Shown: one piece after another, positions 1 through 39,021 of the stretch | How the letters are laid out: every line of letters begins with the position of its first letter | Position numbering within the stretch: position 1 is the stretch's first letter | Origin: a virus | Virus record (IMG/VR): IMGVR_UViG_3300028573_000033 | Location: 1 to 39,021 of that record | Length of the DNA: 39,021 nt | Direction: 5' to 3' (one strand) | Translations under genes and position numbers: made by a program | Notes under the pieces: model-generated | The model's input: only the letters and a program-made list of their open reading frames with translations | Database searches by the model: none | Told to the model about the DNA's origin: nothing

Positions 1-70
1 ATGGAGGGTCGGAGCGGTCCATGTTGCCCGGATTGTTATTGAGGTAACCGCGCGTCGTCTTGGGGTCCAT
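1..70 (-). CDS. Putative cell-wall hydrolase or virion protein, N-terminus only (cut by left edge)
   Basis: Only the first 23 codons are present; the gene runs off the left edge. It begins at an ATG preceded in frame by the stop of the upstream membrane-protein gene, so this is the first possible ATG. The visible protein reads MDPKTTRGYLNNNPGNMD and then RSDPP. The RG-x-x-NNNPGN segment is a recurrent motif in phage endolysin-like and virion-associated proteins. A position just after two membrane-protein genes, one of them holin-like, fits a lysis role. No catalytic domain is visible, so the function is inference. I see no clear ribosome binding site. Confidence 0.45.
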   Translation of the reverse strand, partial: MDPKTTRGYLNNNPGNMDRSDPP

Positions 71-103
71 GCCGCGAATTATGGCGCAATCTGGCCGTGT
101 AGG

Positions 104-460
104 CTACTGCGGCGCGACTATGCTCTGAAGGACGCGCCGCGCTCCATGCCGGAGATTCGGAGACTGACGCTTCCTCTGTTCCCGGCAGGCCAGCCATAGC
201 TGGATGTAGAGGATGTTGTTGGCGATCAGCATCAGGGGAAGGGCCACACAACCTAGTGCATTGTAGAGCGGGATGAAGGCCATCGGGATATGAGCCAGCC
301 ACGCGAAGGTCCGGGCAGCCCGTCCGATCCCCGTGACAGGAGCGGTAAGCATCGACAGCCAAACCATGTTTTTGATGGCGAGCAGCCAGCAGGGAATCCA
401 CCATCCCCACCCAGCGTCGTTGATGACGCTCCAGAGCCATTCGTTGAAGTGCCCATTCAT
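104..460 (-). CDS. Small membrane protein of the lysis region
   Basis: 118 residues of unknown family. Hydrophobic stretches lie at roughly residues 16-40 (WGWWIPCWLLAIKNMVWLSM) and 55-90 (containing MAFIPLYNALGCVALPLMLI), with a basic tail (REQRKRQ), which suggests two or three membrane passes. It starts at an ATGA overlap with the stop of the upstream holin-like gene, so the two are translationally coupled. The neighbours suggest a role in lysis, for example as a second holin or antiholin, but no motif proves this. It could equally be a membrane moron. Confidence 0.7.
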   Translation of the reverse strand: MNGHFNEWLWSVINDAGWGWWIPCWLLAIKNMVWLSMLTAPVTGIGRAARTFAWLAHIPMAFIPLYNALGCVALPLMLIANNILYIQLWLACREQRKRQSPNLRHGARRVLQSIVAPQ

Positions 461-813
461 GGCTTGTCCCTTCCAGGGATCAGGCTCTTGGCCCTGTTCA
501 GCAGTTCTTCGGCGAGCTCGCCGTCTTTCTCTCCCAGCTTGTCGGAAAACTTCATGGCAATCTTGAACAGCGACACCGCGCAGAATCCGGCAGCAACGCC
601 TAGAGCCGGGACCACCTGATCCCAGCGGTATCCCAAGTTACTAACCCACGGATAGAAGATCAGTACAAGCATCGTCGCCGCCGAACATGAAATGAACACG
701 GCAGCACCAGTAGAACGCTTGATGAAGCCCACAAGTGCCGCCACCAGAACGGCAATCAGTATGGTCGCCCCAAGGTCGTCCAAATGTGCGGAAAGCCACT
801 CCCGGAGATTCAT
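457..813 (-). CDS. Holin-like three-helix membrane protein
   Basis: 118 residues if started at the inner ATG (MNLREWLSAHL), which has GGGA upstream; a longer in-frame start 15 codons earlier has no ribosome binding site. Three hydrophobic segments are visible: about residues 15-30 (ATILIAVLVAALVGFI), 37-55 (AVFISCSAATMLVLIFYPWV) and 67-88 (VVPALGVAAGFCAVSLF). They are followed by a charged tail with several Lys and Glu. This size and topology match three-helix holins. The gene comes straight after the tail-fibre block and before a second membrane protein and a putative wall hydrolase, as in a lysis cassette. The family assignment is inference from topology and context. Confidence 0.6.
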   Translation of the reverse strand: MNLREWLSAHLDDLGATILIAVLVAALVGFIKRSTGAAVFISCSAATMLVLIFYPWVSNLGYRWDQVVPALGVAAGFCAVSLFKIAMKFSDKLGEKDGELAEELLNRAKSLIPGRDKP

Positions 814-841
814 TTCATCATCCCATGTTCTTGCACGGATA

Positions 842-850
842 ATGATAACA
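842..850 (-). promoter_or_regulatory. Candidate extended -10 promoter for the lysis genes
   Basis: On the minus strand the sequence reads TGTTATCAT, that is TG-N followed by TATCAT, which matches five of six bases of the -10 consensus with the extended TG. It lies about 29 bases upstream of the holin-like start, in the roughly 100-base gap after the fibre block. No good -35 box is visible. This is a pattern match only. Confidence 0.25.
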
Positions 851-915
851 CACTCCATTTATGCTGCATTCGCATATCTAGGTGAACACCACCGCGCTAC
901 CGATGAGAAAGGTTC

Positions 916-1401
916 TCACGGCATGCCGTAGATGTTGATCGACCCGGCGACGATGTTCGTGCTCGTCGACCACAGAAGTCGCACCCCGTTGCGCGCGACG
1001 GCGCGATCGACGCGCCCGCCCATCTGCTGCAGGCCCGATGCCGAGCCGTCCCGTCCGCCGTTGATGTTGAGCGTCGACTTGCGGGTCGCATTGAAGCTGT
1101 TGAGGATCAGCATGCCCGACGTCGCGGTCGATGTCGGGATGGCCGACGCCATGACGATGGCGCTCTGGTTGGTCAGGGCAACGCCCCACCGAACGTAATT
1201 TCCGCTGCTGCTCACCCAGCTTGCGCCGTTGTCCTCCGTCACCTGCACCCAGAGATCCGGTGTCCCGGAGCTGTGCTGCACGTCCTCAATCTCGATCATA
1301 ATCCGGTTGTTGAGTCCGAGGTTCGTGAAGTCGACCTCAGCCACGCCGGACGCGTAGGTCCATGTCTGGATCGGCGGACCCCAGCCCCAGTTAATTGCCA
1401 A
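916..1401 (-). CDS. Stand-alone fibre C-terminal beta-domain protein
   Basis: 161 residues starting at TTG. I chose TTG because GGAGG lies five bases before it (AAGGAGGCGACA), inside the end of the tailspike gene, and the earlier in-frame ATG has no such site. The protein is clearly related to the last ~150 residues of the upstream tailspike: IEIEDVQHSSG against IEIEGVQHNSG, TEDNGASW against STDNGDTW, INGGRDGSASG against INGGQDGAATG, and ends GSINIYGMP against GAVRVYGKQ. It is therefore a free-standing copy of a fibre-tip or receptor-binding domain. It may assemble with the spike as an accessory tip or decoy subunit, which is inference. Confidence 0.75.
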   Translation of the reverse strand: MAINWGWGPPIQTWTYASGVAEVDFTNLGLNNRIMIEIEDVQHSSGTPDLWVQVTEDNGASWVSSSGNYVRWGVALTNQSAIVMASAIPTSTATSGMLILNSFNATRKSTLNINGGRDGSASGLQQMGGRVDRAVARNGVRLLWSTSTNIVAGSINIYGMP

Positions 1402-4309
1402 TGTCGCCTCCTTGCTTGCCGTAGACGCGGACAGCGCCACCCGTGATCTGTCCCGCGCCCGGAATTATTCGCACGGCGTTGTGCTTCTGTGGAACGACCG
1501 CATAACCGTTGGCGTTTTGCGCGCCCGTGGCCGCCCCATCCTGGCCGCCGTTGATCCACACTTCCGTCCGCTGCGCCGAAAGATTGAAGTTCGTGATCTG
1601 AATAAGTCCTGAGAGAGAGAGCCCGGCAACGATGGACCCGCAGAAGATCAGCTTGCTCGCGTTCGTCGTGCCGATGCGCTGGTAGTCAGACGTGCTCGCT
1701 AGCCATGTATCGCCGTTGTCCGTCGAGAACTCGATTCCCCAATTCTGACCGGAGCCGGAATTGTGCTGGACGCCCTCGATTTCGATCAACAGCTCCTCAT
1801 AGGAATCAAGAGATGTGATCGTGATGGCAGAAACATAGGCGGCACTGGATAGAATGGGGCCGTACTCGAACAGCAGATTGTTCGTGATCGACGACGACGA
1901 CAACGGCGGCACATCAAGGATGTCCAGTGCCGGTTGATTCGGAATGCCGCCAGCATTGCCAATCACGTAATCGGTATTTGTGCCGAAATCCTGACGCGGG
2001 AATTGCGATCCCTCATCTCGCACGAAATGCACGATGGTCCCGTCAGCCTGACCAATGCTCACGCTGCCATCGGCCTGCGTCTGCGCGCCGATCGACAGGC
2101 CGATGATGCCTGTTGCAAGGTCCGGATCGCTATATTCAAACGTCAGGTGGTGAAACTCATTGCCGGTCGCCGTATGGGGATCGCCGTTGAAGCGGACCGA
2201 GGCCGCAGGACCGCCCCATGTAACGGCACCATTGATGATGGAACCATCCGCCACGATGGTGAACTGCGTGTCATTCAGGACTGTGATCGGATAGTACGGC
2301 AGGACATTGGAGCGACGGATGATGATGCCATTGCCGTTGGTCAGATTGATGAACCCAGCCTTCGCGCCCGTCGTCTCCCCGTGTGGCCCATCGCAGGTAA
2401 TCGTGACGATGTTGCTGCTGGTCGTGCCAGAGCATGGGTCGGTGATGAGGTCGACCCGATTGTTGCTGGTGCCCCCGAAGACCTCAGTGTTCTTAAATGT
2501 CGTATCGATGAAGCGGCCCCGGAAGATGACGCCCTTATCGCCCTCGAACTTCACCGGAATTGAGAGGCCGACAGTGGTCAAATTGTCGATGCGCGTGTTG
2601 GTCGCCGTTGCAGCCGTGTGAATGCCAACGCCGCCGCCGCCATTGGGCGCGCTGAGATTGAGCGTTCCAATCGTCAGGCCGTCGCCGAGCGCCGTCACCA
2701 TGCCCCGACAGGAACCCGTGGTCATTCCTACTGGATCTGGGCTGAGATCGGTAACGAACATATTCTTGAAGATCGCATTCACGCCGCCAATGCCGTCGGC
2801 GTTCGCTCCGGTGCCGCCGCGCTGGCGCGGACCATTGCGACCGTAGATCATGCTTTCGGCCCACAGCGTATCCACGACCCAGCCGATTCCGCGGAGATCC
2901 AGCGGCACGTCGCCCACGGAAATCTCCGGCGCAAAAGCGACCGCGCTCGATCCGCCGATGCCGCCCGTCCCCGACGCTGTCTGAGGATTCACAGAGAGCG
3001 TTACCAAGCCACCGCTCGTGTCGAAAACGGGCCAAGACCCATTCGGATCGATGCCGTTGCCGGACGTCGCAGAGCTGATCGTCACCACATCGCCCGGCGT
3101 CATCTTGTTGCCAAGAAGGTCCGTCGAAATCGTGACGCGATTACTATTAATCGTGGTGGTGATCGCATTCGTCGGCAGCGCAATCGTCGGCCGCAGGTTG
3201 GTGCCCTGATCGCCCATTGCCCACCAACGCAAATCCATCTGGTTGGCGAAGATGACCTCGTTCAGGTTTTCGCGGTTCTTCACGTCGATCAGATCGGAGT
3301 CCGACCACGCCATCTCGATGCGACCGATGCGGAGGCGCTGCTTGAAGTTGTGGCCCCCGAACTGCATGAAGTAACCCGCAGCGCCGGCACCGCCGAAATC
3401 ATCGAGCCACATCGAGATCGGCACGCCGTTGTCGGTATTCCCTCCGAACGCAGCGAGCGAGCCGCCCACGCCGTACCGTTGGCGAGCTCGATTGCCGAGC
3501 AACCTCATGCCTTGGATGCGGACTTCGCTGACGTCGCGATTGTTGATCGATGTCGCCACGCCCGTGGCCAGTACGTTATGGAACTTCTTGCCGGACGGCT
3601 GGAGGGAAGTATCCGCCAGCACGATGGTGGTGTTGTAGCCGCCGTGGCCGATCAGGCTGCAGTTGCCCGGAAAGTAAAGGGGTTTGCTCTGCGCCCAGAG
3701 GCATCCAGCCGGCAGCCAGATCGTTCCGGGACCAACCGTAAGCACTTCTTCCGTGAACGCATTGAACGGCGCCGCCGCATCGATCGGCGTGCCCTGAACG
3801 TACAGGTGCCCCTTGGTGTAAAAGCAACCAGCGACGAATGTTGAGCCGACGATCTCAAAGCAGAACGGATTGTTGTTGCCGAGTGGATCCTGTCCCGCCG
3901 CCAGCGTCCATGTGCCCGCCGCAGGATGCTCGCCGCGGGTCACCCCATTCATGCCGCCATCGACCCGGACCTCAATCGGCCCCGCCGTCACGGTGGTCGG
4001 CGGAATGATGTCGAGCCATGCCGTCCAGGTGCTCTTGCCGAACGTCTGATAAAGGCCGTAGTCCGTCCGGATGGTGTACATCTGCGCACTGGTGAGCAGT
4101 CCAGATGTCAGGTTGGCGTAGGCCCCGATGAAAATAGCGTGGCCAACCGGCCATATGGCTGGCGGCGGCGGGATGGGCGCCGGCACCAGAGCAACGATCT
4201 GATCCGTCGTAATCCGGACCGAGACGCCCGCCTGCACGGCCTCCAATTGCTCGGAACCGTTCAGCGCCGTTGCGGCGGGGAGCTGCGGAATCTGGATTAC
4301 ATTAGCCAC
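1391..4309 (-). CDS. Tailspike, beta-helix type, with C-terminal beta-sandwich domain
   Basis: 972 residues, starting at GTG and overlapping the previous stop by eight bases. The N-terminus (ANVIQIPQLPAATALNGSEQ) resembles phage spike head-binding segments that end in VSVRITTDQIVAL. The middle, about residues 150-780, is rich in short beta-strand repeats with Asn and Gly turns (for example SEVRIQGMRLLGNRARQRYG and NTRIDNLTTVGL), as in pectate-lyase-like right-handed beta-helices that bind or cut host polysaccharide. The final ~150 residues form a separate domain also encoded alone by the next gene. Catalytic residues cannot be assigned by eye. The role is inferred to be host glycan recognition or degradation. 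Confidence 0.8.
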   Translation of the reverse strand: MANVIQIPQLPAATALNGSEQLEAVQAGVSVRITTDQIVALVPAPIPPPPAIWPVGHAIFIGAYANLTSGLLTSAQMYTIRTDYGLYQTFGKSTWTAWLDIIPPTTVTAGPIEVRVDGGMNGVTRGEHPAAGTWTLAAGQDPLGNNNPFCFEIVGSTFVAGCFYTKGHLYVQGTPIDAAAPFNAFTEEVLTVGPGTIWLPAGCLWAQSKPLYFPGNCSLIGHGGYNTTIVLADTSLQPSGKKFHNVLATGVATSINNRDVSEVRIQGMRLLGNRARQRYGVGGSLAAFGGNTDNGVPISMWLDDFGGAGAAGYFMQFGGHNFKQRLRIGRIEMAWSDSDLIDVKNRENLNEVIFANQMDLRWWAMGDQGTNLRPTIALPTNAITTTINSNRVTISTDLLGNKMTPGDVVTISSATSGNGIDPNGSWPVFDTSGGLVTLSVNPQTASGTGGIGGSSAVAFAPEISVGDVPLDLRGIGWVVDTLWAESMIYGRNGPRQRGGTGANADGIGGVNAIFKNMFVTDLSPDPVGMTTGSCRGMVTALGDGLTIGTLNLSAPNGGGGVGIHTAATATNTRIDNLTTVGLSIPVKFEGDKGVIFRGRFIDTTFKNTEVFGGTSNNRVDLITDPCSGTTSSNIVTITCDGPHGETTGAKAGFINLTNGNGIIIRRSNVLPYYPITVLNDTQFTIVADGSIINGAVTWGGPAASVRFNGDPHTATGNEFHHLTFEYSDPDLATGIIGLSIGAQTQADGSVSIGQADGTIVHFVRDEGSQFPRQDFGTNTDYVIGNAGGIPNQPALDILDVPPLSSSSITNNLLFEYGPILSSAAYVSAITITSLDSYEELLIEIEGVQHNSGSGQNWGIEFSTDNGDTWLASTSDYQRIGTTNASKLIFCGSIVAGLSLSGLIQITNFNLSAQRTEVWINGGQDGAATGAQNANGYAVVPQKHNAVRIIPGAGQITGGAVRVYGKQGGDIGN

Positions 4310-5837
4310 GGCAACCGATCCTCAATGTTCCAGCGGCAAACGTGCTGGCGCTGGGCGCGAACCGGATAGCATTCACCTGCGCTGCGGGAGCGAACATGAT
4401 CGTGCGCGGTCCAGCGGTCGAGACGTTCGGGGTCGAATTGGGATTGCCCGTCGTGCTTTCGCCGCCGAATGCTCTTACATATCCGCCGCGCAATCCGGTG
4501 ATCCACTCGGTCAGGTAAACGGCCGACGTCGTCAGTGCCGAAGCCGTTACGTTGATGCGCGAAGCGCTGGTGTAAGTACTCCCGTTGTTGGTCGAAAAGA
4601 GAATGTTCAGATCGGCAGTGCTGGTCGTGATCGTGACGCCATCGACGTAAATCAGCACGTCTTCGCAAGACAAACTGGTGAAGGAAACCGTCGAGCCTGA
4701 CGCTGCAGAACTCGACCAGACATAGCTCGCTTGGTTCCCGGTCAGGCCAGCAATGGGCAGGCCGGTCGCGTTGGTAAGCGTGAGCGAAGAAGGAGTTCCG
4801 CCCGCCCCGTTGAACAGCACCGGAGCGCCCGCGCTTCCTACGTTAGCGGCAAGCGCCGTAGCAACGCCCGTGCCCAGGCCAGTTATCGATCCTACTGCTG
4901 GTGTTGCCGTAACGTTGGCTGCGGCAGTAATTAGGCCCTTGGCGTTTACCGTAAACGTGCCGACCTGTGTCGCCGAGCCGAATGAACCAACATTGCTGTT
5001 GACCGTCGCCAGCGTCGTGCCAAGCGCGCCCGCGCTGGTCGTAACATCGCCGGTCAGCGCCGGAAATTGGCTTGCTTGCAACGTCCCTGTAAGGCCGGTC
5101 GTCGGCAAGCCTGTAAGGTTAGTTGCCGTGCCACCCGATGGAGTGCCAAGAGCGCCACCGTTCACGACAAAGGCTCCGGCGGCGCCCGCATTCACGCCCA
5201 GGGCGGTCGCCACGCCGGTTCCCAGGCCGGAGACGCCGCTGCCGATCGGGAGGCCCGTCGCATTGGTCAGCGTCGCGGATGTCGGCGTTCCCAATGCTGG
5301 GGTGCCGGTGCTCTTGAGCAGCTTGCCGGTCGTGCCATCGAACGTCGCCACCAAATTGTCTGTCGACGATGCTGGGCCGACGACGTTGCCGGTGCCTGCA
5401 GAGATGTTGTTGCACAAGAAACCCGAACTTGTCGTCCATCCCAACGCATTGGTCGCGCCACTGCATGACGGCACCGCAATGGCCTGGGGCGTCGTCGTGC
5501 CGGACGTCGCATTGCCCATCAGCGTATTGGCCGCGATCTGCGCCATGGCCGTCAGGCTGAGATTGCCCCCAAGCGTCACTGCGCCAGTGGTCGCCGAATT
5601 CGGCGTCAGCCCCGTCAAGCCGGCCGAGAAGGTCGAAACGCCGCTTGAGCCGCTGCTGCAGGGCGCATTGTTGAGCAGCATGCCGCTGATAGGATCCGCA
5701 TTGCCGATCGTCAGACAATTGCCCGCCGTACCTCCCTGGACGGGAGTACCCCCGATGCGAAGCACGGTCTGCTGCGCATCGACCGGCCACGCCAGAAAAG
5801 CGCTGACAATTGCCGCAAAAAGGGAGAGGCGACGCAT
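4302..5837 (-). CDS. Tail-fibre-like repeat protein with an N-terminal signal peptide
   Basis: 511 residues from the ATG of MRRLSLFAAIVSAFLAWP, preceded by AAAGGACGG. The first ~21 residues look like a Sec signal peptide: basic start, hydrophobic core, and Ala-x-Ala-like cleavage at VDAQ. The body is low-complexity Gly/Thr/Ala sequence with about three copies of a fibre-type repeat (LGTPTSATLTNATGLP, LGTPSGGTATNLTGLP, GTPSSLTLTNATGLP), known from many phage fibres. The last ~140 residues (DVLIYVDGV, FSTNNGSTY, ending GTLRIGCRG) appear distantly related to the C-terminal domain of the spike that follows. A signal peptide is odd for a virion fibre; export or chance hydrophobicity are the alternatives. 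Confidence 0.75.
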   Translation of the reverse strand: MRRLSLFAAIVSAFLAWPVDAQQTVLRIGGTPVQGGTAGNCLTIGNADPISGMLLNNAPCSSGSSGVSTFSAGLTGLTPNSATTGAVTLGGNLSLTAMAQIAANTLMGNATSGTTTPQAIAVPSCSGATNALGWTTSSGFLCNNISAGTGNVVGPASSTDNLVATFDGTTGKLLKSTGTPALGTPTSATLTNATGLPIGSGVSGLGTGVATALGVNAGAAGAFVVNGGALGTPSGGTATNLTGLPTTGLTGTLQASQFPALTGDVTTSAGALGTTLATVNSNVGSFGSATQVGTFTVNAKGLITAAANVTATPAVGSITGLGTGVATALAANVGSAGAPVLFNGAGGTPSSLTLTNATGLPIAGLTGNQASYVWSSSAASGSTVSFTSLSCEDVLIYVDGVTITTSTADLNILFSTNNGSTYTSASRINVTASALTTSAVYLTEWITGLRGGYVRAFGGESTTGNPNSTPNVSTAGPRTIMFAPAAQVNAIRFAPSASTFAAGTLRIGCRG

Positions 5838-5854
5838 TGCCAAACGTCCGTCCT

Positions 5855-6325
5855 TTACTGCGGAATAAGGATCTGGCCGGTGAACGAGAACCGGAAGGTC
5901 TCGTCGGCGCCCGGTGCCGTCGGATTGCCGGCGCTGTCCCATCCGTAGATGCGGACGGTGCCGTCGTCATTGCCGTGCGGATTGAGCGTGTAGGTGAACC
6001 GCGCCGTGACCGGCGGCACCAGCGGGCTCTGTCCATCAGGATGCTGGTAGGACTGCGTGAAGCTGTCGATGACGTTGGTGAACGGCGTCGCCACGTCGAT
6101 ATAGACCGGGCCAGTCGGCGGTGAGGTCGCAGCCGGAAACGTGCCGCCCGTGTGCGACAGCACTTGATAGCCCGGAATGCCGTCCTGCGAACGAACGCCC
6201 GTGGTGGCGTCCAGCGAATCATGGACCCTGATGAGAAGATTGGTGAGATCGTCACGCACAGCCTGCGATGCGCGCTTGCCGGTGTAGTGATTGAGGAAAT
6301 CTTCCAGATACGGATAGTCGCTCAC
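5855..6325 (-). CDS. Hypothetical structural-region protein
   Basis: 156 residues starting at GTG with AAGGAG nine bases upstream. I do not recognise the family. The N-terminal ~40 residues look helical (SDYPYLEDFLNHYTGKRAS), while the rest looks like a beta-rich domain (PVYIDVATPF, ARFTYTL, DGTVRIYGWD, ETFRFSFTGQ). It lies between a LamG-like protein and a fibre, so a fibre-associated or minor virion role is likely. No catalytic motif, signal peptide or membrane segment is visible. Confidence 0.75.
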   Translation of the reverse strand: MSDYPYLEDFLNHYTGKRASQAVRDDLTNLLIRVHDSLDATTGVRSQDGIPGYQVLSHTGGTFPAATSPPTGPVYIDVATPFTNVIDSFTQSYQHPDGQSPLVPPVTARFTYTLNPHGNDDGTVRIYGWDSAGNPTAPGADETFRFSFTGQILIPQ

Positions 6326-6336
6326 TTCAATTCTCC

Positions 6337-7137
6337 TTAGTCGCTCGGGCTCGATGATGCGTTGGTCAGTGTGCCGGTCGTCGTGAACGAGCCGCCGCTT
6401 CCTTGATTGGTGGCGAAGGTTGTCGCGTCGCCGGAAAACAGAATGGCGCTCGCAGGGAAGCCCGTCGGATTGACTGGCTTGCCGGTGGCCGAGATGAACA
6501 AGCGACGGGTGGCCTCGGGAATGGCTCCACCGCCATCGAGCAACGAGACATTCGGCGCGACCCAGAGGTCAGCCATGTCGCCCGTCAGCCAATTGGCTGA
6601 CGCCTCGCCACCCACGTTGAAAGGCAGGCCGTTAGACAAGATGTCAATCGAAACATCCGAGGAAAAGGTCCCCGTCACATCGACATCATTGGCATAGATT
6701 TTTGCCTTGTAGGCATTGTCGACGGAGAGGTTGAACGAGCCGATAATGTTCACCCATCCAGCAGAAAAGGGGTTCGGAACATCCAGTTCAAGTCCCGTCA
6801 TGCCATCGCTCACAATAGTAGTACCCGCCGGAACGCCTCCAGAGATATTCACGGCACTGGCAGACGACTCGGCACCAACTACAAAAATCGCGTTGAGGGC
6901 ATCCGGCGCCCCAGCCGGTATCTTCACCCAATAGGAAAAGGAGAAAACGGGGCTGTCGATCGAGGCGAGAGCCGCGTTACGAAGGAACGTCGCGCCGTTG
7001 AAATGCACCGCAGGCGCGACGTAGGGCGGTGGACCACCGCCGGACGGAAGACTGAGCCCGCTCCCCGCCGACAGACCGCCGCCAACCGACAGGCCGCCTC
7101 CAAGGGAGAAGCCCGAAGGACGACGGAACGACGACAT
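6337..7137 (-). CDS. LamG/concanavalin-like virion protein
   Basis: 266 residues from ATG; the start overlaps the upstream stop as TAATG, which makes it preferable to the longer in-frame start. The first ~40 residues are Gly/Ser repeats (LGGGLSVGGGLSAGSGLSL), a flexible linker or anchor. Next comes a concanavalin/LamG-like jelly-roll pattern: VHFNGATFLRNAAL, FSFSYWVKIPAG, WVNIIGSFNLS, YKAKIYANDVDVTG and MADLWVAPN. Such domains usually bind carbohydrate and are common on phage capsid or tail surfaces. Encoded in the capsid/fibre module, it is likely a host-adhesion or decoration protein; the ligand is unknown. Confidence 0.7.
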   Translation of the reverse strand: MSSFRRPSGFSLGGGLSVGGGLSAGSGLSLPSGGGPPPYVAPAVHFNGATFLRNAALASIDSPVFSFSYWVKIPAGAPDALNAIFVVGAESSASAVNISGGVPAGTTIVSDGMTGLELDVPNPFSAGWVNIIGSFNLSVDNAYKAKIYANDVDVTGTFSSDVSIDILSNGLPFNVGGEASANWLTGDMADLWVAPNVSLLDGGGAIPEATRRLFISATGKPVNPTGFPASAILFSGDATTFATNQGSGGSFTTTGTLTNASSSPSD

Positions 7138-7478
7138 TAGTTCGCGCCGCTTTGCAGGAACGTCGCCTTGACCGTCCCGTCCCCGCTGTTCTTCAGGATG
7201 CGCGCATAGGTCGGCGCAAACAGGAAATTGCTCTGGATGGCGCCCGTGGCCCCGACCGCAGCCGTGTCGCTGCTGTTCACCCAAGTCACGCTGTTGACAG
7301 CGACCGGGTTCGTCGGGGAATTCGGATCATCCAGCGTCGACTGGATCGTGTAGTTGACCGTCCCGCTCACATCGCACTGGATGGAGATATAGGACGGACC
7401 CCAATCATCGAAGCGCACCCAAGAAGAGGTAGCATTGTCTGCCGCATTCGGACCAACGGATACAGTGATGGGACGCAT
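7137..7478 (-). CDS. Small beta-rich structural protein
   Basis: 113 residues; ATG with AAGGAG a few bases upstream. The family is not recognised by name. The sequence (ITVSVGPNAADNATSSW, YISIQCDVSGTVNYTI, ending YARILKNSGDGTVKATFLQ) resembles small beta-sandwich proteins found near phage capsid genes. It is coupled to the downstream LamG-like gene by TAATG. It is probably a minor capsid or decoration component; no enzymatic motif is seen. Confidence 0.75.
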   Translation of the reverse strand: MRPITVSVGPNAADNATSSWVRFDDWGPSYISIQCDVSGTVNYTIQSTLDDPNSPTNPVAVNSVTWVNSSDTAAVGATGAIQSNFLFAPTYARILKNSGDGTVKATFLQSGAN

Positions 7479-7526
7479 GCGGGCTCCTTCTTGCGCTTCA
7501 AACTCCCTGCTGAAGGGACACCAAGG

Positions 7527-7883
7527 CTAGTCGATCTCGTATTGATTTTTTGGGGCGTCCTTGGGGTGCGTGCCGCGATGAGCCGAACTCAGCGGGTGCG
7601 AGTCGCTGCCCGCCCGCCCGCCCGCCTTGCGCGGCTTGCGACCGGCGTGGTGATGCGGCTTCTTGCCGTGCAGCTTGCCCAGGTGATGGACCATGCCGCC
7701 CTTGTTCTTCTTCGTGCGGCCGCCGTGCTTGCGCTCCTCGCCTTCCTTGTTGACGTTGGAGTCCGCCGTATAGCGCATCGGCTTGTCAGTCTCGTCCTTC
7801 TCCCAGGTATCGTCGCCCTTGGACGCCGACTCCATCTTGCCGCCAGCGGCCTTGTGCTTCCGAGAATGCTTGTGGCCCTTCAT
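7527..7883 (-). CDS. Highly basic GG-motif protein
   Basis: 118 residues, ATG with AGGAGGG ten bases upstream. It is extremely rich in Lys, His, Arg and Gly and has no predicted hydrophobic core. It carries HKAAGGKM, KHGGRTKKNKGGM and RKAGGR, the same Gly-Gly-[Arg/Lys] signature seen in four other proteins of this window. The charge suggests DNA binding or condensation within the head, or an unstructured virion component. It lies between two structural genes in the capsid module. Function unknown. Confidence 0.7.
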   Translation of the reverse strand: MKGHKHSRKHKAAGGKMESASKGDDTWEKDETDKPMRYTADSNVNKEGEERKHGGRTKKNKGGMVHHLGKLHGKKPHHHAGRKPRKAGGRAGSDSHPLSSAHRGTHPKDAPKNQYEID

Positions 7884-7892
7884 GGTGCCCTC

Positions 7893-8384
7893 CTAGACGA
7901 GCTGAACGTAGTTGATGGCGACGGTCACGTAGCCCGCCGTCGGCGTGCCAGAGGACGTGACGGTGAAGTAGACGTTGCCCGGTGCCGCGATCGCCGCAGC
8001 CGTGCCGGTCACGCTCTGGCCTGACATCGCCGCCAACTGCGCCGCCGTGTAGGTCGGCGCCTTGCGACCCGTCGAGGTCTTCACGTCCACGCCCGAAACG
8101 TAATCCGTTCCGCCCGCCGTAATGCCAGCCGAGAACGTCGCGCTCGAGGCAGAGTTGTACGCCGTCAGCACGTCGATATCGAACGACTGGATGCGACAGC
8201 CAGGCGGCACGTTGAGCAGGACGTTCTGCACCGTCGCCGTGCTGCCGTTTCCGGTCGTGTTGAATGCGATGTTCGCGATCTGCGTCAGTCGAGCGAACCC
8301 CTGATTGTAGGGATCCGTGCTGCTGCCCGTCTGGTCTTTCTGCGGGCCGCTCAGGAGCGGGCCGGACCAAGTGGATGCGGTCAT
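7893..8384 (-). CDS. Small structural protein next to the capsid gene
   Basis: 163 residues, ATG with AGGAAGG just upstream. It begins MTASTWSGPLLSGPQKDQTG and is otherwise beta-rich and Ala/Thr/Gly-rich (IQSFDIDVLTAYNSASSAT, ATFSAGITAGGTDYV, YVTVAINYVQLV). Proteins of this type commonly follow the major capsid protein in podovirus-like genomes and are found in virions, possibly as decoration or cement proteins. I cannot name a family with certainty. It follows the capsid gene by nine bases. Confidence 0.75.
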   Translation of the reverse strand: MTASTWSGPLLSGPQKDQTGSSTDPYNQGFARLTQIANIAFNTTGNGSTATVQNVLLNVPPGCRIQSFDIDVLTAYNSASSATFSAGITAGGTDYVSGVDVKTSTGRKAPTYTAAQLAAMSGQSVTGTAAAIAAPGNVYFTVTSSGTPTAGYVTVAINYVQLV

Positions 8385-8393
8385 GGACCTTCC

Positions 8394-9308
8394 TTACGAA
8401 GTGGGGAACGAACCGTAGGCAGAGCGCGGGTTCGAATAAGAAAAACTGTAGCGCTCGTAAGCCTTCACCAGAAGGTTGTCCGTCACGAAGTCGACCTGCA
8501 TGTCAGTTTCGTAAGGGATGCGCTCCATGTAGTTGAGGCCCTGGATGTTGGTCAGCAGGAACCAAGCGAACTGCGAGGTCAAGAAGTCGCTGACCATGTA
8601 GCCCTCGGGCAGGCCGCCCGCGGTCATCAGGATCGCGTTCACGTCGTTGTCGGACGTGCCGGGGCGAAGCTCCGTCTTGGTCAGACGGATCATCGTCGGC
8701 TCGAGCTGCGGCGGCCCGAGCAACTTGCGGGCACGCGCGAAAGTCTTCAGACCGGCCTGATCGAGGAAGTTGGTGCGGACGGCCACCATGCCGTTCAGCA
8801 ACGTCGCCTCGTTGAGATCGACCTGCACCGTCGGCGTGTTGGCGTAGGTGCTGCCGTCGATCGGATGCGCCGTGGAGAACAGTGCCACGCCGTCGCCGCC
8901 GACCGCTGAATTGTAGGTCTGCCCTTGGTTCAAGACGTTGAAGCCGTAGATTTCCTTCGTCTGGTGGAAGGATTCGCGCAGGCCCAGGTTGGAAGGATGG
9001 AACTGCGTCTTGTAGAGGTTGTCGTCGATCGCCTTGCGGGTGATGGCGTAGCCAAGCGCGATCTCGATGTGCTCCTGATTGTAGACGTAGCGTTCGCCTG
9101 CGTTGTTGTCGAACTGCGTCTGCCCACCCTCCGTCTTGAGCTGGGCGAGCGGCAGGTAGCGCATTTCGGCCGTGCGCTCCAATGCCATCTTGGAGTCGAA
9201 CTTGGTGAAGACCTTGTCGTACTGACTCGGTATCTGCTCATACTTGCCCTCAACTCCGCGGAGGCCGGGGAGGAGCAAATCTTTTATGGCGGCTAGATTG
9301 ACGGGCAT
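8394..9308 (-). CDS. Major capsid protein (HK97-like, Mu gpT-type)
   Basis: 304 residues, ATG with AGGAG nine bases upstream. The segment GGDGVALFSTAHP at about residues 137-149 is a hallmark of Mu gpT-type major head subunits. The N-terminal MALERTAEMRYLPLAQLKTE, the central GYAITRKAIDDNLY and the C-terminal TDNLLVKAYERYSFSYSNPR fit the HK97-fold capsid pattern. The protein would form the icosahedral shell. The gene is unusually placed: it follows the fibre and ejection genes, about 16 kb after the scaffold, in a small module with its own putative promoter and a stem-loop before it. Confidence 0.85.
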   Translation of the reverse strand: MPVNLAAIKDLLLPGLRGVEGKYEQIPSQYDKVFTKFDSKMALERTAEMRYLPLAQLKTEGGQTQFDNNAGERYVYNQEHIEIALGYAITRKAIDDNLYKTQFHPSNLGLRESFHQTKEIYGFNVLNQGQTYNSAVGGDGVALFSTAHPIDGSTYANTPTVQVDLNEATLLNGMVAVRTNFLDQAGLKTFARARKLLGPPQLEPTMIRLTKTELRPGTSDNDVNAILMTAGGLPEGYMVSDFLTSQFAWFLLTNIQGLNYMERIPYETDMQVDFVTDNLLVKAYERYSFSYSNPRSAYGSFPTS

Positions 9309-9361
9309 AACTTAGTCTCCTGCCTTAGAGTGGAGAGGGACATGGGCCCGATACTCGACAT

Positions 9362-9393
9362 AGGGAGCGTTCGTCATGAGAACGTGGCTCCCT
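9362..9393 (-). promoter_or_regulatory. Stem-loop between decoration and major capsid genes
   Basis: On the minus strand AGGGAGC pairs with GCTCCCT seven bases deep, with a further GTTC/GAAC pairing inside and a loop around CATGA. It begins one base into the stop codon of the decoration gene and lies about 54 bases before the capsid start. No U-tract follows, so it is not a classical terminator. A role in mRNA processing or stability, raising capsid expression, is possible but unproven. Confidence 0.4.
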
Positions 9394-10016
9394 TAGCTGA
9401 TACCAGTCGGGCCAGCACCGTTGGTGCGCCAGACCTCGTTGTTGAACCCGACGATCACGTTGCAGTACTGCGTGAGTGGATCGCCTCCGTTGGAGGGGCC
9501 GATCCACATGTCGCGGATGATGAACGGGTAGGTGATGGTCGTGCCGAGCGTGTCGACGAAGGCGCCGGACAGGCCGTTGGCCGTGTTGCCGGTGCCGATG
9601 TTGAACTGGCAGTATTTGCCGACCGGCGAGGTGCCGAAGGCCGTCACGGTGCCGCTGACCGTGAATGACGTGCCGGAGGTCTGCACCAGAAACTGGGCGT
9701 TGGGATCGTCGATCACGTAGGCGGTCACGTCACCGGAAGCATCCGATCCGGGCCAATAGCGGTTCCAGACCTTCCGCTTCTGCGACACCGAGGTGTATTC
9801 GCAGCCGACGAAGATGCCGGCCACCGCCGTTGATCCTGCCGCCGCCTGGGTGATGTACCCGTTGGCCGATGAGACAACCGGCATGACCGGATCGCCGTAG
9901 TAGATCGCGGTCGAGTTGGTCGAAGCGATGCGTCGGACGCTCTGAGCCATGGTCGGAGCACCGCCCGACCCGCCGTAAATCTCGCTGAAGCCGAATGGGC
10001 TTTGGGTGTTCGCCAT
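9393..10016 (-). CDS. Capsid-associated structural (decoration-like) protein
   Basis: 207 residues from MANTQSPFGFSEIYGGSGG; the upstream in-frame start (MERHCA) lacks support. The pattern NSTAIYYGDPVMPV, GIFVGCEY and RYWPGSD matches a family of phage structural proteins often encoded beside the major capsid gene, with a GDPV motif followed by GxFxGCxY. It is probably a head decoration or second capsid component. It is the first gene of the displaced capsid module and follows a 144-base gap that holds a putative promoter. No membrane or enzymatic features are visible. Confidence 0.7.
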   Translation of the reverse strand: MANTQSPFGFSEIYGGSGGAPTMAQSVRRIASTNSTAIYYGDPVMPVVSSANGYITQAAAGSTAVAGIFVGCEYTSVSQKRKVWNRYWPGSDASGDVTAYVIDDPNAQFLVQTSGTSFTVSGTVTAFGTSPVGKYCQFNIGTGNTANGLSGAFVDTLGTTITYPFIIRDMWIGPSNGGDPLTQYCNVIVGFNNEVWRTNGAGPTGIS

Positions 10017-10113
10017 GGCGCAATGCCGCTCCATGAGGGACCGTCATCAGCGCGCCGAGGCGACTTGGGTCTGGGAAATCAAAGCCGCTCACACCGGGGA
10101 GCGGGACGACGCG

Positions 10114-10143
10114 AGTATTTGCTTGTGGGTCTGGTTAAGTCAA
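10114..10143 (-). promoter_or_regulatory. Putative sigma70-type promoter for the capsid module
   Basis: On the minus strand TTGACT (five of six of the -35 consensus) is followed after 18 bases by AATACT (four of six of the -10 consensus). It sits in the largest gap of the left half, about 100 bases before the decoration-protein start, and just after a perfect 10-base palindrome (GGTAATTACC at 10156-10165) that overlaps the stop of the fibre gene. This would give the capsid genes their own transcription. Pattern match only. Confidence 0.4.
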
Positions 10144-10160
10144 GCCCCAATTAGCGGTAA

Positions 10161-11372
10161 TTACCCTGCCAGCAGCTCTTTAATTGAAATCCACGAGGTC
10201 AGTCCTGCCTGATCGATGATGGTGCCATTATTCGTGGAGTTCACGTAAAAGGCATTTCCGCCATTTGAGCCTATGCGAACCGTGAATGCTTGCGCGCTGG
10301 TGCCGGGCGATGCCAGCCACGTTTTCAGCGTGATCGTGTCCATTTGGCCCGTACCAGGAAACAACTCCCACGGAGCAAAATCGACCAACGTCGAACCCCT
10401 GAACAAGCAGAGCCAAAAGCAGTCATTCCCGCCGCCCCCAGTGGTACCCTTGACGACGATTTCGATTTCCAGGGTGCTCGATGAACTTTGCGGTGTGAAC
10501 GATTTGGCCAGCGCAGCAACAGCCGCACCTCCCGCCGTCGTGGGCGCTACGCCTGTCGTCGTGTTGTATATGCCGGCAACCGTCGATGATGCCGTGGTGC
10601 CAGTTGTCGATATTTGGAGCACCTGCGACGTCGTCTGCGTGAGACCGTTCCCCCATTTAAGTCCGCCAGACGTGATGTTCAGCAGGCCGCCGATCGTCAG
10701 AAGAGCCGCCGTCGGCGCGGTGCCGATGCCCAGCATGCCCCCGGCGTTCATCTGGAACGCGCCAGTGTTGAAATTGAAGCCGTTCGGCGTCGCGATCGCC
10801 GTGCCGTTGATACGCAGCGTCGAGCCTGCGCCCGAGCCGATGATGGCATTGCCATCGACCGTCAATTGCGGCGTGTGGAACGTCGTCCCATCGAAGGTGA
10901 AGGTCGAATAGCCGCCCAGCGTGCCGAGAACATTGACCTGAATTTGGGTGTTCGAACCCGCCGCCGATCCCGCGCCCGTGTCGATGTCGACCATGCCCGC
11001 AGAATCGCCCGTGGCAGAGACGGCAATGTTCGTCGCGGCAGGAATGTTGACCGTCGAACCTCCCGAGGCCGAGGCGAAGCCGATCGTGATGCTGGCGCCA
11101 AGCGTCGCCTGATTGCGGATCGGCCACAGTCCGCCCACGCCGGCTGGCGTTGTGTAGACGATGCTGCCGGAAGGCGTGCCCGTCATCACAAAACCTAGCG
11201 GCACGCACATTGAGGCCGTCAACGCTATGGTGCCGCTCAGCCCGGTTGTATTGAGCGTCGTGTAGTTGCCGAAGGCTTCGTCGATGTTGACGAAGTTGGC
11301 GTTAAGCGGCTGGTCCCAGTCGTCGACAAAGGATCCATGCGCGGGTGTACTGAGGAGCTTATTGACGGTCAT
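10161..11372 (-). CDS. Tail fibre / receptor-binding protein
   Basis: 403 residues, ATG three bases after the previous stop. The N-terminus (MTVNKLLSTPAHGSFVDDWD, then PLNANFVNIDEAFG) resembles head-binding segments of phage fibres that start with a trimming and coil motif. The middle is a Gly/Thr/Ala-rich stretch typical of fibre shafts (GSGAGSTLRINGTAIATPNG, GMLGIGTAPTAALLTIGG). The C-terminal ~115 residues (STLEIEIVVKGT, DFAPWELFPGTGQMDTI, FTVRIGSNG) form a distinct beta-sandwich, probably the receptor-binding tip. The gene lies between the ejection-protein gene and the capsid module. Confidence 0.75.
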   Translation of the reverse strand: MTVNKLLSTPAHGSFVDDWDQPLNANFVNIDEAFGNYTTLNTTGLSGTIALTASMCVPLGFVMTGTPSGSIVYTTPAGVGGLWPIRNQATLGASITIGFASASGGSTVNIPAATNIAVSATGDSAGMVDIDTGAGSAAGSNTQIQVNVLGTLGGYSTFTFDGTTFHTPQLTVDGNAIIGSGAGSTLRINGTAIATPNGFNFNTGAFQMNAGGMLGIGTAPTAALLTIGGLLNITSGGLKWGNGLTQTTSQVLQISTTGTTASSTVAGIYNTTTGVAPTTAGGAAVAALAKSFTPQSSSSTLEIEIVVKGTTGGGGNDCFWLCLFRGSTLVDFAPWELFPGTGQMDTITLKTWLASPGTSAQAFTVRIGSNGGNAFYVNSTNNGTIIDQAGLTSWISIKELLAG

Positions 11373-11375
11373 GGA

Positions 11376-14300
11376 TCAGGGTTCCTGATTCGCGAGCTTC
11401 AGCGCGCTGGTTATTAGCTCATCGGGATAGCGCAGCAGCTTCTCCGTCGAACGCCCGTGCGCCTTCTTGGCCTTCTCTGCCAGGCGAAGCAACTGCGATG
11501 CCTTGGCCGCATGGTCGATCCGCTGGACCTTCCCGCCGGACGCGCGCCCGCGGCGCTCGGCCTCTTCCGCCTGCTGCGTCGCGCCCAGCAACTGATAGAG
11601 CTTCGTGAACGCCTCGATGTTGGGCCTGCCCTGCGCGTCGATCGCCCGCTCCAGCATCACCTTGGCGACCGCGGGATTGTCGAGCCCCTTCATCATCAGG
11701 GATACGATCTTTTCGTTGACCTTGGCGCGCTGCGCGTCGAGCAGGCCCTGCGCCTTTTCCCACAGTTTCTGGCCGATCTTGATCTTGGCGGCCGTCAGGG
11801 GCTCGCCGTGGAAGAACTCGCCGGCCGACACAAGATTGAGGGCATCCGAAACCGTGCCGCCCTCCTGATGCTTCTGGAAGCGGTCGAGCATGTTGCCGAA
11901 CAGTTTGGACGCCGTGTCCGAACCCGCCGTCGACTGCGCCGACAGAACCTGCTGCGTGCGCTGCATGTCCTTGGTCACGGCACGCAGGTACATCAGACCT
12001 TCGTCACCGAACAGTTTCTGGATGGCGCTGGGATTGGCGTCGACGAACTTGGTGATCTTGTCGGTGCTGAGAAAGTTCTCGCTCTCAAGGCTCATGCCGG
12101 CATTGGATGCGCCCGTGCGCCCCAGCAGCCAGTCCACCGCCGCCTTGCGCAAACCCGCCAGGGCGGCATCGTTGCCCTTCATGCGGTCTACGATCTCGCC
12201 CATGCGCTGGCCGCTGTTCTTGGCGCTCATGGCGGTTCCCACCATCGCGCGCACATCGTCGGCATCCTTGAGGTTCAGGAACCGCGCGGCTTCACCCTGC
12301 TGCGCCTCCTTCACCGCGATCTCCCGGTCCTCCATGGCACGGTTGAGTGCCCGGCCGGTCGAGGCGGGAGTGTTGAAGTTGTCGGAGAAGCCCGGCGAGA
12401 CCTCGTCGATCGCCTTCAGCGCCGGCCCGTACTTGGCGCGCCACTTGTTCAGCACGTCCGGATCCAGCGTCTCGCCCTTCATCATCTCGCGCAGGCGCGA
12501 AATCGCGATCGCCTTGATATCCGAAAGCGCCTCGGGCGACTTGTTGCCCTTGAGCCAAATCGCCGTCGCGTTGTAGCCGTTGTCCCCCGCCGGAAAGGCC
12601 GAGGCCGCCACCTTGGCGTCCGGGGGCCGATAGTCCCCCTTCATGCCGCCGTCGCGAATCTTCAGTGCGCCCGCCAGAGGCTCGGTGCCGTACAGCGACT
12701 TGAACTCGCCGTATTGCTTGTTGGCCGCCGCTAGTCGTTGTGCGGTGTCGGGCTCCAGATTAGGACTCGGCAGTCCTTCGCCGCCTGCCTCAGTTCCTCG
12801 TCCGGACACGCCTCGAGCCGGTTCAGAAACAGTACCTGATCGTAGCGCGGCATCCGCTTCAGTTCCTGCTGAAGCAGATGTACGTGCCTTGTCCTCGTAG
12901 AAGGCATCGACGTGTTGACGAAGTTTATGAGCAAACGTGTCCTCCGGGGCCATCTCACCCCGCGCCACTCTTTCTGCCTCGTATTTTACCTGATTTTCGA
13001 CAGCATTGGCCAATGCGTCTTTCACAGCCCCCTTCAGGCTCACGATGTCGGCATAGCCAGGGTCCTGCGACGCACCACCAGCCTGTTTCATCAGCTTCGT
13101 CAGGGCCTGATCCAAGGCACGCAGGCGAGCCAATGGCACGACACCCTTCAGGCTCGCGGCCTTGTTAAGCGCCTCCTCGGCAAGCGCGCTATGGGGAGCC
13201 AGGTCGCGATTAGGCTCCCTCAGAATTTCGTTCACCCGATCCAGCACCGGAGATGCCACCACATGCAGTTTCCCGTCCGGATCGATTGAGTCCAGCAAGG
13301 CACCCAGCCGCTTCTGCTCGCCCCCCTTTGTCTCGCTCAGTCCGGTGCGCAGGCTCTGGCCCCTCTCGTCGAGGTCGGCCTTGGCAATGCCGCTCGCCTG
13401 ATCCTTGGCCTTCTTCTCCAGTTCGCCCACGCGCTGCTGATGCTCCGCTTCGACGTCCTTGACGTACTTGCGGAACTGATTGGAGACCGCCACGGGGTCG
13501 GCACCCGCATCTGCGTTCTGGTCGATCAGGTCGCGACGCGCCGTGTTCTGCCGCGCCTCGCGAGCCTTCTGCGCCATCTGGTATTGCGCGGTCTTCGCCT
13601 TCGCCATCTTGTCGGCGGCGATCAAGCCAGGGTCCAGCGTTGCCTCGGCGGTCGAAGGATCGCTGCCCGGCACAATCGTCTGCTCCGGATGGGCGAGACG
13701 GCGCAGCGCCTGCTCCAGGTCCTTCGTCTCTGCAAGCAGCCGCGCATCGGCGGTCTTTGAAGCCTGCGACGGGCGATATTCGTCGATGATCGGCTTGGAG
13801 TACTTGGCGGCCTTCGCTATCGCCCACGGCGTCGCGCTCGAGGCGATAATTCCGGCGAGAGGATCACCCGTGTATTCGGTCGCCGTTTCACCCGCCGCGC
13901 CCGTAGTGGCGCCCATCAGAATGCGCTTGGCCAACGCAGCGCCAGCCTTGCCAGGGCTCATGCTGGTGGCAGCCTGCACTGCCGTAGATCCGATGCGGCC
14001 CGGTGTGCTTTGTGGCACGTACTCGCCCGTACGCTCGAGGATCGGCGCAACGACCTGTTCGCCCGTCGGCGTCTTTGGAATAAAACTCAGCGCCCTCCCG
14101 ATCGGTGTGTCTTCGGCCTGCTTGCGCAACGCCGCACGGCGCTGCTGCAATTCCTCCATGGACTTGCCGCTCGCGATCGAATGCCCGCGCATCACCAGAT
14201 AGTCGGTCAGGCCCTGCAGATCGCTCACGAACACCGGATTGGCCGGAGACGGAACGTGCGGCAGCCCCTTGATGATCGACGTGCCGAGGTTCTTCAGCGT

Positions 14301-14441
14301 GCCAGAGACGCCAGATTCGTTTGGACGATTGGCAAGCGGGCGCTCATCCGGCTTCGCCTGCGGAATGAATTCGGGAAGAGCGGCCGGAGCCTTCTTCCCA
14401 TTGACGTCCGGAATGAAATCAGGAAGAGGATCGGGCGGCAT
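11376..14441 (-). CDS. Large internal virion / DNA-ejection-type protein
   Basis: 1021 residues; the start is coupled to the upstream stop as TAATG. The N-terminus has two short repeats (LPDFIPDVN, LPEFIPQAK). An Ala/Gly-rich patch follows around residues 150-205, then long charged helical segments about 230-420 likely to be coiled coils (VSNQFRKYVKDVEAEHQQ). The C-terminal region is helical and carries RASGGKVQRIDHAAK, the GG-K motif shared with other virion proteins. Size, helicity and position after a transglycosylase-bearing protein match podovirus internal core or ejection proteins, which enter the host envelope with the DNA. The codon signature shifts to another frame around 12731-12907 (see the overlapping ORF). 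Confidence 0.7.
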   Translation of the reverse strand: MPPDPLPDFIPDVNGKKAPAALPEFIPQAKPDERPLANRPNESGVSGTLKNLGTSIIKGLPHVPSPANPVFVSDLQGLTDYLVMRGHSIASGKSMEELQQRRAALRKQAEDTPIGRALSFIPKTPTGEQVVAPILERTGEYVPQSTPGRIGSTAVQAATSMSPGKAGAALAKRILMGATTGAAGETATEYTGDPLAGIIASSATPWAIAKAAKYSKPIIDEYRPSQASKTADARLLAETKDLEQALRRLAHPEQTIVPGSDPSTAEATLDPGLIAADKMAKAKTAQYQMAQKAREARQNTARRDLIDQNADAGADPVAVSNQFRKYVKDVEAEHQQRVGELEKKAKDQASGIAKADLDERGQSLRTGLSETKGGEQKRLGALLDSIDPDGKLHVVASPVLDRVNEILREPNRDLAPHSALAEEALNKAASLKGVVPLARLRALDQALTKLMKQAGGASQDPGYADIVSLKGAVKDALANAVENQVKYEAERVARGEMAPEDTFAHKLRQHVDAFYEDKARTSASAGTEADAALRSGTVSEPARGVSGRGTEAGGEGLPSPNLEPDTAQRLAAANKQYGEFKSLYGTEPLAGALKIRDGGMKGDYRPPDAKVAASAFPAGDNGYNATAIWLKGNKSPEALSDIKAIAISRLREMMKGETLDPDVLNKWRAKYGPALKAIDEVSPGFSDNFNTPASTGRALNRAMEDREIAVKEAQQGEAARFLNLKDADDVRAMVGTAMSAKNSGQRMGEIVDRMKGNDAALAGLRKAAVDWLLGRTGASNAGMSLESENFLSTDKITKFVDANPSAIQKLFGDEGLMYLRAVTKDMQRTQQVLSAQSTAGSDTASKLFGNMLDRFQKHQEGGTVSDALNLVSAGEFFHGEPLTAAKIKIGQKLWEKAQGLLDAQRAKVNEKIVSLMMKGLDNPAVAKVMLERAIDAQGRPNIEAFTKLYQLLGATQQAEEAERRGRASGGKVQRIDHAAKASQLLRLAEKAKKAHGRSTEKLLRYPDELITSALKLANQEP
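12731..12958 (-). CDS. Candidate overlapping ORF inside the ejection-protein gene
   Basis: A 75-codon ORF from GTG (or 58 codons from the inner ATG at 12907) lies out of frame within the larger gene. From the ATG on, third codon positions in this frame are mostly G or C, about three quarters by hand count. The same stretch of the main frame is A/T-rich at third positions and encodes Ser/Gly/Ala/Glu filler. The alternative product (HVHLLQQELKRMPRYDQVL, FLNRLEACPDEELRQAA, CRVLIWS) looks like a normal helical protein. It may be a genuine overprinted gene, or the main frame may have been shifted here by two compensating indels. No strong ribosome binding site precedes the ATG. Confidence 0.35.
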   Translation of the reverse strand: MRWPRRTRLLINFVNTSMPSTRTRHVHLLQQELKRMPRYDQVLFLNRLEACPDEELRQAAKDCRVLIWSPTPHND

Positions 14442-17400
14442 TATTGAACCGGCTTCCAGCCAAGCTGTCCGTCTGGTCCCTGAACGCGCTTCATCTTTGT
14501 CGGCCCGCGCCCCTTCAGCATATCGAGGGGCAAGCCGTACTTGGCCTCCTGTCCCGGCTCTATGATGTACGTGTGGTCCAACTGAACGTCTTTCAGGTCA
14601 GGCGTAGCGCCGCGCGTGGCAAGTCCACGCTCTCTTTCATCGGCAATGGCAGTGAGATCGTTTTCCTTCTTGTTCAGCCAGTCAGCAGCGAATTGCTGAC
14701 GCTGAATGCCCGGATTGGCCGACGTCGCGGCACCGAATTCCTTGCCGAACTTGTCCGCCTGATCGAGCTGCCCATACAACATGGCAATGATCTTCCTGTT
14801 GGCCTCGGGCTGCAGCCCCGGATTCGCCGTGGCCCGCATCGAGTTATCGATCTCAGTGACCAACGGCTTGCCGCCCATGTCCTTCACGTCTGCGAAGGCA
14901 TTGCGGATGGCTGATTTCATAAACTCCTGATAGGCAGCGGCATTCATTCCCGCAGTGTTGGGGACATCGATGCCCAGCGACTTGGCCAGAGCCTGCGCCT
15001 CGGCCTTGAAATCGGACAGGGCCCCCGTCTGATAGAACTCCATCACCTTCGCGATAGTGTTGAGTTGCTGACGCGCACGATTGCGGGCGATGGACTGATC
15101 GGCCTGCTCGTTCATGTACTTCTGGTTCTCGGGGATGCGCTGCTTCCACGCCTGCATCTGGTCCCAGCCGGGAATGGCTACGACCTGGCCGTTGACCATG
15201 GCGTGGCCTTCGTTGCCGTACCTGTCGTAAAGCGCCTGCGCTTCGTTGCGGAACTTGTCGGCTGCCTCGCCATTGCCCAAAGCACCCTGCTCTCGCGAAC
15301 GCTCCATCAGCCAATCAGGGTTCTTCTCGTTGGGCAGTTGGCTGAAGTCCATCTTCGGCATGACCGCAGCGATCTGCGGAGGCGCCGCGGGCGGCGTGCC
15401 CGGCGTGTGCGGAGGCGCGTTTGCTGTCGCCGGAGGAGTCGGCGGGGCGCCTCCTTGCGGCGGCGGGGTCGGTGATCCAGCCGGGGCAGGCAGCGGCGCG
15501 ACCTTCACGGGCGTCGGCGGGGGAACGCCCTGCGTCGGCAGGGCCGGAGGGGACACGCCCAAGCCAGGACCGCCGCTCGGTGCGCCCTGCCCGGCGCTCA
15601 AGCCCTGTCCGGGCCCCGGCATGTAGCCGTAGAGCGCCTGGGACAGGCTGCGCAATTGACTGGTTAGCCATTCGGGCGGCTGCTGGCCATTGCGCGCGGC
15701 GGCCTGTGCCATCACCAGAAGCTTGTTGTACAGCTCGGTACTCTGCTTGACGCCTTCGATGCCGAGCCTGCCGACCGCCGTATTGGCCTGCTGCTGCGAA
15801 ATATCCAGCGCCTTGCCCTTCTGCGCCAGTTGGCCGTAGGTCCCGGCGCCAGCACCGAGGCCAGAGAGTATCGCGCTGCCCAGGAAGCGGCTGGGTGACG
15901 ACGCCATGCCGCCGAGACCGGACAGCAGCGAGATCACCGCGCGTTCTGTGCCCGACAGTCCGCCGCTCTCGCGATTCCACCAGTTTTCCTGCGGAGGCGC
16001 ACTCTGCGGCGAGGCGGAAAGGGCCGGTCCGTTGACGGGATCTGCCGCGGCGACCTGCTGCGGCTTCGCGCCTGTGTAGCGGTTCTGGAACGTCTGGGCG
16101 AACTGGCCGGCCGTCATGTCGAGCTTGCCGCCGTTGTCCAGCACGGCCTTCTTGGCGACGTCCGGACTACCATAGACCGGCGTTAGCACCTCAAGGACAT
16201 TCTTGTCGGGATTCTTGAGAAGGGCCGTCGCGCCCCCCGCGCCCTGACCGTGCGCCAGGTAGAGATTTTCAGGCGTGACCGGCAGCCCAGCCGATTCCAA
16301 ATCCTTCTTGTTCTTGCCCGCGTACCACATCGTCGCGGCTTTGGAGACGGCAGGATCCTTGCGCGCGGCGTCGACCTCTGCAGGCGTCTTGCCTTCAAAG
16401 AACTGAGGGTTTTCCTGCGCGAACTGTCCCCACGTCTTGCGGATGAATTGATGCGGGCCTGCCGGACCACCTTTGTCCTGCGGGAATTTGGGGTTCTGAT
16501 CCGTGCCGCCGCCCGTCTCGATCGCGGCCACCTTATCTGGATCGATCAGGTTGCTGACCGGCGTCAGTCCGCCGCCGCCTTCCTTGTGGATACGACCGCC
16601 TTTCGCCAGGAACGAAAGAACCATCGGAGCCATTTTGGCGATCGACTGCATCGCATTTCCAGCCCCGCTGCTGGTCGGCCCTTGCGCGGACATTCCGGGG
16701 AGGTCCACTGCGGGCATCTGGGTCGGCTTCATGCCACCGTCGCCCGTATCGCTGGATTTCTGGCTATCGCGCCCCTGATCATACATCTGGCCGTGCGAGA
16801 TAAGAATCGCACCCATGGGATCGTCCGACAGACCGCCGCCATTGTCCTTGCCGATCCGGCCGCCCCGCTTGAGGAATGTGTCGGTCATCGACCCCGACCC
16901 CATTCCCATCATGTTGCCCAGACCAGCACCACCGAAAATGTCGACCAGGCCATGTCCGATGCCGCTGCTTAGGCCGCCGCTTCCACCGCCACCGCCGCCA
17001 CTGCTTCCACCCCCCATACTCCCGAATACAGATCGGAGGGTTTGCGTTGCGCTCGGCTCATCGACACTGTCCGGCAGATATGATTTGGAGATTTCGCTGG
17101 TATACGGCAGGCCGCCGTTCGCAAAGCCGACACGACCGCCACTGGCATAGTTCGTCACAGGGTTGCCGGAAGCGTCGACCAGTTGCCCGTTGGAGTTCGT
17201 GTAGACGACGCTCTGGGCCGATCCTTGAGATGTCGGGGACGGCGGGGCGCTTCCCGGCGCCGATGCGCCCCACGTACCTCCGTAGCCCCACCACCCCCCG
17301 GTCGCAGGGTTACCCTTGCTTTCCTTTTTCCCGACGGCGGCTTCCTTGCCCGCCGAATACAGCCCCGCCAGGTTCTTGCCGAAATCCGCCGTCCGGTTGA

Positions 17401-18760
17401 GCGCGTCGATGCTGTGCCCGACTCCTGTGTTGCTGGACGCCTGATGGCTCATGCTCGGCAGGTTCACAGTCGGCATCTGGGCGTGGCCACCCGATCCGCC
17501 CGATAGCCCCACGCCATACGGACCCTGCGCGCCGATCGCAGACGCGCCCATTGGGGCATACATCGCGGCATGGGCGGCCAGGATCGAGCCGATGTCGTCG
17601 CTCAGGCCGCCACCTCCGGCCTTGCGCGGACGGAATTGCCCGTCGTCGCCCATCTCCATGTCGGTGATATCGACACGCCCGCCGCGGCGGAAGAACGACA
17701 TCGGCTGCGTCGCCGTGCCCGTGCTCGAACTCGTGGTTCCGTAGATCGGGGCCAGCGATGACGCCGTGTTTGTGAGGAACTGCGACGTCTGGAACGGGTA
17801 CGCCTGCTGCTGCAGGAACTGATTGTAAAGCGCCTGATCCTGCGCCTGTTGGGTCTGCTGCTGGAGCGTGCCCGCGCCCAACTGAGCGCCAGCCGCACCG
17901 AGGGCATTCGTCTGCGCCGTCGTGCCGAGGCCAGCATAGGTGTTGCCGAGGCCCTGGAACGCCTGCGCGCCACCCAGACCCTGGGTGTAGCCCATGTTGC
18001 CGATGTTCGCGAACTGATTGGCCGCCGACAGCCCCGTCTGCTGCTGCTGCTGCGCGGTGCCAAGGGCCTGCGTGAAGCCCGTGTTGTAAAGATTGGCAAT
18101 AACGGGCGAATTGGAGAGGTTTTGCTGATAGGCCAAATTCGCCGCAGCCACACCCGATCGATCGCCACCGAAGGCACCGGAGTTGATGGCCGAACCCTCA
18201 AGCTGGCTCTGCTGGATGGCGTTCTGCTGCTGCTGCTGATTCTCGGTCGCTTGCACGACGTTCTGGATGTAAGGCGACATCCACTTGCTGATCGAATTCG
18301 GATCGAGCTGCGAATTCGCGAACGTCCCGTACATACCGCCCGCTGTGCCCTGCTGCCCCGAACTCAGGCCGCCCCAAATCTGCTGCGCGGCCGGATAGAG
18401 CGATGACAGTGCCTGCTGCGAGTATGGATTGTATATATCGGCGGCATTGTTGATGTTGCCGATCGCCGTACTCTGCTGCTGGTTGACCGGCGCCACGAAC
18501 TCGCCGCCGTAGGTCTGAAAAGGCGCATTCGATGCGGCCGATGCGCGGTTCCACGCAACGTCTGCCATGGCCGTCGCCTGCGGTGCGCCGCTCACAGAAC
18601 CGGATTGGCTCTGCGTGCTCGTACCGCTCTTGCCACCGCCGAAGCACAAATGCCTCTTGGCAATCGGCGGGACGGATTCGTCGCCTAGCCAATCCTCAAG
18701 CGGCGCCCCGTCGTTCCAGACGGGCTGCGGCTCAAATGGATGCTTGAAGGATTTGATCAC
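14441..18760 (-). CDS. Giant virion protein with lytic-transglycosylase-like domain
   Basis: 1439 residues, starting at GTG and overlapping the acetyltransferase gene by 29 bases. Residues ~55-350 are Gln/Ala-rich with QQQ runs. Residues ~350-710 hold Gly-rich linkers and repeated GGR blocks (FFRRGGRVDITDM, YASGGRVGFANGG, FLKRGGRIGKDNGGG, FLAKGGRIHKEGGGG), plus an internal duplication around LSDD and QMP-x-V-x-LP-x-MS. Residues ~740-890 resemble a lytic transglycosylase fold: IETGGG with a candidate catalytic Glu, then GPAGPHQFIRKTWGQFA and LYLAHGQGAGGATALL. A Pro-rich linker (~1065-1145) and a helical C-terminal domain follow. The likely role is as an ejected virion protein that locally cuts peptidoglycan during DNA entry. 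Confidence 0.75.
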   Translation of the reverse strand: MIKSFKHPFEPQPVWNDGAPLEDWLGDESVPPIAKRHLCFGGGKSGTSTQSQSGSVSGAPQATAMADVAWNRASAASNAPFQTYGGEFVAPVNQQQSTAIGNINNAADIYNPYSQQALSSLYPAAQQIWGGLSSGQQGTAGGMYGTFANSQLDPNSISKWMSPYIQNVVQATENQQQQQNAIQQSQLEGSAINSGAFGGDRSGVAAANLAYQQNLSNSPVIANLYNTGFTQALGTAQQQQQTGLSAANQFANIGNMGYTQGLGGAQAFQGLGNTYAGLGTTAQTNALGAAGAQLGAGTLQQQTQQAQDQALYNQFLQQQAYPFQTSQFLTNTASSLAPIYGTTSSSTGTATQPMSFFRRGGRVDITDMEMGDDGQFRPRKAGGGGLSDDIGSILAAHAAMYAPMGASAIGAQGPYGVGLSGGSGGHAQMPTVNLPSMSHQASSNTGVGHSIDALNRTADFGKNLAGLYSAGKEAAVGKKESKGNPATGGWWGYGGTWGASAPGSAPPSPTSQGSAQSVVYTNSNGQLVDASGNPVTNYASGGRVGFANGGLPYTSEISKSYLPDSVDEPSATQTLRSVFGSMGGGSSGGGGGGSGGLSSGIGHGLVDIFGGAGLGNMMGMGSGSMTDTFLKRGGRIGKDNGGGLSDDPMGAILISHGQMYDQGRDSQKSSDTGDGGMKPTQMPAVDLPGMSAQGPTSSGAGNAMQSIAKMAPMVLSFLAKGGRIHKEGGGGLTPVSNLIDPDKVAAIETGGGTDQNPKFPQDKGGPAGPHQFIRKTWGQFAQENPQFFEGKTPAEVDAARKDPAVSKAATMWYAGKNKKDLESAGLPVTPENLYLAHGQGAGGATALLKNPDKNVLEVLTPVYGSPDVAKKAVLDNGGKLDMTAGQFAQTFQNRYTGAKPQQVAAADPVNGPALSASPQSAPPQENWWNRESGGLSGTERAVISLLSGLGGMASSPSRFLGSAILSGLGAGAGTYGQLAQKGKALDISQQQANTAVGRLGIEGVKQSTELYNKLLVMAQAAARNGQQPPEWLTSQLRSLSQALYGYMPGPGQGLSAGQGAPSGGPGLGVSPPALPTQGVPPPTPVKVAPLPAPAGSPTPPPQGGAPPTPPATANAPPHTPGTPPAAPPQIAAVMPKMDFSQLPNEKNPDWLMERSREQGALGNGEAADKFRNEAQALYDRYGNEGHAMVNGQVVAIPGWDQMQAWKQRIPENQKYMNEQADQSIARNRARQQLNTIAKVMEFYQTGALSDFKAEAQALAKSLGIDVPNTAGMNAAAYQEFMKSAIRNAFADVKDMGGKPLVTEIDNSMRATANPGLQPEANRKIIAMLYGQLDQADKFGKEFGAATSANPGIQRQQFAADWLNKKENDLTAIADERERGLATRGATPDLKDVQLDHTYIIEPGQEAKYGLPLDMLKGRGPTKMKRVQGPDGQLGWKPVQ

Positions 18761-19262
18761 TCGGGGCTGCCCTTTCCGCGATCTGCGGAGGTCGATACAT
18801 CCATGTCACGCCGCATGGTTTGCCGAAAACACGCTCGTAGAGCTTGATCTTCGATTCCAGGCGGATATTCGACAAAATCCCGATCATTAGGGGCAGTCCA
18901 AGCTGATCGGATGTCGTTTTCACAAACTCACACAGTTTTCGGGCGCGCCCTCCCTTGGCGGCCCGATAATCCGGATGCGTCCAAAGCCACCTCTCCTCGA
19001 TCATTGGCTTGGCTTGTGGACCTTCCTTAAAACCATACCAGAATGTCGTTATGCGCAAAAGGACAGCGCCCTCAATCGTGCCATCAGATGGCCCGACGAT
19101 GCCGACAATTCCAAAATCAAGATGGAGCGCAGGCCAGAATTCCTTAGCGATCTGATTGATGTCGAACGGCACCATCCCATTTTCCTGCGCGCCCAGTTTG
19201 GCCATCTCCATGAGGGTTGCCATGTCTGCCGGCGTTCCGGTGCGGACGATCACGTCGTTCAT
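18732..19262 (-). CDS. GNAT-family N-acetyltransferase
   Basis: 176 residues. The N-terminal IVRTGTPADMATLMEMAKL is a typical GNAT beta1-alpha1 start. The core strands follow (GTIEGAVLLRITTFWYGF, then ERWLWTHPDYRAAKGG), with a weakened acetyl-CoA loop at AAKGGRARKL and a late YERVFG-type helix. GNAT proteins transfer acetyl from acetyl-CoA to amines; phages often carry one among their structural genes, with substrate unknown. It starts two bases after the previous stop and its end overlaps the giant virion gene, so all are co-translated. It may modify a virion or host protein, which is inference. Confidence 0.75.
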   Translation of the reverse strand: MNDVIVRTGTPADMATLMEMAKLGAQENGMVPFDINQIAKEFWPALHLDFGIVGIVGPSDGTIEGAVLLRITTFWYGFKEGPQAKPMIEERWLWTHPDYRAAKGGRARKLCEFVKTTSDQLGLPLMIGILSNIRLESKIKLYERVFGKPCGVTWMYRPPQIAERAAPSDQILQASI

Positions 19263-19264
19263 GG

Positions 19265-19867
19265 TCAGTCCTTCTTGGGCGGTGCGAGATTTTTCAGCGT
19301 CTTGATATGCTTCGCCCGCGCCTGCAAAACGAATGCGTCGAGGATCTTGTGACCGTCCTCGAGCGACATGTCGGGAATTCCCAGCAGCGGACCCAGGCGC
19401 AGGATTTGGTCGGGGTGCAAGCTCATCTCACCGCCCGCCGCCACGATGGGCACATGATCGCTGCCGTCCTTCACTTTGCCGCCCTTGGCCTTCGGCTCGA
19501 TGCCGCCATATGGCAAGCCCTCCCCGCCGTAGGGCACGCCGGCCTTTGTGCGGTCGAAGGTGCCAAACAGCCGCTCGAACGCCTTGAACCCCGCCGCGGT
19601 ATTGTTCTCCCCGAAATGGCTGATCACGTCCGCAGGCAGGACGTAGCCACCATTCGGGACATGCACGTTCAGGTGATCGCTCCGGCCCGCGACGTCGCTG
19701 CGGATCGCGCCAACGTGCAGCTTCTTGGTCGCCCCGCCTTCTGCCCGTGAACGCCGCGCCGTGCTGAGCGCGGCAGCAACCGCCTGATCGCGCGGATGGC
19801 CGCTCGCAATCATCTCGCGCACGTTGCCGCTGATCGTCGCCTGGGATTTTCCCTTTGCAAGCGGCAT
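19265..19867 (-). CDS. Phage protein with N-terminal GKS-xx-x-ISxN motif
   Basis: 200 residues from an ATG that overlaps the upstream stop (TGATG), which rules out the longer in-frame start. Residues 1-45 (MPLAKGKSQATISGNVREM, IASGHPRDQAVAAALSTARR) match a short helical motif widespread in phage proteins, usually written MPL-x-x-GKS...N...G-x-P-x-x-QA-x-A-x-A. It leads directly into a Gly-Gly segment (RAEGGATKK). The rest contains NVHVPNGGYVLPADVISHFG and VPIVAAGGEMSLHPDQILRLG, also seen in phage structural-region proteins. A second GG-K (AKGGKVKDG) is present. Biochemical function unknown; it is likely virion-associated given its place between tail and ejection genes. Confidence 0.75.
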   Translation of the reverse strand: MPLAKGKSQATISGNVREMIASGHPRDQAVAAALSTARRSRAEGGATKKLHVGAIRSDVAGRSDHLNVHVPNGGYVLPADVISHFGENNTAAGFKAFERLFGTFDRTKAGVPYGGEGLPYGGIEPKAKGGKVKDGSDHVPIVAAGGEMSLHPDQILRLGPLLGIPDMSLEDGHKILDAFVLQARAKHIKTLKNLAPPKKD

Positions 19868-20232
19868 CAGGTCGTCACTTGCTGCGGCTGCAGCGAATAG
19901 GTGGCGCTCACCAACTGCCCCGGCCCAGGAATCATCACGAGCCCGCTGTTGAAGTTGACGAACCCCTGCTGCGCTCCAAGGAAGGTTTGAATCGGCATTA
20001 TCTTGGTGCTGTCCGCAACTGCCCCGAAATTCGTGCAATTATAGATAAATCCCGGCGCGCTGCCAGCCGCGAGCACCTGGATATTCGCCACCCAGCCCGC
20101 CTGCGTCGACAGAACGACAGACGTGGCATAAGCCGGCGAGGTCGTGTTGCCCGCCAGAAATAGCTGCGTCGTCGCCAGATTGAAGACCGATCGCGGCGTG
20201 TTCAGGATGGCAGAAAGGGTTGCGGTATCCAT
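19867..20232 (-). CDS. Small beta-rich tail or neck protein
   Basis: 121 residues, starting at an ATG that overlaps the upstream stop as TGATG; its own stop overlaps the next start in the same way. The family is not named with confidence. The sequence is beta-rich and polar (VFNLATTQLFLAGNTTSPAY, GWVANIQVLAAGSAPGFIYN, LVSATYSLQPQQ), with no membrane or catalytic motif. Its place between the large hub protein and the GKS-motif protein suggests a minor tail or capsid structural part. Confidence 0.75.
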   Translation of the reverse strand: MDTATLSAILNTPRSVFNLATTQLFLAGNTTSPAYATSVVLSTQAGWVANIQVLAAGSAPGFIYNCTNFGAVADSTKIMPIQTFLGAQQGFVNFNSGLVMIPGPGQLVSATYSLQPQQVTT

Positions 20233-22355
20233 CAGAAGCGACCATCGGCCGTCCATCGGTAGCGGAGGCGCCCCGTCCGCCACCACGTTCCAATGTCATT
20301 GCTCTCAACCTTCACCGACACAAGCCGACCGCGGAACCGAGTCGAGATGTATGTGCTGGCCTGCGTCGTCGTGTACGGTCCGAACACCAGCGGCGTATCC
20401 CCGGGATACTGCGCCACATAGAACGTGATCAGGATCGTCGCGTTCTGTGCCTGCCCGGTCATGCCGTAGATCATGTCCGGCAGAATAAAATCGACGAACG
20501 TCTGCATCTGTCCGTCGCCGATCTCGAAATAGCCGGTCTGGAAAAAGGCATTGATCGACTGGCCGTCGGCGTCGTTCGACGTCTCGTGTTGGTAGAGATA
20601 CAGGCTCGTCGGATCGGCGCCGATCGGCGGCCCCAGCACGCTCTGGTTCGTCCATGCTGAGCGGCCAAGAGTACCGTAATCCCAACCGGCATCCGGCCCC
20701 ATGGTGATGTTGTACTTCACGTACATATCATTCTCGCCGCTCGCGCTGCTGGTCGACGTGAAATACCAAGTGATTTCGTTGAAGCGCGAATTCGGCGCAA
20801 CGCGGATGTTGCTCAGCTTGCTCTGATCCATAAGCTGGAAAACATTATCCCACACCGAACATGGCATCGGAGAAACGCCACCACCGTTCGGCATGGAGAA
20901 GAACTGGGACTGCGACATCCAGTAGATGATGCCGTTCATGGACACCGCGGCCTTTGGAGCAATCAGCCCGCAACCCGTTCCGATCTCGTTGAAGCCATAG
21001 ACAAATGGCTGTCCGATATACTGCATCGACCAGACGGCGAGATCGGTGAACACCAGCGCCTGGTTCGCCGCCTGAATGCAGCCCACGATCTTGGACCCGC
21101 GCGGAATGCGGTAGGAACCTGCCTGATTGGTCGGCTGCGCGATCCAGACGTTGTAATTGTTGATGTCGCACCAGCGCAGCAGGAGATGGTCCTGAATGCC
21201 GGTGAAGGTAGATCCCCAGCACACGATCTGCCGCTGCGGCATCGCGACGAAGCAGCCGTCATTGGCCGATGGTCCCGCTGCGAGCGCCAAGGCAACAGGC
21301 GTCGGCGCCAGAGGGTTCCACAGGAACACCGGACTGCCGGACGGCTCCGTAGTGTCGGAACTCACCTGAATGCCGGAAGCCACCGCCACGAAGATGTCGC
21401 CCCAGTTATCAAGCGCCCAATCGTCGGCCTCCATGTTGGAGCCAGTCGGCTCGACGGGGCTGATGCCCGTCCCGTATCCGCCCGCACCATAGGCACCCAC
21501 GCCATAGCCAGTGCCTGGAGGCAGAGGCCCGATGCCGACGAAGAAGTCGTATTGCGCGTTGCCGCCGTTGATATACCCGCTGGTGCTGCTGGTCGCCTCG
21601 CCGCCCGTCTGAATGACGAAGTTATTCGCGTCGGTCACGCTCTGGATGATGTAGTCGCCGTAAATCGTAATTACGCCGACTGTCGTGCTCACCAGGCACG
21701 GATAGGTATCGCCCACGGAATATCCGTGATTGGGTAGCGTGACCTGCACGGTCGAATTGTTGAGCACCACCGTGAACAGGGCGACCACGCCACCATTGGT
21801 GATGTTTGCCGTCGGGAAAATCGGATTGCCCAGAATGTTGGTGAGGTTCACCGCGAACTGGTTGGGGCTCACTCCGCTGCATAAAAAGAAGCCGAAGACG
21901 ATGATGCCCCCGACCGAAATATGCGTCGCGACAAAGACCGCCGTGTAATTGTTGATGTTCGACCCAGCATCCGTGATGAACACCGTGCTCGAGACTGTGC
22001 TGGTCGTGACCTCCGGGGCGACGTTGTCCAGCCGCACGATCGGCGTGATCGTGTTCAGCGCGCCATTGGTCAGGATCATCAGCGGACCGCCCAGCGTCGT
22101 ATCCGCCGCCGTAGAGCAGCCGATGCCCAGGTGCTTGCCATGGTTCTGGTCCTGCCATGGCCAAAGCTGGCGCGGGATCGCCGGCATCTGCGAGGGGTAG
22201 AACTTGGTCCACCCGCCCAACTTTTGCACCAGCGATTCGCCCCGCCGATCCTTCCACAGCCGGATCAGGTTGCACGAGGAGATCGCTGCCTCGTTGAGCG
22301 CCTGACTTCGGTTGGTATCGACGCCCGGAAGCAGTTTGAGAGAAGCGGTTGCCAT
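20232..22355 (-). CDS. Large tail hub / head-closure protein (P22 gp10-like, inferred)
   Basis: 707 residues from MATASLKLLPGVDTNRSQAL; the ATG overlaps the upstream stop as TGATG. The N-terminal LPGVDTNRSQALNE followed by CNLIRLWKDRRGESLVQKLG, and a C-terminal half with repeated blades (LLLRWCDINNYNVWI, IPRGSKIVGCIQAANQALVF, GLIAPKAAVSMNGIIYWMS, RFNEITWYF, NDMYVKYNI, WDYGTLGRSAWT), resemble the DNA-stabilisation or tail-hub proteins of P22-like podoviruses. A Gly/Tyr-rich linker (GTGYGVGAYGAGGYGTG) lies near residue 300. It would plug the portal-adaptor channel and hold the spike. The P22 comparison is by pattern, not by search. Confidence 0.65.
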   Translation of the reverse strand: MATASLKLLPGVDTNRSQALNEAAISSCNLIRLWKDRRGESLVQKLGGWTKFYPSQMPAIPRQLWPWQDQNHGKHLGIGCSTAADTTLGGPLMILTNGALNTITPIVRLDNVAPEVTTSTVSSTVFITDAGSNINNYTAVFVATHISVGGIIVFGFFLCSGVSPNQFAVNLTNILGNPIFPTANITNGGVVALFTVVLNNSTVQVTLPNHGYSVGDTYPCLVSTTVGVITIYGDYIIQSVTDANNFVIQTGGEATSSTSGYINGGNAQYDFFVGIGPLPPGTGYGVGAYGAGGYGTGISPVEPTGSNMEADDWALDNWGDIFVAVASGIQVSSDTTEPSGSPVFLWNPLAPTPVALALAAGPSANDGCFVAMPQRQIVCWGSTFTGIQDHLLLRWCDINNYNVWIAQPTNQAGSYRIPRGSKIVGCIQAANQALVFTDLAVWSMQYIGQPFVYGFNEIGTGCGLIAPKAAVSMNGIIYWMSQSQFFSMPNGGGVSPMPCSVWDNVFQLMDQSKLSNIRVAPNSRFNEITWYFTSTSSASGENDMYVKYNITMGPDAGWDYGTLGRSAWTNQSVLGPPIGADPTSLYLYQHETSNDADGQSINAFFQTGYFEIGDGQMQTFVDFILPDMIYGMTGQAQNATILITFYVAQYPGDTPLVFGPYTTTQASTYISTRFRGRLVSVKVESNDIGTWWRTGRLRYRWTADGRF

Positions 22356-23056
22356 CAGCGCGTCGGCGTGGCCACGGGCGACGGCGACTGCGACGTCCAC
22401 GCCGCGCTCGCGAACTTCTTGCGCTGCTCCTCGACCTCGGCCGACTTCAATAGCGTCTGATACTGCATCTCATATGACCCCGGCATCTGCGGATCGTTCG
22501 CTGCGGCGCCGAACTGACGCTGGTATTGCGAGATGTAGATCATCGACGCCTGGACGTAGAGATCAGCGAAGTACAGCGAAAGGAAGTTCGTCGTGTTGGT
22601 CGTCGACAGCGGCGTGAAGCGCACCGTGCCGACGAGTTCGACCGTGTAGCCCATGTCGGGCCACGGACCGAAATAGAGCGTGTTTTGATTGAACATCGCG
22701 AACTGCGACGGGATCGCAGCCCCTGCGCTGCTCGGCCACGTATAGTCCAACACTTCCTTCGCCACCGGCAGGCACGGATTGCGCGTCGCCGCATTGGGGT
22801 TCGATGTGCCAACCGGCGTCAGGATATTGACGTTCTGTATCGTGACGAACGTGCCCTCGGTGAAGGTGATCGCTCGCGTATTGGCCGTCAGGGCGAATGT
22901 CGTGTTGCTGCTTACCGTCGCCAGCAAATCCAGATCGCGCTGGATGCGCAGTTCCGTGTAGTCGATCGCGTTCGGCAGGATGGCGAGGAAGTCCGTCGAT
23001 GGCGGCACAATGACCGCCAACTCCGAAACCGTCGTGACATATTCGGCGTAGTTCAC
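22355..23056 (-). CDS. Head-tail connector / adaptor protein
   Basis: 233 residues starting at GTG, coupled to the upstream gene by a GTGA overlap. The N-terminal region (MNYAEYVTTVSELAVIVPPS, then FLAILPNAIDYTELRIQRDLDLLAT) is the pattern of podovirus adaptors that dock under the portal. It is followed by beta-strands (FALTANTRAITFTEGTFVTI, LYFGPWPDMGYTVELVG) and a helical tail (YEMQYQTLLKSAEVEEQRKK). It is encoded directly before the hub protein, as expected for a connector. I am confident of the class, less so of the exact family. Confidence 0.7.
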   Translation of the reverse strand: MNYAEYVTTVSELAVIVPPSTDFLAILPNAIDYTELRIQRDLDLLATVSSNTTFALTANTRAITFTEGTFVTIQNVNILTPVGTSNPNAATRNPCLPVAKEVLDYTWPSSAGAAIPSQFAMFNQNTLYFGPWPDMGYTVELVGTVRFTPLSTTNTTNFLSLYFADLYVQASMIYISQYQRQFGAAANDPQMPGSYEMQYQTLLKSAEVEEQRKKFASAAWTSQSPSPVATPTR

Positions 23057-23283
23057 GTCAGCGGTCCCGTCAGAGGCACGGTCAGGAAGCCGTAGGGATA
23101 CGTCAGCGACTGCCCGGCTGGCGCGGGATTGAGCGACCCGGGCGCCGTGTTCAGCCCCCCAGGCGACTCGCCAGTCGTCTGCGTCGCCCGGATCATCCCG
23201 TTCTGCGTCACTCGCACCGCGCCGCCGCGAATTGGAATGCCCGTCACAGCATCAACCGAGTTGCCCTGAATGCACCGCGGCAT
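23053..23283 (-). CDS. Small unknown neck-region protein
   Basis: 76 residues from the ATG of MPRCIQGNSVDAVTG, one base after the upstream stop; a much longer in-frame extension is only a shadow of the zinc-ribbon gene. The sequence suggests a small beta-hairpin module (GIPIRGGAVRVTQNGMI) followed by a Gly/Pro/Ser-rich tail ending YPYGFLTVPLTGPLT. It ends in a GTGA overlap with the connector gene. No known function; probably a minor neck or tail component. Confidence 0.65.
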   Translation of the reverse strand: MPRCIQGNSVDAVTGIPIRGGAVRVTQNGMIRATQTTGESPGGLNTAPGSLNPAPAGQSLTYPYGFLTVPLTGPLT

Positions 23284-23284
23284 C

Positions 23285-23557
23285 CTAGACCTCGTCGTCA
23301 AAGAAGGGTTCCACCAGCGCGCGGTACACCGGCACAGGATCCGCCGGCAGGACGATGGCCTTGAGTTGCGGCTGGGGCCTGTCCATACACGGCGGGCATA
23401 CCAGCACATACAAGTTCGCCAAAGACGTGCCGCGCCAGTCATATTGATCGGCGATGCGATGCCGATTCCACCAGAGCCCGCAACGCATGCAAACGCCGAA
23501 CGCCCGCGGATTCGATGGATCAGTCCGCGCCCGGCCGCTCTTTGAGGCATAAGCCAT
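23285..23557 (-). CDS. Zinc-ribbon phage protein
   Basis: 90 residues, starting at an ATG that overlaps the upstream stop as TGATG. It carries two CxxC pairs, CMRCGLWW near residue 25 and CPPC near residue 55, likely to bind one zinc. They are separated by a conserved-looking QYDWRGTSLANLYVLVC block, and a DPVPVYRALVEPFF tail follows. This layout (CxxC, QxDWRG, CxxC, LPxDPxPV) recurs in small phage proteins encoded next to head-tail connectors. Its exact job is unknown; a neck-assembly role is inferred from position. Confidence 0.75.
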   Translation of the reverse strand: MAYASKSGRARTDPSNPRAFGVCMRCGLWWNRHRIADQYDWRGTSLANLYVLVCPPCMDRPQPQLKAIVLPADPVPVYRALVEPFFDDEV

Positions 23558-24264
23558 CAGGTTCTCCAATAGCTCGATGTGTCGGGCGTGATGTATTGCG
23601 CGGCCTGCTCGACGTCTTGTGTCGCCGCGATCTGGTAGGATTCGTCCGCGCCCGCTTTCAGGGCGACGGCCATTTCGGGCTTCCAAATGCGCGCCAGACG
23701 ATAGGCGAGCCCATCGGCGAACGCCTCGAGCCAGCGATACGGGATGTCCGGCTGCTGACCGCCGATCAGGTTCGAGTCCTGCATCTGCGTGACGTAGTAA
23801 TATTGGACCTGCTGGAACGTCTGGCCGTCCGGCACCAGCCAGAACGTCAGCGTCGGCGCCAACAGGCGGTCGAACCAGTAGACGGTCGTGACGCCTTGCT
23901 GAGTCTTGTTGGCATAGGTCGAATATTCGGAGCGCGAGATTGGCAGCAGCGGGCGATCAACCGGCGGATCGCTGCCTTGCTGCGTGCGGGCATAGACGTC
24001 GAGCACTGTTACCGTGTTGGTCGGCACCGTGTAGGTCGCCGTGCCCTCCACGAGATCAATCGTCGCCAGCTTCACTTCCCAGAGGTTCACCCCCTGGTTG
24101 GCCCAGCGCGCCAGCATCATGTTCGTGGCCTGCTTGGCCGAAACCATGTGCTCTTGCGTCAGCGACGTCGGCCTGATCTGCGCATTATTGAAGGCATAAA
24201 TGACCAATTCCCCGAGCGTCGGGAAAAAATCATAGGTGCCGCTCAGATTGGTGGGACCGGCCAC
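23557..24264 (-). CDS. Head-tail adaptor (P22 gp4-like, inferred)
   Basis: About 235 residues. The start is ambiguous: I take GTG at VAGPTNLSG, with AGGCGG before it, but an in-frame GTG 11 codons earlier is possible. LGELVIYAFNNAQIRPTSL, MMLARWANQGVNLWEVKL, and EGTATYTVPTNTVTVLDVY are the pattern of the first adaptor ring below the portal in P22-like phages. The C-terminal segment (YRWLEAFADGLAYRLARIW) is helical. It is the first gene after the tandem terminators and heads a run of stop/start-overlapping neck and tail genes. Confidence 0.7.
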   Translation of the reverse strand: MAGPTNLSGTYDFFPTLGELVIYAFNNAQIRPTSLTQEHMVSAKQATNMMLARWANQGVNLWEVKLATIDLVEGTATYTVPTNTVTVLDVYARTQQGSDPPVDRPLLPISRSEYSTYANKTQQGVTTVYWFDRLLAPTLTFWLVPDGQTFQQVQYYYVTQMQDSNLIGGQQPDIPYRWLEAFADGLAYRLARIWKPEMAVALKAGADESYQIAATQDVEQAAQYITPDTSSYWRT

Positions 24265-24353
24265 AGCATGCCGCCTGCGCTCCACCTTCCAGCACACCGG
24301 GGCCGATGGGGGAGAAGATATTCAGCCGCCACGCCGGGGGCGGCACTAGGGGT

Positions 24354-24359
24354 AGTATC
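24354..24359 (-). promoter_or_regulatory. Weak -10-like element before the neck/tail genes
   Basis: The gap between the tandem terminators and the first neck gene should hold a promoter if the terminators are efficient. The best -10-like hexamer on the minus strand is GATACT (four of six), with only TTTATT at a -35 spacing. A GC-rich inverted repeat (GCCGCC...GGCGGC) lies a little further downstream. This is a weak match. Confidence 0.2.
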
Positions 24360-24396
24360 GCTTACGCGGGAGCGAAAATAAAGGATGGACAAAATT

Positions 24397-24422
24397 AGGC
24401 CCGGCTCACGAAGTCCGGGCCT
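24397..24422 (-). terminator. Second of two tandem terminators
   Basis: On the minus strand AGGCCCGG and CCGGGCCT form an eight-base-pair stem with a ten-base loop, followed by AATTTTG. It lies just downstream of a stronger terminator and before the neck/tail genes. Read on the plus strand the same hairpin is followed only by TT, so it mainly serves minus-strand transcription. Confidence 0.6.
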
Positions 24423-24426
24423 TTGC

Positions 24427-24457
24427 AAAAACCCCTCGGCACACAGGAACCGAGGAG
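24427..24457 (-). terminator. Rho-independent terminator after the head-assembly genes
   Basis: On the minus strand CTCCTCGG pairs with CCGAGGGG (one G-U wobble) around a ten-base loop and is followed directly by TTTTT. The hairpin starts five bases after the stop codon of the AT-hook protein gene. This is a textbook intrinsic terminator and marks the end of the packaging and head-assembly unit. Confidence 0.85.
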
Positions 24458-24462
24458 CCCCT

Positions 24463-25194
24463 CTAGCCGACCTTCGCCGCCAAATCCGGCGCACCATAGG
24501 TCGTGTTGATCTTCGGCGCCGTGCGCGGGTCTGCATCGCGCGGCAACTGTCCCGGAGGCGCGCCGGCCAGCTTCGCCCGGATGTTGTCGATCGGCGCCTT
24601 GGCCGCTCGCTGGTCCTGCATCTTCTGGAACTCGGTAATCTTGCTCGGCCGCTCCATCAACATCATGCCGTCGATGATGATGGCGCTGTTTGGGTCCCAG
24701 CCGCTCGGCATGAGTTCGGGGTGACGGCTGACCGGCACGGCGCGCCAGGCGGCGCGGGCGAGCTGCACCTGATACTGCGGGTTCTCCTTGCCGACCACGG
24801 TGAATGTCTTCCATTCGTAGGTCCAGCCGTCGGGGAACTTGTGCGGGTCGATGTGGTACTTGTCCCGCTGCGGGCCGAGCGAGTCGAGATGGCCGAACCA
24901 CTCATTGGCGATACGCTCGGCTTCGGCACGGGGGTCCTCGGCGCGGACTTCGGCCATGCGGGGCGATTCCGGGCGCTGCTCTGGACGCTGAACGGGATCA
25001 ACGGCCACAGGGGCAGCTAGAGGCGGTGCCTGTGGGGCTGGCGGGGCCGTCAGGGCCGATAGGCCGACGGCAGGCTGTGCCGGGGCCAATGCCGCGACGG
25101 AAGCCGCCTGCGGGGCCGCTGGGGCTTTCTGAGACGCCTGCTCCGGGTGCTTGCGAGGGCGGCCTCGGCCGCGCTTGGGTGCTGCTTCGGTCAT
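24463..25194 (-). CDS. AT-hook-containing head-region protein
   Basis: 243 residues, ATG with GGAG about seven bases upstream. Residues 7-16 (KRGRGRPRKH) form an AT-hook-like minor-groove binding motif. An Ala/Pro-rich disordered region follows to about residue 75. The C-terminal half is globular (RIANEWFGHLDSLGPQRDKY, GWTYEWKTFTVVGKENPQY, SAIIIDGMMLMERPSKI), with a repeat-like HPELMPSGWDPNSA segment. Proteins of this shape sit after the scaffold in several alphaproteobacterial phages, with no assigned function. It is the last gene before the tandem terminators. DNA binding is suggested by the motif only. Confidence 0.75.
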   Translation of the reverse strand: MTEAAPKRGRGRPRKHPEQASQKAPAAPQAASVAALAPAQPAVGLSALTAPPAPQAPPLAAPVAVDPVQRPEQRPESPRMAEVRAEDPRAEAERIANEWFGHLDSLGPQRDKYHIDPHKFPDGWTYEWKTFTVVGKENPQYQVQLARAAWRAVPVSRHPELMPSGWDPNSAIIIDGMMLMERPSKITEFQKMQDQRAAKAPIDNIRAKLAGAPPGQLPRDADPRTAPKINTTYGAPDLAAKVG

Positions 25195-25204
25195 GTTCGG
25201 CTCC

Positions 25205-26161
25205 TCAGTTCATCTTGCCGTTGGCGCGGGCGTCCTGCTTGGCCTGAGCGTAGGCACGATGCGCCGCAGCCTTGCCCTCCTTCTGGACCAGATGCGGATA
25301 GGACAGTTCGGCCATCTCGGCCTCGTCACGGGTCAGGCGGATGACCCCGGGTCGGGGCTGACCCGGGCCACCGCCATTACGGGACACGGGTGCCGCGGCC
25401 GGCGCGACAGGGCGGGACGCTTGGGACATGGCATTCTCCTCGGTTCGCTGGACTTCCTCGGCGTGACCGTTTCCGGTCCCATTGGTTGACGCCGCCGCCA
25501 TGACGCCGCTATCGCGTAGCAGCCGTTCGACGTGGGCAAAATACTCCGGTGTGTCGGCCGCCTTGCCCGCCCGGATCGCCATGTTGCTGGCCGACTGCAC
25601 GGCCCCCCAGTCCTTGCGCACGATATCGCGGTTGGCACGGATCCAGTCGGCTGACTTGGGCCAGTTCTGCCCGATGTCCTGCGCCAGCATGTCGACCGGA
25701 TCGGCGGCCTGGCGGATGACCGGCTGCGGGTTCTTCTTGGCCTGCTCGCGGGCAAGGCGGCCCGCCTCGAGCGCGTTCAAGTCCGCCTTGGCTTGGGCGA
25801 TCGCCTCCGTCGCTTCGACCTCGGCGTCAATATCGCCGTTCGCTCGCGCCTGCCGGTACTGGTTTTTGGCGATATCGAGATTGCTCTTGGATGTGGCGAT
25901 GGCGGCGTTGATCTCGCGCATCTCGCCGTCTTCAACGGCCGCGGTCGCCGTGCGGGCCACTTCGGTTGCCGTGCGCGCCGCAGCCTCGGCAGCCTCGCGG
26001 CGGCTCTGCTCCTCGGCCAGCTTGCGCTTCAGTTCGGCCGCACCTTCGTCGGCAGTGACGATCTTGGTGGCATCGTCGCCGCCCTCTTTCTTGGTCTCGA
26101 CCTCGGTGGTTTCGATCGGGCCGTCCACGATCTCAACTTCCGGTTCTTTCTCCTCGGGCAT
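25205..26161 (-). CDS. Putative scaffolding protein
   Basis: 318 residues from MPEEKEPEVEIVDG, whose ATG has AGGAGAGG just upstream; the longer in-frame start encodes a shadow of the GroES-like gene. It is very acidic at the N-terminus. A long Ala/Glu/Lys/Arg coiled-coil region spans about residues 40-140 (GAAELKRKLAEEQSRREAAE), a helical middle follows, and the tail is Pro/Gly-rich and basic (PGQPRPGVIRLTRDEAEMAE). This composition and the position after the portal fit an internal head scaffold. The usual partner, the capsid gene, does not follow it but lies about 16 kb further on. Confidence 0.65.
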   Translation of the reverse strand: MPEEKEPEVEIVDGPIETTEVETKKEGGDDATKIVTADEGAAELKRKLAEEQSRREAAEAAARTATEVARTATAAVEDGEMREINAAIATSKSNLDIAKNQYRQARANGDIDAEVEATEAIAQAKADLNALEAGRLAREQAKKNPQPVIRQAADPVDMLAQDIGQNWPKSADWIRANRDIVRKDWGAVQSASNMAIRAGKAADTPEYFAHVERLLRDSGVMAAASTNGTGNGHAEEVQRTEENAMSQASRPVAPAAAPVSRNGGGPGQPRPGVIRLTRDEAEMAELSYPHLVQKEGKAAAHRAYAQAKQDARANGKMN

Positions 26162-26172
26162 AATTCCTCTCC

Positions 26173-26577
26173 TCAGTAGATGTTGTCCGGATGGTCGACC
26201 TTTTCCGTGACCGTCGTGTCCCGGAACAGGCGGCACATCTGGCCGTTGACGAGGCGATTCACGCCATCGGACGCGCGGCTGACCACCCAGTCGCCCGGGG
26301 CGATCGGCGGATCCCACGTCCACGCGCCGTCGGCGGTATTGCGGAAAGCGCTCGGGCCGATCTTCACGACCAGCGTGACCTTGCCCTGCCACTTATCCTC
26401 GTCCTTGGACTGATCGGCGCGGTAGAGGCTGCCAACCTTGTCGGGCGTGTAGATCATGCCCAGCGTCCAGTTGTGGTAGACGTGCAGGCCGGAAATGTCG
26501 CCCAGCTTGTCCAGCATTTCCTTGCGGAGCTCGCCCGCGCTTTTCTTCAACTTCGGCAGAATCAGGGATACGCCCAT
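26173..26577 (-). CDS. GroES-like (co-chaperonin-type) phage protein
   Basis: 134 residues; ATG directly follows the upstream stop (TAGATG). LYRADQSKDEDKWQGKV, VVKIGPSAF, APGDWVVSRASDGVN and CRLFRDTTVTEKVDHPDNIY match a family of phage head-region proteins usually annotated as GroES-like: beta-strands around a K-x-G-x-V-x-x-x-GP segment and a GDWV turn. It may help the host chaperonin fold the capsid protein, or be a structural beta-barrel; I cannot tell which. It is encoded immediately before the scaffold. Confidence 0.6.
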   Translation of the reverse strand: MGVSLILPKLKKSAGELRKEMLDKLGDISGLHVYHNWTLGMIYTPDKVGSLYRADQSKDEDKWQGKVTLVVKIGPSAFRNTADGAWTWDPPIAPGDWVVSRASDGVNRLVNGQMCRLFRDTTVTEKVDHPDNIY

Positions 26578-26820
26578 CTAGCTTGTCACCTGGCCTCGAT
26601 AGCCAGCCTCCTCTTTTTGCGCTTCCTCGCGCCCTTGGGTGATGAAATCCTTCGCCGCCATCAGGCCCATGATGTGCCCGACATAGCGCTGGTAGATCGC
26701 GAAATCGGGGACGGCGCTCGGATGTCCGTGCTGCACGATCTCCGTCTTCTCGGCCAGGTCCGCCTCGATCAGCTTCAGCGCGTTCTCCAGCGCCCGCCCG
26801 TCGATCGTGAATGCTGCCAT
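26578..26820 (-). CDS. Small helical protein of unknown function
   Basis: 80 residues from ATG with GGAG six bases upstream; a TTG directly before it is also in frame. It is helical throughout (GRALENALKLIEADLAEKTE, YQRYVGHIMGLMAAKDFITQ) with no membrane segment. Its stop abuts the GroES-like start, so the two are co-translated. A strong GC-rich hairpin lies just before it. Proteins with a VPDFAIYQRYVGHIMGL-like segment occur in phage head modules, but I know of no function. Confidence 0.65.
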   Translation of the reverse strand: MAAFTIDGRALENALKLIEADLAEKTEIVQHGHPSAVPDFAIYQRYVGHIMGLMAAKDFITQGREEAQKEEAGYRGQVTS

Positions 26821-26837
26821 CAAAATCTCCAGAAAGC

Positions 26838-26873
26838 GGGGCGGCAGGGGGAGAAAACGGACCCCGCCGCCCC
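26838..26873 (-). terminator. GC-rich hairpin between the GG-motif gene and the head-assembly genes
   Basis: GGGGCGGC and GCCGCCCC pair perfectly, extended by a bulged A and four more G-C pairs, around a loop of about ten bases. On the minus strand the tail is GCTTTCT, a weak U-tract. It sits in the 100-base gap, 18 bases before the next start codon. It could be a partial terminator or attenuator, or a barrier that protects the downstream mRNA. Confidence 0.45.
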
Positions 26874-26920
26874 TATCGGCTACAGGTTGTTATGGCTGCC
26901 CACCACCCTGCCTCCGATGC

Positions 26921-27955
26921 TCATACAGGCTTGAACCCGTCCTTGCGGGCGATCGAGCTCTTGGCCAGACGACCCAATCCGCCCCCGGCGCCGACCTTCA
27001 TCGTCTCCGCTGACTTCGTGTTCTCGGCCTTCGATGCGCTCGCGTCCGGATACTTGGCGCCCACGACCTTGCCGCCGGCATAGCGGCCTTTCAGCCGACG
27101 CTCATTGCCCTCCATGCGGCGGGCATTGCCTTCTGGCGTATTCAGTTCGGATTCCTTCTCGCGCTGTACGGCCGCACCGTATGACGGGATGAGGCTCTTG
27201 TAGACGGGTTGCGGGCTGACACCGCCGCCTCCCTCGCGCTTCGTGCGGCCACCCGACTTGCGCGGCATCGGCATCCCAGGGGGCATCCCCATGCCCGGAG
27301 GTGCGCCCATGCCCTGCGGGGGGCCACCAGCGCCCTGCGGCGGGGCCATCGGCGGCGGGGGCGGCGGCGCCTTCGGCGGCATCATGCCCATCGGCGGCTG
27401 CTGCTTGTCATGGCCGCCCGCATTGATCGCGATCACGATGTTCGTCTTGCCCTTGGTCTTGCCGCCCTTCGCGCGCGGCTCGCGGTCGCCCTTCGGACGC
27501 ATCCCGGCGATGTCATCGTAATTGGTCGAGCCGCCCGTCGCCTTGTGGCTGCGGTGGAACTTGCCGATCCCGTTCCGGCGACCGTGCATGTTCTCGGCCA
27601 TGCCCATCATGCCGTGCGCCTGCTTGCGGAAGTTCGTCGCCCCGCCATCCTTGAAGCCGCCGATGTGGGGAGCGGCAATCTCGTGGTTCGCGGCGCGCAC
27701 ATCGCGATTCGTCCAGACATCGGCGCGGCTCTTGCGATCGGTTCGGGTGGCGGCCTTCTTGCCCGATACGGCGCCGCCGTCCTTGAACTGGCGCCGGCTC
27801 ACTGGGCGCATGCCGGTCGGAGCGTTGGTTCGCATGTCGGTCGGCTCGCTCCAGCCCGAAGCGTCAATCCGCTTGCCCTTGTCGCTGCCAGGCCCCGCCA
27901 TGCGGTGCGCCTTCGCCTTCATCGCCGCACGCGCGGTCTTTGCCATCTCGCTCAT
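26921..27955 (-). CDS. Basic GG-motif, Pro-rich virion-region protein
   Basis: 344 residues, ATG overlapping the upstream stop (TGATG). Low-complexity and basic, with repeated Gly-Gly blocks: QFKDGGAVSG, GFKDGGATNF, HKATGGSTNY, RAKGGKTKGK, RKSGGRTKREGGGG and YAGGKVVG. The two FKDGGA copies are about 40 residues apart. A Met/Pro/Gly-rich segment (PPMGMMPPKAPPPPPPMAPP and beyond) spans about residues 185-235. No fold is recognised. Its place between portal and scaffold suggests a head or internal virion protein. It shares the GG-[RK] signature with the giant virion protein and others. Confidence 0.7.
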   Translation of the reverse strand: MSEMAKTARAAMKAKAHRMAGPGSDKGKRIDASGWSEPTDMRTNAPTGMRPVSRRQFKDGGAVSGKKAATRTDRKSRADVWTNRDVRAANHEIAAPHIGGFKDGGATNFRKQAHGMMGMAENMHGRRNGIGKFHRSHKATGGSTNYDDIAGMRPKGDREPRAKGGKTKGKTNIVIAINAGGHDKQQPPMGMMPPKAPPPPPPMAPPQGAGGPPQGMGAPPGMGMPPGMPMPRKSGGRTKREGGGGVSPQPVYKSLIPSYGAAVQREKESELNTPEGNARRMEGNERRLKGRYAGGKVVGAKYPDASASKAENTKSAETMKVGAGGGLGRLAKSSIARKDGFKPV

Positions 27956-28071
27956 CAGAGCCTCCGCTTTGATTTAATATTACACAATCGGGCCGGTTCC
28001 GTCAGGCCGCCGCCCGCATCCCGCTTGCGCCGCGCCACGAACAGCGCATTGCGGATGGCCCGCTTGCTCAT
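27955..28071 (-). CDS. Tiny basic protein after the portal
   Basis: 38 residues, MSKRAIRNALFVARRKRDAG then GGLTEPARLCNIKSKRRL. Its ATG overlaps the portal stop (ATGA) and its stop overlaps the next start (TGATG), so it is held in the operon by coupling on both sides. AIRNAL-x-x-ARR-x-R-x-x-GG is the same type of helix-then-GG motif found in the 200-residue protein at 19.3-19.9 kb (ALSTARRSRAEGG). It is probably real because of the double coupling; function unknown. Confidence 0.6.
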   Translation of the reverse strand: MSKRAIRNALFVARRKRDAGGGLTEPARLCNIKSKRRL

Positions 28072-30383
28072 TCCCCGCTCTTGGGCTCCGGCGCGTTCGC
28101 CTGCATCGCCTGCTCCTGCGCATGGTCGATCAACTGCGTTGCCCGCTCGTGGCCATGGTCCGCCGCCTGCTGGTTCATATCGTGCGCGTGTTCCTGGCCC
28201 TGCTGCAACACTTCCTTCTCAAGGCCCATGGATGCCTTCAGGAGGTCGGCCTGGCGGTCCTGATCGCGGTTCTGGTCCTCGATCCCAGCGCGATGCTGCT
28301 TGAATTGTTCACTCTGCGCCGACAGCGCAAGCTTCTGCTTCTCGAGCGCCATCTCCTCCGGCGTCTTGCCGCCCGACAGGCCGTCCTTCTGCGCCTTCGT
28401 CATGTTCGCCTGCGCCGACAGCATTGAGGCATCCGCCTTCTTGCCCTCGATCGCCAGCTTGCCCTTCGCGAACTCGGCCTGCGGATTGAGCGTCGGCTGC
28501 GGCAGTAGGAACTGCTCCGGCTGCGAATAGCCGATCGTCGTCAGCACCCGCTTGTCGACCGCGTTCATGTCGTAGCGGTCCTTGCCCAGCTCGGCCATCT
28601 GCTTCAGCGCCACCGCCTTCATAATTCGCTGCGTGTGGCTCGAGGTGTTCGGGTCGGCCTGGGGCACGAGGTCGAACGTGTCGAGCGCCTTGCGGAATAT
28701 CTCCTCGGACCACTTTCGCGCCGGTCGCTTGTTGCGCTCCCAAAAGCTTTCCGGATGCTCACGGAAGCATTCCACCAGCAACTGAAGCTCCTCGGCCTGT
28801 GCCGCGTGCATCCGCTTGTGGATAGCGTTCTCGACCTTTGTCGCCTGCTCGATGATGGCAAGGATCGTGCCCACCGGCATGTCCGCCTTGCCCTCGCCGA
28901 CGTTCAACGCCGCCACGCCCGCCGACTTCTCGCCGCCCGCCGTCATCACCTCGATCAGTTTCAGCAGGCCCGGCGACGGGTCCTTGTAGGGCAGCGGCAT
29001 CACCGCCTGATTGATCGGCATGCCGCCGGTCTTGACGATCTGGCCGCCGCCCGGAGGGATGCGGAAGATGTTGGTGTTCTGCCGCGCTCCGCTGTCCGCC
29101 AACAGGAAGCCCGGGAACGACGCGAACATGCCGGCATCCAGGCACTCGCGCCATGCCGCCGTCAGCGCATTGGTCGTGTTGCCCAGGATGTTCAGGAAGC
29201 CAATGTCATAGAACCCGAAGCCCGGGATGAACGTGTACTTCACGAACGTCCGGCGCCGCTCGGGCAGCCGCTCGGTGTCCTTGTTGTAGTCTCGCACCAG
29301 CGCGAGGATCTGTCGCGACGTCTTGTCGATCGTGACGCGGTACGGAACCTCGAGCCCGGTCTCCTTGCCCTTGTGCTTGTGCTTGAAGCCCTTCAGGTCG
29401 AGCTCGCAGTAGCACTCCAGTATCTCGCGGTCGCGATCGTCGAGATTGATCGAACCGCCCTGGCTCAGCCCCTGCTGTTCCTTTTTCTCGCGATCGACCG
29501 CATTCATCTCCGGTTCTTGCGGCGTGCCGAGCTGGATGTCGCGATAGACGCCGAGGATTTGCATGCGCCGCACCGTGTTGGGCGGCATGTCGATCTTGTG
29601 CGTGATGTGCTTGGCGTTCTGCAGGTCGGTCGCGGAGTCGTTGACGATCAGGTCCTCGGCATCGACCGTCTCGCTCACCGGCCGCTGGCGGATCGGACAG
29701 AAATAGACCTTCTTGAACGACGTCCCGCCCAGCGATAGCGGAATCAGCATGCGGTCGGTGTCCGGGTAGTATTCCTTCGCCGTTACCGTCAGGTAGTGAT
29801 TGATGTCCTTCTCGAACGCCTCGGCTAGCTCGTCTTCGTCTGTGGAGGCTGCGGGATTGTCGTCCCGGATTTTTGCCGGGCCGTCAGTGGGGAGCAGTTC
29901 AGAACGTGCGTTAGCTTGGAAGTTGAGGACACCCTGGGCAAGAAGGGGATGTCGCACCGTGGACATGCCATCCACTGGCGCTCCTTCAGGGCTTCCACCA
30001 ACTCCTGGAACATTGAGCTTGAGGCCGAGAAGCTTAATGCCATTGGCGCGGTCCTCTAGCCAGGATTTGCGGGATGTATCGTCTTCCTCGATGCCCCGCA
30101 GGATGCTCTCGGCGATCAGGCCAAGCTCCATATCGTCGATATGGCCGTCTGCAAGGTTGTCGAACCAGCCGGGCGGCGGCTTGTTAGGGTCGGCGGCACC
30201 ACTCAGGCCGCCCATGTTGATCTCGATGCTGCCGTCGGGAAACTCGATCGTCAGCAGGTTGCCGCTCTCGTCGTAGTTCTCGACCTCGCGACCTTCATTG
30301 TCGCCAATCTCGATCTCCGGCTCTTCCTCCGGCATGTCGAGTTGCTGGCCAAGGCGCAGGGTTGAGGACAGGCCGTCAGGCAT
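28068..30383 (-). CDS. Portal protein
   Basis: 771 residues, start overlapping the upstream stop as TAATG. Recognised by position after the large terminase and by the podovirus portal pattern: an acidic N-terminus (~20-60), a central body with YYPDTDRMLIPLSLGGTSFK, VDAEDLIVNDSATDL, RRRTFVKYTFIPGFGFYDIG and NILGNTTNALTAAWRECLDA, then helices and a Gln-rich coiled-coil tail (~660-771, EQFKQHRAGIEDQNRDQDRQ). The portal is the dodecameric ring through which DNA is packaged and ejected. The length is in the range of P22-like portals with a C-terminal barrel. It is coupled to the tiny genes on both sides. Confidence 0.85.
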   Translation of the reverse strand: MPDGLSSTLRLGQQLDMPEEEPEIEIGDNEGREVENYDESGNLLTIEFPDGSIEINMGGLSGAADPNKPPPGWFDNLADGHIDDMELGLIAESILRGIEEDDTSRKSWLEDRANGIKLLGLKLNVPGVGGSPEGAPVDGMSTVRHPLLAQGVLNFQANARSELLPTDGPAKIRDDNPAASTDEDELAEAFEKDINHYLTVTAKEYYPDTDRMLIPLSLGGTSFKKVYFCPIRQRPVSETVDAEDLIVNDSATDLQNAKHITHKIDMPPNTVRRMQILGVYRDIQLGTPQEPEMNAVDREKKEQQGLSQGGSINLDDRDREILECYCELDLKGFKHKHKGKETGLEVPYRVTIDKTSRQILALVRDYNKDTERLPERRRTFVKYTFIPGFGFYDIGFLNILGNTTNALTAAWRECLDAGMFASFPGFLLADSGARQNTNIFRIPPGGGQIVKTGGMPINQAVMPLPYKDPSPGLLKLIEVMTAGGEKSAGVAALNVGEGKADMPVGTILAIIEQATKVENAIHKRMHAAQAEELQLLVECFREHPESFWERNKRPARKWSEEIFRKALDTFDLVPQADPNTSSHTQRIMKAVALKQMAELGKDRYDMNAVDKRVLTTIGYSQPEQFLLPQPTLNPQAEFAKGKLAIEGKKADASMLSAQANMTKAQKDGLSGGKTPEEMALEKQKLALSAQSEQFKQHRAGIEDQNRDQDRQADLLKASMGLEKEVLQQGQEHAHDMNQQAADHGHERATQLIDHAQEQAMQANAPEPKSGE

Positions 30384-30514
30384 TACGTCCAGCCTCTATA
30401 TTTGGCGACAAGTCGCTCAACAGACCAGAAGGAATAGATATTCCCGGGAAGCGGCAACCAAACACCAATCGTGCGCCATGTTCGACCGTTCTCACTGAAT
30501 TTTGGCCAGAGCAT
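30383..30514 (-). CDS. Tiny Trp-rich protein before the portal
   Basis: 43 residues (MLWPKFSENGRTWRTIGVWL, then PLPGNIYSFWSVERLVAKYR). The ATG overlaps the upstream stop as TGATG, and its TAA overlaps the portal ATG. The double overlap, not similarity, is the reason to believe it. It is aromatic-rich but has no clear membrane helix. Function unknown. Confidence 0.5.
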   Translation of the reverse strand: MLWPKFSENGRTWRTIGVWLPLPGNIYSFWSVERLVAKYRGWT

Positions 30515-30690
30515 CAGTGCCACGTCACCGGCAGGAACGGCAGCAGGTACATCCGCGCCACATGGCACGCCAGGCAGTCACAGGTCTCGTCCGGAACCAC
30601 CACGCGCATGTGGGTGGCGCGCTCGAATGTCTCGGCGGCCTCGGTCCAAGGATCTTCCCCGGCTTCGATGGCTTCCCGCTGGGTCTGCAT
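30514..30690 (-). CDS. Small CxxxC-like protein between terminase and portal
   Basis: 58 residues: MQTQREAIEAGEDPWTEAAE, a short stretch (TFERATHMRVV), then VPDETCDCLACHVARMYLLP and a short end. The CDCLAC cluster and nearby His could bind a metal. It is coupled to the next tiny gene by TGATG. The start is the first ATG, with an acidic, helical N-terminus typical of real genes. Not a family I recognise. Confidence 0.6.
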   Translation of the reverse strand: MQTQREAIEAGEDPWTEAAETFERATHMRVVVPDETCDCLACHVARMYLLPFLPVTWH

Positions 30691-30705
30691 GGCGCGATAC
30701 TAAAC

Positions 30706-30855
30706 CTAGTAGGGCGTAGGGGAAAGGGGACCTTGGAACGTGCCGTATCCGAGTCGAGTGGAAGCACCCATCCACGGCCAACAAGCGTCTGGACCCCCAG
30801 ACTTGTCGATATGCCGCTCCAGCCGCTCTTTCGGAGAACCGTGTTTTGCGCCCAT
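30706..30855 (-). pseudogene. HNH endonuclease remnant (N-terminal fragment)
   Basis: A 49-codon ORF encodes RLERHIDKSGGPDACWPWMG and then ASTRLGYGTFQ before a stop. This matches the N-terminus of the intact HNH protein at 38.1-38.6 kb (RFKKFVDKSAGPDECWPWMG, then SRDRHGYGGIR) and the usual start of phage HNH homing endonucleases. The catalytic CHxCD...NPxHL part is absent, so it cannot cleave DNA as it stands. It sits directly after the large terminase, a common insertion place for HNH genes. It may still be translated, since the ORF is intact up to its stop. Confidence 0.7.
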
Positions 30856-30859
30856 GACG

Positions 30860-30871
30860 AATTATATCACG
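30860..30871 (-). promoter_or_regulatory. Extended -10-like element before the HNH remnant (repeat copy 1)
   Basis: On the minus strand CGTGATATAATT contains TGATATAAT, a perfect TG-N-TATAAT extended -10. It includes the stop codon of the large terminase gene. The expected transcript start falls about at the ATG of the HNH remnant, which would give a leaderless mRNA. An 11-of-12 copy lies just before the terminase gene. Possibly chance. Confidence 0.3.
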
Positions 30872-32576
30872 AAGGGTATAGGGGGCTAGGCGCCCGCTGC
30901 ATCCCGTGCCGCATGTCCTCCTCCAGATCGTACCGGACCTCCGGCGGACGCTGCAACAGCCCCAAATCGCGCAAATGCCGGAGCGCTCCCGACGTCGTAT
31001 CCGCCAGGTCGTCGTGCTTGCCCTTGGGGAAAACCTCGCACTCCGCGATCACCGGCTCGACATATTCCCGGTCCGGCGCGAACACCATGCCCTCTACGAA
31101 CATGTGCTGGACCGAATAAAGCCGGGCCATCTTGTCCAGGGACTTGGGATCGCTCAACTGCACCGACCATGGCTCGTTGGCAAACAGGCGCCGAAGCTCC
31201 TGCGACACTGAGATCCCCGACGCCTTGTTCTCGATCAGCAGCTTGTCGACCTTGCGCAGTGTGCAGGTCTTCGCCACCCGGTTGACCAGCTTGTGGATGG
31301 GCAGACGGTCGCTCCAGGCGTCGATCAGCATCACCTTGGGCGACTGCATCGTGTAGGTCCGTTGCGCCACGTTCAGGACGCCCTGCGGATAATGCGCGAC
31401 CATGTCATGCTGGAACACGCCCCATACCGTAATCGCGCTCGGGTCGTTCTCGGTCTTCTCAGTGTAGGCCGTGTCGAGAAACGCCAGAATGTAACTGAAC
31501 GGCGGAAACTCGTCCTTCCAGTTCAGCCACCACTCCCGCTTGATGATGCCGCCGCCCTTCGGCATCGGGGATTGCTGCAATTGGCCCGCCGTGCGCCACT
31601 CCAGCAGGCGCCCCTCGAGCGAGGCGATGGCCGTATCCGAGAACCGCTCGGGCCACATCAACGTGCCCTCGCGCTCTTTCAATGCCTCGATCGCGTCCTC
31701 GTCCCGAGGCTGCCGCTCGCCGCTCTCGTCCACCACGACCAGGGGTTCGCCGTCATCGTCGCAGCCTCGAGGATCGTTCCAGCCGATGCTCGTGACGCTG
31801 TGCCGCTCCCACTCGTAGCGCATCGGGATCATCACATGCGTCCAGTCGTCCATGTTGTTCGACAGGATGTCGCCGGTCAGGTCGTTCTCGGCAATGCGCT
31901 GTTGGACCACGATGTAGCAGCTCTTGTCCTGATCGTTGAGGCGCGTCGGCATCGTGCCGTGCCACCATTCCAGCGTCTTCTCGATGCTGGCGGCCTCCTC
32001 GTTCTCGGCATCATCCGCAGCATTCGGGTCGTCAATTACAATGATGTCGCCGCCATCGCCCGTGGCACTGGTGCCGATTGACGTGATCAGCCGCTCGCCC
32101 CCGACCGTGTTGGAGAACCGCTGCACGGTGTTCTGGTCAGGGTTGATGGTGAACCGATCGCTCCAATAGTGCTGATACAGCGGGCTATCGATCACCCGCC
32201 GGCAGCGGGCGCTGTCTCGCTTGGACAGGCGCTCGGCATATGAAGCGTACAGGAATTTCACGCCCGGCCCGCTGGTATGGCTGCGGAAGCGCTGCGCCCA
32301 CACCCAGGCAGGAAACGCCACGCTACACAGGCTCGACTTCAGCGTGCGCGGCGGGATGTTCAGGATCAGGTGCCGGATCTCGCCGTCCACCACCGCCTGG
32401 AGATGGTCGCAGATCGCGTCGATCACCCAGCCATCCTTGAACTCAGCCGGGTCGATGTATTTCCAGAACGTCTTCAGGAAATGCGCCAGCGACTCCTCGC
32501 TATCCCACCGCTCGATCTCACGCAGATTGGCGTCGATGTCGAGAAGCTGGCCCTGGAAGGAAATATGACTTGGCAT
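30867..32576 (-). CDS. terL: Terminase large subunit
   Basis: 569 residues. The packaging ATPase and nuclease. The N-terminal ATPase has a PPRTLKSS P-loop at about residues 75-82, the variant Walker A common in alphaproteobacterial phages, and Walker B IIVIDDP near residue 180. The motif between them includes FLYASYAERLSKRDS. A C-terminal RNase H-like nuclease begins near LAFLDTAYTE, with acidic residues again in KHDDLADTTSG close to the end. It pumps DNA through the portal and cuts it. The small subunit lies 1.2 kb upstream, separated by several small genes. Confidence in the family is high from motifs alone. Confidence 0.95.
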   Translation of the reverse strand: MPSHISFQGQLLDIDANLREIERWDSEESLAHFLKTFWKYIDPAEFKDGWVIDAICDHLQAVVDGEIRHLILNIPPRTLKSSLCSVAFPAWVWAQRFRSHTSGPGVKFLYASYAERLSKRDSARCRRVIDSPLYQHYWSDRFTINPDQNTVQRFSNTVGGERLITSIGTSATGDGGDIIVIDDPNAADDAENEEAASIEKTLEWWHGTMPTRLNDQDKSCYIVVQQRIAENDLTGDILSNNMDDWTHVMIPMRYEWERHSVTSIGWNDPRGCDDDGEPLVVVDESGERQPRDEDAIEALKEREGTLMWPERFSDTAIASLEGRLLEWRTAGQLQQSPMPKGGGIIKREWWLNWKDEFPPFSYILAFLDTAYTEKTENDPSAITVWGVFQHDMVAHYPQGVLNVAQRTYTMQSPKVMLIDAWSDRLPIHKLVNRVAKTCTLRKVDKLLIENKASGISVSQELRRLFANEPWSVQLSDPKSLDKMARLYSVQHMFVEGMVFAPDREYVEPVIAECEVFPKGKHDDLADTTSGALRHLRDLGLLQRPPEVRYDLEEDMRHGMQRAPSPLYPS

Positions 32577-32581
32577 AGGCC

Positions 32582-32593
32582 AACTATATCACG
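32582..32593 (-). promoter_or_regulatory. Extended -10-like element before terL (repeat copy 2)
   Basis: On the minus strand CGTGATATAGTT contains TG-A-TATAGT, one base from the extended -10 consensus. It ends six bases before the terL ATG, so a transcript from it would start about at the ATG. The same 12-base element, with one change, lies at the other end of terL. No good ribosome binding site is visible between it and the ATG. Confidence 0.3.
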
Positions 32594-32615
32594 GCGCCTT
32601 TCATGAGGAAGGCGC
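32594..32615 (-). other. Stem-loop upstream of terL
   Basis: GCGCCTT and AAGGCGC pair seven bases around an eight-base loop in the 53-base gap before the large terminase gene. No U-tract follows on the minus strand. It may affect terL mRNA stability or separate terL from the small genes upstream. Confidence 0.3.
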
Positions 32616-32629
32616 GGACCGGAAGGCGA

Positions 32630-32686
32630 TCAAGCGCTGCGGGCTCTACTGAGTTCCTCGCGCAGCTTGTCGTGGTCCTGGCTCAT
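32630..32686 (-). CDS. Possible 18-residue peptide
   Basis: MSQDHDKLREELSRARSA, starting at an ATGA overlap with the previous gene's stop. It is helical and charged. The overlap matches the style of this operon, but the ORF is so short that it may be chance. Confidence 0.3.
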   Translation of the reverse strand: MSQDHDKLREELSRARSA

Positions 32687-32955
32687 CGCGGCACCTCGAT
32701 CTCGACCCGGCAATACTTCAGAGCAGACAGCAGGCGAGCCCCGTAATGCCGCGCTTCGTCCTGCCGATCGAAGCTCCACGACTCGCAGGGGCGGTCGGGA
32801 TGCGTCCATGCCTTCACCGTCCACATCGAGGGCGGGAGGGACTTCAGGTAAGCCTCGGCGGCTACAAGCACGCGGACTATGTCGTCGCTCGGCAATGGAT
32901 TAACCGCCGTAGTACGCAACCGATCAATCGCCTCACGCAGTTTCCGTTGGTCCAT
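32683..32955 (-). CDS. Hypothetical small protein
   Basis: 90 residues, ATG with AGGAGGG a few bases upstream, the strongest ribosome binding site of this block. The N-terminus is helical (MDQRKLREAIDRLRTTAVN), then DDIVRVLVAAEAYLKSLPPS, then a compact domain with several Trp (MWTVKAWTHPDRPCESWSFD) and HYGARLLSALKYCRVEIEV. No family recognised. It lies between terminase genes in a run of small genes linked by short overlaps, as is common for phage early or accessory genes. Confidence 0.7.
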   Translation of the reverse strand: MDQRKLREAIDRLRTTAVNPLPSDDIVRVLVAAEAYLKSLPPSMWTVKAWTHPDRPCESWSFDRQDEARHYGARLLSALKYCRVEIEVPR

Positions 32956-32956
32956 C

Positions 32957-33175
32957 TTACCCTCCTGCCTCGATCACCCTGATCGTCGCCGTCCACATAC
33001 GCCGGAAGTCAGCCAGCGAATGCCCGAAGAACGCCATGTCGCCCAGCGCCGCCACCCCGGCCTCAAGCGCAGCATCGGACGGCTCCCGCGGCACAAGCAC
33101 GAAGCCATAGACCTCGGCGGCCCATCGCGGGTCGGTCTGACAGGCGGCCAAGCGGTGGCGATCGGCGGCGGTCAT
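32957..33175 (-). CDS. Hypothetical small protein
   Basis: 72 residues from an ATG that overlaps the lipoprotein stop as ATGA; the ORF could begin three codons earlier. The sequence (CQTDPRWAAEVYGFVLVPRE, PSDAALEAGVAALGDMAFFG, FRRMWTATIRVIEAGG) looks globular and mixed alpha/beta. No motif recognised. It ends in AGGAGGG, which serves the next gene as ribosome binding site. Confidence 0.65.
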   Translation of the reverse strand: MTAADRHRLAACQTDPRWAAEVYGFVLVPREPSDAALEAGVAALGDMAFFGHSLADFRRMWTATIRVIEAGG

Positions 33176-33372
33176 TTGGCGCACTGGTCAGGAAATGGCT
33201 CCTGCCCCTTCGCAATCCGCGCCTGGTTCGTCACCGCCAGGTTCGACCGGCACGTCTCCGTCGCCTTGCTCCGCGCCATCGAATCGCCGATCAGGTAGCC
33301 CGTCAGCAGCACGGCGCAGCCCGTCTGCGACATCAGCACGCCCGCCAGCGCGAGCGCAGTTACAATCTTCAT
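33172..33372 (-). CDS. Putative lipoprotein
   Basis: 66 residues. MKIVTALALAGVLMSQTGCA is a type II signal: basic start, hydrophobic core, and TGC with a Cys at residue 19. Gln instead of Leu at the -3 position makes the lipobox imperfect. The mature part is short and polar, with two more Cys (ETCRSNLA, DQCAK) that may form a disulphide. It follows a tiny membrane peptide. An envelope role such as superinfection exclusion or an Rz1-like spanin partner is possible, but no Rz gene is beside it. Confidence 0.65.
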   Translation of the reverse strand: MKIVTALALAGVLMSQTGCAVLLTGYLIGDSMARSKATETCRSNLAVTNQARIAKGQEPFPDQCAK

Positions 33373-33373
33373 G

Positions 33374-33457
33374 TCAGTTGCTCCATCCGCGAACGATCAT
33401 CCACACACCGCTCAGCAGCAGGCCGAGCGCGAAAAGAGGGGGAAGCCATTCCATCAT
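33374..33457 (-). CDS. Tiny single-pass membrane peptide
   Basis: 27 residues: MMEWLPPLFALGLLLSGVWM, then IVRGWSN, essentially one membrane helix with a positive C-terminus. It starts at an ATGA overlap with the RHH gene stop and ends one base before the lipoprotein ATG. The coupling on both sides supports it. Function unknown. Confidence 0.5.
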   Translation of the reverse strand: MMEWLPPLFALGLLLSGVWMIVRGWSN

Positions 33458-33777
33458 CGCAGGGCCTCCTCGAGCAGCTTGCGGATCGTCTCCGATCGGC
33501 TGCGAAGCCCAAGCTGGATGCGCCGCTGCTCAACCATGAATAACTGGCGCTCGGTCAATTGCAGAGGGAATGGCGATGCTAGCCTAAGATCGGCCGCAGC
33601 ATCTCGATCCAACTCTCGGCCGCTTCCGCCAGTATCTTCCGTTGCCGATGGCTTAACCGGCGTGGGTCCGTCTTCGCCTGCTTGATTGCCTGCAGAACCC
33701 TGTCTCTGAGCACGGCCCACTTTCGGGCCGTGAGACCTGGGGCGCTCATGCTTGGACTCCGGCTTCGTTTTAATCAT
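33454..33777 (-). CDS. Ribbon-helix-helix DNA-binding protein
   Basis: 107 residues from the ATG. The N-terminal two thirds is polar and disordered. The last ~36 residues (FPLQLTERQLFMVEQRRIQL, then GLRSRSETIRKLLEEAL) are a good ribbon-helix-helix: a short beta-strand, helix A, an RSRSETIR turn, and helix B. Such proteins bind DNA as dimers, often as autorepressors. The reading frame stays open upstream as an acidic stretch (DNIENGDDIDD), and a rare ATT start with GGGAG before it cannot be excluded. An exact inverted repeat lies just before the ATG and could be its operator. Confidence 0.65.
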   Translation of the reverse strand: MIKTKPESKHERPRSHGPKVGRAQRQGSAGNQAGEDGPTPVKPSATEDTGGSGRELDRDAAADLRLASPFPLQLTERQLFMVEQRRIQLGLRSRSETIRKLLEEALR

Positions 33778-33782
33778 ATCGT

Positions 33783-33808
33783 CAATATCGTCGCCATTCT
33801 CGATATTG
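33783..33808. promoter_or_regulatory. Inverted repeat upstream of the RHH gene
   Basis: CAATATCG and CGATATTG form an exact eight-base inverted repeat with a ten-base spacer, six to 31 bases upstream of the RHH start. The left half is preceded by ATCGT and the right half followed by TCAATATG, giving further GTCAATAT direct-repeat character. It is AT-rich against GC-rich neighbours and is a plausible operator for the RHH protein. Confidence 0.4.
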
Positions 33809-33820
33809 TCAATATGCTCC

Positions 33821-34360
33821 CTATCCCTTGGCCGCCTTCAGCGCCGCCCGCAACGCCTCCCGCGCGTCAGGGTCCAGCTTCGACGCATCAATGATCACCG
33901 TCGATTGGACCTCTGTCTTGATGGCATCCCCATCTTTGCCGGTGTGCTCGTTGCGCTGAACATCGCGCCAGGTCTCGCGTTGACGGTTCTTGAGCCAGAA
34001 GATGCCTGCAGTGTCCGAGGGTGGGAAATACTCGTCGTACTTGACGATTTTAACCTTCCCGTTGATCACCATGACCTTGGAAACGCGCTGGTAAAAGCCC
34101 TTGGCGCGCATGCGCAATGTAGCAGCAACTTCGCTGTCGGCGGGCGCCTTCCCATCGTTTAAGGACTTAAGAAACGCCGGATATTTAATCTTCCACGCAT
34201 TGAGTGTGACAACAGAAATGCCCCAGCTTTCGGCCATCTGTTTGTCTGTAGAGCCAAGCAATGAAAACCGAAATGCCTGCTCGGGGTGGAAGTCTGGGTC
34301 GTAAGTCGAGCGCCGCCCGGTCTTGAGCTTGTCCTCGGGCTTTTTACGGGGCGTGGCCAT
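33821..34360 (-). CDS. terS: Terminase small subunit
   Basis: 179 residues. An N-terminal DNA-binding helix-turn-helix is visible (STDKQMAESWGISVVTLN), followed by WKIKYPAFLKSLNDGKAPAD and VAATLRMRAKGFYQRVSKVM. The segment PPSDTAGIFWLKNRQRETWR (about residues 112-131) is a hallmark of phage terminase small subunits. The C-terminal tail has a strand (STVIIDASKLDPDAREALR) that usually contacts the large subunit. It recognises the packaging start on DNA. The large subunit follows 1.2 kb downstream. Confidence 0.85.
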   Translation of the reverse strand: MATPRKKPEDKLKTGRRSTYDPDFHPEQAFRFSLLGSTDKQMAESWGISVVTLNAWKIKYPAFLKSLNDGKAPADSEVAATLRMRAKGFYQRVSKVMVINGKVKIVKYDEYFPPSDTAGIFWLKNRQRETWRDVQRNEHTGKDGDAIKTEVQSTVIIDASKLDPDAREALRAALKAAKG

Positions 34361-34362
34361 GC

Positions 34363-34602
34363 CTATGCCTGCAGGACATTGACCCGCCAGTATTGGACGG
34401 CGGCATCGAAACGGCGCAAACGCTCCGCAACGGCCTCGGGTTTGAGGTCGCGTTCGGCGCGGACGGCAAGCATGAGGATCAGGAAAGCTTCCTTCTGCAC
34501 CGGGTCGGCACTTTTCTCAAACCAAACAAGGGTTTGGCGCGCCCTGTCGAACGGATTGTAGTTCTTCAGCCAGTCGGGCGCGTCGTTGTCAGGCACGCGC
34601 AT
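34363..34602 (-). CDS. Hypothetical small protein
   Basis: 79 residues, ATG overlapping the previous gene by 14 bases. Helical: APDWLKNYNPFDRARQTLVW and DPVQKEAFLILMLAVRAERD, then KPEAVAERLRRFDAAVQYWR. No family recognised. It lies directly before the terminase small subunit, two bases apart, and probably belongs to the same transcript. Confidence 0.65.
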   Translation of the reverse strand: MRVPDNDAPDWLKNYNPFDRARQTLVWFEKSADPVQKEAFLILMLAVRAERDLKPEAVAERLRRFDAAVQYWRVNVLQA

Positions 34603-34774
34603 GCTCCCACATGGCCGTGTTCATCTCCCAGTTCATCTTGGCGAGGAGCTGGTCCCGGCGGGCGTATTCCATCGGGGTGAACTTGGCCGGCGTGATCAGG
34701 TGATGGTTGCGCTCGATCGCGCGGAAGCGGTCGATGAAAAGCTGCAAGCGCTCGTCGGTGGTGAGGTCAGCCAC
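34589..34774 (-). CDS. Hypothetical small protein
   Basis: 61 residues, starting at GTG and overlapping the previous gene by eight bases. Helical and charged (ADLTTDERLQLFIDRFRAIE, TPMEYARRDQLLAKMNWEMN). No motif recognised. The overlap on both sides fits a translationally coupled string of small genes before the terminase. Confidence 0.6.
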   Translation of the reverse strand: MADLTTDERLQLFIDRFRAIERNHHLITPAKFTPMEYARRDQLLAKMNWEMNTAMWEHARA

Positions 34775-34961
34775 GGGCGCGCTCCAGCACGGCGATGCGG
34801 CGCATCAGGGCCGCGCACAGCAGGCCAAGGTCGAAGGTCGATGGCGGGACGATGCTGGATTCCAGTTGGTCGGCCGCCTGCTCCAGCGCCTGGGGCGTCT
34901 CGTGGAGAACGATGGAGACGTGGCCGCCTGCATCGATCACGGTCTGGATTGCACGAGCCAT
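34767..34961 (-). CDS. Hypothetical small protein
   Basis: 64 residues with an excellent AGGAGG five bases before the ATG, which directly follows the stop of the TPR-glycosyltransferase gene. The sequence (MARAIQTVIDAGGHVSIVLH, ETPQALEQAADQLESSIVPP, FDLGLLCAALMRRIAVLERA) is helical with one beta-strand. No family recognised. Confidence 0.65.
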   Translation of the reverse strand: MARAIQTVIDAGGHVSIVLHETPQALEQAADQLESSIVPPSTFDLGLLCAALMRRIAVLERARG

Positions 34962-36239
34962 CTAACCTCCTGAATTCGTTGCATTTTCTTCCATCAAGCC
35001 CGCAATGATCGCCTTGGCCTCCGCGATCACCGGCTCCCATTCACCATGTTTGCGCTGGCGCAGGATGCGAAGGGTAGAATACCACGGTGAGCGCTCGGCG
35101 GAACCCCATTGCCAGGAACCGCTGGCCGACAACAGCAGCAGCGTAGGCCGGTTCATCATGCCCGCCAAGTGGATCGGCGCCGTGTCGACCCCGACGATCA
35201 TGTCCATCTGGCTCATGTAGGACGCGAGGTCGGCGAAATCGTAGATCGGCAGCTCGTTGATGATGCCCCAGGCCGATTGGGCGGTCTCCCCGAATTGAAG
35301 GCTATGCAGGCGCACGCCCGGAATTGTTGCGAGGTCGAGCAGCATCGGCAGCGGGCATGATTTCTGCTCGCCGTGCTTGGCTTCCTGCGGGCCGCCGCTG
35401 CCAGCCGCCTTGGCCTTCCAGAACACTCCGACGTTCATGCTCGTGTTCAGGTCGGTCTCGACCGGCAAATAGCGCCGCGGTTGAATCGGGCGATAACTGA
35501 GATCGGCCCCCAAGATCGTGGGTAGGCTCATCAGCGGGATCCAGTAATCCGCCCGCACCTCTTCACCCAACCGCCTAGCCTGCGGGAAAAGGCCCAGCAA
35601 CTGCGCCTGAACGCTGAAAACGTAGTTGCCTTCGATGCGATCGAGAAACCGGGAGAACATGATCGAATCGCCCAACCCCTGCTCGGCCTCGACCAGCAGC
35701 GTCGAGCGGGCCAGCGATTCGCCCTTCCACCGCGGCATCTCGTGCGGGATCGGCGGGTTGATGTCGAACCGCGTCTCATATGCTTCAAAGCCCTCTTTCC
35801 AGCGGCCGGCGCCGAGATAGGCGAACGCCCTCCCGACCTTCGTGAAATGCAGGTTCGATGAGCCTCGCGAAAATGCCTCATCGAACGCTAGGGCGGCTTC
35901 CTGGAACTTGCTCTGCTCGAGCAGCAATAGACCCTTGGTGGCCCAATAGCGTCCATCAGACGGCGCCGACGCCAGGGCCTCCTCCATCAGGGCGTGGGCC
36001 TCATCGAAGCGCCAGCACAGCCTGCAGGCATTGGCGGCATTGGCCACGATGTCGGGGCGGCGCTCCTCGGCCAGAGCTCGCAGCAGGGCAGCTCGAGCAA
36101 CCTCTGGGAAGCCCTCCGTTGCCGCCTTTACGCCGAGCGCGCTCAACTGGTCGATGATCTGCTGCGAGGTCAGTGGCATCAGTTTCTTCTGATTGCCGGC
36201 AATGGCTTGGGCTACGTTGGGGGGCAGATCTCGCATCAT
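34962..36239 (-). CDS. TPR-repeat glycosyltransferase (GT9/heptosyltransferase-like)
   Basis: 425 residues. GGAG is three bases from the first ATG and six from the second, so the second (one codon later) may be used. The N-terminal ~170 residues hold tetratricopeptide helices (ADERRPD-like, AHALMEEALASAPSDGRYWA, LLLEQSKFQEAALAFDEAFS, AFAYLGAGRWKEGFEAYETR). The C-terminal part is glycosyltransferase-like: LLVEAEQGLGDSIMFSRFLD, YDFADLASYMSQMDMIVGVD followed by TAPIHLAGMMNRPTLLLLSA. This is a well-known bacterial and phage arrangement whose targets are glycans or proteins. It is encoded with an SDR and a transketolase subunit, so it may add an unusual sugar to host surface glycan or phage parts. 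Confidence 0.75.
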   Translation of the reverse strand: MMRDLPPNVAQAIAGNQKKLMPLTSQQIIDQLSALGVKAATEGFPEVARAALLRALAEERRPDIVANAANACRLCWRFDEAHALMEEALASAPSDGRYWATKGLLLLEQSKFQEAALAFDEAFSRGSSNLHFTKVGRAFAYLGAGRWKEGFEAYETRFDINPPIPHEMPRWKGESLARSTLLVEAEQGLGDSIMFSRFLDRIEGNYVFSVQAQLLGLFPQARRLGEEVRADYWIPLMSLPTILGADLSYRPIQPRRYLPVETDLNTSMNVGVFWKAKAAGSGGPQEAKHGEQKSCPLPMLLDLATIPGVRLHSLQFGETAQSAWGIINELPIYDFADLASYMSQMDMIVGVDTAPIHLAGMMNRPTLLLLSASGSWQWGSAERSPWYSTLRILRQRKHGEWEPVIAEAKAIIAGLMEENATNSGG

Positions 36240-36248
36240 TTTCTCCGG

Positions 36249-36962
36249 TTAAATCGCACGGCTTTGGCCGCCATCGACGACAATATTCGCCCCATTTACG
36301 AGGCTCGCGAGTGGGCTGCACAGGAACGCGACCACGTTCGCCACCTCTTCGGGCCTGCCCATCCGCCCAAGCGGCAATTCTTCGTTGCCCAGCCCCGGCT
36401 TGCCGACGTCGATCAGGCCAGGCGCCACGCTGTTAAAGGTGATGCCGTCGCGGGCGAGGTAGGACTGGCTGGCAAGGGACTTCATCAGGGCGGTCTGCGC
36501 GGCCTTTGCCACCACGAACCATGGGCGCCCGTTGCCCTCCTTGCCTCCAAGGATGCTGGTGATTGTGACGACGCGGCCCCATTTCTTTTTCCGCATGCGT
36601 GGGATTGCCGCCATCGTCAATTCAGCCGCGATGCCGTAATTCTTCCGCGAGACCTCATCCCATACTTCGGAGCCAGTCTCTTCGGCGATCTCGCTTCCCC
36701 AGCGACCGCCGCCGCCGACGTTGTTAATGAGGATATCGACCTCAATAGATGACCATCCGCCATATTTTGCGTCGCCCTCCCATGCGCGAATTTCCGTGCC
36801 ATAAATAATCAATTCCTGCCGCGCCGCCTCCAGCCGTTCCAAGTTCCGCGCCATGATCGTCACGGCGCAGCCCTGTTGGGCCAGCGCCCGGGCGATCGCA
36901 AAGCCGATGCCGTGGCTGCCGCCCGTCACCAACGCATGCTTGCCGGTCAGTTGGAGGTCCAT
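36249..36962 (-). CDS. Short-chain dehydrogenase/reductase lacking the catalytic Tyr
   Basis: 237 residues from the ATG that overlaps the upstream stop (TGATG). Rossmann motif TGGSHGIG (residues 13-20), NNVGG in place of NNAG (80-84), and the PG-type segment FNSVAPGLID. The catalytic Ser is present at 136 (TITSILGG), and Lys is at 153, but the position of the YxxxK Tyr, 13 residues after Ser, holds Phe (WFVVAK, Phe149). SDRs reduce or oxidise hydroxyls with NAD(P)H using that Tyr as acid/base. The enzyme may be an altered subfamily (I recall similar PWF-x-x-AK forms) or inactive. It is likely part of sugar modification with its neighbours. Confidence 0.85.
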   Translation of the reverse strand: MDLQLTGKHALVTGGSHGIGFAIARALAQQGCAVTIMARNLERLEAARQELIIYGTEIRAWEGDAKYGGWSSIEVDILINNVGGGGRWGSEIAEETGSEVWDEVSRKNYGIAAELTMAAIPRMRKKKWGRVVTITSILGGKEGNGRPWFVVAKAAQTALMKSLASQSYLARDGITFNSVAPGLIDVGKPGLGNEELPLGRMGRPEEVANVVAFLCSPLASLVNGANIVVDGGQSRAI

Positions 36963-37228
36963 CACCACACCAGACGGATTATGAGAGCGGCCACAAAGAT
37001 CGATTCAAAAAGGAGAAACCACGTCAGGAAAGTCAGCCAGATACCGCCGTCTTTCCACCAGTGGTAAATCCTGCCGTCGAGAGTCAGGCGCGTTTCTGGG
37101 CCGACGATTCCAATATGTGATGGTGTCCAGAAGCATTGGCCTTCGCGGGCACAGGTGTTGGGACAAAGAGCGCCCTCATTGACGACGCAGACGCCACGCG
37201 TTGGTTCACGCTCAACGATTTTCTGCAT
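36962..37228 (-). CDS. Small Cys-rich protein with C-terminal membrane helix
   Basis: 88 residues, ATG six bases after the transketolase stop with CGGAG upstream. The first half has three Cys (CVVNEGALCPNTCAREGQCF includes a fourth), which could form disulphides or bind metal. The last ~24 residues (WLTFLTWFLLFESIFVAALI) are one membrane helix with a short basic end. It lies between two sugar-cassette enzymes. No family recognised; an envelope or membrane-tethered role is possible. Confidence 0.6.
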   Translation of the reverse strand: MQKIVEREPTRGVCVVNEGALCPNTCAREGQCFWTPSHIGIVGPETRLTLDGRIYHWWKDGGIWLTFLTWFLLFESIFVAALIIRLVW

Positions 37229-37234
37229 GCTCCG

Positions 37235-38107
37235 TCACCCGCCGAAAGGTATGCCGTAGCCGTCGTCGAACCACGCCAGCGGCTTGTCCGGAATAGGCTC
37301 GCGCACCGTCGCTCCCAGCAGGAATTTGTCCGGCAGGCCCTTGAGCGCGAAATCGGCCGTGACCTCGGCAATAATGCTGGCGAGCCCGCCCATCGGGTGG
37401 TGCTCGTCCCACACTTCCAGAATATCGGTGGTGCGGAGGAATTCCCGGAGCTGCGGCGCGATCGGCTTGAGGCGGTATACGTCGACCACCATGCCGGACG
37501 GTCTCCGTAGGGCGCGCTGCGTCTCGATGCCTGTCGTGACGATCGCCGCAGCGCTAGTGCCGAACACACAATATCCGCCATCAAACGGTTGCTCTGGCCG
37601 GTAAATCGCCCCCAACTGCTCCTTGTCGAGCCGGATGTAGTGCGGGGTCCTCGCCTCGTAGGCCATCCGCACGCACGCCTCGGTGCACACCCAGTCGGCG
37701 GGGTTATAGATCGTCATGTTCGACAGCACGCGCATCAGGGCGACGTCCTCGGTGCCATGGTGCGTCGGGCCGTCGGGGCCGTAGGACAGGCCGGCGCCCA
37801 CACCCAGAATCGTCACCGGCAGGTTGGGCATGCAGATGTCGACCTTGATCTGCTCCCAGGCGCGCATCAGGTGCGCGATTATTCCGTAAACGAACACGCG
37901 CTTTCCGCTCGCCGCCAGGCCGCCCGCCAAGCTGAGCATGTTCTGCTCGGCAATGCCGACGTTGATCGCGCGCTGGGGAAATTCCTTGCGGATCTCGTCG
38001 AGGCCCATTGCTCCCATGTCATTGCTGAGCACGACCACGTCGGGGTCCGCGCGCATTAAATCGTGCACCACGGAAAATGCGGAGTCTCGGAAATCTTTCT
38101 TGCTCAT
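37235..38107 (-). CDS. Transketolase C-terminal subunit (split transketolase)
   Basis: 290 residues from MSKKDF, whose ATG overlaps the HNH stop as ATGA; an earlier in-frame start lacks support. It holds the pyrimidine-binding and C-terminal domains of thiamine-diphosphate transketolases: GIAEQNMLSLAGGLA with the conserved cofactor Glu (residue 54), LSYGPDGPTHHGTEDVALMR (109-128, the PTHHGxxD signature), and the C-terminal IVTTGIETQRAL fold. The diphosphate-binding N-terminal half is missing, so it needs a partner subunit, probably encoded beyond the right edge. Such split transketolases move two-carbon units and occur in surface-sugar clusters, including phage ones. The product is unknown. 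Confidence 0.85.
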   Translation of the reverse strand: MSKKDFRDSAFSVVHDLMRADPDVVVLSNDMGAMGLDEIRKEFPQRAINVGIAEQNMLSLAGGLAASGKRVFVYGIIAHLMRAWEQIKVDICMPNLPVTILGVGAGLSYGPDGPTHHGTEDVALMRVLSNMTIYNPADWVCTEACVRMAYEARTPHYIRLDKEQLGAIYRPEQPFDGGYCVFGTSAAAIVTTGIETQRALRRPSGMVVDVYRLKPIAPQLREFLRTTDILEVWDEHHPMGGLASIIAEVTADFALKGLPDKFLLGATVREPIPDKPLAWFDDGYGIPFGG

Positions 38108-38583
38108 GGAACGTGTTTCCAAATCTTGCGCCGCTTAATAAGACCAATAAGTGTTTGAGAAACTCCAAATTGCTCACCAACCTTTCGCTGGGAACCTGTG
38201 CTATTGCGGATTTGCACTATCAAATCTGAATTTAATTTCGCAAAAGCGTGGGTGTCGCCGTGATGATGGCGACGCTTTCTTACCTTGTCCGCCATATTCT
38301 CGGCGTGCGTGGCCAGAAAGAGATGAGCCGGATTACAGCATGGCGGATTATCGCAACGGTGACAGACGCTCATTCCCGCAGGAATAGGACCCACCGCAAG
38401 TTCCCACGCCACCCGATACGCCTTAAGAGGAGGCGCTATGCGCCCACATCCTGCGGAGCGTCGTATTCCGCCATATCCATGTCTGTCTCGACTCCCCATC
38501 CATGGCCAACATTCATCTGGCCCGGCGGATTTATCGACAAATTTTTTAAATCTATCTGCCAGCGGCACGATACGTTTTGTCAC
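38104..38583 (-). CDS. HNH homing-type endonuclease
   Basis: 159 residues, starting at GTG (GTGA overlap with the gene before). N-terminal DKSAGPDECWPWMG and GYG motif, then KAYRVAWELAVG, then the nuclease core SVCHRCDNPPCCNPAHLFLA and THAENMADKVRKRRHHHGDT with the two catalytic His. A C-terminal helix-turn-helix follows (KVGEQFGVSQTLIGLIKRRK). Such HNH proteins nick DNA and spread as selfish elements. It lies tightly between a small gene and the transketolase subunit, with four-base overlaps on both sides. Confidence 0.9.
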   Translation of the reverse strand: MTKRIVPLADRFKKFVDKSAGPDECWPWMGSRDRHGYGGIRRSAGCGRIAPPLKAYRVAWELAVGPIPAGMSVCHRCDNPPCCNPAHLFLATHAENMADKVRKRRHHHGDTHAFAKLNSDLIVQIRNSTGSQRKVGEQFGVSQTLIGLIKRRKIWKHVP

Positions 38584-38843
38584 TTCGCCCTCTTCGTCTC
38601 GCTGTGCCTCTGGCGCGAGCGGATGGAGTTTGCGTTCACCACGGCGATTTTTCGCTTTGTCGCCTGCTGGCCGATCGCCCGCCCCACGTCCTGCGCCATT
38701 GCCAGCGTCTTCATGCGCTTCAGATGCGTCACCAGCGCCTTGCGGCGGGGATTGTCGCCTTCGAGCTTTTCAACGTGACCCAATGGCTTGCCGTCCCATG
38801 TTTTATCGGGGCGGCGAATATTGACGGCGGGGGCGTCGCTCAC
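38580..38843 (-). CDS. Small unknown protein of the sugar cassette
   Basis: 87 residues. GTG start at a GTGA overlap with the upstream oxygenase stop; a longer in-frame ATG start (43 codons earlier) would overlap that gene. The sequence (PDKTWDGKPLGHVEKLEGDN, PRRKALVTHLKRMKTLAMAQ) is basic and helical with no known motif. Its stop overlaps the HNH start. Confidence 0.6.
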   Translation of the reverse strand: MSDAPAVNIRRPDKTWDGKPLGHVEKLEGDNPRRKALVTHLKRMKTLAMAQDVGRAIGQQATKRKIAVVNANSIRSRQRHSETKRAK

Positions 38844-39021
38844 GGTATCACCGGCAATTTCTCGTCGAAGAACGCTTGAGGTATTTTTTCTGCCCAGCGC
38901 GCCCACAGCAGCAGGCGAGGCTTTTCCGGAATTAACCCACAATGCAGATGCGACTGGTCGGCCAGCCAGCATGTTCCCGCCGGTCCGAAAATCGGCTCGA
39001 TCAGCCCATCAGGCCTGACGT
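38840..39021 (-). CDS. C-terminus of a putative 2-oxoglutarate/Fe(II) oxygenase (cut by right edge)
   Basis: Only the last 59 residues are visible; the start is beyond the right edge. The frame is open to the edge and ends at a stop that overlaps the next gene. WLADQSHLHCGLIPEKPRLL matches the end of phytanoyl-CoA-type dioxygenases: a D-x-x-x-L-H-x-G block with the distal iron-binding His, then an Arg nine residues on that binds 2-oxoglutarate. The rest ends WARWAEKIPQAFFDEKLPVI. If right, it would hydroxylate a sugar, lipid or amino acid within this cassette. The call rests on this motif alone. Confidence 0.4.
   Translation of the reverse strand, partial: VRPDGLIEPIFGPAGTCWLADQSHLHCGLIPEKPRLLLWARWAEKIPQAFFDEKLPVIP

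Follow-up and report, generated by a model that had tools for sequence, protein, structure and literature searches.

Small genes lying wholly inside a larger gene are known in phages, the nearest described arrangement being the embedded two-component spanins Rz/Rz1 of phages lambda and T7 (PMC6139136), in which the embedded gene occupies the +1 frame of its host gene, has its own start and is usually missed by gene callers. Rz1 is, however, a Pro-rich outer-membrane lipoprotein nested in a lysis gene. More generally, same-strand +1 overlaps in which one of the two products lies in a disordered region have been documented among overprinted viral genes (PMC8227390, PMC8903798), although the survey of such genes used annotated reading frames. 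Ejection proteins of podoviruses, such as gp14/15/16 of T7 and gp7/20/16 of P22, have also been reviewed (PMC8954989), and the text of that review contains neither "overlapping" nor "reading frame". Here we describe a stretch of a large predicted virion gene that also appears to encode, in the +1 frame, a second small protein predicted to be helical. The window analysed, that is, the whole stretch of DNA under study, is the 39,021-base virus record IMGVR_UViG_3300028573_000033, which carries terminase, portal and major head protein genes. Features of the window are collected in the following table.

Features of the 39,021-base window discussed in the text
Coordinates	Strand	Feature	Supporting data
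11376..14441	-	Main gene, 1021-aa predicted internal virion (ejection-type) protein, directly downstream of the 1439-aa neighbour	ORF; no PHROG or Pfam family matched by the protein itself
12731..12934	-	Overprinted gene in the +1 frame, most likely extent: TTG start at 12934, 67 codons, TAG stop at 12733-12731	Profile match; start inferred from Shine-Dalgarno strength
12731..12907	-	Alternative extent from ATG 12907 (58 codons), the core shared with relatives	ATG within two codons of the ATG used in L014 when the main frames are aligned
12731..12958	-	+1-frame ORF from GTG 12958, a further alternative start	ORF
12941..12945	-	GGAGG Shine-Dalgarno-like sequence, 6 nt upstream of TTG 12934	Duplex energy -9.5 kcal/mol, bottom 5% of background start sites in the gene
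12765..12872	-	Main-protein residues 524-559, predicted disordered linker that pays for the overprint	AlphaFold2 pLDDT 32-46 at residues 521-560, between confident helices 503-524 and 564-584
14441..18760	-	Upstream neighbour, 1439-aa DNA ejection protein homologue	phrog_4287, E=1e-10
18732..19262	-	Acetyltransferase-like gene	phrog_1249; a relative (MW202675) has a "putative acetyltransferase" in the matching position
36249..36968	-	FabG-like 3-oxoacyl-ACP reductase	phrog_3142

A preliminary description of this sequence had noted that the coding signature moves to an overlapping frame between about 12907 and 12731, and had proposed either a genuine overprinted gene or two compensating indels. 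Our analyses confirm the observation. The main gene loses third-position GC at codons ~515-555, GC3 falling to 0.24-0.36 in 25-codon windows over codons ~521-545 against mostly 0.6-0.95 elsewhere, while the +1 frame shows there a GC1/2/3 of about 0.76/0.24-0.36/0.72-0.80, a normal coding profile. The lowest 25-codon GC3 (0.16), as well as the 35- and 45-codon minima, were never reached in 5000 permutations of synonymous codons within the gene that kept the protein and the codon usage. By contrast, the length of the +1-frame ORF is not significant, since a frame open for 84 codons was common with this protein (2730/5000 permutations). The evidence rests on the codon signature and its conservation in relatives.

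Direct searches with the window protein found no homologue in phages, viral contigs or genome contigs, and weak hits in Acinetobacter, Klebsiella and Mycobacterium are attributed to chance. An 8.5-kb contig (IMGVR_UViG_3300031247_000029), probably from the same virus, encodes a protein segment 100% identical to residues 1-635 of window 20232-22400, but does not reach the overprint. Going through the conserved start of the neighbouring gene led to locus L014, with a full-length relative at 33% identity whose gene shows the same dip of GC3 at the same place and a +1-frame ORF. These two sequences alone would not have settled the question, as BLASTP of the window peptide against the L014 peptide gave no hit and a shuffle test of the pair gave p=0.11. 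The L014 protein in turn found relatives on Aureimonas (pAU20g) and Microvirga plasmids, annotated only as one large hypothetical protein or not at all, which also carry a +1-frame ORF at this place with a visibly similar product. Notably, the 28-41 kb "non-mobilizable" plasmids carrying this ejection-type gene family (L097, and the Microvirga terrae and M. lotononidis plasmids L098 and L099) contain no phrog_38 terminase, and may be phage-plasmids with another terminase, or remnants. A profile of four main proteins then found 27 loci in IMG/VR. In the record of one locus, L116, the terminase large subunit match (G004:C1:34036-35808) carries three in-frame stops (1 TGA, 2 TAA), perhaps reflecting a decayed prophage or an assembly problem.

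The +1-frame products share a pattern of roughly PG..l...L..l.p.dR..fLa.lEq.ak..DLe.LRAir.YR. A profile built from members picked out by eye also found members that were not in it, namely the loci L120 (9e-18), L123 (2e-13), L111 (3e-13), L098 and L130. In every case the frame was +1 relative to the main gene and the product ended in its own stop. Counting new loci from a reciprocal scan, 30 of the 35 main genes examined, including the window, carry this related protein of ~60 aa, although one of them, L118, is a weak member (8 bits). The window copy is divergent (17 bits, four codons shorter in the core), yet against the profile of the 28 other aligned members it was the only significant one of the 891 six-frame segments of the window (E=1.7e-4, the next best being 0.98).

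We asked whether conservation of the main frame alone could produce this pattern. In 24 genes, synonymous codons were shuffled with the main protein unchanged and the +1 frame was rescored with a profile that left that gene out. Observed scores of 27.7-81.9 bits, and of 14.0 bits for the window (null maximum 8.4), were not reproduced in any of 300 recodings of any gene, the null maxima being 8-24 bits. Searches with the small protein alone pointed to the same place. A tblastn search of 7.3 Gb of plasmids with the Microvirga peptide hit only the two Microvirga plasmids and Aureimonas, all at this location, and a scan of 2.9 million viral contigs of IMG/VR returned 15 loci, all of them in the +1 frame of a >900-aa ORF of the same family, five being new family members. 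Over the shared core, the +1 frame is more conserved than the main frame (34% versus 24% identity, higher in 221 of 253 pairs). Likewise, third-base identity at four-fold degenerate main-frame codons was 100/147 (68%) inside the overlap and 1407/3298 (43%) outside (p=1.5e-9), an effect seen in 9 of 10 pairs despite main-frame amino-acid identity being lower inside in most pairs. Since pairs share sequences, this p-value is approximate, and the exception is the window-L014 pair (1/7 versus 98/206), probably because the linker alignment is poor. A dS test on the two Microvirga plasmids was discarded, as the main gene is there a recombinant mosaic, with synonymous divergence mostly 0.3-0.8 over codons 1-350 and mostly below 0.12 over codons 351-600, so that the apparent p=8e-9 is not evidence.

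AlphaFold2 on the aligned family predicted three helices at a mean pLDDT of 81.6, whereas the main protein of the window is predicted to be disordered exactly at the overprint. Ten members scanned against Pfam, NCBIfam and PHROGs gave no significant match, and neither sequence searches of the PDB nor fold searches of the PDB and BFVD returned anything at E<=0.001. Literature searches, restricted to open-licence papers, brought up no description of the family. Unlike Rz1, the product shows by inspection no lipoprotein signal, with no N-terminal hydrophobic stretch with Cys, and is hydrophilic (GRAVY -0.35 to -1.07 in six members). Its host gene, of ~860-1860 aa, is no i-spanin, follows in the window an ejection-protein gene and is predicted to encode an almost wholly helical product. 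It is moreover the embedding frame, not the embedded one, that is predicted to be the disordered partner.

Taken together, the comparative data support with high confidence that the stretch is dual-coding, very strongly for the family and only slightly less so for the window copy, even though there are no expression data of any kind here and translation has not been shown. Paired indels are refuted, since relatives should then carry this segment in the main frame. Instead, their main frame is there also a variable Gly/Ala/Ser/Pro linker and the small protein is out of frame in every one, while both ends of the main frame align through the segment in L014 without a frame change. The expectation under which the preliminary description would have been contradicted, conserved main-frame residues with free change in the alternative frame, is the opposite of what was found. 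It is also very unlikely that low GC3 and a protein-like +1 translation are mere by-products of the linker. Such linkers do raise GC2 and keep the +1 frame open, but permutations keeping the exact main protein reached neither the GC3 dip nor the family score, and synonymous sites are constrained. As to its expression, internal initiation on the late mRNA from its own ribosome-binding site is likely. Each of the 30 members has an ATG, GTG or TTG between the last +1-frame stop and the core (23.7 expected, p=5e-4), although ATG alone is only marginally enriched (p=0.05-0.09), and the best Shine-Dalgarno match among candidate starts is stronger than background (combined p=1.4e-5, corrected for the number of candidates). 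Programmed +1 frameshifting near codon 500-525, yielding a truncated ejection protein with this segment as its C-terminal tail, appears improbable but is not excluded in the absence of a systematic search for slippery sites. The +1 frame is open upstream of the core in all members, a frameshift product would show the same conservation, and some members have weak or no Shine-Dalgarno sequences (L115, L117, L107). In L107, however, the open frame begins at an ATG directly after a stop, leaving almost no room for a shift.

The function of the small protein could only be guessed. We tentatively propose that it is a small partner of the ejection protein made from the same message, such as an assembly or packaging chaperone or a minor virion component, because the scan found it only inside this gene, though this link rests solely on co-occurrence. 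It is quite possible, although short of probable, that the gene is unrelated to the ejection protein, for example a host-takeover, anti-defence or regulatory factor parked in a tolerant late-gene linker. Small phage proteins are often accessory, and the family can live without this one, as it is missing from five relatives (L119, L126, L124, L128 and L133). Nevertheless, a parked accessory gene should also turn up elsewhere. On a tree of main proteins built without the overlap, the five genes lacking the small ORF lie in separate places (five changes, at least three forced by well-supported branches), and with presence so widespread several losses are the simplest reading, although the root is unknown. 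L119 and L126 have only a short linker there, and L124 and L128 a different inserted stretch. In L122 and L125 hundreds of residues follow the overprint, and the 1701-aa main protein of L125 (L125:1149-6251) matches phrog_5143 and related unknown families between the overprint and the PNF motif. The small gene sits therefore at the border between a shared N-terminal module and variable later modules. A more speculative and rather unlikely possibility is that the small gene is the older partner, the large protein having been made when reading ran through a pre-existing small gene in another frame, so that a gene became a linker joining two modules. The embedded protein is indeed the better conserved one and is predicted to be ordered, in contrast to the linker.

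Overall, these results show a general recipe for high-GC phages, in which a local switch of GC3 into another frame, followed by a test that holds the main protein fixed, finds such genes even at extreme divergence. They also offer a concrete small protein to test for a role in genome ejection or virion assembly, and a case for asking which of two frames came first. A protein family conserved across alphaproteobacteria-linked phages and plasmids over very long divergence, with host proteins down to 20-35% identity, has stayed invisible because gene callers refuse embedded frames, the same blind spot that hid Rz1, but in a virion gene instead of a lysis gene.
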